This document shows, piece after piece, positions 1 to 64,000 of a DNA stretch of 64,000 nt. The translations under genes were made by a program, and so were the position numbers. The notes below the pieces were generated by a model. The model saw nothing but the letters and a program-made list of their open reading frames with translations, searched no databases and was not told where the DNA came from. Source of the stretch: a virus; IMG/VR virus record IMGVR_UViG_3300046780_000427, positions 1-64,000 of that record; one strand, written 5' to 3'. Every line of letters begins with the position of its first letter. Position 1 is the stretch's first letter.

Positions 1-158
1 GTGCGTCGCCTTTTTTCCCTCCGATAGGTCGCGTTCTAGGCTGGCTACGCTAAGCGACTGCTGGTTACGCTGGGGTTGCGCCTGGTTGACGGGGGGTTGC
101 GGGGGCTCCCGGCGTGCTTGCCGGGGGATTGTCCCAGGTCAGGGATAGGTTACGGGGC

Positions 159-821
159 ATGGATCTGCGGCCCTGCGGGACGAAGGCGGCCTACAACCGG
201 CATCTGATCGCCGGGGAGCGGTGTGGTGTCTGCTCGGCTGCTGCCAGGGCAGGCAGGCGGACCGCCGCGTGCTCACGGTGCGGGGAGCCGGTGATCAGGT
301 CGAAGTCCTCACGGCTGGAGATCCTGTGCCACCAGTGCCGGCGTGAAGGGGCCTATCAGGAGGACCGGGCCTGTGCCTGGCCGGCCTGCTCGGTGGTGTT
401 CAAGGCGCTGCCTGCCTCCCGGAAGCGGTACTGCTCGCGACGGTGCGCGGGGCTCGGGACGGCGCACGCTCACGGGTGGGAGGAGGACCCGGCTGGCCCT
501 CGGCCGCGGAGGTCCTCGGCTTTCCGGGGGTATGGCCCGGAGCACGTGGCGATCCGGGAGAACTGGCGGCTGGCGGTCGAGGCCGGCCACGCAGACTGCT
601 GTGAGCCGGTGTGCGGGATGGCATCCCGGTGGATCGAGCCAGGCACGGCCTGGGACCTGTCCCATGACCGGGCTTCGGGCGGGTGGCTGGGCCCGTCTCA
701 TGCGGCATGTAACCGGGCTGAGGCCGCGCGGTGGCGCAACAGCCGGGCTGCGGGTGACCGGCCGCCGTTCCCGCGTGGGTTCCTGATCGAGCACGGATAC
801 TGGTCACCTCGGGCTGCCTGA
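159..821 (+). CDS. HNH endonuclease, packaging-associated
   Basis: This 220-residue protein is rich in zinc-type Cys pairs (C22/C25, C38/C41, C57/C60, C72/C77, C92/C96). They are followed by an HNH core at about residues 147-190: C147/C148/C152, then WDLSHD (165-170) and GPSHAACNRAEA (178-189). It sits immediately before the terminase genes. In many siphophages an HNH nuclease in this position helps terminase cut the genome ends, so a packaging role is inferred from position. I prefer ATG 159 over the upstream GTG 114 because the CGTxAAYNRH...GERCxxC block that follows is the usual beginning of this actinophage protein type. Confidence 0.85.
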   Translation: MDLRPCGTKAAYNRHLIAGERCGVCSAAARAGRRTAACSRCGEPVIRSKSSRLEILCHQCRREGAYQEDRACAWPACSVVFKALPASRKRYCSRRCAGLGTAHAHGWEEDPAGPRPRRSSAFRGYGPEHVAIRENWRLAVEAGHADCCEPVCGMASRWIEPGTAWDLSHDRASGGWLGPSHAACNRAEAARWRNSRAAGDRPPFPRGFLIEHGYWSPRAA

Positions 822-893
822 TCGGTTCGGTGCTCCTGTTAGGGCATGATCTACGTCAGGGGGCTGGTCACTGCCGTGTGGACGGAGGTCCGG

Positions 894-1388
894 GTGCCTG
901 CATCTAGGGCTGATCAGGGACGTGTGGCTGAGCGGAGGCGCAGGCTCCTGGACGCTTTGGCGTCGGGGATGAGCATGGAGCAGGTCGCCGCGCAGGAGTC
1001 TGATGAGTGGTTCGGGGATTATCACGGTTCACCGGGTCAGGTGGCGCAGGACGCTAGGCGGGCGCTGGCGGCGAAAGCAGAGCGGGAGTCCCTGATCTCT
1101 GATCACCTGGTGGAGCTGGAGCTGCTGCGCCTGGGGAGGACGGAGGCCCGGCTGAACGCGGCCCTGTTGTCGGCGGCGCGGCGGGATAACACGCAGCAGG
1201 TCGTGCAGACCGCGCAGGCCCTCGTCGGCCTGTCGAGGCGGCGGGCGTCGTTGCTGGGCCTGGATAAGGACAAGGCGGGTGCCCGGAGGCCACCGGCTCC
1301 GGCGGGGAGGGACGGCGGGGATGAGCTGTCCAAGCGGCGGAAGGACCGGCGGGCCGGTTTGCCGAGAGCGCAGGCCCGCAGTGAGTGA
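894..1388 (+). CDS. Probable terminase small subunit
   Basis: This 164-residue basic, helical protein lies directly before the large terminase. Residues 1-40 are Arg-rich, and a segment starting RRRLLDALASGMSMEQVA could be the DNA-binding helix-turn-helix. The middle is a long amphipathic helix rich in Glu, Leu and Arg, as expected for an oligomerisation region. The C-terminal 40 residues are Pro/Arg/Lys-rich and probably flexible. The start is placed at GTG 894 because GGAGG lies at 884-888 with good spacing; ATG 846 has no usable ribosome-binding site. The assignment rests on position and size more than on a recognised motif. Confidence 0.65.
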   Translation: MPASRADQGRVAERRRRLLDALASGMSMEQVAAQESDEWFGDYHGSPGQVAQDARRALAAKAERESLISDHLVELELLRLGRTEARLNAALLSAARRDNTQQVVQTAQALVGLSRRRASLLGLDKDKAGARRPPAPAGRDGGDELSKRRKDRRAGLPRAQARSE

Positions 1389-1400
1389 CCCGGCCGGCCG

Positions 1401-3188
1401 GTGACTGTCCTGCTCGACCGGCAGGAGATCCCGCCCGGGTGGCTGTGTGACCCGTGGGCGGACCTGCCGCCGGAGTTCGCCGCTTACGCGCCCCTGGTCC
1501 CGGCGGGGGTCCCGGTGGACTCGCCGCTGTTCGGCCCGCAACGGCCCAACCTGTTCACCTGCCCCGCGTGGGCTTCCAGCGCGGGGCCGGAGTGCATCGA
1601 CCTGGCCGCCGAGGTTGGCCTGTTCCTGGACCCGTGGGAGGCGTGGTTCCTGATCCACGCGCTCGGGGAGACCGAGGCCGGCAAGTGGGCGTCCTTCGCG
1701 GTCAAGATCCTCGTTTCGAGGCAGAACGGGAAAGGGGCCATCCTGGAGGCGCGGGAGCTGGGCGGCCTGTTCGCCTTCGGCGAGGAGCTGATGATCCACT
1801 CGGCGCACAGGTTCAACACCTGTGACCTGGCTTACAAGCGGCTGCTATCGCGGGTGGAGTCGTGTGACTGGATGCGGCGGCGGATCGCCCGCACCCCGGC
1901 CTCCCACGGAGAGGAGGGCATCGAGCTGTTCGCCACGCCGACGATCATCACCGGGCCCGGCGGCCGCCAGGTCACCCTGTCGCGGACGCCGACACTCAGG
2001 TTCCTGGCTAGGTCGGGGCAGGCCGCCCGGGGGTTCACTGGTGACTACGTGGCCTATGACGAGGACATGTATCTGGACTCCGCGGACGTGGCCGCGTCCC
2101 TGCCGACAACGTCGGCGCGGGTGAATGAGACGGAGGCGGGCCCGCAGGTGTGGTACGCCGGCTCCGGCGGGCTCGGCCGCCCGTCCACGCAGCTGGCCCG
2201 GGTGCGGCGGCGGGGAATCCAGGGCGGCACCTCGCTGTGCTTCGGTGAATGGTCGGTGGTCCTCCATGATGAGTACTGCGTGACCGGGTGCCAGGACCCG
2301 GCCCACAGTTCCCCGGAGGACCCGGAGACGATCGCCGCGGCGAACCCGGGGCTGGGGATCCGGCTCACCCTGGAGCAGTCCTACAAGGAACGGGATGAGC
2401 TGGGTGACAAGTGGCCGCAGGAACGCCTCGGGGTGGGCACCTACCCGGCGCAGGAGGACGGCTGGTCGGTGATCTCCAAACGCCGGTATGAGGAGCAGAT
2501 CGACCCGGAAGCGCGGCGGCCGGGGTCGGTGGTGTTCGGCCTGGACGTGTCACCGCAGCGGGAGACCTGCTCGATCGGGTTGTGCGGGATGCGGCCGGAT
2601 GACCGGCGCGGGGTGGAGGTAGCTGACCGCAGGCGCGGCACCGGGTGGGCCGTTCAGGCCGCTACCCGGCTAGACCGGGAGCACGGCCCGACGAAGTGGG
2701 TCGTGGACCCCAGGACGGACGCGGGGTCTTTGATCACTGACCTGGAGGACGCGGGCCTGGACGTGGAGCAGATCCGCGCCCGTGACGCGGCGCAGGCGTT
2801 CGGGATGATCTACGACGGGTGGCGGGACAACGACCTGGCCTACCTGGATGACCCGGACCTGCGCCGGGCTGTCGCCGGCGCGGACATGCGCAAATTGGCG
2901 GAGGGGTTCGCGTGGGACCGGGTGAATGCGACGGTGGACCTGTCGCCCCTGGTGGCGGTGACCCTGGCCTACTGGGGTCATAAGAAGTTCGGCGGCGGGT
3001 CAGACTATGACGCACGCGACTCGGTGGGGTACGGGCCTGCGGAGGTTGCCCGCCTGTACCATCTGGGGATATACGGGCCGGCCGATCTTCTGCGGCTTGC
3101 GAGCGCCGGGATCATCCGTGCGGCTGACCTGGGACCGATCTCGGCCGCCGGAGTCCCGATCCCTGCTGGGATCGTCGTGAGCGATTAG
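1401..3188 (+). CDS. Terminase large subunit
   Basis: This 595-residue packaging motor is full length for the HK97-like family. The ATPase domain carries a Walker A variant, SRQNGKG (about residues 105-111), in the typical setting after VKILV, then MIHSAHRFNT, and a Walker B/catalytic stretch YVAYDEDMYL (about 215-224). The nuclease domain starts near VFGLDVSPQ (about 378) with its acidic residue, continues through KWVVDPRTDAGSL, and ends near DARDSVGYGPAEVARL. The protein translocates DNA into the prohead and cuts the concatemer. There is no strong Shine-Dalgarno sequence before GTG 1401; coupling to the preceding gene is likely. Confidence 0.93.
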   Translation: MTVLLDRQEIPPGWLCDPWADLPPEFAAYAPLVPAGVPVDSPLFGPQRPNLFTCPAWASSAGPECIDLAAEVGLFLDPWEAWFLIHALGETEAGKWASFAVKILVSRQNGKGAILEARELGGLFAFGEELMIHSAHRFNTCDLAYKRLLSRVESCDWMRRRIARTPASHGEEGIELFATPTIITGPGGRQVTLSRTPTLRFLARSGQAARGFTGDYVAYDEDMYLDSADVAASLPTTSARVNETEAGPQVWYAGSGGLGRPSTQLARVRRRGIQGGTSLCFGEWSVVLHDEYCVTGCQDPAHSSPEDPETIAAANPGLGIRLTLEQSYKERDELGDKWPQERLGVGTYPAQEDGWSVISKRRYEEQIDPEARRPGSVVFGLDVSPQRETCSIGLCGMRPDDRRGVEVADRRRGTGWAVQAATRLDREHGPTKWVVDPRTDAGSLITDLEDAGLDVEQIRARDAAQAFGMIYDGWRDNDLAYLDDPDLRRAVAGADMRKLAEGFAWDRVNATVDLSPLVAVTLAYWGHKKFGGGSDYDARDSVGYGPAEVARLYHLGIYGPADLLRLASAGIIRAADLGPISAAGVPIPAGIVVSD

Positions 3189-3198
3189 GAGGGCCGTT

Positions 3199-3471
3199 GT
3201 GGCCCTGGACCACCCCGTTGTACCCGTTGCCGGGGATCGCGCCCCGGGTGTCAATCAATGGTTGACAGCTAAGGCCCTGCCTGCGGTGAGGGGCCTGGTG
3301 ACCAAGGCCCGGGGGTGGCGGCTGCACAGGGCTGCTCCTGGGGCCGCGGGTGCCCTGGGCCTGTCCGTCGCTGTTGGGGGATTGGCGGGGCACCTGTGGG
3401 CCGGGACCGGCGCCTGGGTCGCCTTGGGGGCCGGGTCGCTGTTCCTGCTGCGCCTAGATTCTAGGATCTAG
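3199..3471 (+). CDS. Small membrane protein of unknown function
   Basis: This 90-residue protein starts at GTG 3199 with a strong AGGAGGG at 3187-3193. The first 45 residues are polar and basic (VRGLVTKARGWRLHRAA). The last 40 (GAAGALGLSVAVGGLAGHLW and AWVALGAGSLFLL) can form two short membrane segments. It lies between terminase and portal, a slot often holding small unknown proteins. One copy of the TGTCAA-N7-TTGACA palindrome (3249-3267) lies inside the reading frame. Confidence 0.6.
   Translation: MALDHPVVPVAGDRAPGVNQWLTAKALPAVRGLVTKARGWRLHRAAPGAAGALGLSVAVGGLAGHLWAGTGAWVALGAGSLFLLRLDSRI
3249..3267. promoter_or_regulatory. Palindromic site S1 (TGTCAA-N7-TTGACA)
   Basis: Exact match to the recurring 19-bp palindrome, spacer TCAATGG. 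It lies inside the coding region at 3199-3471 with no promoter nearby, so it resembles a stoperator rather than a promoter operator. Confidence 0.75.
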
Positions 3472-3473
3472 GC

Positions 3474-4886
3474 GTGGGTGTGTTCGCCGGGTCCAGGACG
3501 ATCACCGGCAAGCAGGTGCGGGAGGACTCGACCAGCCTCGGCGGCACCGGCGGGTCAACCGGGATGTGGGGGATCTCCTCCGCACTGGACCTGATCCCGA
3601 CGAGGCCCTTCCAGAAACTCGGGCCCACGGTCACCCAGGACACTGCGATGCGGCACTCCGCGGTGTGGGCGTGCCTGAGGTTGCGGGCGAACCTCCTCTC
3701 GACCCTGCCCCTGGATGCGTTCCGGAACGTCGGCCCCACGCAGGTGATGCTCGGGTACACCCCGCCGATCCTGGACCAGCCCGGCGGGCCGCTGCTGTCC
3801 TACCCCGGCGGGCCGAAGGTCGAGATTGAGGAATACCTGTACTCCTCGCAGGTGGACCTGGACCGGGCCGGGAACCACATCGCGGTGATCGCGGAGGTCA
3901 ACGGGTACGGGCAGCCGTCCTACCTGGAGGCTGCCCCCAGCACGGAATGCTCGGTGCTGGTCCGCGGGGGGAAGCTATGGAAATACCGGATCGCCGGCAA
4001 ACTGTATGACCCGGGGATGATCTGGCACGAACGGCAGTACACCTCCTCCGGCCTGTATGTGGGCCTGTCCCCCGTCGCTTATGCGGCGTGGGCGATCGGC
4101 GAATACTTGAACGTGCAGGAGTTCGCGACGAACTGGTTCGCCCAGGGCGGGGTGCCGAAGGCCCGGTTGAAAAACACGGCCAAGACGTTGAACACGATTG
4201 AGGCAGCGGTGGTCAAGGAGTCCTGGCGGGCCTCCATCTCCGCTGGGGAGCCGTTCGTGCACGGGTCCGATTGGGATTATGAGATGATCCAGGCCGACCA
4301 GGCGTCCCGGGACTGGCTGGACGCCAAAGCCGCCAGCATCCCGGACGTGGCCCGGTTTTTCGATGTGCCGGTGGACATGATCGACGGCACCCCCTCCGGT
4401 GCTAGGACCGGCCGCACTGACATGACGTATGCGAACATCGGCCAGCGGAACGCGCAACTTCTGGTCCTCAACCTGGGCCCGTCGATGGTCCGCCGGGAGA
4501 AAGCATGGTCCAGGCTCCTCCCGCAGCCGCAGTACTGCCAGTTCCGCCCCGATGCCCTGTTCCGCCTGGACCCCCTGGCCAAGGCCACGTTGCACCAGAT
4601 CCGCATCACCTCCCGCACCCTCGCCCCCTCGGAGGCCCGGGCGGACTGGAACCTGCCGCCGTTCACCGACGCGCAGTATGAGGAGTTCGACCACTTCTGG
4701 CCGGCGACGGGGAACATCGCCGGTGAGGGACCCGTCCCCGAGGGCGAGAGTGAGCCCGCGGACCCGACCGCTGACACCACCGACGTAGACCCCGAGCTGG
4801 CCGCTGCCGCTGCTGCCGTGCTCGGCCAGCACCGCCGCCACCTGGCCCTCAACGGGCACCACCTTAGGAAGGAACTGACCCGATGA
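3474..4886 (+). CDS. Portal protein (HK97 family)
   Basis: This 470-residue protein forms the dodecameric portal ring through which DNA enters and leaves the head. The pattern is that of HK97-type portals: TVTQDTAMRHSAVWACLRLRANLLSTLPL near residues 50-80, a central segment ending PDVARFFDVPVDMIDG, then a helical region with TDMTYANIGQRNAQL and LVLNLGPSMVRREKAW. The C-terminus (about 420-470) is acidic then Ala-rich. The start is GTG 3474, preceded by AGGATCTAGG that overlaps the end of the upstream gene. It is coupled by ATGA overlap to the protease gene. Confidence 0.92.
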   Translation: MGVFAGSRTITGKQVREDSTSLGGTGGSTGMWGISSALDLIPTRPFQKLGPTVTQDTAMRHSAVWACLRLRANLLSTLPLDAFRNVGPTQVMLGYTPPILDQPGGPLLSYPGGPKVEIEEYLYSSQVDLDRAGNHIAVIAEVNGYGQPSYLEAAPSTECSVLVRGGKLWKYRIAGKLYDPGMIWHERQYTSSGLYVGLSPVAYAAWAIGEYLNVQEFATNWFAQGGVPKARLKNTAKTLNTIEAAVVKESWRASISAGEPFVHGSDWDYEMIQADQASRDWLDAKAASIPDVARFFDVPVDMIDGTPSGARTGRTDMTYANIGQRNAQLLVLNLGPSMVRREKAWSRLLPQPQYCQFRPDALFRLDPLAKATLHQIRITSRTLAPSEARADWNLPPFTDAQYEEFDHFWPATGNIAGEGPVPEGESEPADPTADTTDVDPELAAAAAAVLGQHRRHLALNGHHLRKELTR

Positions 4887-6016
4887 CCATGAGCGCGGAA
4901 GGGACCCGCGCGGAGGCCCTGCACTTCCGCGCCGACGTTGACAACTCACCCTGGGACGCCGCGGCGGCCCTGGCCAAGTGCAAGACCGCGTCGGATTTCC
5001 GGTCGGTGTGCGCTGCGGAGAAGACCAACGACTCTGACCCGGCGACCGCCGCGCACTGGGCGCTGCCGCACCACTCCTCTCCCGGTGGGCCGCCGAACAA
5101 GTCCGGCACGTCCAAAGCCCTCGGCCGGGTGGATCAGACCGATGACATCGACCGGGGCAAGGCCCGGGCGCACCTGGAAGCGCACGCCGCGGCGTGGGGC
5201 GGCGGGCAGTCCTCCCAGCTCGCCCCCGAGCATGTGCGGGGGCTGCGCGCGGAACAGTTCGGCGGGCAGCGCAGGTTCCGCCCCAGCGACGGTGCCCGCC
5301 TGGCCACATTCGGCGGCCAGTTCCGCCATGAACTAGTCGTCGTCAACGGCAAGGAACTGGTGCAGCTCGACGGGTACGCATCAGTGGTTGAGCAGGAATA
5401 CGAGATGTGGGATATGTTCGGCCCCTACGGAGAGACCGTCGCCGGCGAGGCGTTCGACCGGACCCTAGGCTCCGCACCTGACGTGGCGTTCCTGACCAAC
5501 CACAAGGGCGTCACGATGGCCCGCTCCGGCGGGGCGAACCCGACCCTGACCCTAGACTCCGACCCCAGGGGCCTGCACGCGCAGGCACTGGTCAACCCGA
5601 AGCGCAACGACGTGCACGACCTCCTGCTGGCCATTGACGATGAGAACGTAACCGAGATGTCGTTCGCGTTCCGCATCGAGGACTGGGAGTGGGACGAGGA
5701 TTACATGCACGTCCGGATCCTGGAGGTCGATATCGACCGCGGGGACGTGTCGGCGGTGAACTTCGGCGCCAACCCGTACACGTCGATCGCCGCCAGGACG
5801 CAGGAGTTCATGGCGCTGCTGCCGCACCTGACCGAAGGCGCAGGCCGTGCCGCGCTGGACCGGCTCGCTGCCCGGTACGGGGTGCCCGCGGCGACGATCA
5901 CCCGGGCCACCACCGAGGCGGCCGCTGGGCGGCGCACAGGCCAGGACCAGGTGCCGGCGTTGCGCGGCGGCCGGTCGGTCAACCTGGTGGAAAGGTTGCA
6001 AGACCTGAACGGTTAG
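4883..6016 (+). CDS. Prohead protease (S78 family) with N-terminal extension
   Basis: This 377-residue capsid maturation protease processes the prohead during assembly. The HK97-type protease core lies at about residues 140-310: it has VVEQEYEMWDMFGPYGETVAGEAF, the catalytic His in FLTNHKGVTMARS, the catalytic Ser in TEMSFAFR, and RGDVSAVNFGANPYT. Unusually, about 130 residues precede it, containing SPWDAAAALAKCKTASDFRSVCAAE and HHSSPGGPPNKSG. This block resembles material usually found in separate structural proteins, so it may be a fused domain. The start overlaps the portal stop (ATGA 4883-4886). Confidence 0.9.
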   Translation: MTMSAEGTRAEALHFRADVDNSPWDAAAALAKCKTASDFRSVCAAEKTNDSDPATAAHWALPHHSSPGGPPNKSGTSKALGRVDQTDDIDRGKARAHLEAHAAAWGGGQSSQLAPEHVRGLRAEQFGGQRRFRPSDGARLATFGGQFRHELVVVNGKELVQLDGYASVVEQEYEMWDMFGPYGETVAGEAFDRTLGSAPDVAFLTNHKGVTMARSGGANPTLTLDSDPRGLHAQALVNPKRNDVHDLLLAIDDENVTEMSFAFRIEDWEWDEDYMHVRILEVDIDRGDVSAVNFGANPYTSIAARTQEFMALLPHLTEGAGRAALDRLAARYGVPAATITRATTEAAAGRRTGQDQVPALRGGRSVNLVERLQDLNG

Positions 6017-6019
6017 GCC

Positions 6020-6059
6020 CTCTGCGGCGCGTCCCTGGACGCGGTGGCGCGCCGCAGAG
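6020..6059. terminator. Inverted repeat after the protease gene
   Basis: CTCTGCGGCGCG (6020-6031) and CGCGCCGCAGAG (6048-6059) are perfect 12-bp arms around a 16-nt loop, starting four bases after the protease stop codon. There is no T-tract, so it may be a processing site or partial terminator that separates protease from capsid transcription. Confidence 0.6.
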
Positions 6060-6096
6060 CCGGGCGCGTCCTTGTGACTGTGCTGATCATAGATCG

Positions 6097-6105
6097 TGGT
6101 ACTGT
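6097..6105 (+). promoter_or_regulatory. Extended -10 promoter for the capsid gene
   Basis: TGG-TACTGT matches TGn-TAnnnT, the same class as the early promoters further right, with no clear -35. Transcription would begin near 6112, leaving about 160 nt of leader before the capsid start. That leader contains a 12-bp direct repeat GGAGATCAGACC at 6152-6163 and 6210-6221. The promoter would give the capsid extra dosage relative to the portal and protease. Confidence 0.5.
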
Positions 6106-6271
6106 CCGAACTACCTAGCCCCGTGACCGTGCCGGGGGCTTGGCAGGCGTGGGAGATCAGACCCGTTTAAGCGCCGGGCAATCAGGCCAAATGCATCACG
6201 CCGCCAAGCGGAGATCAGACCGGGACAGCGGCCAGCCAACCAACCGCCACAGGATCGCGGGAGCTGTCCCC

Positions 6272-7735
6272 ATGCCTATTGCCATTGACGACCTGATCAC
6301 TTCGATTGAGGTCGAGTACGAGCAGACCGAACGGGCCATAGCCAAGGCCGCCGCTGAAGTGAAGTACGTCCTCGCCCAGGCCCGCGAGCAGGGCCGGCCG
6401 AACCTCACCGAGGAGGAGGACTCGCACGTAGAGGACCTGTTCGCCGCGCAGGACCGGGGCAAGAAGGCCCTCACCGGGATTGAACGGAAGCTGAACCAGG
6501 CCCGCCGTGCCAAGGCCGACGAGCTGACCGCACGGGAGACCTCGGAGGAGCGCGAAGCGAACCCGCTGGCCTCCAGGGTGATGCCCGCCGACCGGGACAA
6601 GACCCGGCAGGTCGCCTCGGTGGCCGTAGGCCGCAACGAGCGCACCTACCGCCCCGACACCGACAAGCGGGGCATCAGGTTCCTTCAGGACGTGTCCCGG
6701 GCGTTCCTGTTCGGCGACGTGGAGTCCCAGCACCGCCTGTCCTCCCACATGCAGGAGGAGCGGATCGACCGCGGCGCGAAGTACTTCGAGCGGGCCGCCG
6801 GCGACTCCACCACCGCGAACTGGGCCGGCCTCACCGTCCCCCAGTACCTCACCGACATGTACGCACCAGCGGTGGCCGCGCTGCGGCCGTTCGCCGACGT
6901 GTGCAACAAGCACGACCTGCCGCCCAACGGGATGACGGTCAACATTTCGCTGATCACCACCCCGTCGCAGGTCGGTGCCCAGCCCACCGGCGAACTGAAC
7001 GCGGTCCTGGCCCAGTCGATTGACGACACGCTGCTGACCGAGAACGTGCAGACCGCAGCCGGGCAGGTGACCCTGTCCCGGCAGGCGATCGACCGGGGCA
7101 CCGGCATCGAAGAGGTCACGATGCAGGACCTTTTCCGCCGGTACGCCACGAACCTGGACAACACCCTGGTCAACCAGGCCACCACCGGCCTGTCCGCGCT
7201 GGCAGTGGCGAACACCTACAACGGGTCGTTCGCGATCAACACCGCCTACTCCAAGATCATGGGTGCCGCGTCCGGTGTCGAGGCGGCCCTGCTCGCGCAG
7301 GCCACCCCGTCGCACGTGATCATGTACTCCTCCCGGTGGTGGAACCTCGCCGCGCAGGTCGGCACGAACTTCCCGTTCATCAACGTCATGGGCCCGCAGT
7401 ACCCGTGGTCCGGTGGCGTGATGAACCCCGAAGGGTCCTACGCCGGGCCCGTGCGCGGGGTGCTCCCCTCAGGGCTCAAGGTCATCGCGGACAACAACGT
7501 GCCCAACAACCTGGGCGCCTCCACCAACCAGGACGAGATGTACGTCGTCGCCGCCGACGAGTGCCACCTGTGGGAAGATCCAGATGCCCCAGTTTTCATT
7601 CGCGCGGAACAGCCGAAGGCTGCTTCCCTCGGGGTGTTGCTGGTCCTCTACGGGTATTTCGCGTACACCTTCCGGCGCTACGCCAACGCTGTGCAAAAAG
7701 TCAACGGGACCGCGCTGACCACCCCGTCCTTCTGA
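6272..7735 (+). CDS. Major capsid protein (HK97 fold)
   Basis: This 487-residue protein builds the icosahedral shell. Residues 1-100 are a charged coiled-coil delta/scaffold domain (EYEQTERAIAKAAAEVKYVLAQ and following), probably removed by the upstream protease. The shell domain follows: ANWAGLTVPQYLTDMYAPAV, TENVQTAAGQVTLSRQAIDR, then YATNLDNTLVNQ, and near the end QPKAASLGVLLVLYGYFAY. ATG 6272 is chosen because it has GGGAG upstream and begins the scaffold helix; frame-extending starts further upstream run through the leader and the direct repeats. Confidence 0.93.
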   Translation: MPIAIDDLITSIEVEYEQTERAIAKAAAEVKYVLAQAREQGRPNLTEEEDSHVEDLFAAQDRGKKALTGIERKLNQARRAKADELTARETSEEREANPLASRVMPADRDKTRQVASVAVGRNERTYRPDTDKRGIRFLQDVSRAFLFGDVESQHRLSSHMQEERIDRGAKYFERAAGDSTTANWAGLTVPQYLTDMYAPAVAALRPFADVCNKHDLPPNGMTVNISLITTPSQVGAQPTGELNAVLAQSIDDTLLTENVQTAAGQVTLSRQAIDRGTGIEEVTMQDLFRRYATNLDNTLVNQATTGLSALAVANTYNGSFAINTAYSKIMGAASGVEAALLAQATPSHVIMYSSRWWNLAAQVGTNFPFINVMGPQYPWSGGVMNPEGSYAGPVRGVLPSGLKVIADNNVPNNLGASTNQDEMYVVAADECHLWEDPDAPVFIRAEQPKAASLGVLLVLYGYFAYTFRRYANAVQKVNGTALTTPSF

Positions 7736-7773
7736 TCCCTGCTGCACCGTCACAAAGCTACGGAGTAGCAGGC

Positions 7774-8307
7774 GTGAGGATCGTCCGCGCGTGGCCGGAG
7801 CACCCGCCGGCTGGCCGTCCGCATGTGGTGGACGGCTGGCCGCGGGTGCCCGTGGACGACTACGACTACCGGGCCCTAGCCGGCCAGGGCGATGTGATCT
7901 GCATGGACTGGGACACCGCCGTGGGCCTGGAGGACCTGACCCGGTTCGCCCGGGAAGCCGCCGCGGCCGGGGGCAACGCCCTGGTCGCGCCGGTCCGCAC
8001 CTACTACGGGCCAAGGCCGGGGCAGTGGAATCTGACCTGGGCTGACGGGCGGATCGTCGGTGAGCATGAGCGGCCGGCGATGGCGTTCGGGTTCGGGTTC
8101 GGCCTGGTGTACCTGCCGCATCACCTGATCGCCTCCTACATCGAGGCGCACCCGGGGGAGCGGCTGACCGACCCGGTGTTTTCAAGCTGGCACTTGGAGG
8201 CCACCGGTAGGGGGGTGCGGGTGTGCTGGTCGGTGCGGCCGGTGCACCTGCACTACCCCGCCGCCATCAGCGGGCACCTACAGGAGGCGCAGTCCGATGC
8301 CGCTTGA
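7774..8307 (+). CDS. GT-A-type glycosyltransferase-like protein
   Basis: This 177-residue protein starts at GTG 7774 with GGAG at 7762-7765. It has a DVICMDWDTAV block (D45, D47) that looks like the DxD metal/nucleotide-sugar site of GT-A enzymes. It also has AFGFGFGLVYLPHHLI and a C-terminal segment (FSSWHLEATGRGVRVCWSV, then HLHYP) seen in short phage glycosyltransferases encoded beside head genes. It lies between capsid and accessory structural genes, so a head protein is the likely acceptor (inference). Two more glycosyltransferases are encoded at 31310-33541. Confidence 0.6.
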   Translation: MRIVRAWPEHPPAGRPHVVDGWPRVPVDDYDYRALAGQGDVICMDWDTAVGLEDLTRFAREAAAAGGNALVAPVRTYYGPRPGQWNLTWADGRIVGEHERPAMAFGFGFGLVYLPHHLIASYIEAHPGERLTDPVFSSWHLEATGRGVRVCWSVRPVHLHYPAAISGHLQEAQSDAA

Positions 8308-8602
8308 CCGAGACGAGCAGGACAACATCCGGGAGCAGTTCGCCGGGGACCCGAGGGCCGGGCAGGTGGAGCAGGCCGCCGCTGAGCGGGCCGCCCTGGC
8401 CGAGCATGACCAGGACACCGCCGGGCCGGACAAGCGGCTGGAGGGGTTCGGGTACAAGACGCAGGCGCAGCAGGCCGAGGAGCGTAAGGCCGCGGCGGAG
8501 AAGCGCCGGGAGGCCGCCAAGAAGGACGACGGCGGCAAGGACGACAAGGGGCCTGCGCCGGCGAAGACCGGCGCCCGTGACCGTTCCACCCGCGGGAGCT
8601 GA
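8297..8602 (+). CDS. Charged coiled-coil protein, unknown
   Basis: This 101-residue protein is almost entirely charged residues and Ala (QQAEERKAAAEKRREAAKK near residues 58-76), with a disordered Lys/Asp/Gly-rich tail. It overlaps the end of the preceding gene by 11 bases. No domain is recognised. Its position after the capsid would suit a small head accessory or scaffolding-like protein. Confidence 0.6.
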   Translation: MPLDRDEQDNIREQFAGDPRAGQVEQAAAERAALAEHDQDTAGPDKRLEGFGYKTQAQQAEERKAAAEKRREAAKKDDGGKDDKGPAPAKTGARDRSTRGS

Positions 8603-8608
8603 CCTGCC

Positions 8609-8992
8609 ATGTACACGGTGACTTGCCCGGCCTCCGGGCTGTCGGTGGTGGTGGCGTGCGCCTGCGATCAGGTAGGCCACGACCCGGCCGCAGCCGGCGC
8701 GCATCATGACCGGTGCCAGATGTCGAACCTGACCGCCAACCTGACCTGCCCGCCCTCGGCCGGGTGCTGCGCCGAGGACCATGATCATGAGGCCACGGCG
8801 AACGCCTGCCCCGGCGCCCACGACGGGCAGGAATGCCCGGCCGGGACTGACTGCCTGGTGTTCACCCCGGCCGGGGAGGACTGCCCCGGCGGTCACTGTC
8901 ACAAGGATGTTGACGGGTGCACCGTCTGCCATCCGGTGATCATCACCGCTGGCATGGGTGCCGCGGTGCTGCGGCCGGCGGTGTCGGCATGA
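8609..8992 (+). CDS. Cysteine/histidine-rich protein, unknown
   Basis: This 127-residue protein has 13 Cys and 10 His residues spread along its length (CACDQVGHD, AHHDRC, CCAEDHDHE, ECPAGTDC, CPGGHCHK, CTVCHP). It is probably a multi-zinc or disulphide-stabilised protein. It is translated from ATG 8609 after GGGAG and is coupled by ATGA to the next gene. A Cys-rich protein in the middle of a structural operon is unusual; a head decoration or stabilising role is possible but not shown. Confidence 0.65.
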   Translation: MYTVTCPASGLSVVVACACDQVGHDPAAAGAHHDRCQMSNLTANLTCPPSAGCCAEDHDHEATANACPGAHDGQECPAGTDCLVFTPAGEDCPGGHCHKDVDGCTVCHPVIITAGMGAAVLRPAVSA

Positions 8993-9474
8993 GGGCGGCG
9001 TGGCGGGCGTACCGGCTGGCCACGTCGGCGACGGTCCTCTGGGCGTTCCTCATGCTCGGTGCCGCGCTCGATCAGGCCATCGCCCAGAAGGTCATGGCGT
9101 CGATCACGTCGGCGACGGCGTTTACGACGCTGACCACCGGGTTTAAGATCCGGCTGGATTCGGGCACGTCGACCGCGGCGGCGGCCGGGACCGAGATCAC
9201 CGGCTCGGGGTACACCGCTGGGGGGCAGACGTCGACAGCGCCGTTCGCGTCGACTGCGACCACGGCCAACCCGTCGATCGTGACGATCCCGCACACGGCG
9301 ATCCTCACCTGGACCAACGCTTCGGGCGGGAACTGGTCTATCCAGTCCCTTGACCTGTCCGACGGGGCGGCGGTGCGGACTATGTTCGGCAACTGGAACG
9401 GTGCCCCCGTGGTCGTGGCGAACGGAAACACGTTCCAAGTGGCGCTAGACGCGATCTCGGCGCAGGGCGGCTGA
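8989..9474 (+). CDS. Minor structural (tail-fibre-like) protein
   Basis: This 161-residue protein has a hydrophobic N-terminal helix (VLWAFLMLGAALDQAIA), then a Thr/Ala/Gly-rich beta domain. The order (GTEITGSGYTAGG, SIVTIPHTAILTWTNASGG, ...GNWNGAPVVVANGNTFQVAL) is like small phage structural proteins with a jelly-roll or fibre-like fold. The start at ATG 8989 overlaps the upstream stop. The assignment is by composition and context only. Confidence 0.55.
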   Translation: MRAAWRAYRLATSATVLWAFLMLGAALDQAIAQKVMASITSATAFTTLTTGFKIRLDSGTSTAAAAGTEITGSGYTAGGQTSTAPFASTATTANPSIVTIPHTAILTWTNASGGNWSIQSLDLSDGAAVRTMFGNWNGAPVVVANGNTFQVALDAISAQGG

Positions 9475-9475
9475 C

Positions 9476-10045
9476 ATGGCCCAGGTGTGGCGGTTCCCCT
9501 GCACGCCGCTCGTGGACGCGGCAGGTGTCGCGGTCACCGCCGCCGCTTTGACCGGCTCCGGTATCGCGGAACTGCCGCAGGTGCCGTCGTCGGTGCTGGT
9601 CAAAGGCGCTCACCTGTCGCTGCACGCCAACTTTGAGGTCACCTCCACCTCCGCGACCCCGACAGTCGTGATGTCGTTCTACGCCGGCGCGGTCGGGTCG
9701 GTCATCGGGTCGAAGATCCTTATCGCCGCGTCACCCGCCTTGGTGATCAACGTCGCGGCGACATCGTGGCCGGGCATCATGAAATGGGACGGAAGGTTCA
9801 GCACCCTCTCGCCCACGGCTGGGGTGCTCCACGGGTCGGGTGCGGTCAAGTCGGGGTTCTCCGCGGCGGGCGGGCTGGCGGCGCAGTTGCAGGAGTTCCC
9901 CTTGCCGATCACGCTGGCGCTGCGGACCGTCTCGACGTTCAACACGTCGGTCCCGCTGGAGATCGACGTGGGCGTGACCCTGTCGTCGGTCACCGGCACC
10001 CCGTCTGTCCTGATCACGGACCTTTTCGCTGAACTGAGCGGCTGA
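9476..10045 (+). CDS. Structural protein, unknown
   Basis: This 189-residue beta-rich protein begins one base after the previous stop. It has Val/Ser/Thr-rich strands (SSVLVKGAHLSLHANFEVTS, TPTVVMSFYAGAVGS). The C-terminal half resembles small head or tail decoration proteins (LALRTVSTFNTSVPLEIDV). No catalytic motif is visible. Its position between the capsid and connector genes suggests a virion component. Confidence 0.55.
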   Translation: MAQVWRFPCTPLVDAAGVAVTAAALTGSGIAELPQVPSSVLVKGAHLSLHANFEVTSTSATPTVVMSFYAGAVGSVIGSKILIAASPALVINVAATSWPGIMKWDGRFSTLSPTAGVLHGSGAVKSGFSAAGGLAAQLQEFPLPITLALRTVSTFNTSVPLEIDVGVTLSSVTGTPSVLITDLFAELSG

Positions 10046-10070
10046 CCCGGCCAGGAGGCGGTGAGCCCGC

Positions 10071-12008
10071 ATGGCCGCCAGTGTCCGCAGCACCTCCACC
10101 TACGCCTCGGCGGCCAGTGACACGTCGGTAGCTGCCGTGCTGCCGTCCGGGTGGCAGCCCGGCGACGTCTGCTACGTCTTCGGCGAACTCCGCGCGGCCT
10201 CTGGCACGCTATCCACGTCCACCCCCGGGTGGACGACCCTGGTCGCGTCGTTCGCCTGCGCGGCGTCCACGTCGTCGTCGATGGCCCTGTTCCGCCGGGT
10301 GCTGCAGGCCGGGGACACGGCTGGGCCGACGGTCACCTGCACGTCGGGGCGGCTGTGCCTGGTCTCGGTAGCCGTGCAGGGCGCGGACAACGGCACGCCC
10401 GAGGACGGCGTGACCGTCCTGTCGAACAACGGCGGGGCTGGCGCGCAAACCTCCGTACCAGGGTCGGCGATCACCCCGAACGGGGCCGCGGACCTGCTGC
10501 TGTGCGGGTACGGCTGCGGCGACGCGGTCACCGCGAACACGGGCATCAGCTTCGGCACCCCTTCGGGGATGACGATCGCCGCGCAGACCGCGAGCACCCT
10601 GGCCGCGTCGACCGACGCCGGGCTGATGGTGGCCAGCCAGCAGCTGGCGTCGAGCGCGCAGGTGACGCCGGCGTCCAGCGCGGTGACTACGTCGCCTGCG
10701 AATAATGCGGTAGATGTCCAGTCGGTCACCCTGGTAGTCCTCCCGGCCGCTGCGTCAGCCACAAGCCCTGCGCCGTTGCCGCCGGTGATGTTCCCGCCGC
10801 TGTCGCGGATGTTCGGCCCTAACCCGCCGTTCGCCGTGGCGGCGCAGACGCCTGCCCCGGCCACGGTCAGCACCCAGCAGGGCACCGTCACGCTGGCCGC
10901 CGGCACGTCACTGACCGCGCCCGCCGTCCAGTTGGCGCCGGCGACCCTGCTGCCCGCTGCTGCCCTGTCAGCGCCTGCAGCCGCCGAACTGGCCCCGGCG
11001 ACCCTGGCCGCGCTCGCGTCGGTCACCGCGCCGGTCAGCACCGAACTGGTCACCGCGACGCTCGCCGTCCTGGCATCGCTCACATCCCCCGTGGTCGAGA
11101 TCCCGGCTGCGGTGACGCTGGGCGCCGGGTTCACGGTCACCAGTCCTGGGGGGCTGGCGTCCCCGGCGTCGCTGATCGTCGCGGGTGCTTTGGCCGCGTC
11201 TGGTGGCGGCCCGTCCGGTGCGACCCTGGCCGGCGGGTTCACCCTCACCGACACCGGCATCCTGCTCGCCCCCGCCACCCTGGCCGCTGCCTGGTCACTG
11301 ACCTCCCCCGTGGTGCAACTGGCCCCGGCGGCCCTGGCCGCTGCCTGGTCACTGACCGACACGGCTGTGCTGCTCGCTCCCGCGTCCCTGATCGCTACTG
11401 CGGCCCTTGGGGCACCGGCCGTGATCCAGCAGGCCATCGCGTCCCTGACAGCCGCAGTGTCGCTCACCGCACTGCTGAGCAGGCAACTAGCCCCCGCTAC
11501 CCTGGGCGCCGGGTTCACCGTGACCGACGCAGTAGTGCAGCTCGCCGTCGCGACCTTGACCGCTGCTGCGTCCCTCGCCGGGGGAACCGGGGCGGCGGGT
11601 GCCGCCACCTTGACCGCGGCCTGGACTGTCAACACGCCGTTGACAGTCCAGGCCGCGCCAGCGGTCCTGGCTGCCCTGGCCTCCCTCGGCATCCCCGCGT
11701 CCCGCGTGGCCGCCGTAGCGGTCCTGGCCCCGGCCTGGGCCATGACCGGGCAGGGGAAGCAGATCGCCCCCGCCACGCTGCTGCTCGCAGTGTCGCTCAC
11801 CGCTGCGGCCGGCGGCCCCGTTACAGTGATCTATGGAACCGCGACGATAGGCGCGGGACCGCTTCCCGGCGCAGTGCCAGGCGCCGGGCCAGCCCCCGGG
11901 CAACCAGGGGCCCTGGTCACCGGCGCAGCACCGGGGAGCGGCCGCACCATCGCTGTGACTGCCGGCGCAGGTTCCTCCGATGTGGTTATCCCCGGAGGAC
12001 CGCTGTGA
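10071..12008 (+). CDS. Ala/Val-rich repeat protein, probable virion fibre
   Basis: This 645-residue protein has two parts. Residues 1-225 form a beta domain with eight Cys-poor strands (GWQPGDVCYVFGELRAASG onward), like phage adhesin-type heads. From about residue 265 to 590 it consists of degenerate repeats of about 18-21 residues with core LAPATLAAxxSLTxPVVQ. The C-terminus is Pro/Gly-rich. The repeats are almost free of charged residues, which fits a beta-solenoid or an extended fibre. AGGAGG upstream supports ATG 10071. A perfect 19-bp inverted repeat containing palindrome S2 lies inside the gene at 11615-11657. Confidence 0.6.
   Translation: MAASVRSTSTYASAASDTSVAAVLPSGWQPGDVCYVFGELRAASGTLSTSTPGWTTLVASFACAASTSSSMALFRRVLQAGDTAGPTVTCTSGRLCLVSVAVQGADNGTPEDGVTVLSNNGGAGAQTSVPGSAITPNGAADLLLCGYGCGDAVTANTGISFGTPSGMTIAAQTASTLAASTDAGLMVASQQLASSAQVTPASSAVTTSPANNAVDVQSVTLVVLPAAASATSPAPLPPVMFPPLSRMFGPNPPFAVAAQTPAPATVSTQQGTVTLAAGTSLTAPAVQLAPATLLPAAALSAPAAAELAPATLAALASVTAPVSTELVTATLAVLASLTSPVVEIPAAVTLGAGFTVTSPGGLASPASLIVAGALAASGGGPSGATLAGGFTLTDTGILLAPATLAAAWSLTSPVVQLAPAALAAAWSLTDTAVLLAPASLIATAALGAPAVIQQAIASLTAAVSLTALLSRQLAPATLGAGFTVTDAVVQLAVATLTAAASLAGGTGAAGAATLTAAWTVNTPLTVQAAPAVLAALASLGIPASRVAAVAVLAPAWAMTGQGKQIAPATLLLAVSLTAAAGGPVTVIYGTATIGAGPLPGAVPGAGPAPGQPGALVTGAAPGSGRTIAVTAGAGSSDVVIPGGPL
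11615..11657. repeat. Perfect 19-bp inverted repeat inside a coding region
   Basis: Arms 11615-11633 and 11639-11657 are exact reverse complements around the 5-nt loop ACGCC. The core of the repeat is palindromic site S2. As RNA it would form a very stable hairpin inside the repeat-protein message. Confidence 0.8.
11627..11645. promoter_or_regulatory. Palindromic site S2 (TGTCAA-N7-TTGACA)
   Basis: Exact match, spacer CACGCCG. Here the symmetry extends far beyond the 19-bp core to 19-bp arms, the longest dyad of all ten copies. It is inside the reading frame of the repeat protein. Confidence 0.75.
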
Positions 12009-12859
12009 GCCTGGACGTTGGCACCGTCTACACCGCCACCCTGGCGCTGACGGACGCGACGACAGGTGCCCCGGTGAACCCGGTCACAGCGGTGCTGACG
12101 GTGACCAACCCGGACCAGACCGTCTACGTGTCCGGGGTCGGCCCGAACCCGCCGGTCACCCTGCCACCCGCGGCGACCGGGCTGCTCATCTACCCGTACA
12201 CGCTGGGGCAGGAGGGGCTGACCAAGTTCGCCTGGTCCGGGACCCTGTCTGGCGGGGCGGCGTTCCCGCCGAAGGTGGACTACATCAATGCCCGGTCGTT
12301 CCGGTCGGCGGTGTCCCTGGCCGAGACCACGGACCACCTCGGGGTCACTGACCCGGCGAGGACTGAGCGGATCCGGTCGCTGATGGGGACCGCCACCGCG
12401 TATGCGGAGCGGATCGTCGGCACCCTGGTCCCGAGGGTGTTCACCAACGACTGGATCCCGGGTGCTTACCGGCCGATCATCCGGCTCCCCCACGGGCCCG
12501 CGCTGAACGACCAGGCGGTGACCGCGATCGCCTCGGTCTATCCCAACGGGCCGTCCTGGTCGCTGGCCAACGGCGACTTCGTGGTCAACCCGTACCCCGG
12601 GACGGTGTACCTCAGGTCGCTCCTCGACTGGTGGTACGGGCCGTGGCACGCCACCTACACCGCCGGTGTGAGCATCGTCCACGAGGACATCGCTGAGGCG
12701 ATCCTGGAGATCATCCGGGACCTGTACACGCCGGCGCGGGGCCTGTCGGTGGACATCGCGGAGCAGGCATCAGAGCAGTTGGCGATGCCGCCGTTCTACC
12801 ACGCACCACCCCGGGCGCAGATGCTCCTGGACCAGCACAAACTGCCCGGGTTCGCCTGA
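12005..12859 (+). CDS. Head-tail adaptor with N-terminal Ig-like domain
   Basis: This 284-residue protein has two parts. Residues 1-90 look like an Ig-type domain (YTATLALTDATTGAPVNPVT, TVTNPDQTVYVSGVG). Residues 95-284 have the mainly helical pattern of HK97 gp6-like adaptors that bind under the portal: TDHLGVTDPARTERIRSLMGTA, ...YAERIVGTLVPR, and IVHEDIAEAILEIIRDLY. The start GTG 12005 overlaps the previous stop (GTGA). Fusion of an Ig-like domain to an adaptor is uncommon. Confidence 0.65.
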   Translation: MSLDVGTVYTATLALTDATTGAPVNPVTAVLTVTNPDQTVYVSGVGPNPPVTLPPAATGLLIYPYTLGQEGLTKFAWSGTLSGGAAFPPKVDYINARSFRSAVSLAETTDHLGVTDPARTERIRSLMGTATAYAERIVGTLVPRVFTNDWIPGAYRPIIRLPHGPALNDQAVTAIASVYPNGPSWSLANGDFVVNPYPGTVYLRSLLDWWYGPWHATYTAGVSIVHEDIAEAILEIIRDLYTPARGLSVDIAEQASEQLAMPPFYHAPPRAQMLLDQHKLPGFA

Positions 12860-12877
12860 GGAGAGAGGGACCAAGCC

Positions 12878-13435
12878 ATGACGAACACGCAGATCAAGGT
12901 CCTCCCCGGCGGGATCGCACCGCCGACCGGCCTGGCCGTGGGAGCTGCTGTCGGCGGTGGCACGTTCGCCGCCGCGACGTATTTCTGGAAGATCACTTAC
13001 CACGGGGTCAACGGCGAGTCGCAGGGGTCGAATGAGGCTACCGTGGCGATCGCCCTGAACGGGTCCGCGAACCTGACCTGGACCGCGCCGCCGGCGTCGG
13101 CCCGGTGCGTGGGGATCCGCATCTACCGGGGCACCGTCACCAACACTGAGAATGTCCTGGTCGCGGAGGTCCTGCCGAATACGACGGCGTTCACCGACAC
13201 CAACCTGGGCGCGGCCGGGACACCACCGGCGACTACGTCGTTTACCACGATCAACAGTGACTCGGCGGCGCGGACGCTGAAAACGCATGCCGCTATGGCC
13301 GGTTTGACCGGCGGGCAGCTCAACCAGGTCCTCCGCGGGGTCAACTACTGGCACAACCAGCCGGCCAACCCGACCGTTGACGGGCAGGCGGCCAAGATCC
13401 TCGCCGCGGTCGGCCTCGGCATCCAGGAGGTCTAA
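12878..13435 (+). CDS. Structural protein with FN3-like and C-terminal repeat domain
   Basis: This 185-residue protein has an FN3-like N-terminal part (TYFWKITYHGVNGESQGSNE, then IRIYRGTVTNTENVLVAEV, ...FTDTNLG). About 65 C-terminal residues (SFTTINSDSAARTLKTHAA to GLGIQEV) are closely related to the next gene product. GGAGAGAGGGA lies upstream of ATG 12878, the same ribosome-binding sequence used by the early genes. It is probably a virion component. Confidence 0.6.
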   Translation: MTNTQIKVLPGGIAPPTGLAVGAAVGGGTFAAATYFWKITYHGVNGESQGSNEATVAIALNGSANLTWTAPPASARCVGIRIYRGTVTNTENVLVAEVLPNTTAFTDTNLGAAGTPPATTSFTTINSDSAARTLKTHAAMAGLTGGQLNQVLRGVNYWHNQPANPTVDGQAAKILAAVGLGIQEV

Positions 13436-13439
13436 ACCA

Positions 13440-13676
13440 GTGGCGACACAGATCAAGCCCAAGTCCTCAGGGTCGTTTACGACGATCACCGTGGACACTG
13501 CTAACCGCACGTCGGACGCCTCCACCGGGATGCCCGCCACCGGGCAGGCCAACGGCCTGATCCACGCGGCCCTGCGCGCGTGCAACGAGTGGCACAACCA
13601 GCCGGCCAACACGACCACCACCGCGCGGGCGCAGAAGATCGCCAGCGCCGCCGGCATCACCATCCAGGAGGTCTAA
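13440..13676 (+). CDS. Small structural protein, paralogue of the preceding C-terminal domain
   Basis: This 78-residue protein aligns along nearly its whole length with the C-terminal domain of the preceding product. SFTTIT, the xxWHNQPANxT block and the final IQEV are shared. Both genes end with the same DNA, ATCCAGGAGGTCTAAACC, so the Shine-Dalgarno sequence of each following gene overlaps the stop region of the previous one. The start is GTG 13440 with AGGAGG at 13425-13430. It is a likely product of local duplication. Confidence 0.7.
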   Translation: MATQIKPKSSGSFTTITVDTANRTSDASTGMPATGQANGLIHAALRACNEWHNQPANTTTTARAQKIASAAGITIQEV

Positions 13677-13680
13677 ACCT

Positions 13681-14151
13681 GTGAAGTCCGCGCTGCCCGC
13701 CGCGATCACCGCCCTGCTGGCACTCCTGCCCGCATGGCAGGACCTCGCGGGTGTGGACATCAGGGACGCACTCCAGGTCCCTGATGAGTCCAAGGGCAGC
13801 GCGATCTTCATCGGGGACACCCAGGCTATTGATGCGAACAACCAGCCGATTGACACCGCCGCCGACTACATAGCGGACCTCGCCGGGCTCGGCGGGCGGG
13901 AGCGGGAAACGTTCTCGATCCACTGCTCCGCAGCCGTGCTGGACACCAACTCCAACTACGCCGCGGCCCGTGCCGCGGTGACCGCACTGCGTGACGCAGT
14001 GGGGTCCTGCCTCGCCGTGCACATGGACCTCGGCGGGGCTATCCAGGGCAAGGCCCGGCTCGGCGCCGGGGGCCTGCGGTATGTCCGCCTCGATGTCGGG
14101 ATCAAGGCGGTCCTCCTGTTCGACGTGGACGTTGACGCGTTCACCACTTAG
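13681..14151 (+). CDS. Probable tail terminator / head-tail connector
   Basis: This 156-residue protein starts at GTG 13681. It has an alpha/beta layout (LPAAITALLALLPAWQDLAG, GSAIFIGDTQAI, REREFTSIHCSA-like strand, ARAAVTALRDAVGS) and ends in a beta-strand segment RYVRLDVGIKAVLLFDVDV. This is typical of gpU/HK97 gp10-type tail terminators, which cap the finished tail and join it to the head. Position between adaptor and tail-tube genes supports this. Confidence 0.6.
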   Translation: MKSALPAAITALLALLPAWQDLAGVDIRDALQVPDESKGSAIFIGDTQAIDANNQPIDTAADYIADLAGLGGRERETFSIHCSAAVLDTNSNYAAARAAVTALRDAVGSCLAVHMDLGGAIQGKARLGAGGLRYVRLDVGIKAVLLFDVDVDAFTT

Positions 14152-14169
14152 GCCGAAGGAAGGGAACCG

Positions 14170-14514
14170 ATGGCCTCCACCTATGTTGCACAGAGCATCA
14201 CCCACGCGGGCAGCCAGCCCACCTGGACCGCCCCCGCCGCCTCGGGGGACCAGGCCCCCACCGGGGCGTCCCTCTACCTGGTCGTGTTCAACGGCTCGGT
14301 GTCCTCTATCACGGTGACGCTGCCGTTCACCCCGACCTACGACGGGCAGGGTGTGACCTCCCGCACCGTCAGCGTCCCGGCGTCCACCCTGGCCGCGCCG
14401 GCGCCGGTGTTCATCCCGTTGCCGGACGGCGTCTACGGGGTCGGGCTGACCGCGGTCAACTACTCCGCCGTCACCACCGTTTCGGTGTTCGTGCTGCGGG
14501 TGTCCGCATCATGA
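14170..14514 (+). CDS. Structural protein, unknown
   Basis: This 114-residue all-beta protein, rich in Ser, Thr and Pro, has strands such as SITVTLPFTPTYDG and AVTTVSVFVLRVS. GGAAGGGAACCG precedes ATG 14170. It overlaps the next gene by ATGA. No motif is recognised. It may be an accessory head or tail protein. Confidence 0.55.
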   Translation: MASTYVAQSITHAGSQPTWTAPAASGDQAPTGASLYLVVFNGSVSSITVTLPFTPTYDGQGVTSRTVSVPASTLAAPAPVFIPLPDGVYGVGLTAVNYSAVTTVSVFVLRVSAS

Positions 14515-14756
14515 GGATCTGGCACCCCGGCCTGGAGGCCGATGGAGGCGAGGCGTTCTCCGATGTGCCGGAGGGCGCGGTCTCGATGATGCGGCAGTCC
14601 GGGTGGCTCCTGGCCACCGAACGCGACGGGCACCTGGAGGCGCTGGCCGCGCACCAGGCCCGCGCCGACGAGGAGTCCAAGCCAGGGCGGTCCCGTGCCC
14701 GCTCCGATCAGGCCGGCGGCGGAAAGGCCGGCGGCGACAACCCAGAGGGGAGCTGA
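14511..14756 (+). CDS. Small conserved-context protein, unknown
   Basis: This 81-residue protein has a folded N-terminal half (MRIWHPGLEADGGEAFSDVP, then GAVSMMRQSGWLL) and a disordered Lys/Gly/Asp tail. Proteins with this beginning (a short beta segment followed by xxGWL) are frequent just before tail-tube genes in actinophages, which is the only clue to function. Confidence 0.55.
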   Translation: MRIWHPGLEADGGEAFSDVPEGAVSMMRQSGWLLATERDGHLEALAAHQARADEESKPGRSRARSDQAGGGKAGGDNPEGS

Positions 14757-14762
14757 CCACTC

Positions 14763-15242
14763 ATGCCGCCCGCACCACTCACCCCGACGAACAGGTATTT
14801 CCCGCCAGCGAAGCGGAAGATTTACTGGCTGACCACCTGCTCCAACTACAACGCCCCCACCAGGGGTGAGCTGAACGCGGGCACCGACCTGTCCGCGGAG
14901 ATCGCCGCCGTCGCCGGGTTCTCCCTCACGGACAACCCGGTGGACACCCCCGACATGGGGTCCCGGTTCACCTCCCAGGTCCCAGGGCGGCAGACCGCCG
15001 CCGGGTCGTCGCTGACGATCTACTGCGACCAGGTGGGCAACGACGCCCGGGCGCTGCTCCTCAACGGGGTCGCCGGGTTCGTGGTGTGCCTGTGGGAAGG
15101 CGACACCACCGGGTTTTTCATGGACGTGTTCCCTGCCCGCGTCGATTCACAGGCGATGGACACCACGGTGGATGACCCCGGCCAGTGCGTGTTCTCCTTC
15201 ACCTGCTCCCGGGTGCCCGCGATCAGGGTCCTGGTCCCCTAG
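14763..15242 (+). CDS. Major tail tube protein
   Basis: This 159-residue protein polymerises into the tail tube. The beta-rich pattern (IYWLTTCSNYNAPTRGELNA, DLSAEIAAVAGFSLTDN, TPDMGSRFTSQVPGRQTAAG, FFMDVFPARVDSQAMD) matches short siphophage tail-tube proteins. It directly follows the terminator region and precedes the assembly chaperones and tape measure, the standard gene order. Confidence 0.8.
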   Translation: MPPAPLTPTNRYFPPAKRKIYWLTTCSNYNAPTRGELNAGTDLSAEIAAVAGFSLTDNPVDTPDMGSRFTSQVPGRQTAAGSSLTIYCDQVGNDARALLLNGVAGFVVCLWEGDTTGFFMDVFPARVDSQAMDTTVDDPGQCVFSFTCSRVPAIRVLVP

Positions 15243-15243
15243 G

Positions 15244-15777
15244 GTGCCCGCACCGTCGCGGACGGCCTCAGCGTTCGGGCTCCACTCCCTGTCGGGGGTG
15301 GAGCTGCGCACGGTCGCGCGGCGGTTGCGGGAGATGGATGAGCCGAGGACGGCGCTGCTGTTCCGCCGGGAGCTGCGGGCGGCCGCGGCACCGATGGTCC
15401 CCGCGGTGCGCAGGTCCATTCAGGCGATCCCGGCGAAGACAGGCTCGGTGCGGCGGCAGGGCGGGTCGCTGCGGGCCTCGATGCAGCGGGCCACCAAGTT
15501 GTACGTCCGCACGTCCGGCCGGCTGACCGGGGTTGTGATCATGGTCAACGGCCAGTTGATGCCCGCGGGGATGCGGTCCCTCCCCGCGTATGAGGAGGGC
15601 ACCAAACCACGGTGGCGGCATCCGGTGTTCGGTCACACCGACAGGTGGGTTGCGCAGGCGCCGCACCCGTATTTCTACAACACGGTACGGCCTATGGGCG
15701 TGGTTGCCCGGGTGGCCGTAGGGCGGGCGATGTCCCGTGTCAGCGAGGACATCACCGGAGGAAGGAGGGCGTTTTAG
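15244..15777 (+). CDS. HK97 gp10-like tail protein
   Basis: This 177-residue basic protein starts at GTG 15244, one base after the tail-tube stop. It contains REMDEPRTALLFRRELRAAA and VRRSIQAIPAKTG, a central beta segment TGVVIMVNGQLM, and AYEEGTKPRWRHPVFG followed by APHPYFYNTVRP. This is the pattern of HK97 gp10 / head-tail joining family proteins. Its position after the tail-tube gene is slightly unusual for a joining protein. Confidence 0.6.
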   Translation: MPAPSRTASAFGLHSLSGVELRTVARRLREMDEPRTALLFRRELRAAAAPMVPAVRRSIQAIPAKTGSVRRQGGSLRASMQRATKLYVRTSGRLTGVVIMVNGQLMPAGMRSLPAYEEGTKPRWRHPVFGHTDRWVAQAPHPYFYNTVRPMGVVARVAVGRAMSRVSEDITGGRRAF

Positions 15778-16248
15778 ATGGGGCTGCTTGGAAGAGATGA
15801 GATCCTGACCCACACCGATCTGCCATTCGAGGACGTGTACGTTCCGGAGTGGTCAGGGTCGGTGCGGGTGCGGGGCCTGTCCGGGAAAGACCGGGACGCC
15901 TACGAGGCATCCACGGTGATCATGCGCACCGGCAAGGGCGGCCGGCTGGAGCAGGGACGGGACCTGGACAACCTGCGGGCGAAACTGATTGTCCGCTGCC
16001 TGGTCGATGACAACGGCGACCGGCTGTTCCACGACGGCGAATACGACACGGTAGGTGCCCTGTCCGGGGCGATCCTGGCCCGCCTGTGGGACACCGCATC
16101 CAAACTGTCCGGCCTCGGGGATGAGGACCTGGAGGAGCTGGTGCGGGATTTCGGGTCAACCCCTGGCGGGGGTTCGTCTACTCCCTCGCCCTCGCCCTCG
16201 GGTGCCCCGTCGCCGAACTCCTCACCCGGATCTCCTCCCGGGAGCTGA
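15778..16248 (+). CDS. Tail assembly chaperone (short product, G)
   Basis: This 156-residue zero-frame product has a beta N-terminal half (LPFEDVYVPEWSGSVRVRGLSGKD) and a helical second half (GALSGAILARLWDTASKLSG, LGDEDLEELVRDF). It ends in a low-complexity Ser/Pro tail (STPSPSPSGAPS), which is typical when the coding role of the DNA passes to another frame. It coats the tape measure during tail assembly. The start is ATG 15778, right after the previous stop, with GGAGGAAGGAGG upstream. Confidence 0.8.
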   Translation: MGLLGRDEILTHTDLPFEDVYVPEWSGSVRVRGLSGKDRDAYEASTVIMRTGKGGRLEQGRDLDNLRAKLIVRCLVDDNGDRLFHDGEYDTVGALSGAILARLWDTASKLSGLGDEDLEELVRDFGSTPGGGSSTPSPSPSGAPSPNSSPGSPPGS

Positions 16249-16385
16249 CCGGCTGGTACGCCTACCACACCTGGGTCCAGGAGCAGGAAGCCGCCGAGGA
16301 GAAGCAGAAACACCAGGGGTCGGGGGGGCTGGGAGGCCCGCCGGTGGCAGCACCAGTGAACATGCGGGGCGCAGGCCCCGCCTAG
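15778..16385 (+). CDS. Tail assembly chaperone, frameshifted GT product
   Basis: A -1 shift joins the short chaperone to a second segment that is open to TAG 16383-16385. The shifted frame reads FVYSLALALGCPVAELLTR, then ISSRELTGWYAYHTWVQEQE and EAAEEKQK. This is the classic T-part (helical, with GWYAY). The likely slip is at GGC-GGG-GGT (16165-16173): the five-G run lets tRNA-Gly re-pair on GGG one base back, after which TTC 16173 is read. This gives a product of about 202 residues. The exact slip site is inferred; no ideal heptamer is present. Confidence 0.75.
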
Positions 16386-16404
16386 AGGACGGAAGGGAGG
16401 CCCG

Positions 16405-19400
16405 GTGACGTTCGCCCGCGTGATCTATGACGTGGTAGCCCGTGACGGGGCTTCCCGGACGTTCCGTCACATGGGTGATGAGGCCGGTTACGCCGAGGGG
16501 AGGGTGGCCCGGTTCGGGCGGGCGTTCGCCGCGGTCGGCATCGGCATCGGGATCGCCGGGGTGGCGATCGCCGCCGAGGCGGTCCGGATGGGGACCACGT
16601 TCCAGGCGGAGATGACCCGCATCCAAACCCAGGCCGGCGCGTCCGCGGGTGCGGTGAAGCAGTTGCAGGGTGAGGTCCTGCGCCTGGCGCAGTCCCACGC
16701 GCAGCAAGGCCCCAACGAGCTGGCCATGGCCCTCTACCACCTCAAATCCGTGGGCCTGGACAACGTTCACGCGATGCGGGCCCTGCGGGTCGCCTCAGAC
16801 CTGGCGGCGGTCGGCGGGTCGAACCTGGAGGATACCACCAGTGCCCTCGCCGGCGCGTGGCGGTCCGGGATCAAGGGCGCCCAGTCGTTCGGCAAGACCG
16901 CGGCGACGGTGAACGCGATCATCGGCGCCGGGAACATGCGCATGACCGACTTCATCGCGTCCCTGTCTTCCGGGATCCTCCCGGCAGCCCGCACGTTCCA
17001 CGTCTCCCTGTCGTCGGTGGGGTCTGCGCTGGCACTGATGACTGACGAGGGCATTCCCGCCGAGGTCGCCGCCACGAGGCTGAGGATGACCCTGTCGCTG
17101 ATAGGTGCCCCGTCCGCTAAGGCCGCCGGGGCGCTGTCCACCATCGGCCTGCGCGCGGACGACCTGGCCAAGAAGCTGATGCAACCGGGGCCGTCCGGCG
17201 GCCTCGTCGGTGCGATCGCACTGCTGAAACAACACCTGGACGCCTCCGGGCAGTCCGCGGTCCAGCAGGCGCAGACGATCGCGCACGCCTTCGGCGGCGG
17301 CCGGTCCTCCTCCGCGATCGAGACCCTGCTGAACAACCTCGGCGTGCTGGAGAAGAAGCAGACACAGATCAACAACACCACCGGCAAATACGGGGCCGCG
17401 GTCGTCGCGCAACGCAAAACCGCTGAGGCACAGTTCCACCGGCTCTCCTCCATCATCGAGGCGGCCGGTGTGCGGATCGGGCTGGCCCTGTTGCCGCCGG
17501 TGACCGCGTTCGTGTCGTTCATCGTCAACCGGGCCCTCCCGGCGGTGGGCACGTTCGGGTCCCGGGTCGGGCAGGTGTTCAACGCGATCATCCCGGTGGG
17601 GGCGATCAAACGGGACTGGCAGGACCTGATGCAGTTCCTGGGCCTGGCCAAGCCCAAGCCCGTGCACCTGGTCACCGGGGACCTGCTGCACCTGCCCCGC
17701 CCCGCGCCGCTGTATGCGGGTGACCTCCTGCACGCCAGGCCGTCACCGATGCTGGACCTGATCCACCCGTTGCCGAAGACAGCCGGGGACCAGCTCGTGG
17801 CCCCGCTGAAGGCGGGCATCATCGCGGCCCTGTCCGGATCCGGGTTCGGGATGGCCCTGGGTCATGCCCTGGGGACGGCATTCGGGTGGCTGGGGCAGCA
17901 TTCGGCCGTGTTCATCGGCGGCCTGGTCAACACCCTGGCGCACCTGGACTGGGTGAGCATCGGCAAAGCGGTCGGCGGGAACGCCCTCGGGTTCGCGATC
18001 GGGTTCATCTCCAACCTGGGCGCGGACCTGTTCTCCCCGTCGTTCTGGGAGCACCACTGGTGGGACCTGATCGTGGCGGTCCTGTCCGTGGGGCTGGTGG
18101 GGAAGTTCATCGGCCCCGTGGAGAAGATCATCAGCCATGTGCCGGTGCTGCGACTGTTCTCCCCGTTTCTCAAGGGCATCCAGAAAGTCGGCACCCCAAT
18201 TTTTGACACCGTCTACTCGGCGGTCAAGGGCATCGGGCGGGCGTTTATCAAGGGGTTCGGGGACGTGTTCCCCGGGACGTTCGCCCGGCTGAGCAAATGG
18301 CTGGACCTCCTGCCGACCCGGATCGGGGTGTGGGCCATCCGGATCTACGACCTCGGCCGGCGGGCCCTGGTCGGGCTGGGGAACGGCATCCTCCGCGGCG
18401 CAGAGGGCCTAGGCAAGATCATCGGGACGATTATCAAGCGGCTAATTGACCCGTTCCGGCCTGCCGGCCTGTGGCTGGTCGAGTCCGGGATCAACCTGGT
18501 CAAGGGGCTCCTCGGCGGGATCCGCAGGTACATGGCCGGGATCGCCTCCTGGGTGAAGGGGAACATCGTTAACCCGATCGTCCACTGGGTCACGCATTTC
18601 TTCGGGATCAGCTCACCGTCTAAGGTCATGTTCGGGCTCGGCGGGCACATCATGACCGGGCTGCTGCACGGGATCATGTCCGGCGGCCGGAACCTCGGCG
18701 GGATGGTCCGCAAGGTGTTCGGGTCGATCCCGTCCGCGCTGGGTCACCTGGTCGAGAAGGGGATGGTCTCGATCTCCTCCCTCCCCGGCCGGGCCCTGCG
18801 CGCCCTCGGCGGGCTCGGGTCGGGGCTGCTCGGCGGCATCGCGAACCTGCTCGGTTTCAGCGGCGGGTCCGGGGTGGCGCAGTGGGGCTCCACCGTGGAG
18901 AAGGTCCTGGGGATGCTCGGCCTCCCTAAGTCCTACACGGGGATGTGGCTGCGGCAGATCGCCACAGAATCCGGCGGCAACAGATTCGCCGTCAACTTGA
19001 CCGACTCAAACGCCGCTGCCGGCCACCCGTCCATGGGCGTCCTTCAGACGATCATGTCCACGTTCCTGGCCTACTCCGGGCCGTTCCGGTCCCTGGGCGT
19101 TTTTAACGGATTGGCCGATATTTTCGCTGGGATCAACTATGCCCTCCACAGGTACGGCAGGGCCGGGATGCTCGGCGTCATCGGGCAGGGGCACGGTTAC
19201 TGGCAGGGCGGGCCGATCACCGAGCCGATCACAGGCATCGGGCGCTCCGGGCGGTCCTACAGCTTCGGGGAGAACGGGTTGCAGGAGTGGGTCACCCGCG
19301 GCCGCCCCGGCGGCCGGGGTGTCAATGGCGGGTTGACAGGCGGGCCGCTGATCCACGCGGACCAACTGGTGGTGCAGGACGCGACGGACGCGGAGCTGGT

Positions 19401-19455
19401 GGCCCGCAAGCTGGCCTTCCGGGTCATGGCCGCGAGCATGGGAGGGAACGGGTAG
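16405..19455 (+). CDS. Tape measure protein with transglycosylase domain
   Basis: This 1016-residue protein sets tail length and travels with the DNA at injection. Residues 1-350 form the TP901-type core (GTTFQAEMTRIQTQAGASAG, LYHLKSVGLDNVHAMRALR, ASLSSGILPAARTFHVSLSS). The middle contains several hydrophobic stretches. A soluble lytic transglycosylase-like domain lies at about 825-960: IATESGG with catalytic Glu855, NAAAGHPSMGVLQTIMSTF, and ALHRYGR. This domain probably opens peptidoglycan locally. The start is GTG 16405 with GGAGG upstream. Palindrome S3 lies near the 3-prime end. Confidence 0.93.
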   Translation: MTFARVIYDVVARDGASRTFRHMGDEAGYAEGRVARFGRAFAAVGIGIGIAGVAIAAEAVRMGTTFQAEMTRIQTQAGASAGAVKQLQGEVLRLAQSHAQQGPNELAMALYHLKSVGLDNVHAMRALRVASDLAAVGGSNLEDTTSALAGAWRSGIKGAQSFGKTAATVNAIIGAGNMRMTDFIASLSSGILPAARTFHVSLSSVGSALALMTDEGIPAEVAATRLRMTLSLIGAPSAKAAGALSTIGLRADDLAKKLMQPGPSGGLVGAIALLKQHLDASGQSAVQQAQTIAHAFGGGRSSSAIETLLNNLGVLEKKQTQINNTTGKYGAAVVAQRKTAEAQFHRLSSIIEAAGVRIGLALLPPVTAFVSFIVNRALPAVGTFGSRVGQVFNAIIPVGAIKRDWQDLMQFLGLAKPKPVHLVTGDLLHLPRPAPLYAGDLLHARPSPMLDLIHPLPKTAGDQLVAPLKAGIIAALSGSGFGMALGHALGTAFGWLGQHSAVFIGGLVNTLAHLDWVSIGKAVGGNALGFAIGFISNLGADLFSPSFWEHHWWDLIVAVLSVGLVGKFIGPVEKIISHVPVLRLFSPFLKGIQKVGTPIFDTVYSAVKGIGRAFIKGFGDVFPGTFARLSKWLDLLPTRIGVWAIRIYDLGRRALVGLGNGILRGAEGLGKIIGTIIKRLIDPFRPAGLWLVESGINLVKGLLGGIRRYMAGIASWVKGNIVNPIVHWVTHFFGISSPSKVMFGLGGHIMTGLLHGIMSGGRNLGGMVRKVFGSIPSALGHLVEKGMVSISSLPGRALRALGGLGSGLLGGIANLLGFSGGSGVAQWGSTVEKVLGMLGLPKSYTGMWLRQIATESGGNRFAVNLTDSNAAAGHPSMGVLQTIMSTFLAYSGPFRSLGVFNGLADIFAGINYALHRYGRAGMLGVIGQGHGYWQGGPITEPITGIGRSGRSYSFGENGLQEWVTRGRPGGRGVNGGLTGGPLIHADQLVVQDATDAELVARKLAFRVMAASMGGNG
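19320..19338. promoter_or_regulatory. Palindromic site S3 (TGTCAA-N7-TTGACA)
   Basis: Exact match, spacer TGGCGGG, inside the tape measure gene about 120 bp before its end. No promoter is apparent nearby. Confidence 0.75.
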
Positions 19456-20349
19456 ATGGCCCTCACCGGCATGACCCTGACCGACCCGTCCTCCGGGCTG
19501 ACCGTGGTCATCTACCCGCGGGACGGGGTCTCCTCCGCGGGGATTGACGCGTCTGCGCCGGCGCGGGCGCAGGTGGAGCCGAGGGTGGGTGCCCGCGGCG
19601 GGGTTGATACGACTGCCTTCCTGGATGAGGGCGTGCTGTCCCTGTCGCTGCTGCTGTACCCGGGGCAGTTCACGGCGCAGACCCCGGAGGGGTTCCTTGA
19701 TGAGATCGCCCCGCTCCTGGACCCCAGGCTGCGGCCGGTGCTGACCGTCACCAACGATGCCTGGCCGGGGAAGCGGCAGGTGACCCTCCGGTTCGACTCC
19801 ATCGCCAAACCGTGGACGGACCCGACGCAGTGGCCGGTGCAGGTCAACTGGACCGTGCCGGGGGCGTGCTGGGAGGACGCCCTGGTGACCTCGGCGGTGA
19901 TCAACGCGTTCGCCACCGACCAGACCGGCACCGGCCTGGTCTTTGACGTGCCGGGCCTGGCGGTGACCTCCGCGGGGATCACGTTCCCGCCGACGAACAC
20001 CCCCGCCCCATCGCAGGTGATCAACCCGGGCACCGCGGCTGCGCAGTGGACTGGGCTGCTGTACGGGCCGTGCACCGGCCCGAAGCTGGCGAATGACATC
20101 GCCGGCCTGACCTTGGAGTTCACCGATGCGCTGCAACTGGGGCAGGGGTCCTACCTGGCGCTGGATTCCCAGGCGCAGTCGGCCCTGGTGAACGGCGACC
20201 CGCTCTCGGATGTGACCGGGCTGCTGAACTTCGGTTCCTCCTCCTGGTGGCAGATGAACCCGGGCCTCAACGTGATCCGGTACTACCCGACCGACGCGGA
20301 CGACGGGGCGGTTGCCAGCTTGTCGTTCCGCGGCGCCTACCCGCTCTAG
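19456..20349 (+). CDS. Distal tail protein (Dit-like)
   Basis: This 297-residue protein directly follows the tape measure. An N-terminal beta domain (MTLTDPSSGLTVVIYPRDG, LSLSLLLYPGQFTAQTPEGF) is followed by a galectin-like C-terminal part (LTLEFTDALQLGQGSYLALD, ...VIRYYPTD). The order and size match Dit proteins, which form the hexameric hub between tail tube and tip. It starts at ATG right after the upstream stop. Confidence 0.75.
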   Translation: MALTGMTLTDPSSGLTVVIYPRDGVSSAGIDASAPARAQVEPRVGARGGVDTTAFLDEGVLSLSLLLYPGQFTAQTPEGFLDEIAPLLDPRLRPVLTVTNDAWPGKRQVTLRFDSIAKPWTDPTQWPVQVNWTVPGACWEDALVTSAVINAFATDQTGTGLVFDVPGLAVTSAGITFPPTNTPAPSQVINPGTAAAQWTGLLYGPCTGPKLANDIAGLTLEFTDALQLGQGSYLALDSQAQSALVNGDPLSDVTGLLNFGSSSWWQMNPGLNVIRYYPTDADDGAVASLSFRGAYPL

Positions 20350-20361
20350 GAGGGCCTGGCC

Positions 20362-21327
20362 ATGACGCTGCATGTCCCGGTGTGGTTGCAGCCCGCGGGC
20401 GGCGACTCTGCCATCAACTACTCCGCGCAGGAGGCCCGGCAGTACAACCGGGCGCTGCTGACCAGCTCGACCGGCGTCGGGGGGCAGCAGGGTGTCCTGA
20501 CCTTCTCTAACCTCAACGTCGTCCAACGGGGCGCGGGGGCGAACCTGTCCGTTGATGTGCCGGCCGGGCTGGGGTTCGTTGTCGGGGATGACACCACCAA
20601 CCAGGGCACTTACCAGGTTTGGAACGACGCCACGGTCAACGTGCCGACGCCGAACCCGCCGGGGTCAGGCACCCAGGTTCACCGCCTGGTGTTGCAGGTG
20701 CAGGACAAGCTGAACAACGGTGTCTGGGCCGGCTACCAGGCCGCTTTCACGGTCCTGGCTGACACCGGCAGCGGCACCCCGGCGGAGCCGAACTCCGCGA
20801 TCACCCTCGCGCTGATCTCCATCAGCTCGGTGCAGTCGTCCGTGCAGAACGCGCAGATCACCGACTACCGGCAGCGCGTCGGGCCTATCGGGGTGCTCAA
20901 GTCGTCTGACACCTCGAATGCGGGCACGTCCCTGGCTGATGACCCGCACCTGCAGCTCCTCAACCTCCAGGCCAACACCAAGTACTCCTTCGATGCGCAG
21001 ATCATGTACTCCGGCGGCACCGGCGGCAACGAGTCTGACCTGACGTTCAAGTTCCGCACGGCCGGGATCTCCTACTCCCACCTCAACCGGCTGAACTACA
21101 ACCTGTCCGGGGCGCTGGTGTGGAACACGCAGGCGATCGGGGACACGATCACCAACTGCCAGACGATCGGCACCACTAACCCGGACTCGCCGTTGCTGAT
21201 CGGCGGGGATGTGGAGACCGGCAACGCGCCCTGCTGGGCGATCATGCAATTCGCCCAGACCAACTCCTCCGGGACGTTCACCTGGCTGCGCCAGGGGTCC
21301 CGGATCACGATGCGCCCGATGGGCTAA
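20362..21327 (+). CDS. Minor tail protein (upper baseplate type)
   Basis: This 321-residue protein has AGGAGGG upstream. The N-terminal part (LQPAGGDSAINYSAQEARQY, ...LLTSSTGVGGQQGVLTFSNL) is typical of actinophage minor tail proteins that begin with an Ala/Tyr-rich adaptor. The middle has IALISISS-like strands, and the C-terminal half (NTKYSFDAQIMYSGGTGGNE, ...SGTFTWLRQGSRITM) resembles a receptor-facing beta domain. It is a candidate host-range determinant. Confidence 0.6.
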   Translation: MTLHVPVWLQPAGGDSAINYSAQEARQYNRALLTSSTGVGGQQGVLTFSNLNVVQRGAGANLSVDVPAGLGFVVGDDTTNQGTYQVWNDATVNVPTPNPPGSGTQVHRLVLQVQDKLNNGVWAGYQAAFTVLADTGSGTPAEPNSAITLALISISSVQSSVQNAQITDYRQRVGPIGVLKSSDTSNAGTSLADDPHLQLLNLQANTKYSFDAQIMYSGGTGGNESDLTFKFRTAGISYSHLNRLNYNLSGALVWNTQAIGDTITNCQTIGTTNPDSPLLIGGDVETGNAPCWAIMQFAQTNSSGTFTWLRQGSRITMRPMG

Positions 21328-21338
21328 CAGGAGGACCT

Positions 21339-21806
21339 ATGGCTGAGCACCTGTATGAGGTGGCCGTCACCAAGACCACCGCCGGCGCGGCCGCGGGGCC
21401 GATCGCGACGATCGTCCCGGCGACACCGGGGGCGGGGATCCGGCTTCCGGAGATCCGGGAGATCTGGGTGATCAACAACGGCGGCGGGGTGGAGGAGATC
21501 GCCCTGGGCATCCCCGCCGCCGCTGGCACGGGCGCGGTCACCGGGAAGACCGTCCAGCCGTTGAACACCGCTGACCCGGCAGGGCACACCCAGCTCGCCA
21601 CGTCGTTTGCGACGACGCAGCCGACCGCGCCGGCGAACCCGTTCCGGCAGGAGATGATGCAGGCCGTCGCCGGGTACAAGGTGCCGTGGATCTGGGGGAT
21701 GGCCGCGTTCATCCCGGTGGTCGGGGCCACCGTGTCCCAGATTGTGATCTGGCAGCTCACCGCGGTCAACAACGCCTACGACATTTACATCCAGACCGCC
21801 GAATAG
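21339..21806 (+). CDS. Small tail-tip protein, unknown
   Basis: This 155-residue protein with AGGAGGACC upstream of ATG has a beta-sandwich-like sequence (IREIWVINNGGGVEEIALGI, GATVSQIVIWQLTAVNNAYD). It lies between two minor tail genes. It resembles small fibre or decoration domains, but I do not recognise a family. Confidence 0.5.
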   Translation: MAEHLYEVAVTKTTAGAAAGPIATIVPATPGAGIRLPEIREIWVINNGGGVEEIALGIPAAAGTGAVTGKTVQPLNTADPAGHTQLATSFATTQPTAPANPFRQEMMQAVAGYKVPWIWGMAAFIPVVGATVSQIVIWQLTAVNNAYDIYIQTAE

Positions 21807-21823
21807 CCGTTTAGGGAGCCTGG

Positions 21824-24800
21824 GTGTCGTTCGCGCCGGTCCGCCTTGACGGAGGCGGCTGCGGCAACGTCATGGTCTTGTCCCCGGACAGGTCCAAGCT
21901 GCTTGTCGGTTCCGACACGCAGGGGTATTACCTGACGGCGACGGCGACCCTCGGGAACCACTACACGGTGCAGAACACCGGCATCGGGGTCAAGCCGTTC
22001 TGGCGGCAGTGCGCGGCCCTGTGGTGGTCCACCGTCGAGACGAATGTGATCTACTCCCTCACCGGGGAGAACGGCCTCGCCGGCCGCGGCGGCCTCCTGG
22101 CCGGGGTCTACTCACCGGCCACCGGAAACATCAAATGGGGGATCCGGTCGGCGGTGCCGCAAGGGTGCGGGAACCACCGCACGTCTACCCCGGCGGGGCT
22201 GCCGTCCAACGGGTGGCAGCGCTCGACCGGGCTGCTCCTGTTTCAGAACTCCCTCAACCTGTTCGCCGCGACCTACAACCAGGGGGTGCTGCGCAGCAGC
22301 AACACCGGGGGGACCGGGGTCGCGGGCACTGACGACTTCCCGGTTGCGGTGCAGATGGCCGGGGCAGCACCAGGGACGGGGAACTGGTTCGCCACGTCGA
22401 TCTGCGCGGACCTGACCAACGTCCCCGCCGGGACCACGTTCTATGCCTCGTTCTACGACGTGAACGGCAACCCGGCCGGCCTGTACAAGTGCACCAACGC
22501 GAACGCGGCCACCCCGAACCTCACCGCCGTCTCCATGACGAGCGGTCCCACCCAGGGCATCGAGGAGGTCTTCCAGCTAGGCGACTACCTGTACTGCGCC
22601 GCCGGGAACCAGGGCATCTACAGGTACGGGCCCCTGTCCGGCAGTCCGGCCTGGTCGGCTATCAACGGGGCCTCCGTGCCGACCACGGCAACAAACTGGT
22701 GGTGCACGGTCGCCGGGTACATCGACGGGTCCGGCAACCACGTGTTGCTCGTCGGGGACTCCAACCCGACCGCCGGGGTGCTCGGCAAAACCCTCATGTC
22801 CCTGTCCGGTGCACCAGGCGCGGGCACCGGCTCCATCACCTACACCAGCCTTACCGGGGCGGTGCAAATCGCGAACGTCCCCTCGGGGCCGTCGAGTTCT
22901 TACCCGTGGTGGATCCCGGTGTCCGGGCTGCATGTGTTCCTGGGCGGGGTCGGGTACATCTGCCCGTTTGTAGTGGTGGACGGCACCACCCCCGCGTCCC
23001 CGAATGCGTACTGCGCCGGGTCCGGCGGGTCGTACAGGTCGATTGGGAACCTGACCTCCTGGACGGTGGCCGACTCCGGGATGCCCATGTTCCTGGGCCA
23101 CCCGGTCGCGGTGTCTCCGACGCACGCGGATGAGATCGAGTTCGGCGATTCGGACTGGGGGCTGTTCTTCGACCAGGCCGCCAACGGCGGCGAGGACGCC
23201 ACAACCCTGATCCAGGAGGCCCCGCAGCCTTCGACGCAGGGGTTCTCTGTTGCGTTCTCTGAGGACGGCGGCACTGTTTACGCGGGCAACGGTGCTAAGT
23301 ACACCAACGCCTCAGGGAAGGTGTGGTCTAGGCCGCGGGGCTCCCCGAACGGGTGGGTCTCGATGGCCCTGGAATCCCACACCTCCAACAAGGTCGCCAT
23401 CGGCCTGGCCGCGTTCAACGACACCGGCGGCAACCAGATCGTCTGCGCCTCGGTGTGGGGGTCAGGGCTGTGGCGGTGGAACGGCACGGCCTGGTCCAAC
23501 CGGAACGCTTCCATCGGCGCCTCGGGTGCGACCGGCACGGCGATGCACGTCGTCTACTCCGGCGCCGGCCTGGTGTGGGCGTATGACCGGGGCAACGGGA
23601 TCTGGCGGTCCACCGACTACGGGCTGACGTGGACCAACGTGTGGTCCAAGGTTTCCACTGACAGCCTGTCCGGGACCACTGCCTACAACAGGTCCCTGGG
23701 CGGCACCGGCCGCCTGTGGGTGTCCACCGGCGGGCACCTGTACAAGCTCGGCGGCGCGGACTCCGGGACGGTGGCAGGCGGGTCGGTCACCGGCTCCGGC
23801 GCGTCCGTGTTCTGCCCCGGGTCCGGGGTGCCTGGCCCGGTGGCCTACGACCATGCCGGGGGGATCATCCTCGCCACGCAGGACCAGGGCAACGGGTCCG
23901 GGTTGTGGCGGTCGGTGGATGACGGGGTGACGTGGCAGGACATCACCGGCGGCGACGGGTCGTTCGCGAGGGCGAACGCCAACCCCGAATACATGACTGT
24001 CTCGCCGGTCAACGGGCGCGTCTACGTGTCCGGGTCCAACGTGGTTGTCCAGGGCCTCCCCGGCGGTGGTGGCGGGCCGCCGCCGGGGACCTCGCTGCCG
24101 TTCACGTTCGTGCAGACCTCCGCGAACAACGCGGCCGCGTCGGGGGTGCTGGCCCTGTGGTTCGGGGAGACCTCCGGCGGGCCGGGCCCGGGCGGCCTCG
24201 GGCTGCCCTCCCAGGTCGGGTCCCTGCTCGTAGCCAGGTTGCAGAACAACGACGGCACGGCGACGATCACCGCGCCGCCTGGGTGGGTGCTGGTCGCGGA
24301 CCACCCGGCGCAGGCCACCACCGGCACCGCCCGCGCGCTGACGTATGCCTACCTCAATAACCCTGGCGGGCTCGGTTCGGCGGTGACCGCGCCGACCATC
24401 CTCCCGGCCGGGCTGCGCCGGAACCCGCCAGGCAGCGCCGCTGGAGCGTACGCCGCGGCGCTGGCAGTCACAGGCGGGCCGTCCGGTCTCGGGCGCCCGG
24501 CCGCCCCGGTGCCCGCGGGGGGCCCGCTTGTGATCCTGCATGGTGCGAACTCCCAGCCCGGGTCGGGCACCCCGGCGCCGGTGACGGGGGCGGTGGTGTT
24601 CACCAGCTCCAACACTGCCGCGCCGTTCAAGGGCCGCCTGGTGGAGTACTCGACCCCGGCGGGGTCGGTGCAGGCCGTGGACGCCGTGGGTGTTGCGGGG
24701 GCGCAGGCTGCGGCCACGTCGCTGCCGGTCACCGCGTCGGCGGCGAACACGTTCACCGGCGGCCTGGCCGTGGCCAACTTCGCCTCCGGGTGGTCGGTCA

Positions 24801-26956
24801 ACCAGGCCAGCGGCTCCTGGTCCACCCCAGGCGGGTGGACCGCTGAGGGCAGCGTCAACAACACGTCGGTGAACTTCGGCCTGTTCGACCAGACCGGCAT
24901 CGGCGCCGGCCCGGCCACGGTCACTACCACCGAGGCGGCAGGCACCGGAGGGACGGAGAACGGGTGGGCGGCGGTCCTGGCCACGTTCTACGCGACCCCC
25001 GGCACCCCGGTCCAGATCCAGACCACCACCCTGCCCGGTGGCAGCACCGGGGTTCCCTATAACCAGACCATTGCCGGGATCAACGGGGTGCTGCCCTACT
25101 CGTGGGCGGTGACCTCCGGGACCCTCCCCACGAGCGTGTCTTTCTCCAGCGCGGGGGTGCTGTCCGGGACACCCACGGTGGCGGGGTCCTACTCCTTCGG
25201 CGTGACGGTGACCGACTTCGCCGGGCAGACCGCGACCGCGACATTCACCATCGTGATCGCCGCTGCCGTGGTCATCACCACCACCAGCCCGCTGCCAGGC
25301 GGCACAACCGGAGTGGCCTACTCAGTGCAGTTCCTCCGCACCGGGGGAACCGGGCCGTTCACCTGGGCGGTCGTCGCCGGCACGCTGCCACCGGGGCTGG
25401 CGCTCGGCACCGCCCACGGGTTCCTGAACGGCACACCCGTCCTGGCCGGGACCTACACGTTCACCGTCCAGGTCACCGACGCCAACGGGCTCACCGCGAC
25501 CCTGGCCTGCTCGCTGACCATCGTCTCCGGTGTTCTGACGATCGCCACGCAGGTCCTCTCCTTCGCAGCGCTCGGCCAGCCCTACACCGCGGTCCTCCAG
25601 GCGATCCTGGGGACGCCGCCTTACACCTGGTCGCTGCTCACCGGCTCCCTGCCACCGGGCCTGGCCCTGGACACTGCCGGGAACCTGACCGGCACCGCGA
25701 ACACCCGAGGGTCCTACACATTCACCGTCAAAGTCACTGATGCGGTTGCGGCGACGGCGACCGCGTCGTTCACGATCACGGTCTACCTGCTGATCCCGGC
25801 GCCGGTGATCCCCGGGCCGTGGCGGATCATGTTCGGCCCCGCCCAGCCGGCCACCGGGATTAACGGGATCATCGGCCAGGCGCAAACCCGGAACGTCACC
25901 CTCCGCACCGAACCTGATCAGGCCGACCAGGTGGACATCGACATTGACGGCAGGTCCGCGCCGGCGCTGGGGATCACCGAGCTGCAAACCGACTTCATGG
26001 TGCTATTCGGTGACCGGCCGGTGTTCATCGGCCGGGTCGGGGCCACCTCCGACACCCTGGACTCGGGGGCGCACCGGGCCACGTTCACCGCCCTGGACTA
26101 CAGGTCGGTGCTGCGCCGCCGGGCGATCCTCCCAGCCGGCGCCGGCAGTCCCGGGTCGCAGTTGTCGTGGACCAGCATCGAGCAGGCCACGATCGTGTGG
26201 AACATGCTCCAGGACGTGCAGGCGAAAGTCGCCGGGGACCTCGGCATCGCCCGGGGCATCGGGCAGTCCACCGGCACCGTGCGGACCTATACCGCGACGT
26301 ATGGTGACATGGCCGGTGATGACATCACGACCCTGGCGCAGATGGTCAACGGTTTCGAGTGGGCGGTCAACCCGCGGAACGCGCAGTTCACCGACCTGCG
26401 GCTGGACCTGTTCTCCCCGGTCCAGGGCTCCGATAACGGGGTGGTGCTGCGGTACGGCGACGGGCTGGTCGCCAACATCAGCCGGGTGGTGGACCCGTCC
26501 ACCTACGGCAACGCGGGATATTTCACCGGGAACTCCTCTAAATCCCTCAACGCGGTGCAGCTGGCCTCGGGGCTGGTGCTGCCGCCGAACGGGCCGGGCC
26601 GGTGGGATGTGGTGGTCGGCACCCAGGACAACACCCAGTCGTCCCTCAACGACGATGCGGCCGGGCAGTTCGGCCAGGCGCAGGTCGTCACCCCGGCCTA
26701 CACGATCGTCCTGTACCCGGGGGCGTGGGGTGCCGCGGGCGGGCCGGACTGGCTGTGGAAGGGCGACTTTGTCACGGTGCAGATTGATGACGGCCGCCTG
26801 GAGGTCAACGACCGGCTGCGGGTGGTTGAGATGTCGTTCGACATCGGCAACGACAATGTGGAGACCCTGACCCTGACCGTGGGGCTGATCCCGTTCCGGG
26901 TTGACAAGAAGATCCCGGTGATCTTCCGCCGGCTCCGGTACCTGGAAACTAGGTAG
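21824..26956 (+). CDS. Giant tail protein: propeller, Ig-like repeats, hub domain
   Basis: This 1710-residue fusion has four parts. Residues 1-745 form a beta-propeller-like region with Asp-box-type motifs STDYGLTW (about 596) and SVDDGVTW (about 697), as in sialidase-type propellers. Residues 750-1060 form another beta domain (LPFTFVQTSANNAAASGVLA). Residues 1065-1320 hold three putative-Ig repeats with pattern LPGG(S/T)TGVxY...G.LPxxxS.....G.LSGTP...G.Y.F.V.V.D. The C-terminal 380 residues (MFGPAQPATGINGIIGQAQT, ...DDITTLAQMVNGFEW) look like a baseplate hub. Receptor binding or surface glycan degradation is inferred. The start is GTG 21824 after GGGAG. Confidence 0.7.
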   Translation: MSFAPVRLDGGGCGNVMVLSPDRSKLLVGSDTQGYYLTATATLGNHYTVQNTGIGVKPFWRQCAALWWSTVETNVIYSLTGENGLAGRGGLLAGVYSPATGNIKWGIRSAVPQGCGNHRTSTPAGLPSNGWQRSTGLLLFQNSLNLFAATYNQGVLRSSNTGGTGVAGTDDFPVAVQMAGAAPGTGNWFATSICADLTNVPAGTTFYASFYDVNGNPAGLYKCTNANAATPNLTAVSMTSGPTQGIEEVFQLGDYLYCAAGNQGIYRYGPLSGSPAWSAINGASVPTTATNWWCTVAGYIDGSGNHVLLVGDSNPTAGVLGKTLMSLSGAPGAGTGSITYTSLTGAVQIANVPSGPSSSYPWWIPVSGLHVFLGGVGYICPFVVVDGTTPASPNAYCAGSGGSYRSIGNLTSWTVADSGMPMFLGHPVAVSPTHADEIEFGDSDWGLFFDQAANGGEDATTLIQEAPQPSTQGFSVAFSEDGGTVYAGNGAKYTNASGKVWSRPRGSPNGWVSMALESHTSNKVAIGLAAFNDTGGNQIVCASVWGSGLWRWNGTAWSNRNASIGASGATGTAMHVVYSGAGLVWAYDRGNGIWRSTDYGLTWTNVWSKVSTDSLSGTTAYNRSLGGTGRLWVSTGGHLYKLGGADSGTVAGGSVTGSGASVFCPGSGVPGPVAYDHAGGIILATQDQGNGSGLWRSVDDGVTWQDITGGDGSFARANANPEYMTVSPVNGRVYVSGSNVVVQGLPGGGGGPPPGTSLPFTFVQTSANNAAASGVLALWFGETSGGPGPGGLGLPSQVGSLLVARLQNNDGTATITAPPGWVLVADHPAQATTGTARALTYAYLNNPGGLGSAVTAPTILPAGLRRNPPGSAAGAYAAALAVTGGPSGLGRPAAPVPAGGPLVILHGANSQPGSGTPAPVTGAVVFTSSNTAAPFKGRLVEYSTPAGSVQAVDAVGVAGAQAAATSLPVTASAANTFTGGLAVANFASGWSVNQASGSWSTPGGWTAEGSVNNTSVNFGLFDQTGIGAGPATVTTTEAAGTGGTENGWAAVLATFYATPGTPVQIQTTTLPGGSTGVPYNQTIAGINGVLPYSWAVTSGTLPTSVSFSSAGVLSGTPTVAGSYSFGVTVTDFAGQTATATFTIVIAAAVVITTTSPLPGGTTGVAYSVQFLRTGGTGPFTWAVVAGTLPPGLALGTAHGFLNGTPVLAGTYTFTVQVTDANGLTATLACSLTIVSGVLTIATQVLSFAALGQPYTAVLQAILGTPPYTWSLLTGSLPPGLALDTAGNLTGTANTRGSYTFTVKVTDAVAATATASFTITVYLLIPAPVIPGPWRIMFGPAQPATGINGIIGQAQTRNVTLRTEPDQADQVDIDIDGRSAPALGITELQTDFMVLFGDRPVFIGRVGATSDTLDSGAHRATFTALDYRSVLRRRAILPAGAGSPGSQLSWTSIEQATIVWNMLQDVQAKVAGDLGIARGIGQSTGTVRTYTATYGDMAGDDITTLAQMVNGFEWAVNPRNAQFTDLRLDLFSPVQGSDNGVVLRYGDGLVANISRVVDPSTYGNAGYFTGNSSKSLNAVQLASGLVLPPNGPGRWDVVVGTQDNTQSSLNDDAAGQFGQAQVVTPAYTIVLYPGAWGAAGGPDWLWKGDFVTVQIDDGRLEVNDRLRVVEMSFDIGNDNVETLTLTVGLIPFRVDKKIPVIFRRLRYLETR

Positions 26957-26983
26957 GGCCTAGGTTCTAGAGAGGACGGATTG

Positions 26984-27337
26984 ATGACCATCCCGCCTGA
27001 CCCGTCGCAGGTGCCGCTGTCAGCGGCGACCGGGATCATGCTCGGTGACCTGGTGTGGCACCCGCTGTCCAACAGTCTCGGCGCGGTGATCGACCCGGCG
27101 TTCATCGACCCGTTGCAAACCAGCCAGGACGGGTCCCCGATGCTGATCACCCCGGGGGAGTCCTGGGTGCAGTTCGTGGACACCTCGACGGGGCAGGCGT
27201 TCGCCGCGCCGTTCCGGTCGATTGTGGCGGTCGAGCTGGGCGCGCCAGTGGCGCTGTTGTCGATGCCCGCTTTGGTGTCTCATGCGATCCAGGCGAACCC
27301 GCGGAAACTCGGCCGGGTGTTCCGCGACACGACCTGA
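26984..27337 (+). CDS. Small tail-tip/virion protein, unknown
   Basis: This 117-residue protein has a compact beta pattern (GIMLGDLVWHPLSNSLGAVI, WVQFVDTSTGQAF) and a helical end. I take ATG 26984 as the start, with AGAGGACGGA before it, rather than TTG 26981. It is the last gene before the lysis cassette. Function is unknown. Confidence 0.55.
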   Translation: MTIPPDPSQVPLSAATGIMLGDLVWHPLSNSLGAVIDPAFIDPLQTSQDGSPMLITPGESWVQFVDTSTGQAFAAPFRSIVAVELGAPVALLSMPALVSHAIQANPRKLGRVFRDTT

Positions 27338-27343
27338 CCTGGG

Positions 27344-27361
27344 ACTACAAATATTTGTAGT
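27344..27361. promoter_or_regulatory. AT-rich 18-bp perfect palindrome before the endolysin
   Basis: ACTACAAAT/ATTTGTAGT is perfectly symmetric and strikingly AT-rich for this genome, placed 22 bp before the endolysin start. The half-site CTACAAA/TTTGTAG also occurs as an inverted repeat at 44605-44625 in the early control region. It may be an operator for lysis timing. Confidence 0.55.
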
Positions 27362-27383
27362 TCTTGTGTGGCAGGGTGAGCGC

Positions 27384-28337
27384 ATGACCGTGCAGACCCT
27401 CCGCTCCCCGCTCCCTGTCCGCCCCGGCCTCGTAGGCACTGCCACCGAGCAGGCCCTGCTTGCCTCCTGGGCCGTCCACCACCAGCCGCACTGGTACGGC
27501 GGCCGCCGCGGCGTCCCGGGCGTGGACTACGCCTGGACGAAGCCCAGCATCAGCTCCCTGGAGGGCGCGGGGGACGTGTTCGTGGCGCAGTACTTCTCCC
27601 CCGATGAGACCAAGGACCTGACCCCCGCGAGGGCGGCACAGTTGCAGGCCGCCGGGATCAACATCGTGGTGATCTACGAGTACGGTGCCACCGACGCCAA
27701 GCGGGGGAAGGCAGGCGGGCAGCAGGACGCTTCTAACGCGGAGGTCCAGGCGAGGGCCTGCGGGGTGGACGGGTGCGTGTTCTACTGGGCGGTTGACTAC
27801 GACGCCCCGCCCGGTGACCAGGCCGCGATCGACGCCTACTCAGACGGGTGGGCCTCGGTGGTCGGGGATGACCGGGGCCGCAACCCCTACGGCGGGTTCT
27901 GGCCGCTGTCCCGGCTGAAGGCAGCGGGGAAGGCTCGCCGCCTGTGGGGGACCCCGGCGTGGTCGGGGTCTGAGTGGGCGACCGCGGGGCTGGTGCCGGA
28001 CATCATGCAAGGCGGCATCGTCACCGTAGGCGGGGTGCAGTGCGACCTGGACGCGGCCCTGTCGGTGGATTACGGGCAGTGGCCGCGGCCGCCCGCGTCG
28101 GACACCCGGGCCTGGCAGTGGCACACCTGCACGGGGACGGAGTCGTTCGCGGCGGTGGCCCGGAACCTCCCCGCCCCGGGGATGTCCGTGGCGCACATTC
28201 TCCGGGCGACCTGCACGAAGAACTCCGGTCACTGGGACGGCGGGACGTTCGACGGGCTCAACTACGACCTGGGCGACCCGCCGGAGAACCCGCATCATCC
28301 CCTCGAGGCGGGGACGCGGCTGTGGGTGCTGGCATGA
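27384..28337 (+). CDS. Endolysin: DUF1906-like glycoside hydrolase plus LysM-like domain
   Basis: This 317-residue protein digests the cell wall at lysis. Residues 40-240 match the DUF1906 / GH25-like TIM-barrel pattern: GVDYAWTKPS, VFVAQYFSPDETKDLTPARA, IVVIYEYG (acidic), VFYWAVDYDAP (acidic pair), and GGVQCDLDAAL. Residues 255-317 resemble a LysM peptidoglycan-binding domain (HTCTGTESFAAVARNLPAPG, ...LEAGTRLWVL). There is no signal peptide, so release depends on the small membrane proteins that follow. ATG 27384 has a weak GGGTGAG upstream. The gene overlaps the next one by ATGA. Confidence 0.8.
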   Translation: MTVQTLRSPLPVRPGLVGTATEQALLASWAVHHQPHWYGGRRGVPGVDYAWTKPSISSLEGAGDVFVAQYFSPDETKDLTPARAAQLQAAGINIVVIYEYGATDAKRGKAGGQQDASNAEVQARACGVDGCVFYWAVDYDAPPGDQAAIDAYSDGWASVVGDDRGRNPYGGFWPLSRLKAAGKARRLWGTPAWSGSEWATAGLVPDIMQGGIVTVGGVQCDLDAALSVDYGQWPRPPASDTRAWQWHTCTGTESFAAVARNLPAPGMSVAHILRATCTKNSGHWDGGTFDGLNYDLGDPPENPHHPLEAGTRLWVLA

Positions 28338-28921
28338 CTGCGCCGTTCACGGTGAACGTGGCCGCTTTGACCCCGGCGCCGGGTGACTACGGGGTGTCTC
28401 ACGGGTCCGGGGCGGTGGGGCTGATGATCCGCACCGCGACCCAGTCCTGGGCGGGGCACGCGTTCGTCTACATCGGTAACGGGCTGATCATCGAGGCCGC
28501 CCCGCCGGCCACGCGGATCTCCCCGGTGGCGTCGCACCCGGATGCGGTGTGGAACGCAGAGGAGCCCAAGACCAGCGAGCAGCGGCAGGTGATCATCGCG
28601 AGGGCTCATGCGACGATCGGCACCGCCTACGACTACCCGGCCTATGTGGCGTTCGCGATGATGTGCCTGCACCTGCGCACCGAGGCCCAGCTGGATCCGC
28701 TGTTCCTGCACGATGACTGGCGGGTCTGCTCCGCGGACGTGGCCGACGACTACGCTCATGCGGGGATCGACGTGCGGGCGGGGATGGGCGGGCACCCGCT
28801 GGTCCAGGCCGCGAAGGCGGCGGTGGCCGCAGGCAGGGCACCGGCGTCCCTGGTGCCGAACCTGATCGCCCCCGCCCTATTGTATGACCGGATCGCGCAA
28901 CGGCCCTGGGAGCACAAGTGA
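28334..28921 (+). CDS. Permuted papain-like hydrolase (NlpC/YiiX type)
   Basis: This 195-residue protein has an early His in SWAGHAFVYIGNGLIIEA and a later Cys in DWRVCSADVADDYAHAG. This order is typical of circularly permuted papain-fold amidases (YiiX/YaeF group). The intervening IIARAHATIGTAYDYPAYVA fits the family. Location between the endolysin and the membrane proteins suggests a second wall-degrading activity, probably a peptidase or amidase. An alternative role is lipid or isopeptide hydrolysis. Confidence 0.6.
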   Translation: MTAPFTVNVAALTPAPGDYGVSHGSGAVGLMIRTATQSWAGHAFVYIGNGLIIEAAPPATRISPVASHPDAVWNAEEPKTSEQRQVIIARAHATIGTAYDYPAYVAFAMMCLHLRTEAQLDPLFLHDDWRVCSADVADDYAHAGIDVRAGMGGHPLVQAAKAAVAAGRAPASLVPNLIAPALLYDRIAQRPWEHK

Positions 28922-29301
28922 CCGGGACGGCCGCACGGGTCCTGTGGGCGGCCCTGGCGATCGGCGGGGCATGGTTCGCCTGGTCGCTGTTCCTGACCTG
29001 GGTCCGGGGCCTCGGTGACCCGTGGGCTGGTGGCCCGTGGGTGCAGGTGAAGACCCTGGCTTCCGGGGCGACGGAGCGGTGCGTGTCCTGCGGCCCTGGC
29101 GGGTTCACCCAGCGGGGGATCCTGGACTGGACACGGGTGCCCGGGTTGCGCGCGTTGCGCGGCCAGGCCCTCCTGGACGCGCACGATGACACACTGGCCG
29201 GACTACAACAGGAGCGGCAAGCATGGGCAGATTTGCGCCGTGGATCGCAGCGCACCGGAAAGCCATCGCAGGGGCGGTCGGGTTCGCTGGCGCGGTCCTG
29301 A
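28918..29301 (+). CDS. Membrane-anchored small protein of the lysis cassette
   Basis: This 127-residue protein, GTG start coupled to the upstream stop, has one N-terminal membrane segment (VLWAALAIGGAWFAWSLFL). It is followed by a soluble part with CVSCGPGGF and a Gln/Arg-rich, probably helical end. Its 3-prime end overlaps the next gene in another frame by 79 bases. A spanin-like or antiholin-like role is possible, by context only. Confidence 0.5.
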   Translation: MTGTAARVLWAALAIGGAWFAWSLFLTWVRGLGDPWAGGPWVQVKTLASGATERCVSCGPGGFTQRGILDWTRVPGLRALRGQALLDAHDDTLAGLQQERQAWADLRRGSQRTGKPSQGRSGSLARS

Positions 29302-29459
29302 CTTTCCTGGCCGCGCAGCAGACCCTCGGGGACGTGGCGAAGTACGCGGGGATCGTCCTGGCTGTGCTCGGCGCGGCCGGGGTGTACCGGGTGCCGAATG
29401 CGCACCCGGTTGTTACCGCCGTGCCGGTGGCGCCTGTGCCACCGCAGCCTCACCCGTAG
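29223..29459 (+). CDS. Probable holin
   Basis: This 78-residue protein has GGAGCGGC upstream of ATG 29223. The N-terminus is basic (GRFAPWIAAHRK), followed by two predicted membrane helices (AIAGAVGFAGAVLTFLAA and YAGIVLAVLGAAGVYRV) and a Pro/Val-rich tail. Small size, two helices and position behind the endolysin fit a class II holin, which would form membrane holes and time lysis. Confidence 0.6.
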   Translation: MGRFAPWIAAHRKAIAGAVGFAGAVLTFLAAQQTLGDVAKYAGIVLAVLGAAGVYRVPNAHPVVTAVPVAPVPPQPHP

Positions 29460-29473
29460 GCGATCATTAGGGC

Positions 29474-29989
29474 ATGACCGCGGCCGCTTTCGCTACCGTG
29501 CTGGCGACCGGGAACCTGGGCACCGTTCTGACCATAGGCACCACTGTCCTGGTCGCGCTGCTCGCCGCCGGGTCCGCCATGGGCGGGTTCGCCGCGTTCA
29601 AGACCGGCCGCACCAACGCCATCGCCGCCTCCGCTGTTGCCAGGGCCAGCGAAGCTGAGGCGACGGCGAACACCTGGAAGGGGCGCCTGGAATCGGTACA
29701 GGCCGAGTTCGACGCCTACCGCACCAGCGCCGACCATGACCGGATGCGAGCTACCGAGGCACAGGCGATCTCTGATCATGAGATCGGCAAGCTGCGGGAC
29801 AAGGTGTCTACCCTGGAGGGCGTGGTGACCGCCCGGCATGAGCTGGCCGAGCTGGTGGGTGTGGTCTCCTCGATCGGTCAGACAGTCGCGTCGATGCTCA
29901 CCCAGATCCAGGCCGACCACAAGCAGCAGCACGACCAGCATCGGGAGATACTGGTCGCGCTAGGCGGGAGGCGTAACGGTGACGGATGA
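29474..29989 (+). CDS. Membrane protein with long coiled coil
   Basis: This 171-residue protein has one membrane helix near residues 15-40 (LGTVLTIGTTVLVALLAAGS). An extended coiled coil covers about 50-165 (ARASEAEATANTWKGRLESV, ...EIGKLRDKVSTLEGVV, ...VGVVSSIGQTVASML). In a lysis cassette this architecture suggests a holin partner or spanin-like protein. It overlaps the next gene by 11 bases. Confidence 0.5.
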   Translation: MTAAAFATVLATGNLGTVLTIGTTVLVALLAAGSAMGGFAAFKTGRTNAIAASAVARASEAEATANTWKGRLESVQAEFDAYRTSADHDRMRATEAQAISDHEIGKLRDKVSTLEGVVTARHELAELVGVVSSIGQTVASMLTQIQADHKQQHDQHREILVALGGRRNGDG

Positions 29990-30380
29990 GTCGCTGACCG
30001 GCAGCCTCGCGGATCCGGAGCTGGCCAAGGCGCTGGCGTTGATGGTGGCCAGGTCCAGGCGGGTGCTGTTCGTGATCGTCGCCACCCAGGGGGTCCTGCT
30101 GATCCTGGCCCTGATCGGCCTAGGTGTGCTGGGGTCGGCGCTGATCCGGGCGGAGCACCGGATCGCTTTCGATGAGGCCACCACGGCCTCCGCGTTGTGC
30201 GACAGCCAGTTCACCATTGCCACGGCACCGTTGCCGCCGGGGGTGTCGAAGTTCGCCCTGGAGTTCGTGGAGGCGTCCCGGAAGGGGTTCGTGGTGCTGG
30301 ACTGCCCGGGGCAGATCGGCCCGCCGGGCAAAGCGCTCCAGGAGGCCGCGACCAAGTACGGGATCACCCTGCGGTACTGA
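29979..30380 (+). CDS. Single-pass membrane protein
   Basis: This 133-residue protein starts at GTG 29979. A short cytoplasmic part (DESLTGSLADPELAKALALM) precedes one membrane helix (VLFVIVATQGVLLILALIGL). An external domain with two Cys (C74, C107; possible disulphide) and a KFALEFVEASRKGFVVLD strand follows. It is the last gene of the rightward late operon and ends four bases before a 13-bp inverted repeat. Function is unknown. Confidence 0.5.
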   Translation: MTDESLTGSLADPELAKALALMVARSRRVLFVIVATQGVLLILALIGLGVLGSALIRAEHRIAFDEATTASALCDSQFTIATAPLPPGVSKFALEFVEASRKGFVVLDCPGQIGPPGKALQEAATKYGITLRY

Positions 30381-30383
30381 GGG

Positions 30384-30477
30384 GGAGGCCGCCAGGTCCG
30401 CTGACCAGGCGGAGATCATGCCGCCCCTTGCGGCCCATAGGCTGGCCGGTGCTCGGGGGATCTGCCTGGCGGCCTCC
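30384..30477. ncRNA. Possible structured RNA closing the late operon
   Basis: GGAGGCCGCCAGG (30384-30396) is the exact reverse complement of CCTGGCGGCCTCC (30465-30477). The 68-nt interior can form at least two small hairpins (TCCGC...GCGGA and GCCGC-CCCTT-GCGGC), so a multi-branched fold is possible. It begins directly after the last late stop codon. Whether it is a terminator, a stable RNA or chance is open. Confidence 0.4.
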
Positions 30478-30649
30478 ACGCCTGATGGTAACCCGGCGCG
30501 GCGGGACGTGGCTGCAGGCGGGCCTGTGCGGGCCTGTGCGCGATCGTAAAGCCGGGCCCATGCCCTGACTAGGGGCCGGTGATCCGCGGGGCGGTGGTGC
30601 AAGGGTGTGTTGACACGCGGGTGCCCTGGGAGGCCGCTAGGGTGTGGCA

Positions 30650-30683
30650 GTGCCCCAGGAGGCGCACGGACCTCCTGGGGCAC
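30650..30683. terminator. 13-bp hairpin, probable bidirectional terminator
   Basis: GTGCCCCAGGAGG and CCTCCTGGGGCAC are perfect 13-bp arms around the 8-nt loop CGCACGGA. There is no T-tract. In a convergent gap it would stop transcription from either side. Confidence 0.65.
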
Positions 30684-30691
30684 GCTCAGAC

Positions 30692-30737
30692 CCGCGTGGC
30701 CCCGGTGTCAGGTTCGACCCCGCCGGGGTCCACGCGG
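30692..30737. terminator. 14-bp hairpin with one bulge, probable terminator
   Basis: CCGCGTGGCCCCGG (30692-30705) pairs with CCGGGG-T-CCACGCGG (30723-30737), leaving one bulged T. It lies immediately downstream of the 3-prime end of the leftward operon, so it probably terminates that operon. Confidence 0.65.
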
Positions 30738-30743
30738 AACCAC

Positions 30744-31313
30744 CTAGTAGTGCAGGCCGATCACTACGGCTGAGATGATCAGGGCGGCGCGCCAGGCCAG
30801 CTCCCCGAGGCCGCCGACCCGGCACCGCAACAGGCAGGGGAGGCCGTGGAACAGCCGCGGCCACGGCCACAGCAGCATCACCGGGTCCTCGTTGGCGAGG
30901 TCCAGGGCCAGGTGTGACCACCACCCGCACAGGACCGCACCGGCGGCCCAGAGCGGCCAGGCGGGCCACCAGGCCAGCGGGAGCACGGCGAGTGAGGCGA
31001 ACAGGGCACCGCCGGCGAGGGAGTGGCAGGGGCCCCTGCGGTGGGTGCCCCACCGGGACACCACCCACGCGACCCGGAACTTGACCGGGTGGGCTTTCCT
31101 GTTGGGCATGACCCGGACGGAGTACCAGGCGGCTTTGCGGCGGCGGGCCTTCTTGCGGCGGGACCAGGTGCCGAGGTTGTCGATGTCGGGGAGCGGGCCG
31201 GCCCAGGCGGCGATCGCCGCACCAGCGAACAGGACCACCGCAGCGGGCTGGGTGAGGGCGCACAGGGCGCCCCAGGCTGCTATGCCGCCGGCCATGTGGG
31301 TGGTGTGCTTCAT
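30744..31313 (-). CDS. YdjM-like membrane metal-dependent hydrolase
   Basis: This 189-residue membrane protein has the family pattern: HTTHMAGG at the N-terminus, WAGPLPDIDN, HRRGPCHSLAGG and GWWSHLALDL. These His and Asp residues would bind metal at the membrane face, and four or more hydrophobic helices surround them. The YdjM/DUF457 family is thought to hydrolyse an unidentified membrane-linked substrate. It is the last gene of the leftward operon, coupled by ATGA to the glycosyltransferase gene, so it may act on lipid-linked sugars (inference). Confidence 0.75.
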   Translation of the reverse strand: MKHTTHMAGGIAAWGALCALTQPAAVVLFAGAAIAAWAGPLPDIDNLGTWSRRKKARRRKAAWYSVRVMPNRKAHPVKFRVAWVVSRWGTHRRGPCHSLAGGALFASLAVLPLAWWPAWPLWAAGAVLCGWWSHLALDLANEDPVMLLWPWPRLFHGLPCLLRCRVGGLGELAWRAALIISAVVIGLHY

Positions 31314-31999
31314 GGCGCGGTCTCGATCCACCGGAACCACGGCGACCCGATCGCTGGTGCCGGGGTGTCCAGGAGCCCCTGGGTGAGGCGCAGGTTGCCG
31401 GCCTCCACCGAGTCGGCCCAGTCGTGCCGGTACTGGTAGAGGGGGCGGGGGATGCGGGCCTGCGTCCAGTCCTGCGGGTGGGCTTCGAGGACCTGCTTGC
31501 GCCAGGCCCGGTCCTCAGGCCACCCGCCGTCCAGGCGGCCGAGCCGGGCCACGTCGGCGCGGAGCGGCTGGACGACGGTGAGGTCCCGGTGCATCACCGC
31601 GCCGGTCTCATGCCACCCGCCGGTGATATCCAGGACGCACCCTTCCCACATGGTCGGCTTGCCGGCCTCGGTGTAGGTCACGTCGAAGGAGACGATCTCC
31701 GGCCGCTGGCTGATCATGGCCAGGGCTGCGGAGTACACGAACTCCGGTGCGGGCCAGTCGTCGTCGTCAAAGAACGACAGGTAGTCCCCGGTGGCCGCGT
31801 CCTGGAGGTCTTGGCGGTACTCCCCGAGGGGGAGGCCGCCCCAGTTGTAGAGGCCGACCAGCTCGACCGGCGGGGCATCCGGTGGTGTCACATCGTGCCA
31901 GTTCTGCACCTGGACGGTCAGCTCCCGGATCAGGGCAGTGAACCTGGACGCGCGGGAGGCGTGGGTGGCGATGAGGATCGACCACAGCGGCCGGGTCAC
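31310..31999 (-). CDS. Glycosyltransferase family 2-like protein
   Basis: This 229-residue GT-A-type enzyme has N-terminal WSILIATHASRASRFTALI and the metal-binding block GDYLSFFDDDDWP (D78-D81). A following MISQRPEIVSFDVTY and a C-terminal WPEDRAWRKQVLE region would hold acceptor and catalytic acid. It probably transfers a sugar to a phage structural protein or to DNA. It is part of a four-gene set (32193 methyltransferase, 32771 second glycosyltransferase, 30744 hydrolase). Confidence 0.8.
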   Translation of the reverse strand: MTRPLWSILIATHASRASRFTALIRELTVQVQNWHDVTPPDAPPVELVGLYNWGGLPLGEYRQDLQDAATGDYLSFFDDDDWPAPEFVYSAALAMISQRPEIVSFDVTYTEAGKPTMWEGCVLDITGGWHETGAVMHRDLTVVQPLRADVARLGRLDGGWPEDRAWRKQVLEAHPQDWTQARIPRPLYQYRHDWADSVEAGNLRLTQGLLDTPAPAIGSPWFRWIETAP

Positions 32000-32202
32000 T
32001 GGCCGTCCTGGCGGAACTCGAAGGACAGGCCCCCGACGGTCTCGCTGACGCCGATGACATGGATGGCATCGATCACCCTCGGCGGCGGGTCTAGCCGGTC
32101 AGCGAGTTTGCGAAGCGCGGCCGCAGTCCCCCACCTGGCAACCCGGCAGGTGTCGGTGAGGGTCTGCCAGCAGGCGGCGGCGAGGGCGGTGATCAGGTCC
32201 AT
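31996..32202 (-). CDS. Small protein of the glycosylation cassette, unknown
   Basis: This 68-residue protein has a helical first half (ITALAAACWQTLTDTCRVAR) and a short beta second half ending EFRQDGQ. It overlaps genes on both sides. No function is visible. Similar small proteins are common between larger phage genes. Confidence 0.5.
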   Translation of the reverse strand: MDLITALAAACWQTLTDTCRVARWGTAAALRKLADRLDPPPRVIDAIHVIGVSETVGGLSFEFRQDGQ

Positions 32203-32774
32203 ATGATCCCCAGGCCATAGAACCCGGGCCCGGACTGCCGGTTGCGCCAGGCGTGCCCGGTGCGCTCACAGTAGGTGTCCAGGGCCTCAGCGACCGGCCC
32301 GCCCGGCGCGGGCAGGGACACGTCGCCTTCGTCCCACTGGGTGTCGTGGCAGGCGATCAGCCCGCCACGACGCATCCTCGGCCCGTAGCAGGCCAGCTCT
32401 TTGAGGGTCTGTTCGTAGGCATGGCTGGTGTCGATGAACAACAGGTCGATGGACGGTGGCACGAACGCCTGCGCCTGGGCGGACACCGAGTCGCATTGGG
32501 CGAACGACCAGGCGGGATCGGAATGCCAGGCCAGCGGCACGTCGGGCGGGTTGGTGTCCACCGACCACAGGTGCCCGTGGGAGAGGCCCGCGCCGGCGAG
32601 CAGCGCGGCGGTGCTGTTCCCGGCGCGCACCCCCAGCTCGACCAGGAACCTGCGGCGGGTTGCCTGGGTGAGGAGGTAGGGCAGGTGGTCCTGGATGTCA
32701 GACCATTCGGCGAGGCGGGCCAGGTAGGCGTGCTCGCGGCCGCGTTGCAGGTCGGTGCAGGCGTGGGCGGTCAT
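32193..32774 (-). CDS. SAM-dependent methyltransferase (Methyltransf_24-like)
   Basis: This 193-residue class I methyltransferase has motif I as VELGVRAGNSTAALL (about 45-59), an acidic position in SVDTNPPDVP, and the family hallmark LLFIDTSHAYEQTLKEL followed by RRGGLIACHDT. Members of this group often methylate sugars or act beside glycosyltransferases. Here it lies between two of them, so sugar O-methylation is the best guess. Confidence 0.8.
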   Translation of the reverse strand: MTAHACTDLQRGREHAYLARLAEWSDIQDHLPYLLTQATRRRFLVELGVRAGNSTAALLAGAGLSHGHLWSVDTNPPDVPLAWHSDPAWSFAQCDSVSAQAQAFVPPSIDLLFIDTSHAYEQTLKELACYGPRMRRGGLIACHDTQWDEGDVSLPAPGGPVAEALDTYCERTGHAWRNRQSGPGFYGLGIIWT

Positions 32775-33541
32775 CGGATCTCCTTGATTTTGTTCGCTGC
32801 GTGGGCGGGGCCGCCGGAGTCGGCCCAGTCCCGGTAGCGGTAGAACTCGGCGCCGGTCAGGCCGGCGTGTGCCGCGTCGTCATAGGTGGCGTCCCGTTCG
32901 ACGCCGAGGCCGGCGGCCCAGTGCAGGTGCTCGACGGTGACTTCCGGCCGGTAGTGCAGGCAGGCGGCGGCGGTGCCGATGTCGGCCCACACGTTGTCGA
33001 TCCAGTAATGGTCTAGACCGGGCAGGGCCATCCACCCGAGAGCGGCGGGGATAGACGCGGACATGACCGGGGCGGTGGGCAGGTTCTCACCCTGCACGCG
33101 GTCATCGCCGTAGGCGATCCCCGGCCGGCCGGTGGCCTCAATCGCGGCGATCAACTGCGTGTCCCAGCCGGCGGTGACGGGCAGGTGGTCATCCCCGAGG
33201 GACGCCAGGTACCGGGCCTGGAAACGGTAGATCCCGTCGCCTTCGGCCAGCTCGGCGGCGATGGTGTTGGTCCACCAGCCCAGCCCCCGGCGGACAGGGG
33301 AGACCTGCCTGAGGACCCGTTCGGCCAGGAACGGCATCATGGCCGCATCCTGGTCAGTGAACGGCGGGTCGAGCAGCGTCAGGTAGTCACCTAGGGCAGG
33401 GTCATCGGCATCCAGGCCGACGACCAGGCAGGTGTTCCCGGCGCAGGTTGCCTGGAGGGCGGTGATGAGCCGGGCCAGGCTGGCGGGGCGGCCACGGGTC
33501 GGGGTGATGATGGCAAGGTCCCATGGGTCGGGGCTGGTCAC
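32771..33541 (-). CDS. Glycosyltransferase, GT-A fold
   Basis: This 256-residue enzyme has an N-terminal DLAIITPTRGRPASLARLI (nucleotide-sugar-binding start) and a metal site in ASLGDDHLP (D117/D118). A C-terminal WIDNVWADIGTAAACLHYRP then VEHLHW follows the pattern of phage GT2-like proteins. It is the first gene of the glycosylation subset in the leftward operon. The acceptor is unknown. Confidence 0.75.
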   Translation of the reverse strand: MTSPDPWDLAIITPTRGRPASLARLITALQATCAGNTCLVVGLDADDPALGDYLTLLDPPFTDQDAAMMPFLAERVLRQVSPVRRGLGWWTNTIAAELAEGDGIYRFQARYLASLGDDHLPVTAGWDTQLIAAIEATGRPGIAYGDDRVQGENLPTAPVMSASIPAALGWMALPGLDHYWIDNVWADIGTAAACLHYRPEVTVEHLHWAAGLGVERDATYDDAAHAGLTGAEFYRYRDWADSGGPAHAANKIKEIR

Positions 33542-33604
33542 TGGTGCTCCTCAGGGTTGGTGTGGTGGTCCCCTGCCGCTGCCCGGCAGGGGACCACCGG
33601 CCTG

Positions 33605-34120
33605 TCACTCCTCCGCAGTAGCGGAGCCGGGGACGGTGACAGGTTCACCCACCGGCACAGGCGGGGGCAGTTGCTCCCGCCAGTCCGGGCCCAGGATGGC
33701 TTCAAGGATGCCGGCGGCGACGGCGGCTGAGGCGTGGCAGGCATCGGTGAACCCGCCTGCGCTGGCCACGGTCCCGGAGGCGGGGTTCTCCGCGAACCCC
33801 GGGTTGGCGGGGTTGCCCGAGGGGAGGATGACCGCCCGCGCGGCCCAGGCGGCATCCATGCCGGTGTCGGCGGTGATGTCCCACCGCCACCCGCGCTGGA
33901 CGCAGACCCGGTCCAGGGCATCGATCGCGGTGCCCTCATCAGGGTCGGTGGGGTGGAGCAGGCCGGCGACGTAGGCGACGGCCAGGGAATGCCACACCCC
34001 CAGCGCGGCCGCTTCGGCGTCGGTGAGGACCCGGCCGGCCAGGGGCCGGGTGCCTCCGGGTTCCAGGGTCACCCCGGCACGGGCGACCTCCTCACAGGTC
34101 GGCGGGACCGGCGTGGTCAC
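33605..34120 (-). CDS. Protein of unknown function
   Basis: This 171-residue protein starts at GTG 34120 with a strong GGAGGAG just upstream, overlapping the next gene's stop. The middle (AAALGVWHSLAVAYVAGLLH, AIDALDRVCVQRGWRWDIT) is helical and the C-terminus is Pro/Glu-rich. A longer frame to 34243 is possible but would overlap the ParB-like gene by over 120 bp. No family is recognised. Confidence 0.55.
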   Translation of the reverse strand: MTTPVPPTCEEVARAGVTLEPGGTRPLAGRVLTDAEAAALGVWHSLAVAYVAGLLHPTDPDEGTAIDALDRVCVQRGWRWDITADTGMDAAWAARAVILPSGNPANPGFAENPASGTVASAGGFTDACHASAAVAAGILEAILGPDWREQLPPPVPVGEPVTVPGSATAEE

Positions 34121-35577
34121 TTCTCCTCCGGCTGCACGGACGCGGCGATCATGCCCTGCTCCGCTTCGGACAGGACATACCCCAGTGACCCGAGCCAGGA
34201 CAGGTAGGCCCCCGTCGCCTTGTAACCCCGGGGCTTGCGCCACGCCTCGTCGTCGCAGGCCAGCTCCGCTGCGCCGAGGATCAGGCCGACGAACACGACC
34301 TGCGCCCGTTTCGGGCTGGCCTTGCCCATCACCGCCTCGACCAGGTTCGCCTGCCCGGCCAGGCGGCCGTTGTAGTCGGGCTCCTCACCCTTGATGCCGA
34401 GGAGCAGTTTCCCGGTGGCGTGGTTGCGCTCCAGCTCCCGGCGCAGACCGTGGAATCCCGCCATCACGAACATCGACAGGGCGGCGTGGAGCACGTCCGC
34501 GGGGACTGACCCGCGGGTGAGCCAGTCGGTGAGCCACTTGCGGCGCACCTCCCGCGCGGCCCGCCAGGCCCGGTTGCCGTCGATGACCTTCTTCCGCTCG
34601 GCCATCTCCCCGTCTGACATCGGCCCCGGCTGACGGGCGGTGGACCCGCCGTACCGGGACTTGTGCCCGCGCTTCTCCGGGTCGGTGCAGTAGGCCATCG
34701 CCTCCGCCTCACCTGAGGAGCGGTAGGACTCATGCACCCACGCGGCCCTGCCGGGGCAGCCGCCCTTGTCCTCCGGGGCCTGGTGGGCCTCCTCGGCCAG
34801 GGCGGTGCCGCCAGCGTCCATGAGACCGTGCAACCAGTTGCGGTGGCCGGGGTGCTCATCGGGGACGTCGATGCCCTCAGCGCGCAGCTTGGCGGTGAGT
34901 TTGGCCGCGGCACGCAGGTAGGCCATCTGCTGCTGCTGCTCGGCCAGGGCATGGTCGAACTGTTCCGGCTCCTCAGCCAGGACCTCCTCCAAGACGGCCA
35001 GGGCCTCCGGGAACTCCTCCACTGAGGCGAGGCCGGCGGCCTGGAGGAGTGTCAAGCCGTGGTTGACAGTCGCGGCCTGCGCCCGGTCGGACTTGACCAC
35101 GACACCCGCCGCCCGGACGATCGCCCTATCGACGCCGAGGGCCTTCGCGGTGGTGGCCTCGGTCATGTCGGGGAGGTCCAGGGTCGCCTGGATGGCGACG
35201 GCCCGGTCCCGTGCGGTCAGGCCCGCGCGGTGCTCGTTCTCATCCCACCTGCGGAGCACGTCATCCAGCTCCTCCGGTGTGGCGTCCTGTTCACGGGCGA
35301 CGATGAATACCGGCACCGCGTAGGCCGCCTTGGCGGCGGCGGCGCGGCGGCGGAACCCGATCCGCAACCGGACCTGCCCGTCTGGGGTGATGGTGCCGAT
35401 GCACGGGGTGGAGATCCCGTCCCGTTTCACCGAGGCCAGGAACCCGGGGGTCAGGTGCAGGGACGTGCGGTGGTTCGGCCCGTCGAGCAGGAGCGCGGGG
35501 TCTACCCACACCAGGTCCCCCGCGCCGGCGGCGGCGGCATCCTGGGTGCCGGTGGCCTGGTCGATTGTGCGGATCAT
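34117..35577 (-). CDS. ParB/RepB-like DNA-binding protein
   Basis: This 486-residue protein has an N-terminal ParB-type domain (VWVDPALLLDGPNHRTSLHL, CIGTITPDGQVRLRIGFRRR). A helix-turn-helix-like region (LTARDRAVAIQATLDLPDMT, ATTAKALGVDRAIVRAAGVV) follows, then a long helical C-terminal part not seen in classic ParB. It may act in partition, transcription control or genome organisation. Palindrome S4 lies within the gene, and another copy (S7) lies next to the second ParB-like gene, so it is one candidate to bind TGTCAA-N7-TTGACA. Confidence 0.7.
   Translation of the reverse strand: MIRTIDQATGTQDAAAAGAGDLVWVDPALLLDGPNHRTSLHLTPGFLASVKRDGISTPCIGTITPDGQVRLRIGFRRRAAAAKAAYAVPVFIVAREQDATPEELDDVLRRWDENEHRAGLTARDRAVAIQATLDLPDMTEATTAKALGVDRAIVRAAGVVVKSDRAQAATVNHGLTLLQAAGLASVEEFPEALAVLEEVLAEEPEQFDHALAEQQQQMAYLRAAAKLTAKLRAEGIDVPDEHPGHRNWLHGLMDAGGTALAEEAHQAPEDKGGCPGRAAWVHESYRSSGEAEAMAYCTDPEKRGHKSRYGGSTARQPGPMSDGEMAERKKVIDGNRAWRAAREVRRKWLTDWLTRGSVPADVLHAALSMFVMAGFHGLRRELERNHATGKLLLGIKGEEPDYNGRLAGQANLVEAVMGKASPKRAQVVFVGLILGAAELACDDEAWRKPRGYKATGAYLSWLGSLGYVLSEAEQGMIAASVQPEEK
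35050..35068. promoter_or_regulatory. Palindromic site S4 (TGTCAA-N7-TTGACA)
   Basis: Exact match, spacer GCCGTGG, inside the ParB-like gene on the minus strand. Confidence 0.75.
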
Positions 35578-35861
35578 GAGTGCTCCCCTTTCGCGTGATG
35601 CTTGCCGGGTGGGGAGGCCAGCACGGCGGCGGCCTGCTGCACGGACTGGCAGGCGCCTATAAGCATCGCCTTGCCGAATGATGCGTTGCCCGGCGGGATC
35701 CAGCCGACCACGGAGCCGATGATCCGGCCCTCCGCGCTGTCGCCGGCAGCTTCGGTGCGGGCGGTGACTTCTACGACGATGAGGGTCTGCGGCAGCAGGC
35801 CCGCCTCATCACCGGGGCTGAGCGCGTCCCCATCGGGGCGGCGCAGGTACATGGGTGTCAT
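35574..35861 (-). CDS. Small protein, unknown
   Basis: This 95-residue protein, coupled to both neighbours by 4-base overlaps, has a beta segment (LLPQTLIVVEVTARTE, IIGSVVGWIPPGN) and a helical segment (AMLIGACQSVQQAAAVLA). It lies between a ribbon-helix-helix gene and the ParB-like gene. No function is recognised. Confidence 0.55.
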   Translation of the reverse strand: MTPMYLRRPDGDALSPGDEAGLLPQTLIVVEVTARTEAAGDSAEGRIIGSVVGWIPPGNASFGKAMLIGACQSVQQAAAVLASPPGKHHAKGEHS

Positions 35862-36115
35862 GTTCTCTCTCTCCGTCGTGTGGTGACTGGGCCTCCTCGG
35901 GCCCGGGTGGCTGGGATGTACTTGGTAGCGACCTCCTCGCGGTAGCGTTCACGTTCACCGGGCAGCCGTAGCGGGTCGCACCAGGCGGCCATCGCGGCGA
36001 TGTACTCGGCGCGGTCAGTGACCCCGGCCTCAGTGGCGAGGGCCTGCACAGCGGTCTTGACCTCCTCAGGCAGGCCGATGATCGTCTGCACTACACCGGG
36101 GCGGGGCTTACCCAC
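35858..36115 (-). CDS. Ribbon-helix-helix-like DNA-binding protein
   Basis: This 85-residue protein's residues 6-50 fit the CopG/ribbon-helix-helix pattern: a short strand (VVQTIIGLP), then helix EEVKTAVQALATEAG, turn, and helix DRAEYIAAMAAW. A basic C-terminus (RYREEVATKY, TTRRRERT) may add DNA contacts. Such proteins bind palindromes as dimers, so it is another candidate reader of the repeated palindrome. It is directly upstream of the ParB-like gene pair. Confidence 0.6.
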   Translation of the reverse strand: MGKPRPGVVQTIIGLPEEVKTAVQALATEAGVTDRAEYIAAMAAWCDPLRLPGERERYREEVATKYIPATRARGGPVTTRRRERT

Positions 36116-36662
36116 GGGGGATCACTGGCACAGGTGCCTGCGCGATGTCCTCCCGGACCCCGGCGATCACCTGGGCGACGGTCTCGGCGGCCAGGTCCCG
36201 GAACTGCTGGGTCACGGCGGTGGCGATCACCGCGGCGACCACACTGGACGGGGCGCCGCGGGTCATGGCTATCCCGGTGGTGTGGTGGAGCTGCCGGGTG
36301 ATCTCCTGATCGATCAGCTCGGCCAAGGTCAGCTCCTTCCCGGTTGCCAGGCCGGCCGGGTGGCAGCCGAGGGCGGCGATCTTGTCCCGGACGTGGTGCC
36401 GGATCTCCTCCTCAGTGATCTGCGAGGCGCGGGCAGACAGCTCGGCCTCGATGGCGGGCATCGCCCGGTCCAGCAGGGTGGACACGATCAGGTCCGCCAG
36501 GGTGACCGGCAGGCCCCGGCAGGAGGAGTCGTGGTCTTCGGCGTCCACATGGTCCAGGTCAATGCACGCCTCCCCGAGGTGGTAGACGGGTGTGGCGAGG
36601 GTCAGGTCCTCGGCGGTGATGGTGGCTTTCACGGTCATGGGAGGTCCTTCCGGGTTGGTCAT
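36108..36662 (-). CDS. Protein of unknown function
   Basis: This 184-residue protein could instead start at the inner ATG 36638, which has GGAAGGA at suitable distance; ATG 36662 has the ATGA overlap. The first half is beta (KATITAEDLTLATPVYHLGE, ACIDLDHVD), the rest helical and acidic (DRAMPAIEAELSARASQITE). No family is recognised. Confidence 0.55.
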   Translation of the reverse strand: MTNPEGPPMTVKATITAEDLTLATPVYHLGEACIDLDHVDAEDHDSSCRGLPVTLADLIVSTLLDRAMPAIEAELSARASQITEEEIRHHVRDKIAALGCHPAGLATGKELTLAELIDQEITRQLHHTTGIAMTRGAPSSVVAAVIATAVTQQFRDLAAETVAQVIAGVREDIAQAPVPVIPRG

Positions 36663-37039
36663 TCGGGATTCAGCCCCTCGGGGGGCACGGTCAGGCCGGT
36701 CACAGGTGACAGGCGCCCGTCATCATCAGGCAGGAACCAGCCGATGCGGGCCGGCAGCGGGCCGAGGGCAGGCTGCCAGTACAGCACCGGCACGGACAGG
36801 GTGGCGGCCCTGGTGCCGTGCCGGGTGACGATGTATCCGAGGTCCCGGGCCAGGCGGGCGAACTGGTGGGTGAGGCCGTGGCAACCCGGCGGAACGTTCC
36901 CGGTGCCGCAGAACAGCAGCCGGTTCGACAGCCGGTTGTCAGCCCGGTTGCCGAGGATGCGATGATGCCCGGCGAACGGCCCTGCCATGGTTCCGCAGGC
37001 AACGCACCGCCTGTCGCGGGCGATCAGATCACCGTCCAC
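36659..37039 (-). CDS. HNH-type endonuclease, small
   Basis: This 126-residue protein has a Cys pair CVACG (residues 12-16), then GPFAGHHRILGNRADNRLSN and CGTGNVPPGCHGLTHQFARL. This matches the beta-beta-alpha metal pattern of small HNH enzymes that begin with a treble-clef pair. A recombination or homing role is possible given the RecT/YqaJ genes in the same operon. It starts at GTG 37039. Confidence 0.7.
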   Translation of the reverse strand: MDGDLIARDRRCVACGTMAGPFAGHHRILGNRADNRLSNRLLFCGTGNVPPGCHGLTHQFARLARDLGYIVTRHGTRAATLSVPVLYWQPALGPLPARIGWFLPDDDGRLSPVTGLTVPPEGLNPE

Positions 37040-37307
37040 CGGGGGCCTCCGGGGTCGCGTCGATGATCAGGTCACGGAAGGCGTTGAGGTCGGCCAGCCT
37101 GTCGGCGGGGATAATCAGCCGGATCACGTCCGGAGAGCCGACCCCGGCGAGGTACTGCATGATCATGCCGTCATCCCCGACGACGGTCGCGGCCAGGGAC
37201 GTGACCCGGCCATCGGGGATGGCCTGGCGGATCATGTCCGCGAGCATCCCGAGGGCCACGGTCCTAGCTACCTCAGCCTTCGCCTTGGTGATCGGTTGGT
37301 CTACCAC
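37029..37307 (-). CDS. Small protein, unknown
   Basis: This 92-residue protein is set to start at GTG 37307 because GAGGGGA, overlapping the upstream stop, sits at the right distance. It has a helix KAKAEVARTVALGMLADMIR and a beta part (SLAATVVGDDGMIMQYLA, VIRLIIPADR). Function is unknown. Confidence 0.55.
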   Translation of the reverse strand: MVDQPITKAKAEVARTVALGMLADMIRQAIPDGRVTSLAATVVGDDGMIMQYLAGVGSPDVIRLIIPADRLADLNAFRDLIIDATPEAPGGR

Positions 37308-37317
37308 AGGTGTCCCC

Positions 37318-38001
37318 TCAGAACTTCTGGCAGGTGCCGGTGTGCTCGGCATGGCGGGCCCGGCCGGGACCGGGGTCCTCACCTTCGGTGAGTTCCCGGG
37401 AGTGCCAGGTCCCGTCCGGGGCGGCCCAGACCTCGACCAGGCCGGCCGGGTCGGGGGCAGGGAGGACCGGGACCTCTATCCCGGCACCGCCGGTGATCCC
37501 GTTCGCGGCCTTGAATGCTTCTGCCTGGGCGGGGTCCAGGTCGGTGGCCAGGACCGGGGTGCCGCATTTACACACCCGCCGGGGGCACGGGCACGTCGGC
37601 CTGGTACCGCAGACAATCCCGCTGGTCCCGTCGCCGGTGGTGAACGGGACACACCCGGAGGGTCCTTTGGCCCGGCACCGGCCTTTGTGGGCCCGGTGCC
37701 TGCAGGAGCACTTGGCAGCAGGGGCCTTGCGGGCCCGGAACGCATCAGCGTCGGGGCAGTCCGCGAAGTGGGACTTGCCGCGGTGCTCGGCCGGGCGCAG
37801 GGCCTCCAGCGGGCCGAGGACCCGGTAACGCAGGTTCGACAGCCCGTCATACCAGACGGCCAGGTTCCCCTCATGCGTGCACGCATCCCCGGCGCCGGGG
37901 CACGGTGCGGGCCTGGTGACCGGCATGGCCGTCCCGCCGCTCACGGGGCGGGCGTCGTCAATCCATGCCCGACACCTGGGACCCGAGCACCGTCTAGGCA
38001 T
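37318..38001 (-). CDS. Cys-rich zinc-binding protein, unknown
   Basis: This 227-residue protein has about fourteen Cys in clusters: RRCSGPRCRAW, CPGAGDACTHEG, FADCPDADAF, KCSCRHRAHKGRC, CPCPRRVCKCG. It probably folds around several zinc ions. Such proteins recur in actinophages without known role. The N-terminus may begin at the inner ATG 37926. Confidence 0.55.
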   Translation of the reverse strand: MPRRCSGPRCRAWIDDARPVSGGTAMPVTRPAPCPGAGDACTHEGNLAVWYDGLSNLRYRVLGPLEALRPAEHRGKSHFADCPDADAFRARKAPAAKCSCRHRAHKGRCRAKGPSGCVPFTTGDGTSGIVCGTRPTCPCPRRVCKCGTPVLATDLDPAQAEAFKAANGITGGAGIEVPVLPAPDPAGLVEVWAAPDGTWHSRELTEGEDPGPGRARHAEHTGTCQKF

Positions 38002-38257
38002 GGCCGTCCCCGGGCTGGTCGAGTTCGCCAGCCTTGATCGCTCCTGTCAGCGCCGCCCAGTCCTGCACTGAGCAGGCCAGGCCCCGGATCCACCCGTGGT
38101 CGGTGTTGACCTGGATCATGGAGGTCTCGCCGCCGTGCGGGCCGGGGATGCCGATGATGACCGCCTGGTGCTCATGCCCAGGGTGCGGGGTTTCGGTGGG
38201 CAGGAGGACCAGGAACGGCCCCGCCATCACCTGCCGCACCGGGCGGCCGTCAGCCAT
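37994..38257 (-). CDS. Small protein, unknown
   Basis: This 87-residue protein is beta-rich (AGPFLVLLPTETPHPGHEHQ, AVIIGIPGPHGGETSMIQVN) with a helical end. It overlaps both neighbouring genes by eight bases. It has no recognised family. Confidence 0.5.
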   Translation of the reverse strand: MADGRPVRQVMAGPFLVLLPTETPHPGHEHQAVIIGIPGPHGGETSMIQVNTDHGWIRGLACSVQDWAALTGAIKAGELDQPGDGHA

Positions 38258-38603
38258 GGCCGGCGGGGATCAGGGTGTCATCGGTGACAGGCCACGGTCC
38301 CGGTTTGGCCCCGTGGCCCCAGGCCAGGACCTCCGGCAGGGACCAGGACCCGGGCAGGGACGTGGACTCGACGTGGTCACAGTTCGTGCACCGCCACAGG
38401 ATCTCCGTCGCCTTCGGCACCGCCCCCATGGCGGTGGCGAACGAGTCCGCCTTGGACACTGCGACGGCCATCAGGTCGTCGTGGCCGCAGTCAGCGGGAT
38501 GCCACCTGTTGAACGCCCAGATGACGCCCATGAGGCCGGCGCACGCTACGAGCTGCGCGGCGAGGAGCCAGGCGAGCAGCCCGGTCACAGGGTCATGAAG
38601 CAT
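38250..38603 (-). CDS. Membrane-anchored zinc-ribbon-like protein
   Basis: This 117-residue protein starts at ATG 38603 inside the end of the RecT gene. One membrane helix (GLLAWLLAAQLVACAGLMGV) is followed by a soluble part with CGHDD and RCTNCDHVE, giving a possible Zn site. Topology would place the Zn part inside the cell. Function is unknown. Confidence 0.55.
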   Translation of the reverse strand: MLHDPVTGLLAWLLAAQLVACAGLMGVIWAFNRWHPADCGHDDLMAVAVSKADSFATAMGAVPKATEILWRCTNCDHVESTSLPGSWSLPEVLAWGHGAKPGPWPVTDDTLIPAGHG

Positions 38604-39858
38604 TGGCGTCTGCCCCCCTGTCCTGGTCGCTGCCGGGCTCGATGAACCACGGCGGCGGCGGCACCAGGTCCCGGTCCCACGCGCCGATGTCCTCAGCCCA
38701 CCACAGCAGGGCCAGCCCGGCGGGGGTGGAACCAGCCATGCCAAGCAGGGCCTCGATCCGCTCGACGGCAAGGCGGGCCTCGGTGGCGGTCAGGTCAGAC
38801 AGGCCGGTGATCTCCTGGGCCTCGGTGCCCTCGGGGGCGGCGGCGGCCGCAGCCAGGGTCTTGCGCACCCCGGCCCACTGCGGGCCGTGGAGGTTCGCGG
38901 CCTTGAAGATCACGCCGAGCCGGTTGAGGCAGTCACCTTTCGTCGCCGGCCTGGCGTCCCGGCGGCCCTCAACGCGGGCGGTGATCGCACCGGCCTGGAC
39001 GGTGCCGCCGCCGGACAGGAGCGCGGGCACCGCGTCAGGGTCGGGGGCGTCGATCTCCTCCCCGACCGGCTGGGCCACGTCCAGGCCCGCAGGCGGGTCG
39101 GAAGCCATCGCGGCCGCGCGGGTCACCGACACCCGGTACTCGGGGGACGTGGGGGTGGATCCGCGGTGCTTCTTGGCAGCGGTTTTCTTCCACATGTCCT
39201 CCGTCCAGTCACCCTCATTCGGCCAGGTGCCCCAGAAGGAGGCCCCGGCGCGGGACTTGTCGTAATGCTTCTTGACCTCACGCGGGGTCATCACGGTGGG
39301 GAAGGTGGTCCCGCCGGACAGCAGACGGACGTAGCAGTAGACCCCGGTGAGTTTCCCCCGGTCCTGCGGGTCGGCCAGCCCCGGTTGCCCGGAGTCGTTG
39401 GCGGCGATGTGGTGCTCGGGGACCCGCATCGTGGACGGGTCCCAGGCGAACTGGTCGCCGGCGCGGACGGCCTCGATCACCACGGCCTCGGCCTCCCCGG
39501 AGCGGTACATCAGCTCCACCTCGCCGGTCCAGTGCTTGACGAACACGATCGACCAGCCGTGATTCTCCGGGTTCTTGGTGTCGGCGAACGGGATGTAGAA
39601 CCCGGTATCGCCGGGCATGAGGCCGAACCGTGCACACTCGGCCATCGCGGACAGGAACGCCCGCGGGTTCGCGTCGGCGGCTTCTTTCAGGTGCTTGACC
39701 TTGCCGAGCTGGGCGAGGGAGAGCTGCACGAACGCATCAGCGTTGACGTGGGAGGCAGCGATCCGGCCGAACCATTCCCGGGCTTCGCGGGCCTGGGCCT
39801 CGACGGGTTTGGTTTGGCGCTCGACCGCGCCGGCGACGGTGCCTGCCGCGTGGTTCAT
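38593..39858 (-). CDS. RecT-family single-strand annealing protein
   Basis: This 421-residue protein pairs single-stranded DNA during phage recombination and replication. The family core is clear: LSLAQLGKVKHLKEAADANP, AMAECARFGLMPGDTGFYIP, VKHWTGEVELMYRSGE, and VTRAAAMASDPPAGLDV. About 120 C-terminal residues are an added helical part. The start is ATG 39858 with AAGGA upstream. It overlaps the stop of the YqaJ gene by four bases. Confidence 0.88.
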   Translation of the reverse strand: MNHAAGTVAGAVERQTKPVEAQAREAREWFGRIAASHVNADAFVQLSLAQLGKVKHLKEAADANPRAFLSAMAECARFGLMPGDTGFYIPFADTKNPENHGWSIVFVKHWTGEVELMYRSGEAEAVVIEAVRAGDQFAWDPSTMRVPEHHIAANDSGQPGLADPQDRGKLTGVYCYVRLLSGGTTFPTVMTPREVKKHYDKSRAGASFWGTWPNEGDWTEDMWKKTAAKKHRGSTPTSPEYRVSVTRAAAMASDPPAGLDVAQPVGEEIDAPDPDAVPALLSGGGTVQAGAITARVEGRRDARPATKGDCLNRLGVIFKAANLHGPQWAGVRKTLAAAAAAPEGTEAQEITGLSDLTATEARLAVERIEALLGMAGSTPAGLALLWWAEDIGAWDRDLVPPPPWFIEPGSDQDRGADANAS

Positions 39859-40874
39859 GGGGTGGTCCTTCCTGGGGTGAGTTTGTCGACGTGCCGGGTG
39901 TGAGCCTGGACGGGTGTGTCGCTGATGGACCGGGAGCACACCCGAATGGTCCGCTCCCGGCCGTCCTCGGGGATGACGACGACCGCGCGGGCGGCATCAC
40001 CCATCCGGTAGAGGAGCCGGTTCTGCGCCTTGGTCACCTTGGCCTTGGCGCGGGCCTGCGCGGCGCGGGCCCGGTGGTAGGAACGCCACAGGGACAGCGG
40101 CACCCGGACCTCGGTGTCGGTGAGGGACGGGTGCAGTTTGCGCAGGGTCATGGTGGTGGCGGGCTGGTCGTCTACGTCGGGTTCGTCGCGCTGGTGGAGG
40201 CGGCGCAGGAACTTCCCGGCCTCGGCGCGCATCAGGCACAGGTCTGCGTGCACGCCGGCGTCAGCGGCGGTGATCCGGTAGACGCCGATCTGCCAGGGCA
40301 TCATCCACAGGACCACGACCAGGATTGACTCGGCGCCGGCGACGTGCATGTTCCATATCGCCTGGCACCGCACGCTGACGGGCATGGCCCTGGGCTGGTT
40401 GCCGTCGCCGATGACCCCGCGGCCGGGGTCGGCCCACCCGTCCTTGGTGGCCCAGGTCTTGTACTCGGCCGGGACTACGCCGGGGATCGAGTGCGGGGGC
40501 CGGTAGCGGAACAGGTCCGCCGCGACGGCGGAGGCGGCCTCGGTGTCGAGGAGCCACCTGTCCAGGGTGGCCATCTGCCACGGCTGCCCAGCATGGGCGT
40601 AGAGGCCGGCGCGGGCGGTGGCCAGGTGCGGGTGCTCCTCCCGGAGCATCGAGTCCACTTCGGCCTCCAGGAGCCTGCCCCGCCTGAGCACGGGCTTGTC
40701 CTCGGATTCGATGCCGGACAGTTTCGCGTGGTAGAGGCCGAACGGGGTCAGGTGAACCGACAGGCCCAGGAGGGATGCCACGTCGGTGCCGGTGATGCCG
40801 CCCTTGCGCCGGTCCAGCCACCCGGCCCGGTCAGCGTCGATGGCGTCCTGGGGCATCACCAGGACCGTGGTCAC
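39855..40874 (-). CDS. YqaJ-like viral recombinase exonuclease
   Basis: This 339-residue nuclease probably resects DNA ends so that the RecT protein can act. YqaJ features are RRKGGITGTDVASLLGLSVH, RGRLLEAEVDSMLREEHP, PWQMATLDRWLLD (catalytic Asp), VPAEYKTW (Glu-x-Lys of the nuclease core) and RCQAIWNMHVAGAESILVVV. The C-terminal 100 residues are basic and helical. It has a GTG start. Confidence 0.88.
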   Translation of the reverse strand: MTTVLVMPQDAIDADRAGWLDRRKGGITGTDVASLLGLSVHLTPFGLYHAKLSGIESEDKPVLRRGRLLEAEVDSMLREEHPHLATARAGLYAHAGQPWQMATLDRWLLDTEAASAVAADLFRYRPPHSIPGVVPAEYKTWATKDGWADPGRGVIGDGNQPRAMPVSVRCQAIWNMHVAGAESILVVVLWMMPWQIGVYRITAADAGVHADLCLMRAEAGKFLRRLHQRDEPDVDDQPATTMTLRKLHPSLTDTEVRVPLSLWRSYHRARAAQARAKAKVTKAQNRLLYRMGDAARAVVVIPEDGRERTIRVCSRSISDTPVQAHTRHVDKLTPGRTTP

Positions 40875-41233
40875 CGGGTCTCCTGGTCGATGCGGACCCC
40901 GGCGGCGGACAGGACGGCAAACACGGTAGGCCCGTTGAACTCGGCGAACCTGTCATCCAGGAGGCCGAGGGCGGCCAGGCCCCGGAGCATCCCGGCGACC
41001 CGGACCAGGAACCCGCCGATCACCTCCGGTGGCAGGCCCGGGTAACGGCGGCGCAGGTCCTCGGCGAAGTTCTCCCCGAGGGACAGGACCTCCGGCCTGT
41101 TCTCCTCGGCCTCGTCGGTGGCGAGGAGTTCCGCGTCGGGCAGGTCATCGCCGCCGGGGTACTTGACACCCTCGGCGCGCATCCGGGCGTAAACCTCCCG
41201 GTGCCAGTCGGTGGGCCCATCAGGGCGGGTCAT
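40871..41233 (-). CDS. Small acidic protein, unknown
   Basis: This 120-residue protein starts at ATG 41233 (ATGA overlap) and ends by overlapping the YqaJ start. It is acidic and helical (AELLATDEAEENRPEVLSLG, FAEDLRRRYPGLPPEVIGGF). Proteins of this size just before exonuclease genes are common in actinophages. Function is unknown. Confidence 0.55.
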   Translation of the reverse strand: MTRPDGPTDWHREVYARMRAEGVKYPGGDDLPDAELLATDEAEENRPEVLSLGENFAEDLRRRYPGLPPEVIGGFLVRVAGMLRGLAALGLLDDRFAEFNGPTVFAVLSAAGVRIDQETR

Positions 41234-41733
41234 GGGCGGGCCCCCGGCCAGTTGTGCGCGGCGCACCAGTGCTGGTAGTCAGTGCGGGTCAGGGCCCGGG
41301 CGAGGAGGTCCAGGATCGCCGGGTCCTGCGGGCGGGCGGCGAGGAGGTCCAGGGCGCAGGCGATCCGGGACCTCGCATCGGCGGCGGCCGCAGCGTCGAT
41401 AGCGGCCTGGGCCTGGGGCAGTGAGGAGCCAGGCGCATGGATGCACCAGCCGACCGGCTCATGCGGTTTGGGGGTGGCCGGGCACTCGGTGTCTGAGCAC
41501 CACAGGGCAGGCTCGGGGGCCAGGTGGTGCCTGCGGATGGGCGGGTCGGCGCCGAGGTGGGCATCGATGCCGGCGACCAGGCCGCCGGCGAGCGCGCACA
41601 GCCGCTCCTCCGTGGCTGCTGTCGCGTCCCCGAGGGTGTGTGCGCCTTCGTAGGTGAAGGTGATCTGCACGTCTACGTGGGTGCGCCGGGTCATCCCCTC
41701 GCGGGTGACCAGGGTCTCCGGGTCTGCTCTCAT
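41230..41733 (-). CDS. Protein of unknown function
   Basis: This 167-residue protein starts at ATG 41733. It has VDVQITFTYEGAHTLGDATA near the N-terminus, then a Cys/His segment (HHLAPEPALWCSDTECPATP, CIHAPG) and an Ala-rich helical end (AAIDAAAAADARSRIACALD). A zinc site is possible. It is coupled to both neighbours. Confidence 0.55.
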   Translation of the reverse strand: MRADPETLVTREGMTRRTHVDVQITFTYEGAHTLGDATAATEERLCALAGGLVAGIDAHLGADPPIRRHHLAPEPALWCSDTECPATPKPHEPVGWCIHAPGSSLPQAQAAIDAAAAADARSRIACALDLLAARPQDPAILDLLARALTRTDYQHWCAAHNWPGARP

Positions 41734-41951
41734 CGTTCGCTCCTGGGCCGGACCACGCCGGCGGTTGTGCGGCGGCGGCCGGTGATCCCGCCGGGCATCG
41801 GCAGGACCGGCTCGGTGAACCTGCCAGGGTCGGTCTGCCGGGCCCGCAGGGTCTCCACATCCTCCATGACCGGGGACTTGCGGCCCTGCGCGGCCAGTTT
41901 CCGGGCGTACTTGGACTGCCTGCCCTGCACTGCGGGGCGGGGCCGGGTCAC
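41730..41951 (-). CDS. Small basic protein, unknown
   Basis: This 73-residue protein is strongly basic (QGRQSKYARKLAAQGRKSPV, GRRRTTAGVVRPRSER), with a GTG start overlapping the upstream stop. It may bind nucleic acid. No family is recognised. Confidence 0.5.
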   Translation of the reverse strand: MTRPRPAVQGRQSKYARKLAAQGRKSPVMEDVETLRARQTDPGRFTEPVLPMPGGITGRRRTTAGVVRPRSER

Positions 41952-42202
41952 CGGGCACCTGCGTGCACGGACGGGTCCGCGGCCTCAGCGGCGTCGCGGG
42001 CCTTAGACCGGGCCAGGGTCTCCGCGTAGATGGTTTCGGCGCGGGAGTAGGTGGACGGCGCGGCGGTGGCGAGGGTCGCGTGGATCCGCGCCTGGGCACG
42101 GAACCCGACAGCCTCGCTGGTGTCGGTGGTGGTCGCGGCCAGCTCCAGGAGCAGGCACGCCTGCCGGTAGTGCTCGGCAGGGGACGGCAAAGATTCGAGC
42201 AT
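41948..42202 (-). CDS. First gene of the leftward operon, helical protein
   Basis: This 84-residue protein starts at ATG 42202 and carries the conserved GGAGAGAGGGA ribosome-binding sequence used by the rightward early genes. It is fully helical (SPAEHYRQACLLLELAATTT, RAETIYAETLARSKARDAA), resembling tetratricopeptide-like short helical hairpins. Function is unknown. Confidence 0.6.
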   Translation of the reverse strand: MLESLPSPAEHYRQACLLLELAATTTDTSEAVGFRAQARIHATLATAAPSTYSRAETIYAETLARSKARDAAEAADPSVHAGAR

Positions 42203-42240
42203 CGGGTTCCCTCTCTCCGGTAGGTCTTCCCTCACAACCT

Positions 42241-42269
42241 ACGGTATAGGCCGACGGGGGTTCATGCAA
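42241..42269 (-). promoter_or_regulatory. Leftward promoter of the 42202-30744 operon
   Basis: On the minus strand TTGCAT (42269-42264) and TACCGT (42246-42241) are separated by 17 bp. They lie about 40 bp before the first leftward gene with its GGAGAGAGGGA sequence. Confidence 0.6.
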
Positions 42270-42623
42270 TCACCTACGTCTGACAGAACCGTGTGACCTG
42301 CCGGTACTTCCCCCTCCGGGGGTCCTCGGGTAGCATGTGGCGTGAAGGGTGTTCCTTCCAAGGATGGGTAGCGAGACCTCCCCGGAACTGGTGGTGTTCC
42401 CCCCTCTCTCCAGCGGGCCGCCCGGTCCCGGGGGTACTCAGCCCCCCGGCACCGAGGCGGCCCGCACAGTTTCCCGCCCTGGGCAGCCCGGTCTAACAGG
42501 TCTAAACTCGGCCTCACCCTGTAACGACATAGGCACGCGTTACGGTGGGCTTGGAGAGAGCATTACCCGTGGTTAGGGGACTGGCCACGTCTTGACCGAC
42601 CACAGGACCTTGGAGGGCTGAGT
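42270..42623. promoter_or_regulatory. Divergent early control region
   Basis: About 420 bp between divergent operons holds no large gene. Going right it contains a CCCCC-TCC-GGGGG dyad (42310s), TAGCAT at 42331-42336 as a possible -10, the large hairpin 42413-42465, TACGGT at 42541-42546, and a GGAGAGAG ribosome site at 42553-42560. The last is followed by GTG 42569 and only eight codons, a possible leader peptide or gene remnant. The layout resembles an attenuated phage control region. Confidence 0.5.
42413..42465 (+). terminator. 21-bp leader hairpin (attenuator-like)
   Basis: GCGGGCCGCC pairs with GGCGGCCCGC, then CGGT with ACCG, then CCGGGGG with CCCCCGG. The only interruptions are one bulged A and one C-C mismatch, with an 8-nt apical loop. 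It lies in the untranslated leader of the rightward operon. No T-tract follows, so a Rho-type or regulated stop is possible. Confidence 0.6.
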
Positions 42624-42722
42624 ATGCGTCACCTGCCGCATCCACCAAGGACCAGCCCGGCACCTGCCGCCTGTCAACCGAGTATTGACAGGCACCCGCA
42701 GCAGCCGGGCTGTCCAGCATGA
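42624..42722 (+). CDS. Short leader peptide containing palindrome S5
   Basis: This 32-codon frame starts at ATG 42624 with GGAGG at 42612-42616, seven bases away. It ends in TGA overlapping the ATG of the next gene (ATGA). The peptide is Pro/His-rich with two Cys and shows no domain. Good ribosome site and coupling suggest real translation, perhaps to couple or regulate the next gene. Confidence 0.5.
   Translation: MRHLPHPPRTSPAPAACQPSIDRHPQQPGCPA
42672..42690. promoter_or_regulatory. Palindromic site S5 (TGTCAA-N7-TTGACA)
   Basis: Exact match, spacer CCGAGTA. Symmetry extends to 9-bp arms (GCCTGTCAA/TTGACAGGC). It lies at the entry to the rightward operon, inside the leader peptide frame. 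Confidence 0.8.
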
Positions 42723-43198
42723 CCACCACCACAACCCGCCCCGGGCCCGCAGGATCGCTCCCGGGCCCGCGGGGACTACCAGCCAGCCAGGCTGAGGCCA
42801 TCACGATCATCCTCGGCCTGTCCGACTCCCTCGATCAGATGCGCGCCTACGCCGGCGCGCTCTACCGCGCCGGCGTGCTCGAGGGGAGACGCCAGGCAGC
42901 CGGGTACTGCCCCGGCCACCGGGAACAGATCGCCGAAGCGTTCCTCGCGGGTGAACGCCAGGCCCGCGCCGATGACCTGCCCGCGTTTGATGCCGGGTTC
43001 GCCGCATGCTGGCAGCGGTTCGCGGTGGAGATCGCCACCAGGTCAGCGCCGCCGCGCTCCGGCAGGTGGCGGCGCCCGGTGTGCGGGGACCTGACCTGCG
43101 GCCGGGAAGCATGCCAGCCGAGACCCCGGCGGAAACGGGAACCGCACGACCAGGCAGCCATGATCACCCGTGCCCGCGAGTCCTGGGGGCTGACATGA
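42719..43198 (+). CDS. Protein of unknown function, early operon
   Basis: This 159-residue protein has a Thr/Pro-rich N-terminus and a helical middle (AEAITIILGLSDSLDQMRAY, AIAEAFLAGERQARADDLP-like segment). The basic Cys-containing C-terminus (RRPVCGDLTCGREACQPRPR) may bind zinc. It is coupled to the ATPase gene by ATGA and may be a partner of it. Confidence 0.55.
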   Translation: MTTTTTRPGPAGSLPGPRGLPASQAEAITIILGLSDSLDQMRAYAGALYRAGVLEGRRQAAGYCPGHREQIAEAFLAGERQARADDLPAFDAGFAACWQRFAVEIATRSAPPRSGRWRRPVCGDLTCGREACQPRPRRKREPHDQAAMITRARESWGLT

Positions 43199-44313
43199 CC
43201 GCACAGGACTGGTCAGACTCCATCAGCCCCGAGGAGTACGCGGCCGAGCGGATCACCGCCCTGCGCGCCTGCCTCTACCCGGTGGAGGACCTGGGGAAAA
43301 TCCCGGCCCCGGTCAGCCTGGTGGACCACTGGCTCACGATGACGTCCCTCAACTGGCTGTTCGGCGACCGGGGGTCGTTCAAGTCGTTCGTGGCGATCGA
43401 CTTCGCCGGGTGTGTCGGCACCGGCAAGTCATGGCACGGGCATGAGACCCGGCAGTCCCCCGTCCTGTACTGCGCGCTAGAAGGCGCACCCGGCCTCTAC
43501 CAGCGGGTAAGGGCCTGGGAGGACCATGCCGGTGAGGAGATGACCGGCGTCCACTTCCTGGTCCCCAGATCCCTCCAGGTCGTGGATGACGGGGCCGTGC
43601 TCGCCGGCCTGGCTGCCGAGCTGGGCGCGGGCCTGGTCATCATCGACACGCAGAACCGTGCGACGGTCGGACTGGAGGAGAACTCCTCTATCGACATGGG
43701 CCGGATGATCGCTGCGATGGACCGGATCCAGCACGCCACCGGCGGGTGCGTCCTGACCATCCACCACACCGCCGCCGGCTCCCACCGGCCCCGAGGCCAC
43801 ACGTCCATTGACGCGGCCGCTGCGGCGATGATCCGGGTGTCCTGCGACGGGGGCCTGGTCAAGGTCACCAACGAGAAGCAAAAGGACGGCCCCCGCGCGG
43901 GGATGATGCTGCTCAACGCGACCCCCCGCCTGGACTCGGTGGTCCTCACCGCGGACTCCGGGGTCGTCCTGACCGACTCGATGCGCACCGTCCTGGCCGC
44001 GTTGCGGAACCTGAATGAGACCGAAGGACCCGTGACCAACGCGCAGGTCAAACGGGCATGCACCTCCCAGGGGATGCCGGAGGCAACGTTCAACTGGGCG
44101 CTGCGGGAGCTGAAGAACCGCGGGCAGGTCGAGCGGATCGGCCCGAAGACCGCGCCGAAGTGGCAACTGGTCGACAAACGTCAGGCCACCCTGGACGGCC
44201 CGGGGGAGACCCCGCCTGAGGCCCCGCCCGCATCCAACGGGCACCGGGAAACAGCCGACGTGCCCGAAAGCCCGTGGGGAGCAGGGACCGCCGGTGAAGC
44301 AGCCCAGGTGTAA
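43195..44313 (+). CDS. RepA/RecA-like AAA ATPase (replicative helicase type)
   Basis: This 372-residue ATPase has Walker A as GDRGSFKS (57-64), the RepA-like GxxGxxKS form. Walker B is GLVIIDTQNR (about 143-152). Sensor/arginine-type segments are GCVLTIHHTAAGSHRPRGHT and AAAAMIRVSC. The C-terminal 90 residues contain a winged-helix-like part (NAQVKRACTSQGMPEATFNW). Such proteins act as DnaB-like or RepA helicases in phage and plasmid replication. The adjacent repeat-rich intergenic region may be the origin. Confidence 0.8.
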   Translation: MTAQDWSDSISPEEYAAERITALRACLYPVEDLGKIPAPVSLVDHWLTMTSLNWLFGDRGSFKSFVAIDFAGCVGTGKSWHGHETRQSPVLYCALEGAPGLYQRVRAWEDHAGEEMTGVHFLVPRSLQVVDDGAVLAGLAAELGAGLVIIDTQNRATVGLEENSSIDMGRMIAAMDRIQHATGGCVLTIHHTAAGSHRPRGHTSIDAAAAAMIRVSCDGGLVKVTNEKQKDGPRAGMMLLNATPRLDSVVLTADSGVVLTDSMRTVLAALRNLNETEGPVTNAQVKRACTSQGMPEATFNWALRELKNRGQVERIGPKTAPKWQLVDKRQATLDGPGETPPEAPPASNGHRETADVPESPWGAGTAGEAAQV

Positions 44314-44323
44314 CACGGCTGTA

Positions 44324-44347
44324 GGAACGGGCGGTTACACCCGTTCC
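44324..44347 (+). terminator. Hairpin after the ATPase gene
   Basis: GGAACGGG (44324-44331) and CCCGTTCC (44340-44347) form an 8-bp stem with an 8-nt loop, eleven bases after the stop codon. It is a probable terminator or mRNA end. Confidence 0.5.
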
Positions 44348-44604
44348 CACCTGCGGCAGAACCGCTCCTGTCGGTGCCGCTCTTTCCAGCTGTCACAGCA
44401 CGGTCACAGGCATAGTTACAGCAACCGCGCGAATGCGGTTGCCGCTCTTAGGTTTGTGACTACGGATCCGTCTAAATCTCTGACGGTGAGAGGTTGTCTC
44501 CAGGACAGGGGGGTGGCCGCTCCGCGACCCCCCCTCGGGCACCCGCAGGGCACCCTAAACCAGGACCTGGGGTCAATCCTAGTCCCCCCTGTCAACCCCC
44601 AGAT
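44348..44604. other. Repeat-rich intergenic region, possible replication origin
   Basis: This is part of a 345-bp gap. It holds three direct repeats GTCACAG (44392), GTCACAG (44403) and GTTACAG (44415), phased by 11-12 bp. It also holds an 8-bp dyad GCAACCGC/GCGGTTGC (44421-44442), the palindrome ACGGATCCGT (44462-44471), a GGGGGGT/ACCCCCC dyad (44508-44533) and a lone TGTCAA (44590). Phased repeats beside a helicase gene are typical of iteron-type origins, but no initiator-binding evidence exists. Confidence 0.4.
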
Positions 44605-44656
44605 GTTTGTAGGAACCCTACAAACTAGCGTTCCTACCTGCGGAAACGGGAGGAAC
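44605..44656 (+). promoter_or_regulatory. Overlapping alternative hairpins before gene 44659
   Basis: Three inverted repeats share bases. GTTTGTAGG/CCTACAAAC spans 44605-44625, GTAGGAAC/GTTCCTAC spans 44609-44637, and GTTCCT/AGGAAC spans 44630-44656. The last covers the ribosome site GGGAGGAAC. They cannot form together, as in attenuators or RNA switches. TAGCGT (44626-44631) could be a -10 within the same DNA. Confidence 0.5.
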
Positions 44657-44658
44657 AG

Positions 44659-44811
44659 ATGAGGACAGGCCAGCGGTCAGCGGTCCAGCGTGCGCAGCGC
44701 GACGGGACCTGCCCGCAGTGCCACCGCCCGATCCGGCGGGGAAACTGGATCCACCCGCTCGGGGACCTATGGCTGTGCATCCGGTGCTGGCCGAGGAGGG
44801 AGACCCCATGA
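44659..44811 (+). CDS. Small zinc-ribbon protein
   Basis: This 50-residue protein starts at ATG 44659 with GGGAGGAAC upstream. It has two Cys pairs, CPQC (18-21) and CIRC (40-43), separated by a basic beta segment. That fits a zinc ribbon that could bind nucleic acid or another protein. It ends by ATGA overlap with the next gene. Confidence 0.6.
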   Translation: MRTGQRSAVQRAQRDGTCPQCHRPIRRGNWIHPLGDLWLCIRCWPRRETP

Positions 44812-45257
44812 CGTGCTCGACCAGGCCGGTGGTGCAGTGCACGCCGGACAGCCGCCACCACCGCCGCCAGTTCGCCCGGATGACCGCGCAGGACTCGGCG
44901 CTGATCGCCATCACCGACCACGGGGCAGGGCCACGGAACGTGGCGAATCTCAAAAGGCTGGTGCCGATCACCCCGCCAGGCGGGGCTCCCGCCGAGGATG
45001 GCCGGTGTGAGGCGTGCTACCACAACCCGGCGTACTCCTGGGCGCAGGACCTCATCCTGCATCAGCTCCTCGCCGGGCAACCAGCCCCGGTGCGGATCCT
45101 CACCCGGCTGCCGCCGTGGCGGGCGGTGATGCTGGCCCGCGCTGCGGTGGCCCTGGGCCCGGGGATCTCGGTCGGCACCGTGGACCGGCTCCTGGCCGAG
45201 GCCCGCAGGGTCGGCGGGGCCGGGGTCCTTACCGAGGGCTGGTGGAACGGTGCCTAG
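44808..45257 (+). CDS. Protein of unknown function
   Basis: This 149-residue protein has a Cys pair RCEACYHNPAYSW in the middle and a helical C-terminal part (APVRILTRLPPWRAVMLARA, SVGTVDRLLAEARRVGGA). The latter could be a helix-turn-helix-like or primase-accessory fold. It lies in the early operon behind the zinc-ribbon gene. Confidence 0.55.
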   Translation: MTCSTRPVVQCTPDSRHHRRQFARMTAQDSALIAITDHGAGPRNVANLKRLVPITPPGGAPAEDGRCEACYHNPAYSWAQDLILHQLLAGQPAPVRILTRLPPWRAVMLARAAVALGPGISVGTVDRLLAEARRVGGAGVLTEGWWNGA

Positions 45258-45429
45258 CGGTGAGGAGTTCCGCCGCAAGGTCCGGGAGGCCCAGGCCGCG
45301 CAGGCTCACGTGGCGAGGACCGCACGGGGCAGGCCCCGCCGGCGTGCCGGGGTCGCCGCCGTGTCGGGCCCCGGTATGGTTCGCAAGCTTCCGCCGCCAC
45401 CTGAGCGGCGTGAGGAGAAGGAGGAATGA
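45250..45429 (+). CDS. Small basic protein
   Basis: This 59-residue protein with GTG 45250 overlaps the preceding gene by eight bases and ends next to the following start. It is highly basic with alternating Arg/Lys (FRRKVREAQAAQAHVARTAR, GRPRRRAG) and an acidic-basic tail. It is probably a nucleic-acid-binding peptide. Confidence 0.5.
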   Translation: MPSGEEFRRKVREAQAAQAHVARTARGRPRRRAGVAAVSGPGMVRKLPPPPERREEKEE

Positions 45430-45779
45430 TGGCTCAATCCGTGAACCTGGCAGGCACCATGCCAGGGGAGTCCGTCAACGGCCTGTACGCGATCGTGGAG
45501 GACCTGATCAAGGACGGCCGCAGGCTCCGCCTGGTCGTCGGCCTGGTCGACACCGACACGATCAAGGTCAAGGTCGCCACCGGCGACCAGATACCCGTGA
45601 TCCAGTTCCGGCACCTGGAGGTCGCAGACCGCACCCCGCAGGCGGAGGCCGCCGGGGAGATCCTGCACGAACTCCTCACCGCCCGCACCGGGCAGGCTGA
45701 GCTGATGCTGCCGTTCACCCCGGGGTCGTTCGCCCCGCCACCGCAACCGAAGGCCGGCCGCGCCGGCGAGGAGGACTGA
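45429..45779 (+). CDS. Protein of unknown function
   Basis: This 116-residue protein is given the second ATG (45429) because AGGAGG is only one base from the first. It has alternating strands and helices (NGLYAIVEDLIKDGRRLRLV, VGLVDTDTIKVKVATGDQIP) and a Pro-rich end. It is coupled to the protease-like gene, possibly as its partner. Confidence 0.55.
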   Translation: MAQSVNLAGTMPGESVNGLYAIVEDLIKDGRRLRLVVGLVDTDTIKVKVATGDQIPVIQFRHLEVADRTPQAEAAGEILHELLTARTGQAELMLPFTPGSFAPPPQPKAGRAGEED

Positions 45780-46624
45780 TGACCGCAACCGGCATCCACC
45801 ATGACCCGGCCCGCAAGCTCGGCTACATCCCGTCCACCCTGGCCGCGAGGGAGCGGCTGATCCGCCTCCCCCTGGGCGCGGTCCTCCCGGACGTGCCTGC
45901 CCTGGCGGACAACCTGGAGGCCCCGCAGTTCATCCTCGGGAGCAACGACAAGTTCGGCACCTGCTGGCCGACATCGGTCGCGAACCATGCGATCCTCACC
46001 TGGTACTACGTGAAGGGGGAGCAGGTCACCGTCACCGATGAGGACGTGTTCGACCTCTACCGGCGGTCAGGCAACCCGAACTTCGACCCCGCGTCCGGCA
46101 CCGATGACAACGGCGTGGACCCGCTTAGCGCCGGGTTCCCCGCACTCATGTCCGGTGGCATCGGCGTGACCCTGGTCGATGAGCACGGCAACCCCGACCC
46201 CGCGTCCCGGCAGGTGATCAAACCGGTGTGCTACGGGTCGTTCGACCACACGTCCCTCCCGGACCTGCACGCGGCCACCTGGGCGACCGGCGCGGCGATG
46301 CTCGGGGTGAACCTGGAGATCGCGCAGCAGTCCCAGCCGGCCCTGTGGGACTACAAGCCCTCGGGTGAGTGGGGCGGGCACGCGATCATCGGCGGCGCCT
46401 ACGCCCCCGCCGCCTCGGTCGCGGTCCTGGATGAGACGTGCATCTCCTGGCAGCAGAAGATCGGCATGACCGGCAGGTTCCTGGGCCACCAGCTCGACAT
46501 GGGTGTCGGCCTGGTGTGGGAGCCGACATGGCGCGATGACACGTTCGCCGCCGGCGTGGACCGGGCCGCGCTCGCCGCCCTGTACCTGGCGGCCACCGGG
46601 CAGCCCATTGGGCAGCCGGGGTGA
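45779..46624 (+). CDS. Papain-like cysteine protease domain protein
   Basis: This 281-residue protein has FGTCWPTSVANHAILT (Cys62-Trp63), the classic papain oxyanion/catalytic pattern. SGEWGGHAIIGGAY (His201) and CISWQQKIG follow where papains have Asn-Ser-Trp. There is no signal peptide, so it would act in the cytoplasm. An early phage-encoded papain-like protease is unusual; targets could be host regulators or phage precursors. It overlaps neighbouring genes at both ends. Confidence 0.7.
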   Translation: MTATGIHHDPARKLGYIPSTLAARERLIRLPLGAVLPDVPALADNLEAPQFILGSNDKFGTCWPTSVANHAILTWYYVKGEQVTVTDEDVFDLYRRSGNPNFDPASGTDDNGVDPLSAGFPALMSGGIGVTLVDEHGNPDPASRQVIKPVCYGSFDHTSLPDLHAATWATGAAMLGVNLEIAQQSQPALWDYKPSGEWGGHAIIGGAYAPAASVAVLDETCISWQQKIGMTGRFLGHQLDMGVGLVWEPTWRDDTFAAGVDRAALAALYLAATGQPIGQPG

Positions 46625-46839
46625 AGACCTGCTCGGCGCTGCGTGCCCGCGACTCCGGGGAAGTCCCTACCGGACACTTCCATGTCCTGGACGTGACCGA
46701 GGTCGCTTACGTCCACCTGGTCGAGGACGATCACCCGTTCGGCTGGCACCCCGGTGAGGGGCTGCTGCACATGGAGGGGTCCTGGTCGATCCAGGGCGGG
46801 GAGCTGCTACCACCACAGGAGGACACCGATGCACCCTAA
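46621..46839 (+). CDS. Small protein, unknown
   Basis: This 72-residue acidic, beta-rich protein (GHFHVLDVTEVAYVHLVEDD, GEGLLHMEGSWSIQGGE), GTG start coupled to the protease-like gene, may be an inhibitor or partner of that enzyme; this is context only. Confidence 0.5.
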   Translation: MKTCSALRARDSGEVPTGHFHVLDVTEVAYVHLVEDDHPFGWHPGEGLLHMEGSWSIQGGELLPPQEDTDAP

Positions 46840-47026
46840 CCAGGTCCACCCGCGGCGTGCCCAGGTCTCCGCGGCTGCCCGCAAACCCGCACCCCGGTAC
46901 TACGCCCGTGCTGAGGGCCGGGCCTTGCACCGGGCCCGCCGGTGGCGCACCGGCCCCGGCCCGTCCTGGCACACCCCGGTCCGCGGGGCCAGGACCGCCC
47001 GGGGTGCCGTGTACGACGAAGCGTGA
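46829..47026 (+). CDS. Small basic protein
   Basis: This 65-residue Arg/Ala-rich protein starts at ATG 46829 with AGGAGGA upstream and contains several aromatic residues (RYYARAEGRALHRARRWR). It is probably nucleic-acid-binding. Last gene before palindrome S6. Confidence 0.5.
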   Translation: MHPNQVHPRRAQVSAAARKPAPRYYARAEGRALHRARRWRTGPGPSWHTPVRGARTARGAVYDEA

Positions 47027-47062
47027 CCACCGGCCAGCCCTCCCGGGCAGCCCGCGGTCACC

Positions 47063-47081
47063 TGTCAACACCGTGTTGACA
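47063..47081. promoter_or_regulatory. Palindromic site S6 (TGTCAA-N7-TTGACA)
   Basis: Exact match, spacer CACCGTG, 9-bp arms (CCTGTCAAC/GTTGACAGG). It is intergenic, 25 bp before the secreted protein gene. Confidence 0.8.
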
Positions 47082-47105
47082 GGAGCAAGGGGAAGGAAAC
47101 ACCCG

Positions 47106-47972
47106 ATGCGATTCCGTGCAACCATCACCGCCGCGGCCGCCGTGCTGGCCGTGGCCATCACCGGCGCCGGGTATGCCTCCGGGCACGCCCAGCCTGGCCC
47201 GTCCCGGGTCACCTGCACCAGCGCCGGTGGGATCACCACCGGTGGCAAGGCTAGCGCACCCGGCAACGGGTATGCCGTCTGGACGGCGCTGCCTGCGCCG
47301 CTGCCCGCGTGCCAGGAGCAGGCGTGGGTCAAGGTGTTCGCTGCCAACGGGCTGTCCGCATCCAGTGGAATGCTCAAGTCCACCTCGGCGAACCTGGGCA
47401 GGGTCACTGAGGCGCAGGTCCCGCAGGGCCTCCCGCTGGCCCGGGCGAGGCTGGAGGTCCAGTTCACCGGCAACCCGGGCAGCCGCCTGTGCAAGGTGTT
47501 CTTCCCGGCCGGGGATGGCACCTACCACCCGTGCACGAACACCAAGACCGCGGAGCTGACCGTCAAGCGGGTCGCGGTGACCTGGTTCCACATCTGCCTC
47601 GCCCTGAATCACAGCCTGTGCGCTACGGCTAACGGCGTCGGCCATAACCTGTCGGTAGTGTCCTCCGGTTACAACAAGTGGCAGGCCATCCCGGACGGGT
47701 CCGGCGGGAAGATCATGTGGCAGAACGGCTCCGGCAACTGCATGGAGGTCACATCCTCCGAGGCCGTGACGAACACGCTCGGCGGCTGCGGCGGTGCCGC
47801 TTCTGAGGACTGGACGGTCGGCGGGTCCGGCAACGTGACATTCAACAACTCCGGCACGGACCTTTACATGGGCACCAACGGCGCGCAGGCCGGCAAGCTG
47901 GTCTACGCCCACCCGCCGCACACCGGGTTTGACCGGGGGTGGGTCACGTTCTCCTGCTGCGCGAAGGGCTAA
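47106..47972 (+). CDS. Secreted protein, possibly lectin-like
   Basis: This 288-residue protein has a clear signal peptide (MRFRATITAAAAVLAVAITG, then AGYASGHA). The mature part has paired Cys and, from about residue 155, segments like LCATANGVGHNLSVVSSGYN, GKIMWQNGSGNCMEV and DLYMGTNG, suggestive of a beta-trefoil (ricin-type) domain. Export by a phage early gene suggests action at the cell surface, for example masking receptors or competing phages. AAGGGGAAGGAAA precedes the start, and palindrome S6 is just upstream. Confidence 0.6.
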   Translation: MRFRATITAAAAVLAVAITGAGYASGHAQPGPSRVTCTSAGGITTGGKASAPGNGYAVWTALPAPLPACQEQAWVKVFAANGLSASSGMLKSTSANLGRVTEAQVPQGLPLARARLEVQFTGNPGSRLCKVFFPAGDGTYHPCTNTKTAELTVKRVAVTWFHICLALNHSLCATANGVGHNLSVVSSGYNKWQAIPDGSGGKIMWQNGSGNCMEVTSSEAVTNTLGGCGGAASEDWTVGGSGNVTFNNSGTDLYMGTNGAQAGKLVYAHPPHTGFDRGWVTFSCCAKG

Positions 47973-47982
47973 CCTGCTGGAC

Positions 47983-48162
47983 GTGACTGGCCCGGCTGCG
48001 ACGGTGGAAGCGCAGCCGGGCCAGTCCTATCCCGGGTGCCTGGTCTGCGGGGCTACTGACCGGCCGTTGCGGGGGTTGCGGCAGGAGCCGGGGGAGGCAC
48101 CGTGGCGGGTCTGCGCGGATCCTGGGCCGTGCCGGGACGCGGCCGGGCTGCCCCCGATCTAG
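47983..48162 (+). CDS. Small Cys-containing protein
   Basis: This 59-residue protein starts at GTG 47983 with a weak ribosome site. CLVCGATDR and VCADPGPCRD form a possible zinc site. It lies between the secreted protein and the next promoter. Low certainty. Confidence 0.4.
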   Translation: MTGPAATVEAQPGQSYPGCLVCGATDRPLRGLRQEPGEAPWRVCADPGPCRDAAGLPPI

Positions 48163-48195
48163 TTCTGCCGGCGTGGACAGAATGTCACAGGCCCA

Positions 48196-48204
48196 TGCTA
48201 CGGT
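48196..48204 (+). promoter_or_regulatory. Early extended -10 promoter (TGC-TACGGT)
   Basis: It is followed by TAACACGTAAGCA and GGAGAGAGGGAA (48229-48240), the standard early leader of this phage. Confidence 0.7.
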
Positions 48205-48245
48205 TAACACGTAAGCAATCGACCCCCTGGAGAGAGGGAACCAAG

Positions 48246-49502
48246 ATGTCAACCATCACCAACGAGGTCAACGCCCAGTTCGACACCCAGCGCGCCTCAC
48301 AGATCGCCGCCTACGTCAACAACCAGGCCACCCAGGCTGACCGGATCGCCGCCGCAGAACGCAGGGTCGCCTCCGGTGAACTGTCCGACATGGGCGGCGG
48401 GGCCTTCCGGGTCATGACCGGATGGGACCGCGGGGAAGTGTTCAACTTCGGCGCCAACGGGCTCCTCATGCCGCAGGCCAATCTGGACCTCGCCGAGGAC
48501 GGCAAGGCCCTCGGGTATTTCGCCGAGCCGGAGTGGCACGGTCTCGGCACCGTCATCCTCGGCGGCACCACCGACATCCCGCAGATCCTCCAGGTGTCCG
48601 GCGGGGACTACTACGTGGACAAGCGGATCTCCCGTGCGTTCGATGACCAGGGCAACCTGCTGGAGAACTCCGAGGGGTTCCAGACCGTCCGGCACGGCGG
48701 CGACCGGCCGGCGGCGATCCTCGGGCAGGTCGGTTCCCGGTGGACCCCGATTCAGAATGAGGACGGGTTCGGGTTCCTGGCCGAGCTGATCGGCCGCAAG
48801 GAGATCCTGCCCGTGTCCGCGTTCCCGCTGTGGAACGGGCGGGTCTACGTGATGGCGCTGCGCCTCCCGGAGGACATCGTCCTAGACGCGCAGGGTGTCG
48901 GGGACATCATCCGGCCCTACATCATGGCCCGCAACTCCTTCGACGGGCGGACCCCGTTCCAGTGTGTCGTGACCCCGTGGCGGCCCCGCTGCTCCAACAC
49001 TGAGCGGCTGGCCCTCCGGGATGCGATCACCACGTGGAAGGTCCCGCACACCACCAACGCGCTCAAGCGCATCGATGAGGCCCGGCAGACCCTCGGCCTG
49101 ACCCTCAACTATTACTCGGAGTTCGCCGCCGAGGAGGAGGCCCTGATCCACACCGACCTGACCACCCGTCAGATCGACACCCTGCTCTCGGAACTGGACG
49201 CCGAGCTGTGGCCGGAGACGACCAAGAAGGACGGCAAGGCCGAGCCGACGAAGCGGACCGAGAAGATCCGCACGCTCCGGTCTGAGGGCCTGCGTGAGAC
49301 CATCACCGAGGAGGGCGGCCAGGTCGGCCGGAACGCCTACGCGGTCGAGCGGGCCTACACCTCCTGGCTGGACCACTCCGCTCCCCGCCGCATGGCTGGC
49401 CTGCCCGATGGTGCCGCGAGGGCAACGGCGATCCTGGAGGGCTTCGAGGACGGTCGTAAGGACACCGTCCACAAGCGGCTGATGACCCTGGTCACCCGCT
49501 AA
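48246..49502 (+). CDS. DUF932 (phage/plasmid-like) protein
   Basis: This 418-residue protein has the DUF932 pattern: WHGLGTVILGGTTDIPQILQ, YYVDKRISRAFDDQGN, AILGQVGSRWTPIQNEDGF, and PYIMARNSFDGRTPFQCVVT then VTPWRPRCSNT. The family is widespread in phages and plasmids and is often found with replication or recombination genes, but its function is not established. The gene has its own promoter and a strong terminator, so it is a single-gene transcription unit. Confidence 0.8.
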   Translation: MSTITNEVNAQFDTQRASQIAAYVNNQATQADRIAAAERRVASGELSDMGGGAFRVMTGWDRGEVFNFGANGLLMPQANLDLAEDGKALGYFAEPEWHGLGTVILGGTTDIPQILQVSGGDYYVDKRISRAFDDQGNLLENSEGFQTVRHGGDRPAAILGQVGSRWTPIQNEDGFGFLAELIGRKEILPVSAFPLWNGRVYVMALRLPEDIVLDAQGVGDIIRPYIMARNSFDGRTPFQCVVTPWRPRCSNTERLALRDAITTWKVPHTTNALKRIDEARQTLGLTLNYYSEFAAEEEALIHTDLTTRQIDTLLSELDAELWPETTKKDGKAEPTKRTEKIRTLRSEGLRETITEEGGQVGRNAYAVERAYTSWLDHSAPRRMAGLPDGAARATAILEGFEDGRKDTVHKRLMTLVTR

Positions 49503-49510
49503 CCGCACCA

Positions 49511-49541
49511 GGCCCGGCCTCCCTGGCAGGGAGGCCGGGCC
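49511..49541 (+). terminator. 13-bp GC-rich terminator hairpin
   Basis: GGCCCGGCCTCCC and GGGAGGCCGGGCC are perfect arms with loop TGGCA, 8 bp after the DUF932 stop. The next promoter starts three bases later, so the hairpin insulates the two units. Confidence 0.75.
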
Positions 49542-49543
49542 CC

Positions 49544-49552
49544 TGCTATCGT
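49544..49552 (+). promoter_or_regulatory. Early extended -10 promoter (TGC-TATCGT)
   Basis: It is followed by TCACAGGTATAATACCC and TTGGAGAGAGGGAA. The leader departs from the ACACGTAAGCA consensus and happens to contain TATAAT (49560-49565). Confidence 0.65.
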
Positions 49553-49588
49553 TCACAGGTATAATACCCTTTGGAGAGAGGGAACACG

Positions 49589-49981
49589 ATGAAGATCACG
49601 CAGGCAGACCGGGAGGCGGCCCTGGCCGAACTCGCCGGCATGAAAGCCACCGGCACCACGGCCCGGATCGTCGCTGACGCGTTCGCCGCCGAACTGCGCC
49701 CGCACCTGGCCAAGGAACACCGCGCCCGGACCCGCGGCCTCTACCGGGTGTGGGTGGGTGCGCAGGGACCTGAGGGCCTGTTCGGCGCCATCGACGTGTC
49801 CGTGACCTCGGGGAAGATCACCCGCGCGTACCTGACCCATGGCAACCACGGCACGGAGCGTGTCTACACCCGGGTTGCGGAGATCCGCACGGTCATCCGT
49901 TCCTGGGCGGCAGCGCGAGCGGCTGAGGCATCCCTGGATGCCCTGCTAACCGGCAAGCCCTACCCGCAGGCGGGGTCATGA
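49589..49981 (+). CDS. Early protein, unknown
   Basis: This 130-residue protein has helices at both ends (QADREAALAELAGMKATGTT, RSWAAARAAEASLDALLTG) and a central beta sheet (RGLYRVWVGAQGPEGLFGAI). First gene of a ten-gene coupled run that leads into the DNA-modification operon. No family is recognised. Confidence 0.6.
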   Translation: MKITQADREAALAELAGMKATGTTARIVADAFAAELRPHLAKEHRARTRGLYRVWVGAQGPEGLFGAIDVSVTSGKITRAYLTHGNHGTERVYTRVAEIRTVIRSWAAARAAEASLDALLTGKPYPQAGS

Positions 49982-50232
49982 GGCCGCAGGTCGCCGCCGG
50001 CGGCCGCACCGTCACCGTCACCTTCTACCTGCCCTCGGGGGTGATCATCGCAGAGGAGGACGTGCCGATGGTCACCGAGGCCCTGACGGAGTACTCCCGC
50101 CGGCGGGAGGGCCGGACTTCGATGCTCCGCGGGCCGGAGCACGCGCAGGCCAGGGCGGAGCTGCGGGTGCAGGCCCGCCGTGCCGCCCGCCTGGTCCAGA
50201 CGATCACCACCGCGAGCAGGGGGCAGTCATGA
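49978..50232 (+). CDS. Small basic protein, unknown
   Basis: This 84-residue protein, coupled by ATGA on both sides, has a beta start (RTVTVTFYLPSGVIIAEEDV) and an Arg/Ala-rich helix (AQARAELRVQARRAARLVQT). Confidence 0.5.
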   Translation: MRPQVAAGGRTVTVTFYLPSGVIIAEEDVPMVTEALTEYSRRREGRTSMLRGPEHAQARAELRVQARRAARLVQTITTASRGQS

Positions 50233-50756
50233 CCGAGGACGGCAGGCAGGAGCAGGAATGGGTCGCCACCGGCACCCGGGTCCTGTCCAGTGACCGGCGC
50301 GGGCAGGAGTTCCTGACCGAGACCGGGGAGCTGAAGGTGTATGCGGAGCGGGTGTCCTACGTCATCGGCGGGATCTACACCGTCCAGACCAGTACTAAGG
50401 GCGGCTGCACCATCCGGCACGGTGAGCCTGTTTACACCGGCCGACGCCGCCCGGCGGAGGAGCGGGCCCTGTGGGAGGCTGAGGACCAGGCTGCTGAGGT
50501 CGCCTTGGACCGGGCCGCTCTAGAACGCAAGCACCGCAAGGGCGGGGCGCTGGATGAGGCCCTGGCCCCGCTGCTGGAGATCATGGCCGGGACCCGCACC
50601 GGCACCCAGCGGCAAGCGCTGATCGGCTACGTGTCTGACCGGCTCGGCGCGGCCTACCACGAGGCGATGATTGACCGCCTCCGCAGCGAGGCCCAGGAGG
50701 CTGGCCGGGACGCGGCCAGGGCGATCAAGGCAGCCCGGAAAGCAGGAGGCAAGTGA
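50229..50756 (+). CDS. Protein of unknown function
   Basis: This 175-residue protein has a beta N-terminal half (GTRVLSSDRRGQEFLTETGE, SYVIGGIYTVQTSTKGGC) and a long charged helical half (EERALWEAEDQAAEVALDRA, MIDRLRSEAQEAGRDAARAI). It may be a coiled-coil adaptor. Function is unknown. Confidence 0.55.
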   Translation: MTEDGRQEQEWVATGTRVLSSDRRGQEFLTETGELKVYAERVSYVIGGIYTVQTSTKGGCTIRHGEPVYTGRRRPAEERALWEAEDQAAEVALDRAALERKHRKGGALDEALAPLLEIMAGTRTGTQRQALIGYVSDRLGAAYHEAMIDRLRSEAQEAGRDAARAIKAARKAGGK

Positions 50757-51067
50757 TGAGCGGCGCATGGATAGGCACGTTCCCCTGCTGGACCCACCAG
50801 GACCGCACCGGGGAACCCGGCCAGCACTATTTCGAGGCCGACCCCGGCACGGTCATGTCCGTCCTGATAGACCCGGACACCGGCCGGCCACCAGACATCG
50901 GGGAGGACGGTGCCCCGGTGCCGATCGACCCGGACGCAGTGGCCCGGTGCATCCAGGCGTTCATCTGCCCGGACTGCCTGGCCGCGGTGAACGAGGAACG
51001 CCGGGCCCGCCCGGATCTCCCGCCCCCGGTCAAGCCCGGCGGCATCCCCTGGACGGAGCAGCCATGA
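50756..51067 (+). CDS. Small Cys-containing protein, unknown
   Basis: This 103-residue protein is given ATG 50756, six bases after AGGAGG (50744-50749). It contains FPCWTH and ARCIQAFICPDCLAAVNEE, a possible zinc site near the C-terminus, separated by an acidic beta region. Confidence 0.5.
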   Translation: MSGAWIGTFPCWTHQDRTGEPGQHYFEADPGTVMSVLIDPDTGRPPDIGEDGAPVPIDPDAVARCIQAFICPDCLAAVNEERRARPDLPPPVKPGGIPWTEQP

Positions 51068-51243
51068 CCGCTCACATCGCAAAGATCACCCCGCTGCAAG
51101 ACGGGTTCAAAGTCACCTGCCCGGAGGGCTGCAACCTGGGCACGTCCGCCTGGCAGGACACCCAGCAGGACGCGGAACGGCGCGCCGAGCTGCACTCGGT
51201 AGCTACGGCTCCCCTGGGCCTGCTGCACCGGGAGGCACGATGA
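51064..51243 (+). CDS. Small protein, unknown
   Basis: This 59-residue protein, coupled by ATGA on both sides, has a compact beta fold (ITPLQDGFKVTCPEGCNLGT) with a CPEGC pair and a helical end. It resembles short phage DUF-type proteins, but no family is recognised. Confidence 0.5.
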   Translation: MTAHIAKITPLQDGFKVTCPEGCNLGTSAWQDTQQDAERRAELHSVATAPLGLLHREAR

Positions 51244-51527
51244 GCGGCATCGTGTGGCCCTCGGAGGTGTACCGGGCAGTCATCGCAGACGCCCGGGATG
51301 CGCTCCGTGACGCGGAGGAGGACCGGGACAGGTGGCAGGTGCACGCCCAGGCTGACCACGCCGCCTTGGGCCGCGCCTGGTCCTGCATCGGCTCCTGGAT
51401 GGAGGTCGCCGGCAGGTGGCCTGATGACCTCGGCCTCACCGCCACCGGGCTGCACCCGCCGACCCTGCGGGCCTGCACGGCCGCGCTACAGGCCCGCATC
51501 ATCGAGCAGGAGGAGTCCGATGACTAA
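51240..51527 (+). CDS. Small helical protein, unknown
   Basis: This 95-residue protein is helical and acidic (YRAVIADARDALRDAEEDRD) with a Trp-rich middle (RAWSCIGSWMEVAGRWP). It is part of the coupled run. Confidence 0.5.
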   Translation: MSGIVWPSEVYRAVIADARDALRDAEEDRDRWQVHAQADHAALGRAWSCIGSWMEVAGRWPDDLGLTATGLHPPTLRACTAALQARIIEQEESDD

Positions 51528-51924
51528 CCCCGCAGACCTGGCAGAGATCACCCGCCGCCACGGCCGCCAGCACACCACGAACCCGCGTCAGGACTACTGC
51601 CCTGCTGACAACCAGGACTGGCCCTGCGACGTGGCCCGCCTCCTGGAGGCACTGGAGTCCTCCCGCGGGGACGGCGCGGCGCTGGCAGCGGCCACGTGGT
51701 CAGGGATCGAAGCCGCTGAGGCCGCGCTGGCCGTGGCCGCTGATGTCCTCAACCGGGTCAAACTGGCAGCAGGGCCGACGATGGAACTGGACCCCGAGGG
51801 CAAGACCCTCGGCTTGCACAACGCCGGGGCCTGCTCGACGTGCCGCCTGACCCACACCCTGACCGGAGCCGGGGAGCTGAACATGGCGATCCTGGCCGCC
51901 CGAGCACAAGGAGGAGATCACTGA
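51520..51924 (+). CDS. Protein of unknown function
   Basis: This 134-residue protein has AGGAGT upstream. The N-terminus contains HTTNPRQDYCPADNQDWPCD (possible zinc site) and the rest is helical, ending ACSTCRLTHTLTGAGELNMA. Overlaps both neighbours. Confidence 0.5.
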   Translation: MTNPADLAEITRRHGRQHTTNPRQDYCPADNQDWPCDVARLLEALESSRGDGAALAAATWSGIEAAEAALAVAADVLNRVKLAAGPTMELDPEGKTLGLHNAGACSTCRLTHTLTGAGELNMAILAARAQGGDH

Positions 51925-52250
51925 TGCCCGCTGAGGATGGCCTGCTGTGGCCTGAGGAGGTCGCCGCGAAGGCCGGATGGACCGCGAAGACGCTCCGCGC
52001 GCAGGTCGCCGCGTCCAAGAAACTCCAGGAGGCCGGCACCCTGGGCCCCCATCACCTGCCGATGCCCGCCGACCGCAGGCTCCGCCCCCATGACCGGACC
52101 CCGGCGAACCCGACCGGGAAGGGCGCCAAGTGGCAGAACCTATGGCGGCCCGGGGACATCGAGGCGTGGCTGCCGAACCGCCGCAGGCCGGGGAACCCGG
52201 ACGGGTTCGCCGCCTCACACGCTGCCGCCCGGGCCCGCCGTGGCAGCTAA
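51924..52250 (+). CDS. Helix-turn-helix (MerR/excisionase-like) DNA-binding protein
   Basis: This 108-residue protein opens with LLWPEEVAAKAGWTAKTLRA, the usual beginning of MerR/excisionase-type winged HTH domains (helix, turn, recognition helix). The basic wing and tail (ADRRLRPHDRTPANPTG, ...IEAWLPNRRRPGNP) follow. It is placed two genes before the DNA-modification operon and palindrome S7, so it may regulate that operon. Confidence 0.6.
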   Translation: MPAEDGLLWPEEVAAKAGWTAKTLRAQVAASKKLQEAGTLGPHHLPMPADRRLRPHDRTPANPTGKGAKWQNLWRPGDIEAWLPNRRRPGNPDGFAASHAAARARRGS

Positions 52251-52632
52251 CCTGGCCTGCGCGCATCTGCACTGCACCTACTGTGAGGCGCCGCTGCGGC
52301 GGGATGGGTCCTGCTGCGGCGAACCCCATGACCTGCCCTACCGTGAACGGGTAACAGCGCCCAGGTCAGGCACAATAGGCGCCATGACAACTTCCCCCGC
52401 ACCGATGACCGCCCCGGCCGGGCCGGCCTCCCAGCGGCATGTCGAAACGTCGATCACCCTCGCCAAGGGTGAGACCCTGACCGTCGCCCACCTGATCCAG
52501 CTCACCACCGACGCCGCCGCCGTGGGCCTGCCCGTGGAGGCGACTGTGCGGGTCGAGAACCGCATCAGCGGCAAACCTATGCGGCTCACCGTGGCAGGCG
52601 AGGCGCCGGTCACAGTGTCAAGGCATGATTGA
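52240..52632 (+). CDS. Zinc-knuckle plus beta protein, unknown
   Basis: This 130-residue reading from GTG 52240 opens with CAHLHCTYCEAP...GSCCGEPHD, a convincing zinc motif. A beta domain (HVETSITLAKGETLTVAHLI, VEATVRVENRISGKP) follows. ATG 52384 would give only the second domain (82 residues) and lacks a ribosome site too. I favour the longer form because the Cys pattern is unlikely in noncoding DNA. The stop region overlaps palindrome S7. Confidence 0.5.
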   Translation: MAANLACAHLHCTYCEAPLRRDGSCCGEPHDLPYRERVTAPRSGTIGAMTTSPAPMTAPAGPASQRHVETSITLAKGETLTVAHLIQLTTDAAAVGLPVEATVRVENRISGKPMRLTVAGEAPVTVSRHD

Positions 52633-52634
52633 CA
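52616..52634. promoter_or_regulatory. Palindromic site S7 (TGTCAA-N7-TTGACA)
   Basis: Exact match, spacer GGCATGA. It lies at the junction between the zinc-knuckle gene and the DNA-modification operon, directly before GTG 52636, where a bound protein could block entry into the operon. Confidence 0.8.
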
Positions 52635-52635
52635 G

Positions 52636-53205
52636 GTGACCGACACCCAGCCTGAGGCAGCGTTCCGGCTAGGCCCCCAGCAGTTCGACCCCGCTATACC
52701 TGTTGAGTCGATCAGCGAGCACCCCCGCAACCCGAACGAGGGCGACATCGGGGCCATCCATGAGTCGATGGGGCAGCACGGGTTCGTCGGGGCGATCATG
52801 GTTCAGCGGTCCACCGGGTATGTCCTGGACGGCAACCACACCTACCGGACTGCTGTCGCGAAGGGTGCCCTGACCCTGCCCGGGTTCTGGCTTGACGTGG
52901 ATGATGATGAGGCCCTGCGGATCCTCATGGATATCAACCACACCGCCCGCCTCGGCCGCGACGACCTGGCCCTGGCCTCCGCGCTCCTGCTGGATTTGCG
53001 CGGCCGCGGGGACCTGCCCGCGTCCTACTCCGATGACGACCTGCAGCAGATGCTTGATGACCTGTCCGGGCCGGCGGCGCCGGATGAGTTCCCCGAGTAC
53101 GGCGACGACATCAGCACCGAGCACGAATGCCCCCGCTGCGGGTACGCCTTTAGCGGTGGCACTAAGCGGCCTGTGGGCGCTGAGGACGCCGGCGCGGGCC
53201 CATGA
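52636..53205 (+). CDS. ParB-like domain protein with zinc ribbon
   Basis: This 189-residue protein has a ParB/Srx-type domain: IPVESISEHPRNPNEGDIGA, IHESMGQHGFVGAIMVQRST and GYVLDGNHTYRTAVAKGALT, then DDDEALRILMDINHTARLGR. The C-terminus has an HECPRCGYAF Cys pair. Proteins of this type often sit next to phage DNA methyltransferases and may position or control them. It overlaps the methyltransferase gene by four bases and is the first gene of the modification operon. Confidence 0.8.
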   Translation: MTDTQPEAAFRLGPQQFDPAIPVESISEHPRNPNEGDIGAIHESMGQHGFVGAIMVQRSTGYVLDGNHTYRTAVAKGALTLPGFWLDVDDDEALRILMDINHTARLGRDDLALASALLLDLRGRGDLPASYSDDDLQQMLDDLSGPAAPDEFPEYGDDISTEHECPRCGYAFSGGTKRPVGAEDAGAGP

Positions 53206-54698
53206 CCCGGGTGCTCCTGCGCCTGCACCACCACGGCCAGGATTACCGTTGGGCTGATGTGACCGACCGGCCGATGCCGACGATCAACACTATCGGGATC
53301 AGCGACCTCGGCAGCACAGGCCCGGATGGCATCATGATCGCGCCCACCCTGGGAGGCCCCGTGCCCGTAGTCGACAAACCGCCGTACCGGGTCCCGGGCA
53401 TGGGAGAGATCCGGGCCCTGGAGTGGAACGGGTTTACCGCCGCGTCCACGTTCTCGGGGTGCGGCGGCGGGTGCCTGGGCCTGGAGATGGCCGGCTACCG
53501 GATCGGGTGGGCAAGCGAGTTCATCCCCGCCGCCGCTGACACCTACGCCGCGAACCACCCTGGCGTGCACCTGGACACCAGGGACATCCGGCAGGTTGAC
53601 CCGCAGGAGGTCCTGGACATCATGGGCCTGAAGGTGGGGGAGCTGGCCCTGCTCGAGGGGTCGCCGCCGTGCGCCGCGTTCTCCACCGCCGGGGTCAGGT
53701 CGGCGGGGTGGAATCAGCCGCGGAAATATTCGGACACGGTGCAGCGCACTGATGACCTGTTCGGGGAGTACTGCCGGATGATTGAGGGCCTGCGCCCGGC
53801 CGTGTTCACCGCCGAGAACGTCTCCGGCTTGGTCAAGGGTGTGGCGAAGGGGTATTTCAAGGAGATCCTGGCCCGGATGAAAGCCGCCGGCTACCAGGTG
53901 CAGGCCCGACTGTTGGACGCTTCGTGGCTGGGGGTGCCGCAGGCGAGGCAGCGGATCTTTTTCGTCGGCGTCCGCGAGGACCTGGGTATGGCCCCGGCCT
54001 ACCCCAAGCCGCTCCCCTACCGGTATTCGGTGCGGGATGCGTTGCCGCACATCCTCGCCCAGGGCGCCAATACCGAGTTCGGTCAGGCAGCCTGGGAGGA
54101 CGGGTCCCGGCCCTCGGGGAGCCTGGGCGCGGACCCGTCCACCGGTAATGGGCTGTCGCCGCCTGGGCATGTGCTCGAAGTCGCGGAGATCATCACCCAG
54201 CGGGGGCCCAAGGAAGAGCCGCAGTACTCCGCTGGGGACATCACTGACCGGCCCGCGCCGGCGGTCTTGGAGCGGAACGGGAACTATCAGGTCGCCGGCC
54301 CGACTGGGGTCACGCATGACCCGGAGACCGGCGCGGACATCACCATCGGCCGGTATGCCATCGGGAAGGAATGGCTGCGCCTGGCCGAGGGGCAGAAGTC
54401 GGGCCGTTACCAGCAGCTATGGCGTCCCGATGATGGCCGGCCCGTGCCGACGCTGACCGCCCGCGCCGGCGCCGAGGGCGTCGCCGGGGTGATGCACTGG
54501 GCGGAATGCCGCAAGCTCACGTTGGGGGAGCTGCGGGCCCTGTGCGGGTTCCCCCCGGACTTTGTCCTCACCGGGTCCTATAAGCAACGGTGGGAACGGC
54601 TCGGCCGGGCGGTGCCGCCGGTGATGATGGCGCACCTGGCCGCAGCGATCCGGGACCAGATCCTGGTCCCGCTCCGCGCGGATGGGAGGATCGGGTAA
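53202..54698 (+). CDS. Cytosine-C5 DNA methyltransferase with motif X Asn to Arg (predicted carboxymethyltransferase)
   Basis: This 498-residue C5 enzyme has motif I TFSGCGGGCLGLEMAGY (83-99), motif IV EGSPPCAAFS with nucleophile Cys157, motif VI ENVSGL (205-210), and motif VIII QARQRIFFVG (247-256). In motif X the nearly invariant Asn of G-N-x-V-P-P is replaced: the sequence is LGRAVPP with Arg469 (codon 54606-54608). That Asn lies near the transferred methyl group of SAM. In engineered M.MpeI, Lys or Arg at this position permits use of carboxy-SAM. With the CmoA-like gene in the same operon, I predict transfer of carboxymethyl to cytosine. DxxRPxPT-type segments recur at about 20, 345 and 408. 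Confidence 0.85.
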   Translation: MTRVLLRLHHHGQDYRWADVTDRPMPTINTIGISDLGSTGPDGIMIAPTLGGPVPVVDKPPYRVPGMGEIRALEWNGFTAASTFSGCGGGCLGLEMAGYRIGWASEFIPAAADTYAANHPGVHLDTRDIRQVDPQEVLDIMGLKVGELALLEGSPPCAAFSTAGVRSAGWNQPRKYSDTVQRTDDLFGEYCRMIEGLRPAVFTAENVSGLVKGVAKGYFKEILARMKAAGYQVQARLLDASWLGVPQARQRIFFVGVREDLGMAPAYPKPLPYRYSVRDALPHILAQGANTEFGQAAWEDGSRPSGSLGADPSTGNGLSPPGHVLEVAEIITQRGPKEEPQYSAGDITDRPAPAVLERNGNYQVAGPTGVTHDPETGADITIGRYAIGKEWLRLAEGQKSGRYQQLWRPDDGRPVPTLTARAGAEGVAGVMHWAECRKLTLGELRALCGFPPDFVLTGSYKQRWERLGRAVPPVMMAHLAAAIRDQILVPLRADGRIG

Positions 54699-56099
54699 GT
54701 GTGCGGCATCCTCGCCGCGGCCGCCCAGGTGGACCTGTGGCTGGCCCTCGGCAGCCTGGAGCACCGCGGCCCCGACGCGCAGGCGTGGCAGGAGCATGCC
54801 GGGGTCTCACTCGGGCAGACCCGGCTGGCTATCCAGGACCTCGCCCCGGCCGGCGGCGGCCTGTTCACGGCGGGCCCGGTGGTCTGCGCCTACAACGGGG
54901 AGCTGTTCAACGGCCCGGAGGTCCGGAGCCTGGTCGAGGCTGCCCGCCCGGGCTACGTGTGGCACACCCACGGGGACACGGAGACCGTCACCGCCGCCCT
55001 CGGCGTCCTGCACCCGCAGGACGCCCTCGCCGCCTTCGACGGCATGTTCGCCGTCGCCTGGGCTGACACCCGGCACCCGGGGGTCCTGTTCTGCGCGAGG
55101 GACAGGTTCGGGGAGATCCCCCTGCACATCCACCGGCACATCCCGGCGCTGGTCGCCTCAGAGATCAAAGCGTTCGCCGCGCTTGGCCGCAGGTGCGGCG
55201 ACGCGGTGATGGAGATCCCCCCGGCGTCGGTGTGCTCGATCCGGCATGCCGGCGCGCAGGTCACCGTCTCCCGGTACCTCCCTGCCCTGCCACCGGTCCC
55301 CGCACCTCCCACGGACCCGCCCGCGGAACTGCGCCGCCGGATCCGCGCCGGGGTGACCGCCCGGCTGATCAGCGACGCCCCGATATGCACGCTGCTGTCC
55401 GGTGGGCTGGACTCCGCGGTGATCGCCTACGAGCTGGGCCTCCTGGTCCCGGGCCTGGTGGCCTACACCGCGGTCATGGACAAGCACTCCCCCGACCTCC
55501 GCGCCGCTAGGGTCTGCGCGGAGCATCTTGGGGTGGAGCTGCGTGAGGTCACCATCGACCCGCCGTCCGCCGATGACCTGGCGAACGTGGTGCGGCAGAT
55601 CGAGCAGCCGCACAAGGCGCAGGTGGAGATCGGGTGGCCGTGCCTGGCACTGGCCAGGCAGATCCGTGAGGACGGGTTCAAGGTCACCTACTCCGGGGAA
55701 GGCGCCGATGAACTGTGGGCCTCCTACGGGTTCGCCTACCACGGCGTCAAGCAGCACGGCTGGTTTGGGTACCGGTTGCGGTTGATCACCGAGCAGCACC
55801 GGAAGAATTTCCCGAGGGTCAATAAGGCGTTCATGGCCCACGCGGTGGAGGCACGGTTGCCGTGGCTGGACCCCGGTGTCGTCGGCGTGGCCCTCGCCCT
55901 CCCGGTGGGCCTGGTCCGCACCCGTGGCCGGCTCAAAGGCATCGTGGAGGACGCCTACCACGACGTACTGCCGGGCAAGATCCTGGCCCGGTCCAAACTG
56001 GCATTCCAGGACGGCCTGGGGATGAAGGAAGCCGCCGCCTCGGTGGCGGTCAAACCAAGGGAGTTCTACGGTGTCGAGTACCGCCGGGCATATAGCTGA
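54699..56099 (+). CDS. AsnB-like class II amidotransferase/ATP-dependent amide synthase
   Basis: This 466-residue protein begins GTG-Cys2, the glutaminase nucleophile. It has family positions EHRGPDAQAW, YNGELFN, GDTETV and ARDRFGEIPL. The synthase half has the pyrophosphatase loop LLSGGLDSAVIA (234-239 core), YSGEGADELWASYG and AVEARLPWLDP. It should take ammonia from glutamine, activate a carboxylate with ATP and make an amide. Free aspartate is the usual substrate. Here the operon suggests the carboxyl group on carboxymethylcytosine, giving carbamoylmethylcytosine (inference). It starts immediately after the methyltransferase stop. Confidence 0.82.
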   Translation: MCGILAAAAQVDLWLALGSLEHRGPDAQAWQEHAGVSLGQTRLAIQDLAPAGGGLFTAGPVVCAYNGELFNGPEVRSLVEAARPGYVWHTHGDTETVTAALGVLHPQDALAAFDGMFAVAWADTRHPGVLFCARDRFGEIPLHIHRHIPALVASEIKAFAALGRRCGDAVMEIPPASVCSIRHAGAQVTVSRYLPALPPVPAPPTDPPAELRRRIRAGVTARLISDAPICTLLSGGLDSAVIAYELGLLVPGLVAYTAVMDKHSPDLRAARVCAEHLGVELREVTIDPPSADDLANVVRQIEQPHKAQVEIGWPCLALARQIREDGFKVTYSGEGADELWASYGFAYHGVKQHGWFGYRLRLITEQHRKNFPRVNKAFMAHAVEARLPWLDPGVVGVALALPVGLVRTRGRLKGIVEDAYHDVLPGKILARSKLAFQDGLGMKEAAASVAVKPREFYGVEYRRAYS

Positions 56100-56865
56100 A
56101 CCTGCCAGGGTCGAGGGACTGCGGGACCTGGCCCCCGATCCCAGGTCGGACCTGGCTGGCCGGTTCCCCGGCGGCGGGTGGCAGTTCACCTCCGAAGTCG
56201 CAGCGGTGTTCGATGATCATGTGCGCGCGTCGGTGCCGTTCTACGATGCGATCCAGTCGCTGATCGCGGAGCTGGCGGACTGGCTCCTCCCCGCGGGGGG
56301 CCTCCTGGCCGACCTGGGTTGCTCGACGGGGAACACTGCCGCGGCGATCCTCATGCGGCAGCCCGACCGGGGCCTGCGCGTGCACCTGTACGACGAGTCG
56401 GTGCCGATGCTGGCCAAGGCCCGGCCCATGCTCGAGGGGCTGGCACCGGGCCGCGTGGCAGCGACGATCGGCCGGCTCCCCGGTGAGGGACTGGAACACG
56501 CCGGCGCGGACCTGACGGTGGCCGCGTTCCTGCTCCAGTTCCTGCCCTGGGCGGACAGGTTCCGGCTGCTGTGCATGGCCCGGGCGGCGGCTGCGGAGAC
56601 GGGTGCGCTGATCCTCGCGGAGAAGACCCGCCCCGCTGACTCCCGGTGGGCGGAGATCGCCGCTGAGGTCTCCCACGATGTGAAGGAATCCAACGGGATC
56701 ACCGCCGGGGAGATCCGGGCCAAGGCCCGGTCGCTGCGCGGCGTCCTGCTCCCCGGCCGCCTGGACTATGTGATGGCACAGGCCGAGGAGGCCGGGTGGT
56801 GTTCCCCGGAGGTCCTGTTCCGGTGGCATTCGTGGGCAGTGATCGGCGCGTTCGCTACGCCCTGA
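56071..56865 (+). CDS. CmoA-like carboxy-SAM synthase
   Basis: This 264-residue class I SAM fold follows CmoA along its length: WQFTSEVAAVFDDHVRASVP, FYDAIQSLIAELADWLLPAG, DLGCSTGN (81-88), FLLQFLPWADRFRLL, LILAEKTRPADSRWAEI, SHDVKESNGITAGEIRAKAR, and a C-terminal WCSPEVLFRWHSWAVIGAFA. Arg220-Ser221 aligns with the CmoA Arg-Ser (Arg199 in E. coli) that contacts the cofactor carboxylate. CmoA makes carboxy-SAM from SAM and prephenate for tRNA wobble uridines. No CmoB gene is present here, so the cofactor is presumably for the DNA enzyme. It overlaps the AsnB-like gene by 29 bases. Confidence 0.75.
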   Translation: MSSTAGHIAEPARVEGLRDLAPDPRSDLAGRFPGGGWQFTSEVAAVFDDHVRASVPFYDAIQSLIAELADWLLPAGGLLADLGCSTGNTAAAILMRQPDRGLRVHLYDESVPMLAKARPMLEGLAPGRVAATIGRLPGEGLEHAGADLTVAAFLLQFLPWADRFRLLCMARAAAAETGALILAEKTRPADSRWAEIAAEVSHDVKESNGITAGEIRAKARSLRGVLLPGRLDYVMAQAEEAGWCSPEVLFRWHSWAVIGAFATP

Positions 56866-56890
56866 GGCTGGACACCCTCCCGCTAACCCC

Positions 56891-56899
56891 TGCTACTGT
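56891..56899 (+). promoter_or_regulatory. Early extended -10 promoter (TGC-TACTGT)
   Basis: It is followed by TCACAGGTAAGCA and GGAGAGAGGGA (56920-56930) before ATG 56939. No -35 is evident. Confidence 0.7.
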
Positions 56900-56938
56900 T
56901 CACAGGTAAGCATTCCCCTGGAGAGAGGGACACCTGAA

Positions 56939-57379
56939 ATGGCTGCAACCGCCACCACCACCCGCAAGGCCGGCGACGTGATCGGCGTAGACCACCCGGA
57001 CTACGACGGCCAGCGCTGGGTGATCAGCAAGGCCGGCCCCGCCAACTACTCCTGCCGCCCCGAGGGCGACCCGCAGGCCCGCGGCCTCCGGGTCCCGCAC
57101 TACATGGCCACCGACCCGCCCGAGGCCGGCACCGTGTCCCGCCGGACCAACCGCCCCGCCGGCCTGCGCGTCGGCGCGTTCGTCACCGGCGCCCGTGCCC
57201 GTGGCCTCACCCCCGAGACTGTCCTGTTCGTCACCAAGGACGGCCCGGACAAGGTGACCGTGACCCTCCCCGGCGGCGACGACCTGTGCCGGCACTGGAA
57301 CCTCCCGGTCCGTGGCCTGACCGTGGTCCCGCTCAGCGTCGCCGCCGAGATGCTGTACCGGGAGCACTGCTCCGCGTGA
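56939..57379 (+). CDS. Early protein, unknown
   Basis: This 146-residue beta-rich protein (KAGDVIGVDHPDYDGQRWVI, DKVTVTLPGGDDLCRHWNLP) with a helical end. Single-gene unit with its own promoter. No family is recognised. Confidence 0.6.
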   Translation: MAATATTTRKAGDVIGVDHPDYDGQRWVISKAGPANYSCRPEGDPQARGLRVPHYMATDPPEAGTVSRRTNRPAGLRVGAFVTGARARGLTPETVLFVTKDGPDKVTVTLPGGDDLCRHWNLPVRGLTVVPLSVAAEMLYREHCSA

Positions 57380-57458
57380 CCCTGTGACTGCCCGCCCGAG
57401 CCGGCCTGCCCCGGTCCGGGCGGGTTCATGTTCCCTATGGGCAACTGTCCCTAACCCC

Positions 57459-57467
57459 TGCTACTGT
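57459..57467 (+). promoter_or_regulatory. Early extended -10 promoter (TGC-TACTGT)
   Basis: It is followed by TGACACGTAAGCAA and GGAGAGAGGGAA (57485-57496) before ATG 57501. Confidence 0.7.
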
Positions 57468-57500
57468 TGACACGTAAGCAACCCGGAGAGAGGGAACCCG

Positions 57501-57716
57501 ATGACTGACATGACCGAATGGAACAGGGCCTACACCGAGGCCAACACCGCCGCCCTGACCAGCTACAAGGCATATTCGCTGCCTGACCTCGCCGCCGCGA
57601 AGCGGGCCCTGTGCGACACCTCCCAGCTGGTCAACTACCCGGACCTGCCCTCACAGGGACGCCTCGACGGCACCATCGCCGCCGTTGACACCCTGATGGA
57701 GAGGATCGCCCGATGA
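57501..57716 (+). CDS. Small helical protein, unknown
   Basis: This 71-residue helical protein (YTEANTAALTSYKAYSLPDL, LDGTIAAVDTLMERIAR) is coupled by ATGA to the next gene. Confidence 0.55.
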   Translation: MTDMTEWNRAYTEANTAALTSYKAYSLPDLAAAKRALCDTSQLVNYPDLPSQGRLDGTIAAVDTLMERIAR

Positions 57717-58030
57717 GCACGTTCACTACTGCCCCGGCGTCGAACACCCGCGTCGTCGTTGACCACGACACCTACGGCCAGTACATCGGCCAGACCGGCA
57801 CCGTTGTTGAGATCACCCCCGCGCTGGCCGCGATCAAGTCCGTTGACCTGACCGGGACCGTGTGGGTGTACCTGGACGGGCAGCGGGACTATGATGCGAC
57901 CTCCGGTTATGCCAGGTCTGAGCCGGTCGGGTTCGACCCGTCTGAGCTGGCCCCCGCCGTGACCGTTGGCACCCCGGACCTGACTACTGACACGGACCTG
58001 ATCGAGCACGCCGCCAAGACGGCCTCATGA
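57713..58030 (+). CDS. Small SH3/KOW-like protein
   Basis: This 105-residue protein's residues 12-55 (RVVVDHDTYGQYIGQTGTVV, EITPALAAIKSVDLTGTVWV) have the beta-barrel pattern of KOW/SH3-like domains that bind RNA or protein. The C-terminal 35 residues are acidic and Thr-rich. It ends just before a terminator hairpin. Confidence 0.55.
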   Translation: MSTFTTAPASNTRVVVDHDTYGQYIGQTGTVVEITPALAAIKSVDLTGTVWVYLDGQRDYDATSGYARSEPVGFDPSELAPAVTVGTPDLTTDTDLIEHAAKTAS

Positions 58031-58051
58031 CCCCGAGGCCCTAACAGTCCT

Positions 58052-58079
58052 CCTGCCCCGGCATCAAGGCCGGGGCAGG
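58052..58079 (+). terminator. 11-bp terminator hairpin
   Basis: CCTGCCCCGGC and GCCGGGGCAGG pair around ATCAAG, 21 bases after the preceding stop. The outer bases ACAG/CTGT can extend the stem. Confidence 0.7.
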
Positions 58080-58134
58080 GCTGTTCTGGGTAGTCGATAC
58101 CTGGCGTGCCCTTCCCGGGCCGCCATGGTGCCGC

Positions 58135-58245
58135 GTGGCGCTGCTGGCGCTATGCCTGGCGATACCGGGGCCGCAAGATGAGCTACTACTCATCGCCATC
58201 ACTGCTCTACTCCGCGCACGGAAGGCAAGGAAGGAAGCGGCATGA
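58135..58245 (+). CDS. Possible 36-residue membrane peptide
   Basis: GTG 58135 opens a hydrophobic frame (MALLALCLAIPGPQDELLLI onward, then a basic end RARKARKEAA) that ends by ATGA overlap with the next gene. One membrane span is possible. There is no clear ribosome site, so support comes from composition and coupling. Another open frame (58106-58288) overlaps it; neither is certain. Confidence 0.35.
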   Translation: MALLALCLAIPGPQDELLLIAITALLRARKARKEAA

Positions 58246-58400
58246 CGCCATATGCCAAAGCGAGGGCATTCATGCTAGGCGTGATTGAGTTTCGCCGCAC
58301 CTGGACTACGCACATTTCCGACGATTGTATTAATGCCTATGACCGCGGGCGGGAGATTGCTCATCGTCTCACGCTGCGTAGATGGGAAGACGAGTCATGA
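58242..58400 (+). CDS. Small protein with atypical codon use
   Basis: This 52-residue protein has AAGGAAGGAAG upstream of ATG 58242. It uses AT-rich codons (ATT, TTT, GAT-TGT-ATT-AAT) unlike its neighbours and looks like recently acquired DNA. The sequence is helical and basic (AKARAFMLGVIEFRRTWTTH, AYDRGREIAHRLTLRRWED). Function is unknown. Confidence 0.6.
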   Translation: MTPYAKARAFMLGVIEFRRTWTTHISDDCINAYDRGREIAHRLTLRRWEDES

Positions 58401-58501
58401 CTCAGGAACAGATACAGGCCATTGCGGATGCCTGCCACCAACACGGCTACAACTTCGAGCTAGCACTGCGCACGGCGCAGCGTGACGGCGTACCGCTCTA
58501 A
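58397..58501 (+). CDS. 34-residue protein, unknown
   Basis: ATG 58397 overlaps the previous stop (ATGA). The product is helical and polar (TQEQIQAIADACHQHGYNFE). It shares the lower GC content of its neighbour. Coupling supports expression. Confidence 0.5.
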   Translation: MTQEQIQAIADACHQHGYNFELALRTAQRDGVPL

Positions 58502-58557
58502 TGTCCGGGTGAGCGTGACCCTGGCCTGACCCAGGGCCTAGGACGGGCGCGGCGGGC

Positions 58558-58576
58558 TGTCAACAAACTGTTGACA
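58558..58576. promoter_or_regulatory. Palindromic site S8 (TGTCAA-N7-TTGACA)
   Basis: Exact match, spacer CAAACTG, with 8-bp arms. It ends 31 bp before the -10 box of the following early promoter. Confidence 0.82.
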
Positions 58577-58604
58577 GGAGGGATGGTCTCCCCCGCCGCG
58601 CCCC

Positions 58605-58613
58605 TGCTATTCT
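58605..58613 (+). promoter_or_regulatory. Early extended -10 promoter (TGC-TATTCT)
   Basis: It is followed by GAACACGTAAGCAG and GGAGAGAGGGA (58633-58643). Palindrome S8 lies just upstream. Confidence 0.7.
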
Positions 58614-58648
58614 GAACACGTAAGCAGGACCCGGAGAGAGGGACCCAG

Positions 58649-58945
58649 ATGATCGACTACAGCACCACCGCAGAGATCGAATTCGGCGACCCTGAGACCA
58701 TCGAGGTCGGCCAGCTCCAGGTAGGCGACTACGTGGTGAGCATCCCGGCGCAGGGCAGGACCCGAGGCACCAACGTCCGGTCAGCGGTCAAGCAGATCAC
58801 CGAACGGCCGACCGGCTGGTACACCCAGTCCAGGCCCCGCGGCCCGAAGTTCCCGATCCCCTCGCGGGTGCTGGCGTTCCTGTCCACCGAGGACAGGTTC
58901 GACGTGGCCTGCTCCTACCAGGTGATCGTCCGCCGCCCGATCTGA
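58649..58945 (+). CDS. Early protein, unknown
   Basis: This 98-residue beta-rich protein (ETIEVGQLQVGDYVVSIPAQ, PSRVLAFLSTEDRFDVACSY), probably a small barrel. It has its own promoter. No family is recognised. Confidence 0.55.
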   Translation: MIDYSTTAEIEFGDPETIEVGQLQVGDYVVSIPAQGRTRGTNVRSAVKQITERPTGWYTQSRPRGPKFPIPSRVLAFLSTEDRFDVACSYQVIVRRPI

Positions 58946-58984
58946 CCCTGACCGGCCCGGCCCTTTGGAGAGAGGGAACTGACA

Positions 58985-59224
58985 ATGAACACTGACACCC
59001 AGGCCCGCCCGAATGAGCATGGCGTCACCTGGTCTCCGTCCAAGTCCGGCCGGATCCAGATCGCGGTTGGCCCCGATGAGCCCGGCGTCGGCCGCCACGT
59101 CGTCCGGGTGTGGCTGATCAGGACCGGCACCCACGACCTGGCCAACGGCTCCCGCACGTTCACTGGCCCGGACCGGGTCACTGAGGCCCGCGAGTACGCC
59201 AACGAGCTGTGGAGGACCCGGTGA
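58985..59224 (+). CDS. Early protein, unknown
   Basis: This 79-residue protein has TTGGAGAGAGGGAA upstream but no separate -10, so it is read from the preceding promoter. Beta then helix layout (KSGRIQIAVGPDEPGVGRHV, RVTEAREYANELWRTR). It is coupled by GTGA to the next gene. Confidence 0.55.
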   Translation: MNTDTQARPNEHGVTWSPSKSGRIQIAVGPDEPGVGRHVVRVWLIRTGTHDLANGSRTFTGPDRVTEAREYANELWRTR

Positions 59225-59589
59225 TACTGACCTGGCGCAGGCTCGCCTCCGGGAACTACGCGGCATTCGGTGAGGGCGGGTGGTTCTACCTCGCCGGTCG
59301 GCTCGACTCCGGGTGGTTCCTGGAGGAGGGACCCGCCGACGACGCAGGCACCTGTGAGACCGTCTACCGGCTCCGCACGCTGGGCGCGGCGCAGGCCGAG
59401 GCTGAGGAGCAAGAGGAGACCTCCGGGCTCCTGTGCGGCCGCTACAACATCACCCGGCCCCACGCAGCGGAGCTGATGGCAGCCGCCCGGAAACACCCCG
59501 ACCGGGCCTGCTTCCGCACCCGTTACCAGACCGTCCAGCTTGGCACCGACGCGGGCGGGTACACGGTGGAGGTCCTTGACGCCGTGTAG
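59221..59589 (+). CDS. Early protein, unknown
   Basis: This 122-residue protein starts at GTG 59221. It has a beta start (VILTWRRLASGNYAAFGEGG, WFYLAGRLDSGWFL), an acidic helix (AQAEAEEQEE) and a final beta segment. No family is recognised. It is followed by a terminator. Confidence 0.55.
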   Translation: MILTWRRLASGNYAAFGEGGWFYLAGRLDSGWFLEEGPADDAGTCETVYRLRTLGAAQAEAEEQEETSGLLCGRYNITRPHAAELMAAARKHPDRACFRTRYQTVQLGTDAGGYTVEVLDAV

Positions 59590-59597
59590 AAACGTGT

Positions 59598-59661
59598 TAC
59601 CGTCAGGACTGGCCCCCGCCCTCCCCCCCGGCGGGGGCCGATCCCTGTCAGGAGGGAAGTG
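59598..59661 (+). promoter_or_regulatory. Possible promoter and terminator hairpin
   Basis: TGT-TACCGT (59598-59606) fits the extended -10 pattern. The hairpin GGCCCCCGCC/GGCGGGGGCC (59611-59639) follows at once, so any transcript would begin with, or end at, that hairpin. AGGAGGG and ATG 59662 follow. Confidence 0.35.
59611..59639 (+). terminator. 10-bp terminator hairpin
   Basis: GGCCCCCGCC (59611-59620) and GGCGGGGGCC (59630-59639) are perfect arms around a C-rich 9-nt loop, 22 bp after the preceding stop. Confidence 0.65.
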
Positions 59662-59696
59662 ATGCCCCTGGCCAGCCCTGACGCCTTTGATCTCAT

Positions 59697-59739
59697 CCTG
59701 TGCCCCGGTCCTCGGATCTCCTCCAGGCCGGGGCACAGG
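59697..59739 (+). terminator. 12-bp hairpin before palindrome S9
   Basis: CCTGTGCCCCGG (59697-59708) and CCGGGGCACAGG (59728-59739) are perfect arms with a 19-nt loop, ending two bases before S9. It probably insulates the next early unit. Confidence 0.6.
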
Positions 59740-59741
59740 CG

Positions 59742-59760
59742 TGTCAATGGGATGTTGACA
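59742..59760. promoter_or_regulatory. Palindromic site S9 (TGTCAA-N7-TTGACA)
   Basis: Exact match, spacer TGGGATG. It ends 30 bp before the AATGAT box of the following promoter. Confidence 0.82.
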
Positions 59761-59787
59761 ACCCGGCTGGTCCTCCCGCCTAACCCC

Positions 59788-59796
59788 TGCAATGAT
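59788..59796 (+). promoter_or_regulatory. Early extended -10 promoter (TGC-AATGAT)
   Basis: It is followed by TGACATGTAAACAG and GGAGAGAGGGA (59819-59829). Confidence 0.7.
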
Positions 59797-59830
59797 TGAC
59801 ATGTAAACAGCACCCTGGAGAGAGGGACCC

Positions 59831-60064
59831 ATGTTCACTAGCGCTGACGGGACATGGCGGGTGCGGCCCGTCGAGCTGGACCAGCCGCTCCGCCCCTGTG
59901 CGATGGCGTCCCTGCCCGGTGCCCCCGCCGAGCACCTGTGCGTCACCCGGCACGGGTTCGTCGTCGCGAACGTTCCGGCCCCGCGGCTGCCCTCGGGGCT
60001 CCTGGACCTGGCGGCCCTTGCCGCCGTGCTCCCGTTCCCCCTGGCTGAGCTGAGGCCCGCATGA
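59831..60064 (+). CDS. Early protein, unknown
   Basis: This 77-residue protein has a beta first half (TWRVRPVELDQPLRPCAMAS, HGFVVANVPAPRLP) and a Leu-rich helical end (GLLDLAALAAVLPFPLAEL). It overlaps the next gene by ATGA. Confidence 0.55.
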   Translation: MFTSADGTWRVRPVELDQPLRPCAMASLPGAPAEHLCVTRHGFVVANVPAPRLPSGLLDLAALAAVLPFPLAELRPA

Positions 60065-60387
60065 AAGGCAACGTCTGGGACGACGGGCTCGGCGGGGTCC
60101 GGCTCCTGTCCGGGCAGTGCGCGACGTGCATCTACCGGCCTGGCAACCCGATGCGCCTGGAGCCCGGCCGCCTTCAGGACATCACCGCCTCGGCCCGCGA
60201 AGCGGACGGGTATGTGATCTGCCACGACACCCTGTCCTATGGGGAGCACCCGGAGACCGGGGAGGCCCTGTGCCGGGGGTTCTACGACGCCTATCAAACC
60301 CGGTTCACCCAAGTAGGTGACCGGCTGTCCTGGTGGCGGGAGATCCCGCCTCCGGGCCTTACCCAAGGGGAAGAGTCCCGTGACTAG
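60061..60387 (+). CDS. Cys-containing early protein (zinc or Fe-S type)
   Basis: This 108-residue protein has QCATCIYRPGNPMRLEPGRL, VICHDTLSYGEHP and EALCRGFYDAY. The four Cys spacing suggests one metal site. Proteins with CATCIYRPGNPM occur in many actinophages. The role is unknown. Confidence 0.6.
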   Translation: MKGNVWDDGLGGVRLLSGQCATCIYRPGNPMRLEPGRLQDITASAREADGYVICHDTLSYGEHPETGEALCRGFYDAYQTRFTQVGDRLSWWREIPPPGLTQGEESRD

Positions 60388-60535
60388 ATCAACTGCCCGC
60401 CGCGTCCGCCGCAACCTGTACCTGGCACAGCGGACCCTCGGTGACCTGGACGCGGCCTCCCGCGGCCGGCTCCCCCGCCGCCTGGTGCGCCGGCGGCTGA
60501 CACGGTCGCTCATGCGGGCCTTGTCCGGGCGCTAG
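60380..60535 (+). CDS. Small Arg-rich protein
   Basis: This 51-residue protein has GTG 60380 with AAGGGGAAGAG upstream. Strongly basic (RRVRRNLYLAQRTLGDLDAA, RRLVRRRLTRSLMR), so nucleic-acid binding is likely. Confidence 0.5.
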   Translation: MTRSTARRVRRNLYLAQRTLGDLDAASRGRLPRRLVRRRLTRSLMRALSGR

Positions 60536-60572
60536 GCCCTGTCCCTGGGACCTGGCAGGCTAGGCGGTTAGG

Positions 60573-60591
60573 TGTCAAGGATTCATTGACA
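60573..60591. promoter_or_regulatory. Palindromic site S10 (TGTCAA-N7-TTGACA)
   Basis: Exact match, spacer GGATTCA. It ends 41 bp before the AATAAT box of the promoter for the HTH/zinc protein, one helical turn further than S8 and S9. Confidence 0.82.
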
Positions 60592-60629
60592 TCCGGTGCG
60601 GTAAATGCTGGTTACCCTCCCGGCACCCC

Positions 60630-60638
60630 TGCAATAAT
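60630..60638 (+). promoter_or_regulatory. Early extended -10 promoter (TGC-AATAAT)
   Basis: It is followed by GGACACGTAAGCAA and TTGGAGAGAGGGAA (60659-60670). Confidence 0.72.
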
Positions 60639-60672
60639 GGACACGTAAGCAACCCTTTGGAGAGAGGGAACC

Positions 60673-61140
60673 ATGAACATCACGCAGACTGCCGGCACCG
60701 AGATCGCCGCCTACGCCCCCTCGGGTGTCCTGGCCCTGGTCCCCGACCTGACCCCGGTCCGGGTTGCCCCGGCCAAACCGGTCAAGCACTGCCAGGCCCC
60801 CGCCTGCGAGACGGTCATCGGCTCCCACGGTGACACCCCGAGGGCCAGGCTGGGCCGGCGGTTCTGCTCCGACACCTGCCAGCGCGCCGGCCGCCGCCAC
60901 GAGCGCCACACTGAGACCGCCGACTACACCCGGATGGCTACCAGGGTGATCCGGAAGCTGGGGCAGCGGGTCGGCACCGACTTCGACCAGCTCGGGGAGC
61001 TGGCCGAGATCGCCGCCGCCGCCGACCAGGCGATGAGGGTTGCCGTCTCTGTGATGCGCGAGCGGGGCCTGTCCTGGGCTCTGATCGGGGACCAGCTCGG
61101 CATCACCCGGCAGGCCGCGCAGCAGCGCTTCGGCCGGTAA
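60673..61140 (+). CDS. DNA-binding protein: zinc finger plus HTH
   Basis: This 155-residue protein has residues 40-79 with CQAPACETV...RRFCSDTCQRAG (C2C2 zinc site). The C-terminal end GLSWALIGDQLGITRQAAQQ is a clear helix-turn-helix of the sigma-region-4/LuxR type. Between them is a helical dimerisation-like region (LGELAEIAAAADQAMRVAVS). It has its own promoter with palindrome S10 upstream, which makes it the most attractive single candidate for the protein that binds the palindromes (inference). Confidence 0.7.
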   Translation: MNITQTAGTEIAAYAPSGVLALVPDLTPVRVAPAKPVKHCQAPACETVIGSHGDTPRARLGRRFCSDTCQRAGRRHERHTETADYTRMATRVIRKLGQRVGTDFDQLGELAEIAAAADQAMRVAVSVMRERGLSWALIGDQLGITRQAAQQRFGR

Positions 61141-61191
61141 AAAACAATCTGAGGGCGGGGCCGGGAACGCTGGCGCTGCCCTCCACTCCCC

Positions 61192-61200
61192 TGCAATAAT
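61192..61200 (+). promoter_or_regulatory. Early extended -10 promoter (TGC-AATAAT)
   Basis: It is followed by GGACACGTAAGCT and GGAGGAGAGGGAA. Same -10 as the preceding unit. Confidence 0.72.
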
Positions 61201-61233
61201 GGACACGTAAGCTACTGGAGGAGAGGGAACCCG

Positions 61234-61893
61234 ATGGCGCACCCGATAAGAGCCACCGTTCTGCACCCGAGCACCACCCAGCAGGGATACAAGTACCGGG
61301 GCGCGCTGCGCGATGCCCAGGGCCGGGTCGAGTGGACCTGTGAGCACCTGCACGCCAACCGGGACATGAGCCCTGGTATCCGCCAGTCCGCGCGGGACTG
61401 CGCCGCCGCTGAGCTGGCCCGGCGCACCACGGAGGCAGCACCCAAACCGGGCCCGGTCACCTGCCGGACTGTCGTACCGCACAGCGACCAGGGAGAAGCC
61501 ATGAGCGGTGACCTGACTGCCTTCCTGCGGGCGCGGCTCGATGAAGATGAGGCCGAAGCAAAGGCGACGGCAGACGCCGACGCGGAGTTCTGGGCCGACG
61601 TCAAGGGAGACGGCACCCACTTCGGCCTCCACGACCCGGCCCGCGTGCTCCGCGAGGTCGCGGCCGGGCGGGCGATCCTGGGTCTGCATCACCCCACGCA
61701 ACCGCATCCAGAGTTTGGCTTCACCTATCCAGGGGCGGCGAAGTTCTGCGGCTACGACGGACCCGGGGACAACTGGCAGGCCGAGCATGAACCGGATCAC
61801 TTCCCAGATGCCCTGTGGCCCTGCTGGACCGTGCGCCTGCTCGCCGCCGTGTACAGCGACCACCCGGGCTACCGGCCGGAGTGGAAGCCCTAG
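61234..61893 (+). CDS. DUF6221-like protein with extra N-terminal domain
   Basis: This 219-residue protein's residues 90-219 follow the DUF6221 pattern of Streptomyces and their phages: SGDLTAFLRARLDEDEAEAK, DPARVLREVAAGRAIL, WPCWTVRLLAAVYSDHPGYR, with final RPEWKP. Residues 1-70 form an unrelated beta/helix domain (GYKYRGALRDAQGRVEWTCE). An inner ATG at 61501 with GGGAGAAG upstream could give the DUF6221 part alone. Function is unknown; the family is a host-range hint. Confidence 0.65.
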   Translation: MAHPIRATVLHPSTTQQGYKYRGALRDAQGRVEWTCEHLHANRDMSPGIRQSARDCAAAELARRTTEAAPKPGPVTCRTVVPHSDQGEAMSGDLTAFLRARLDEDEAEAKATADADAEFWADVKGDGTHFGLHDPARVLREVAAGRAILGLHHPTQPHPEFGFTYPGAAKFCGYDGPGDNWQAEHEPDHFPDALWPCWTVRLLAAVYSDHPGYRPEWKP

Positions 61894-62010
61894 TTCACCC
61901 GAGCGCACCGCCCTCCCGGCCGCGCCCGATTCCCCCGGATGGCTGCCATGACCGAGCACGGCCCATTCCTGGAGGTCACCCGCCGCCCCTAGCCGGCTGT
62001 CACCCGCCCC

Positions 62011-62019
62011 TGCTACTGT
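62011..62019 (+). promoter_or_regulatory. Early extended -10 promoter (TGC-TACTGT)
   Basis: It is followed by TTACACGTAAAGCA and TTGGAGAGAGGGAA (62038-62051). The gap 61894-62057 otherwise holds only a 17-codon frame with no ribosome site. Confidence 0.72.
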
Positions 62020-62057
62020 TTACACGTAAAGCACCCTTTGGAGAGAGGGAACCTGAC

Positions 62058-62354
62058 ATGACACTGACCGCCGCCGACGTGGCCGCCACCCTCGACAACC
62101 CGGAGCACCTGGGGTTCGGGTACGCCCGCACCCGCGCCGATGGGCTGCCGGAGGCCACGGTCACGGCCCTGGACGCCGCTGTCGCCGCCGTCGCCAACGA
62201 GCTGGGCCTGACCGCCGGGCAGTTGTTCCACTGGTCGAACTCCAAGCACGGCCGGTGGCTGACCGACGCCGTGTGGGGCCGCGGCGAGCCCGCCACCCCG
62301 GCCACCGTCCGCGAGTACCTGACCGCGCGCACCGTCGCGCAGGCGCAAGCATGA
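62058..62354 (+). CDS. Early protein, unknown
   Basis: This 98-residue protein is helical (TAADVAATLDNPEHLGFGYA, ATVTALDAAVAAVANELGLT), with a WSNSKHGRWLTDAVWGRGEP segment that may be a small DNA- or protein-binding fold. It overlaps the next gene by ATGA. Confidence 0.55.
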   Translation: MTLTAADVAATLDNPEHLGFGYARTRADGLPEATVTALDAAVAAVANELGLTAGQLFHWSNSKHGRWLTDAVWGRGEPATPATVREYLTARTVAQAQA

Positions 62355-62704
62355 GCCGGTACACGGTCTGGGCCGGCAAGCCCCTGGCCGACCAGCCCGC
62401 CACCCCCACCCGGCCAGCCTCAACAGGCCGGCATGCGCAAACCTACCGGCGCACCGTCACCGGCACCCGGGCCCAGGCGATGGCCGTCGCTGTCGCCGTC
62501 CCCGACGATGACCTGCATTCGCTGGTCACCGTGGACAGGTACGACGGATGGGACCGGCTCCTCCGGCACCACAAGACGACCCGTGTGGCGAAGCGGATCC
62601 ACGGGGCCTGGCTGACCGGCCAGATGCTCGCCGACCACGACGAGGCCGCCCGGATCGACCGGGCTAGCAAAGCACTGGCCGCCGCAACAGCGGCAGCAAA
62701 CTGA
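62351..62704 (+). CDS. Early protein, unknown
   Basis: This 117-residue protein has a basic N-terminal part (TYRRTVTGTRAQAMAVAVAV) and an Arg-containing helical part (WDRLLRHHKTTRVAKRIHGA). It precedes the Ltp-like gene by 15 bases. No family is recognised. Confidence 0.5.
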   Translation: MSRYTVWAGKPLADQPATPTRPASTGRHAQTYRRTVTGTRAQAMAVAVAVPDDDLHSLVTVDRYDGWDRLLRHHKTTRVAKRIHGAWLTGQMLADHDEAARIDRASKALAAATAAAN

Positions 62705-62719
62705 GAGAGGGAACCTGTC

Positions 62720-63211
62720 ATGAGAAAGCGCACTATCGTTTTCGGGACCGCCGCTGTCGGCGTGGCCGCGCTCATCGTTATCGGTGCCGTCACGGCATCA
62801 CCGCCCCCGGCCAGCCACCGGGCACCTGCCACGCAGGCCGCCACCTCGGCTCCTGCCGCCGCCACGGTCCCGGCCGCGCCTGCCCCGCCGCAGTTCACCC
62901 CGGCGCAGCAGCAGGTCCTCGACTCCGCCGAGTCCTACCTGACGGACGGGCAAGGGTTCTCCAAGGCCAGGCTGATGGACCAGCTCACGTCCTCCTCCGG
63001 TGAGGGGTTCTCCCACCGGCTGGCCAGGTTCGCGCTCGCCCACCTTCAGGTCAACTGGAATCAGCAGGCCGTCCTGTCCGCCAAGGGATACCTGACCGAT
63101 GGGCAGGGGTTCTCCCGCTCGGGGCTGGTGCAGCAACTCGAATCGGCCTTCGGGGAGCAGTTCACCCCGGCGCAGGCCCGCCACGGTGCCGCCGTGGCGA
63201 TGCGAGGCTGA
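62720..63211 (+). CDS. Ltp-like surface lipoprotein (superinfection exclusion candidate)
   Basis: This 163-residue protein has an N-terminal membrane anchor or signal (RTIVFGTAAVGVAALIVIGA), then a Pro/Ala/Thr-rich linker (to about 55). Two tandem helical repeats follow: VLDSAESYLTDGQGFSKARL and VLSAKGYLTDGQGFSRSGLV, each followed by QL...GE.F. This is the repeat of the Ltp family, known from streptococcal phage TP-J34 to block DNA injection by related phages. GAGAGAGGGAACC precedes the start. No lipobox Cys is visible, so it may be anchored by the N-terminal helix. Confidence 0.7.
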   Translation: MRKRTIVFGTAAVGVAALIVIGAVTASPPPASHRAPATQAATSAPAAATVPAAPAPPQFTPAQQQVLDSAESYLTDGQGFSKARLMDQLTSSSGEGFSHRLARFALAHLQVNWNQQAVLSAKGYLTDGQGFSRSGLVQQLESAFGEQFTPAQARHGAAVAMRG

Positions 63212-63237
63212 TCCTGGTGTCTGACAAAGGAGGCGTG

Positions 63238-64000
63238 ATGTGGCACCGCAGGAGGACCTGCCCGGACTGCGGGCTCCGGCATGACATGAGGGCCTGTCAG
63301 GAGGGCGGGTTCACCTGCTCCTGCTGTGAGGCTATCGAAGCCATTACACCCGAGCAGGCGTTCGCGATCAGCCCGATCAACAGGTGGTGGCCGGCTGACC
63401 GGCCACGCCAGGCTGGTGTCGTTGCCGGCCTCGGCACCACTGCTGCCGTGTGGTGGGCGTTCGGCCCGGTGGCGGCGGGGGTGTCGATGTTCACCCTGTC
63501 CGGGGTGGCCTACGTGATCGCCCGCCTGACCGGGGAGGAGATCTCGGGCCGCATGGCCCTCGCCCGGGACATGGCGGCCGAGTCGATGCTGCACCTCCTG
63601 CACGACCCGGCCGGGGTGTCGTCGGTGGCGATCGTCGGCCCCGCCCGTGGCCCCTACAGGTGGCTGGTCTGCTACCGGGACGGCAGGACCGCAGGAGGCT
63701 GGGGACCCACTGAGCGGCTGGCCCGCAGGTGGGCGTTGGCCTGCGCCAGGTGGCCGAAACGGCGGAGGATGCTGAACATGACCTACCGGACTTTGCGGAT
63801 CAACCCGGCGACCGGCGGGATCATCCTGGACCCCCCGGGCACGCTGCCCACCCAGGCTGAGGGTGACCTGATCATCCGGCCCCGGTGCCCTCGGTGTAAG
63901 CGGTCGGTGGCGGTCGAGTTCGGCGACGTGTCCCTGCCTGGTGAGCCCGAGGCGTGGCTGCCCGTCGTGGCGTCCTGCCGGACACCGGACTGCACCAGGC
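63238..64000 (+). CDS. Partial membrane protein with zinc motifs (runs off the window)
   Basis: The frame is open from ATG 63238 (AAAGGAGG at 63226-63233) to the window end, at least 254 residues. N-terminal Cys pairs (TCPDCGLRHD, CSCC) come first, then a hydrophobic region of two spans (GVVAGLGTTAAVWWAFGPVA, MFTLSGVAYVIA). A soluble part follows, with a C-terminal zinc ribbon (CPRCKRSV...CRTPDC). Its stop codon is outside the window. Function is unknown. Confidence 0.55.
   Translation, partial: MWHRRRTCPDCGLRHDMRACQEGGFTCSCCEAIEAITPEQAFAISPINRWWPADRPRQAGVVAGLGTTAAVWWAFGPVAAGVSMFTLSGVAYVIARLTGEEISGRMALARDMAAESMLHLLHDPAGVSSVAIVGPARGPYRWLVCYRDGRTAGGWGPTERLARRWALACARWPKRRRMLNMTYRTLRINPATGGIILDPPGTLPTQAEGDLIIRPRCPRCKRSVAVEFGDVSLPGEPEAWLPVVASCRTPDCTR

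Follow-up and report, generated by a model that had tools for sequence, protein, structure and literature searches.

A four-gene operon of an actinobacterial phage predicted to carboxymethylate DNA cytosine and amidate the product

The DNA analyzed here (the window) covers positions 1-64000 of an IMG/VR virus record that is 72058 bases long and has a GC content of 70%; at this composition long open reading frames carry little weight, and homology was taken as decisive. Terminase, portal, major head protein and tape measure genes were found in the window, which is thus that of a tailed phage; the source is an actinobacterial phage, and among named phages none nearly identical to the first 25 kb of the window was found. 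A strict two-part pattern for an intergenic repeat had no occurrence; the core alone does give matches. Four plus-strand genes, overlapping or abutting, follow one another at 52636-56865 (Table 1). The four-gene operon that an earlier note had placed there is borne out by open reading frames and homology, and the residues it had given for the methyltransferase and the ligase are found in the translations. The ParB-like and C5-methyltransferase genes overlap by 4 nt (ATGA), the C5-methyltransferase and AsnB-like genes abut, and the AsnB-like and CmoA-like genes overlap by 29 nt, provided that the annotated GTG start is correct.

Table 1. Genes and selected codons of the operon (positions in the window)
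Feature	Position	Strand	Remarks
ParB-like protein	52636..53205	+	189 aa; PHROG 723 match
CmoX, predicted DNA cytosine C5-carboxymethyltransferase	53202..54698	+	498 aa; PDB 8YF3 match
Catalytic Cys157 codon (SPPC) of CmoX	53670..53672	+	aligned with HhaI C81 and SpCmoX C98
Arg469 codon (GRAVPP) of CmoX, predicted carboxy-SAM carboxylate contact	54606..54608	+	aligned with SpCmoX Arg350
CmoY, glutamine-hydrolysing type, predicted 5-carboxymethylcytosine amidotransferase	54699..56099	+	466 aa; Asn_synthase and GATase_7
K306-A-Q-V-E310 of CmoY, putative acyl-substrate (5-carboxymethylcytosine) motif	55614..55628	+	K and E shared with SpCmoY (K98, E102)
CmoA-like carboxy-SAM synthase (predicted)	56071..56865	+	<=264 aa, exact start uncertain; TIGR00740
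CmoA Arg223 codon, candidate replacement for E. coli Arg199	56737..56739	+	clade-invariant, present in SpCmoA

The methyltransferase matches Pfam DNA_methylase (1.4e-49) and keeps the catalytic residues of HhaI, namely Cys157 (in S154-P-P-C157), the glutamate of the ENV motif (E205) and the arginines of motif VIII. In motif X it has, as previously claimed, Arg469 in place of Asn (GRAVPP), with HhaI N304 aligned with R469. Its top match in the PDB is 8YF3, SpCmoX of Synechococcus phage S-B43 with carboxy-SAM (8.9e-56), followed by M.HaeIII (5.5e-22); 8YF3 thus stands more than 30 orders of magnitude ahead of any ordinary C5-methyltransferase. SpCmoX belongs to a system published in December 2025, in which a phage CmoA makes carboxy-SAM, CmoX carboxymethylates cytosine at C5, and CmoY ligates glycine (PMC12783734). 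In the crystal structure Arg350 contacts the carboxymethyl group of carboxy-SAM, the sole cofactor that SpCmoX accepts (PMC12783734). By alignment, the carboxy-SAM residues F25, E47, F48, D69, C98 and R350 of 8YF3 correspond to F84, E106, F107, D128, C157 and R469 in the window enzyme, which therefore has the SPPC motif and the Arg at the R350 position by which that study searched for CmoX (5615 candidates, with frequent ParB neighbours; PMC12783734), the F25/E47/F48/D69 cofactor contacts, and also a CmoA-like gene as genomic partner. Natural 5-carboxymethylcytosine was already published in December 2025, and the window operon belongs to that system; judged from these sequence matches, it very probably directs both synthesis of carboxy-SAM and C5-carboxymethylation of cytosine. 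The engineered Lys precedent named in the earlier note is also confirmed: in M.MpeI N374K a basic residue replacing the motif X Asn permits use of carboxy-SAM, although that substitution is artificial and introduces Lys, while the window enzyme has Arg.

Two phage loci place the operon within this system. S-B43 has homologues of CmoA and of CmoX, the latter sharing SPPC, the cofactor contacts and the selectivity Arg, together with an adjoining AsnB-family ligase, and the logic proposed for it is alike, but the S-B43 gene order is cmoA-cmoY-cmoX (versus ParB-cmoX-cmoY-cmoA in the window), with no ParB gene listed beside the set, and identity over the matched parts is about 41-44% for CmoX, 23% for CmoA and 24% for CmoY. 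Moreover, its CmoY is a glycine ligase without a glutaminase domain, a domain that is present in the window ligase. Genes 122-125 of Streptomyces phage TurkishDelight (MW291017) have the four-gene order of the window, with identities of 53% (CmoX), 55% (CmoY) and 60% (CmoA); they differ in the presence of a second ParB-like gene upstream, and are annotated as ParB-like, methyltransferase, glutamine amidotransferase and methyltransferase.

The ligase matches Pfam Asn_synthase (1.2e-39) and GATase_7 (6.7e-20), and its best match in the PDB is E. coli AsnB (1CT9, 1.8e-34). It is, as the earlier note had it, a class II amidotransferase with complete motifs: of the glutaminase, C2, R42, N66 and D93 are all there, as is SGGLDS of the pyrophosphatase, so that a class II glutaminase domain with N-terminal Cys is joined to an AsnB-type ATP-pyrophosphatase domain in a protein linked to CmoX and CmoA. 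It does not classify as asparagine synthase B, scoring 222.8 bits with TIGR01536 (cut-off, 267.1) and having K-A-Q-V-E in place of Thr-Thr-x-Arg, a stretch that in AsnB helps aspartate binding; the AsnB residues E348 and K449 are kept. Every one of the 68 glutaminase-type ligases encoded at CmoX loci has K306 and E310 (K-A/S-Q-x-E at window residues 306-310), and the same stretch reads K-T-x-x-E in SpCmoY and most short ligases and V-T-T-I-R in E. coli AsnB; BLASTP of the window ligase against SpCmoY pairs K306 with K98 and E310 with E102. The K-x-x-x-E common to the two proteins suggests that they share an acyl substrate, 5-carboxymethylcytosine.

With regard to the nucleophile, class II glutaminase domains normally feed ammonia to a second site, and the glutaminase residues are intact in the window ligase and nearly invariant among the glutaminase-type ligases of CmoX loci (C2 in 67/68, R42 in 68/68, N66 in 67/68, D93 in 68/68), so that the nucleophile is likely to be ammonia and the product 5-carbamoylmethylcytosine. 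Amidation by ammonia through the AsnB-like ligase is, on these residues, probable. That CmoA and CmoX act as proposed while the ligase adds another amine or acts on another substrate is unlikely in view of this glutamine-hydrolysing domain, which SpCmoY (271 aa) lacks, and of the customary role of such domains as ammonia donors. Such an activity would nevertheless accord with the facts that the sole characterised CmoY adds glycine, that the window ligase scores under the asparagine synthase cut-off, and that the ligase family is diverse, with clusters having other active-site residues (PMC12783734). The same study likewise predicted the amide, expecting a glutaminase-domain ligase cluster to use ammonia, but soluble protein of this type was not obtained (PMC12783734); this second largest cluster (A0A7T0Q3R0) shares its architecture and predicted ammonia donor with the window ligase. 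The amide reading is preferred, and on balance the DNA of the window phage and of phages such as TurkishDelight is expected to contain 5-carbamoylmethylcytosine, made by a glutamine-dependent amidotransferase acting on DNA and not on a free amino acid. No report of this base in DNA was found in the open-access literature, of which coverage was incomplete.

For the CmoA-like protein the top PDB matches are E. coli CmoA (4GEK, 1.1e-21), 4IWN and H. influenzae YecO, the next unrelated entry following at 4.9e-4, and identity to the CmoA-like genes of like operons is 51-62%. Its match to TIGR00740 (1.5e-30, 106.7 bits) lies below the cut-off of 193.3, but so does that of the proven phage SpCmoA (115.6 bits), and this cut-off therefore does not define phage CmoA. 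In E. coli CmoA the carboxylate salt bridge is formed by Arg199 (PMC3663124). The earlier note held that the Arg-Ser of this contact is kept in the window protein, as Arg220; this is wrong, since Arg199 aligns without gaps with Ala219, and Arg220 falls in the column of E. coli Ser200 (Ser also in the related locus L012, Lys in SpCmoA), which rules it out as the carboxylate contact. A better candidate for the counterpart of Arg199, judged by alignment, is Arg223, which is invariant in CmoA clade A2, is present in SpCmoA, and lies four residues past the Arg199 column, where E. coli has Glu203; SpCmoA, with Glu at the Arg199 column and the downstream Arg, shows a charge swap with respect to E. 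coli CmoA. Among 127 CmoX-associated CmoAs, 26 have Arg199 and 44 have Arg at the 203 column, most of the others having a KELSLxGVQR-type sequence.

The predicted model of the CmoA-like protein (pLDDT 79) is too uncertain in the Arg220/Arg223 stretch (pLDDT ~75) for geometry to be read there. Fold comparison (CysG, Z 24.4; CmoA, Z 22.5) was dropped as proof of CmoA identity, as other class I methyltransferases match at least as well. Of the proposed correspondence with E. coli CmoA, then, the similarity in sequence stood, while the fold did not discriminate and Arg220 failed; CmoA identity rests on sequence and context. As to context, the operon is present in Streptomyces and Nonomuraea genomes, and in four operon-bearing actinomycete genomes no CmoB was found, the operon's CmoA-like gene being the sole CmoA in three of the four (E. 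coli control positive in both searches); the cofactor would thus have to come from the phage. In this respect the system departs from E. coli CmoA/CmoB, which serves cmo5U tRNA modification: a CmoA homologue is common to both, but the acceptor here would be DNA cytosine. An ordinary SAM methyltransferase that makes no carboxy-SAM, with the host giving the cofactor or the product being a different one, might be read from Ala219 and from a fold that does not single out CmoA; it is nonetheless very improbable, because the proven SpCmoA has Glu at the Arg199 column with the same downstream Arg and scores alike with TIGR00740, and because CmoB, and in most cases any other CmoA, is absent from these actinomycete genomes.

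The partnership of the genes was evaluated by scanning viral contigs with the methyltransferase alone, unbiased as to CmoA, which yielded 110 non-redundant loci. Classified by motif X residue, a CmoA-like gene adjoins 85/87 Arg-type, 0/22 Asn-type and 0/1 Asp-type loci, the two remaining Arg-type loci having no CmoA nearby. The Fisher test value for this association (4.5e-21, Arg/Asn versus CmoA) overstates it, as the Arg/Asn split is a single change on a CmoX tree from which the motif X columns were left out, and hence represents one well-sampled event and not ~100 independent tests. The Asn-type control set is an addition to the published search, which was filtered for Arg. Together with homology to the proven CmoX and CmoA, this distribution strongly supports the claim, made from the sequence in the earlier note, that a natural cytosine C5-carboxymethyltransferase depends here on carboxy-SAM supplied by a phage CmoA. 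An ordinary 5-methylcytosine enzyme, its motif X Arg incidental and its neighbours serving other ends, is scarcely credible, for although the protein passes the general C5-methyltransferase model (TIGR00675, 153.7 bits) and shares its ParB partner with Asn-type relatives, its best match by far is the carboxy-SAM-only SpCmoX, and CmoA accompanies Arg-type relatives and never Asn-type ones.

Scanning of viral contigs with a single ligase sequence gave no matches, and with a ligase alignment gave 80 loci; in the 44 clusters of the ligase-only scan CmoX and CmoA are both present in 40, CmoA alone in two and CmoX alone in two. Other phages with a motif X Arg C5-methyltransferase beside CmoA and AsnB homologues, which the earlier note proposed to look for, exist. 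Gene order varies between phage groups (P-X-Y-A, A-Y-X, Y-X-A), and the set is retained. On the CmoX tree 29 changes in the presence of CmoY are counted, and in three close relatives (L004, L009, L010) CmoX is followed directly by CmoA with no ligase; the frequency of these changes indicates that the carboxymethyl step is the core of the system and the ligase an optional accessory, gained and lost. An apparent CmoX-CmoY fusion in one open frame (L031) was rejected: the conserved CmoX C-terminus that should follow GRAVPP is missing, and CmoY begins anew with a Met-Cys of its own, so that an indel or frameshift is likelier than a fusion.

The ParB-like protein has a weak Pfam match (ParB_N, 0.046) and a clear one in PHROGs (PHROG 723, 1.1e-20). 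A ParB-like gene adjoins 98/130 Arg-type and 21/22 Asn-type methyltransferase relatives; occurring beside both types, it tracks the enzyme group and not carboxymethylation, and the protein is likely an accessory of the methyltransferase for DNA binding or targeting.

A second partner for CmoA is found in Gordonia phage Evaa, of which the CmoA is 48% identical to the window CmoA-like protein and in whose genome no C5-methyltransferase was found anywhere. In Evaa gp2, which falls in phrog_5475 (unknown function), a class I methyltransferase is joined to a ParB domain. A scan for gp2 relatives that was blind to CmoA gave 31 clusters, with a CmoA-like gene nearby in 30; in the other one the sequence ends 337 bases past the gp2-like gene. 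The CmoA-like neighbours are for the most part divergent, but phrog_4752, which SpCmoA matches, is also matched by the proteins of Pseudomonas phage SM1 and Aeromonas phage HJ05, and the best PDB match of the SM1 protein is YecO/CmoA (2.1e-16). A gp2 relative was modelled (pLDDT 89): its ParB part is matched with Z 11.6 (1.7 A), and its methyltransferase domain is closest to METTL6, with Z 13.6 and an rmsd of 3.2 A for 188 residues. The pairing of CmoA with gp2 in phages without a C5 enzyme is an association only; CmoA beside this type of ParB-methyltransferase fusion may be a newer finding than the window operon.

As a whole, the four-gene operon is assigned a probability of about 75% of making a hypermodified cytosine by carboxymethylation followed by formation of a primary amide. 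The CmoA-like protein would turn SAM and prephenate into carboxy-SAM; CmoX would flip out the cytosine, Cys157 attacking C6 and the carboxymethyl group of carboxy-SAM passing to C5, with Arg469 holding the carboxylate so that carboxy-SAM is chosen over SAM; and the AsnB-like CmoY would adenylate the carboxylate, ammonia released from glutamine by the N-terminal domain then giving 5-carbamoylmethylcytosine. The ParB-like protein would act as an accessory on the DNA side. By analogy, protection from restriction is a plausible role, since 5-carboxymethylcytosine blocks HhaI (PMC12783734).

The general system having been published, the interest lies in the predicted amide product, 5-carbamoylmethylcytosine, and in predictions at the level of residues: R469 in CmoX, R223 and not R220 in CmoA, and K306/E310 in CmoY. 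TurkishDelight, an isolated phage with the same operon, is one in which the predicted amide base could be sought directly. If the prediction is true, a glutamine-dependent amidotransferase acting on DNA would be an unusual enzyme. With this operon, the range of DNA modification by carboxy-SAM comes to include phages of Actinobacteria, the hosts of which apparently have no carboxy-SAM tRNA pathway.

The ParB-linked phage C5-methyltransferases that have Asn in motif X form a sister group to the Arg-type enzymes, and never was a gene for CmoA or for the AsnB-like ligase CmoY found near any of them; they are a natural control set. The window methyltransferase, which is of the Arg type, carries an N-terminal extension of the same kind as that found in some relatives, for example the Asn-type enzyme of locus L150. 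This extension contains the stretch DVTDRPMPTI, and a similar one, DITDRPAPAV, occurs in the target-recognition (TRD) region of the same protein.

CmoA and an Arg-type C5-methyltransferase need not adjoin, since ~20 kb lies between the two genes in Erwinia phage pEa_SNUABM_3. A CmoA-like gene is also found besides that of the operon in the actinomycete Nonomuraea fuscirosea, from whose genome CmoB is absent. Most CmoA proteins of loci with the C5-methyltransferase CmoX lack the carboxylate-binding R199 of E. coli CmoA; instead, an Arg lies four residues downstream of that position in the window protein (R223) and in SpCmoA, the proven CmoA of Synechococcus phage S-B43, and still further downstream in KELSLxGVQR-type CmoAs.

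Directly ahead of start codons in the window there is a repeated intergenic element with the approximate pattern CCCCTGCTACTGTTNACACGTAAGCA...GGAGAGAGGGA, the core of which occurs at 14 sites with ≤1 mismatch (1.8 expected); it looks like a start-associated promoter and ribosome-binding repeat.

Features and their coordinates (L, comparison loci; G006, N. fuscirosea genome)
Feature	Position	Source or remark
Phage/plasmid-like protein, TIGR03299 family	window 48249-49502	168.7 bits; upstream of operon
N-terminal extension of methyltransferase	window 53202-53370	
CmoA stretch with R199 column and R223	window 56725-56739	
Repeated intergenic element	window 56883-56936, 57451-57504, 59780-59833, 60622-60675, 62003-62056	
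Further GGAGAGAGGGA sites	window 12860, 48229, 49573, 58633, 58967, others	
CmoA-like gene	L202:4253-5023	Erwinia phage pEa_SNUABM_3
Arg-type C5-methyltransferase, motif X GRICV	L201:2986-5115	Erwinia phage pEa_SNUABM_3
Second CmoA-like gene	G006:C16:35334-36035	N. fuscirosea, locus L311; outside phage operon
Asn-type C5-methyltransferases, ParB-linked, phage	L150, L183, L188, L198, L203-L256	
Evaa gp2, ParB + class I methyltransferase fusion	L002:702-2237	Gordonia phage Evaa; phrog_5475
Further phrog_5475 fusions	L261-L297	
phrog_5475 fusion	L298:1032-2624	Aeromonas phage HJ05
phrog_5475 fusion	L299:4932-6488	Pseudomonas phage SM1

A CmoA-like gene also lies close to the fusion of ParB with a class I methyltransferase that constitutes PHROGs family phrog_5475, in 30 of 31 clusters, and the records of Evaa, L107 and L113 contain no C5-methyltransferase. 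The 2025 paper reports no N6/N4 carboxymethyltransferase candidates found with CmoA (PMC12783734). The phrog_5475 fusions are candidates for a second, non-C5 DNA-modification enzyme that uses carboxy-SAM.

Follow-up and report, generated by a model that had tools for sequence, protein, structure and literature searches.

The CmoA-CmoX-CmoY system of Synechococcus phage S-B43, published by Yang et al. in December 2025 (PMC12783734), is the closest described relative of the locus studied here. According to that paper, the phage CmoA is an active synthase of carboxy-SAM (Cx-SAM), and CmoX transfers the carboxymethyl group from Cx-SAM onto C5 of cytosine in a GC context. Cx-SAM was the only cofactor accepted by wild-type SpCmoX. 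In the structure PDB 8YF3, Arg350 of SpCmoX, which replaces Asn304 of HhaI, lies on the carboxymethyl/carboxylate group, and the variant R350N accepted neither SAM nor Cx-SAM. SpCmoY, a ligase without a glutaminase domain, was found to ligate glycine. Candidate sets of 5,615 CmoX, 4,257 CmoA, 2,251 ligase and 1,660 ParBc sequences were assembled, and no N6 or N4 candidates were seen by these authors. They also described a separate second ligase cluster that contains a glutaminase domain and for which the use of ammonia was inferred. As soluble protein of the glutaminase-type ligases was not obtained, none of the phages in the paper has a proven amide product (PMC12783734).

The DNA under study, called the window, extends from base 1 to base 64,000 of a virus record that is 72,058 bases long. 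It encodes a portal protein, a prohead protease and a minor tail protein, and therefore belongs to a tailed phage or prophage. It contains a tightly packed cassette of four genes in the order ParB-like protein, C5 enzyme, glutaminase/asparagine-synthetase and CmoA-like protein. The features are as follows:

52636..53205, + strand: ParB-like protein, 189 aa (phrog_723 / phrog_8071, ParB-like partition protein, E about 1e-20)
53202..54698, + strand: predicted CmoX-type DNA cytosine-C5 carboxymethyltransferase, 498 aa (PF00145, E 1.4e-49; 8yf3 is the best sequence and fold match)
53670..53672, + strand: codon of the catalytic Cys157 in SPPC, motif IV (aligned to SpCmoX Cys98)
54606..54608, + strand: codon CGG of Arg469 in the motif X column (equivalent to SpCmoX Arg350 and HhaI Asn304)
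54699..56099, + strand: predicted CmoY-type amide ligase with an N-terminal glutaminase domain, 466 aa (PF00733, E 1.2e-39; PF13537, E 6.7e-20)
56071..56865, + strand: predicted CmoA-like Cx-SAM synthase, 264 aa (TIGR00740, E 1.5e-30, under the curated cut-off)

The ParB-like gene shares its last 4 bases, including the stop, with the beginning of the C5 enzyme gene, and a Pfam search with the 189-aa ParB-like protein gave no match. The ligase gene has a GTG start and directly abuts the C5 enzyme gene. The genes for the ligase and the CmoA-like protein overlap by 29 bases, and the identical overlap is present in Streptomyces phage TurkishDelight.

Like the window, S-B43 has neighbouring genes for a CmoA-like protein, a C5 enzyme with SPPC and a motif X Arg, and an asparagine-synthetase-like ligase, and SpCmoX and the C5 enzyme of the window are 39% identical. 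The two loci differ in that SpCmoY (271 aa) lacks the N-terminal glutaminase domain that is present in the window ligase, that the gene orders are unlike, and that the ParB-like gene is a feature of the window. The complete gene order of the window, from ParB to the CmoA-like gene, is found in genes 121-125 of TurkishDelight (NC_073473; host given in the record: Streptomyces scabiei RL-34), with identities of 53% for the C5 enzyme and 59.7% for CmoA. TurkishDelight has two ParB-like genes and the window has one, and its cassette is annotated merely as ParB-like, methyltransferases and an amidotransferase domain. ParB-like genes adjoin the C5 homologue both in TurkishDelight and in PaBG. By its description, A0A7T0Q3R0, which Yang et al. 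place in their second ligase cluster, resembles the window in combining glutaminase and synthetase domains in contigs with CmoX (PMC12783734). The same paper describes the engineered carboxymethyltransferase M.MpeI N374K, the positive residue of which mirrors the CmoX Arg; unlike the window enzyme, it is a product of engineering and has no natural CmoA partner.

The first-pass annotation of this DNA had proposed that the C5 enzyme carries an Arg instead of the Asn of motif X, and that the enzyme is not simply decayed. Translation of the open reading frame of 498 aa showed that the CGG codon indeed encodes Arg469 within LGRAVPP (surrounding residues: WERLGRAVPPVMM). The proposed column was also correct, because in an alignment with PDB 8YF3 Arg469 falls on the Arg of ERVGRMVPP, which is Arg350 of SpCmoX, while this column is occupied by Asn (GNAVP) in the HaeIII methyltransferase and in mouse DNMT1 in the same alignment set. 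FSGCGGG, GSPPC with Cys157, AENV and QARQR, which we take to be motifs I, IV, VI and VIII, are all present, as had been claimed. The whole 72,058-base record contains no other PF00145 gene.

A sequence search of the PDB with the C5 enzyme yielded 8YF3 as the best match (E 8.9e-56; next 5.5e-22). The same entry was the best match of the predicted structure with Foldseek (E 1.7e-26; next 3.6e-20) and with VIA (Z 38.7, 314 residues, rmsd 2.4; next entry 32.3). The model has a mean pLDDT of 75.3; the segments 1-53 and 285-365 are weak, and the motif X region lies in blocks above 90. All nine residues of SpCmoX that were compared (F25, E47, F48, D69, S95, P96, P97, C98, R350) are identical in the window enzyme. 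The counterparts of F25, E47, F48 and D69 in the Cx-SAM pocket are F84, E106, F107 and D128, and S95, P96, P97 and C98 correspond to S154, P155, P156 and C157. It is hardly conceivable that the enzyme has decayed and that motif X is merely drifting: every catalytic motif is intact, the frames of the cassette are open throughout and show the 29-base overlap known from TurkishDelight, and members of the family normally carry Arg at this column. Arg469 is not a chance substitution, because Arg is the commonest residue in the column (113 of 138 representatives among the matches listed). Instead, the group that the C5 enzyme transfers to cytosine in DNA is most likely carboxymethyl and not methyl.

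The first-pass annotation had further reasoned that a single positive charge at this position is what is needed to accept the negatively charged carboxy-SAM. This is in line with the contact between Arg350 and the carboxymethyl group in SpCmoX, but in the reverse direction it is too simple, because R350N does not gain SAM and accepts neither cofactor (PMC12783734). The use of Cx-SAM, which had been deduced from the motif X Arg and the CmoA-like neighbour, is supported by the orthologous system of S-B43. Therefore, the idea was correct in kind and is already in print.

The best curated family for the CmoA-like protein was TIGR00740 (E 1.5e-30), followed by PRK15451, and the best PDB matches were E. 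coli CmoA (4gek/4iwn) and H. influenzae YecO (1im8). The protein scored below the equivalog cut-off of TIGR00740 (106.7 versus 193.3), and the proven SpCmoA is likewise below it (115.6). Because of this score, the protein is called CmoA-like and assigned to a phage subgroup, not to the strict equivalogs. Arg199 of E. coli CmoA is the salt-bridge ligand of the carboxylate (PMC3663124). The window has Ala219 at this column, the proven SpCmoA has Glu and PaBG has Arg, and further differences to E. coli CmoA are found at Asn90, Asp117 and Asn132. CmoB is described to recognise the carboxymethyl group by Lys91, Tyr200 and Arg315 (PMC4482062), and thus Cx-SAM enzymes differ in how they recognise this group. 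The phage CmoA-like proteins have a common Arg in a FRW/FWR stretch (Arg251 in the window), which is invariant in four phage sequences. The stretch with Arg251 may take over carboxylate binding where the counterpart of E. coli Arg199 is missing. From the sequence comparisons we infer that the window protein is a Cx-SAM synthase.

The best PDB match of the ligase was E. coli asparagine synthetase B (1ct9), and the alignment extended across both domains. The ligase has kept Cys2, TRLAIQD, YNGELFN, GDTETV, SGGLDS and GEGADE. Among these, Cys2, the motifs of the glutaminase domain, the SGGLDS loop and GEGADE have roles in asparagine synthetase. As the glutaminase domain has been kept, 5-carbamoylmethylcytosine is expected as the product, and the ligase is predicted to amidate 5-carboxymethylcytosine to this base. 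Alternatively, carboxymethylation could take place and the ligase could couple glycine or another amine, with the glutaminase domain idle or feeding an alternative reaction. The use of glycine by SpCmoY would fit this view, but SpCmoY has no glutaminase domain, whereas the window ligase retains the N-terminal Cys and the glutaminase motifs and aligns with asparagine synthetase B over both domains. Yang et al. placed such ligases in a separate cluster and also inferred ammonia for them (PMC12783734), and thus glycine coupling is regarded as improbable. No account of 5-carbamoylmethylcytosine as a natural base was found in the literature searched.

The co-occurrence of the motif X residue with a CmoA-like neighbour was analysed with relatives that had been gathered by similarity to the methyltransferase only, from six picked phage records and three IMG/VR scans with the best 80 matches each. 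An IMG/VR scan for close relatives with the C5 protein of the window alone as query gave no matches, and alignment queries were needed. A locus was defined as up to 10 kb on each side of the C5 gene. Including the window, 167 loci were obtained among the matches listed. Motif X could not be read in one of them (L093), which is cut by a contig end, and the residue in the remaining 166 listed matches was Arg (132), Asn (32), Leu (1) or Met (1). Merging at 95% identity resulted in 138 representatives, again among the matches listed, with 113 Arg, 23 Asn, 1 Leu and 1 Met. A CmoA-like open reading frame was present in the locus of 107 of the 113 Arg representatives (109 of 113 at the level of the record) and of none of the 25 non-Arg representatives among the matches listed. 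The coupling between Arg and CmoA that the first-pass annotation had put forward for comparison was thus recovered in viral and phage DNA. Fisher's test gave a p of 7e-21 for the 95% representative set, the rows of which are related to one another. When only the 50 representatives flanked on either side by 3 kb or more were counted (matches listed), CmoA was present with 37 of the 39 Arg enzymes and with none of the 10 Asn enzymes or the single Met enzyme. A synthetase-like ligase was found in 25 of these 39 Arg representatives and a glutaminase domain in 12, and neither was found in the 10 Asn representatives of this subset (matches listed). CmoA profile scores in the first 126 loci and the window were either at least 60 bits or at most 7.3 bits. 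From the CmoA subgroup with the lower scores, 34 proteins were checked with NCBIfam together with SpCmoA, and all 35 matched TIGR00740.

Two of the six Arg exceptions, Dickeya phage AD1 (L006, CmoA about 17 kb away) and L162, have CmoA elsewhere in the record and were therefore dismissed as counter-examples. The four others (L063, L086, L117 and L155) are short contigs of 9.8, 12.5, 15.0 and 16.7 kb. These data also bear on the possibility that the window encodes an ordinary 5-methylcytosine methyltransferase with an incidental Arg, next to a CmoA and a ligase that serve another function. Close relatives with Asn exist (32 loci among the matches listed), mostly with a ParB neighbour, and therefore the C5 scaffold can be a plain methyltransferase. 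Yet CmoA accompanies the Arg and not the non-Arg representatives, and wild-type SpCmoX takes Cx-SAM only (PMC12783734), so that this explanation is very unlikely.

As a separate observation, the CmoX-like gene of Dickeya phage AD1 (L006:8064-10193) contains an insert of roughly 350 residues between SPP and the catalytic Cys. It starts with Cys and ends with HN ahead of a second Cys, and judged by these end motifs it is presumably intein-like. The CmoX-like genes of related Erwinia jumbo phages are similarly long.

The reciprocal view started from CmoA. A readable C5 enzyme was present in 69 of 80 CmoA-side loci, and all 69 had Arg. The remaining 11 loci had CmoA and no C5 gene (L205, L173, L176, L193, L206, L186, L182, L226, L246, L245 and L248), and among them only L205 had PF00145 elsewhere in the record. 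The loci L173, L176, L193 and L206 start less than 1 kb upstream of CmoA, and L246 is 4.4 kb long. L226 is a 7.2-kb contig that lacks a C5 gene; immediately upstream of its CmoA lies an adenine methyltransferase of the D12 class (PF02086, E 1e-26; L226:3545-5237).

Bacterial genomes contributed 73 loci, with 41 Arg, 7 Asn, 20 Met, 1 Ala, 1 Tyr and 3 that could not be read. The same association was seen, with CmoA in 37 of the 41 Arg loci versus 0 of the 29 loci with Asn, Met, Ala or Tyr. Among the four exceptions, the assemblies of L349 and L363 contain a full-length match to TIGR00740 outside the locus, and L350 and L359 are located at contig ends and have only weak partial TIGR00740 matches elsewhere. 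Arg, CmoA, ligase and glutaminase occur together in five loci of Streptomyces and Nonomuraea genomes (L314, L332, L335, L346 and L347). In the 8.3-Mb genome of Streptomyces sp. CCM_MD2014 the sole TIGR00740 match lies within the cassette locus, and thus this host shows no other CmoA.

Two further groups were noticed in these data. Two Verrucomicrobiota MAGs contain six CmoX-like loci each (L316, L323, L326, L327, L330 and L331; L317, L319, L325, L328, L333 and L374), of which 11 of 12 have the motif X Arg and a CmoA-like gene; motif X of the twelfth, L374, was not reliably read. In a branch of C5 methyltransferases that is rich in Bacteroidota, the motif X column is occupied by Met (GMSVPP), and CmoA is present in none of the loci seen (L361, L364-L373, L375-L380, L382, L384, L386 and L007).

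A quick tree of 101 rows contained 5 changes between Asn and the rest, with Asn rows nested among Arg rows. An AU test was performed with a 51-row subset, outside of which were L007, L118, L074, L152, L101, L095, L103, L120, L125 and near-copies. A single Asn clade was not rejected (p 0.911), and therefore repeated switches between Arg and Asn are not claimed. One or a few evolutionary events may be behind the counts, so that the contrast is strong as a pattern and weak as a count of independent events.

Taken together, the cassette very probably (about 90%) belongs to the CmoA-CmoX-CmoY systems, by which phages hypermodify DNA, and its pathway would end in the predicted base 5-carbamoylmethylcytosine. 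The CmoA-like enzyme would convert SAM and prephenate to carboxy-SAM. Cys157 of the C5 enzyme would attack C6 of cytosine, like other C5 methyltransferases, and the carboxymethyl group would be moved to C5, its carboxylate being held by Arg469. The ligase would adenylate this carboxylate, and ammonia freed from glutamine by its own N-terminal domain would be coupled to yield the amide. The small ParB-like protein may serve to guide the enzymes on the DNA or to recruit them there, and the bulky base would protect the phage DNA against host nucleases.

Two of the CmoA loci without a C5 gene, L186 and L182, pointed to a different arrangement. They contain a ParB-like gene, then a fusion of ParB with a Rossmann methyltransferase, and then CmoA, and the fusions match PHROG 5475 of unknown function (E 1e-89 and 3e-92). 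This gene order recurs in Gordonia phage Evaa and Pseudomonas phage SM1, and in Aeromonas phage HJ05 CmoA directly follows the fusion. No PF00145 was found in the whole records of Evaa, SM1 and HJ05, and no C5 enzyme in five whole records with a PHROG 5475 fusion. The following fusion genes were located:

L254:702-2237, PHROG 5475 fusion gene
L256:7932-9488, PHROG 5475 fusion gene
L255:1032-2624, PHROG 5475 fusion gene
L186:7781-9397, PHROG 5475 fusion gene
L182:5188-6855, PHROG 5475 fusion gene

A scan with the fusion alone, together with the prior loci, gave 60 rows, 58 of which are distinct (L186 equals L258 and L256 equals L303). A CmoA-like open reading frame of at least 40 bits was found on the same strand downstream of the fusion in 54 of the 58 distinct loci, at distances from an overlap of 178 bases between the reading frames up to 2.7 kb. 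The four loci without CmoA are L267, L304, the contig of which ends 337 bases on, L308, which lacks the methyltransferase half, and L312, which is 20% identical. Neither a ligase nor a glutaminase was detected in the 58 distinct loci. One 61-bit match to the C5 profile was found in L259 and L260, and there was no full-length C5 methyltransferase in the PHROG 5475 loci. The fusion model (pLDDT 89.7) shows a ParB/Noc-like domain joined to a Rossmann methyltransferase. Among the solved structures listed, ParB/Noc came closest to residues 1-117, whereas the part from about 218 to 466 was nearest to METTL6 and other Rossmann methyltransferases. No published account of the pair of PHROG 5475 fusion and CmoA was found in the open PMC literature.

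The fusion is thus a candidate for a second type of Cx-SAM-dependent transferase. The chances appear evenly balanced that the phage carboxy-SAM chemistry of DNA has two unrelated transferases, the C5 type, which with a glutaminase ligase would lead to 5-carbamoylmethylcytosine, and PHROG 5475, which combines a ParB CTPase-fold with a Rossmann domain and would act on another position or base. In addition, phage HJ05 has a DAHP synthase gene as the third gene after CmoA (L255:6257-7420; PF00793, E 1.2e-49), which could feed the shikimate pathway and raise the level of prephenate, the carboxyl donor for Cx-SAM.

The kind of system is already known, and the window adds a further member, with a predicted amide product. 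The CmoX system is thereby extended to actinobacterial phages and prophages, and it can be assayed directly in the cultured phage TurkishDelight and with a sequenced Streptomyces chromosome. A genomic rule emerges from one residue and one neighbour, namely Arg with CmoA, and Asn, Met or Leu without it. For the glutaminase-type ligases the base 5-carbamoylmethylcytosine is predicted. If the view of PHROG 5475 outlined above is true, the Cx-SAM chemistry of DNA would extend beyond C5 of cytosine.
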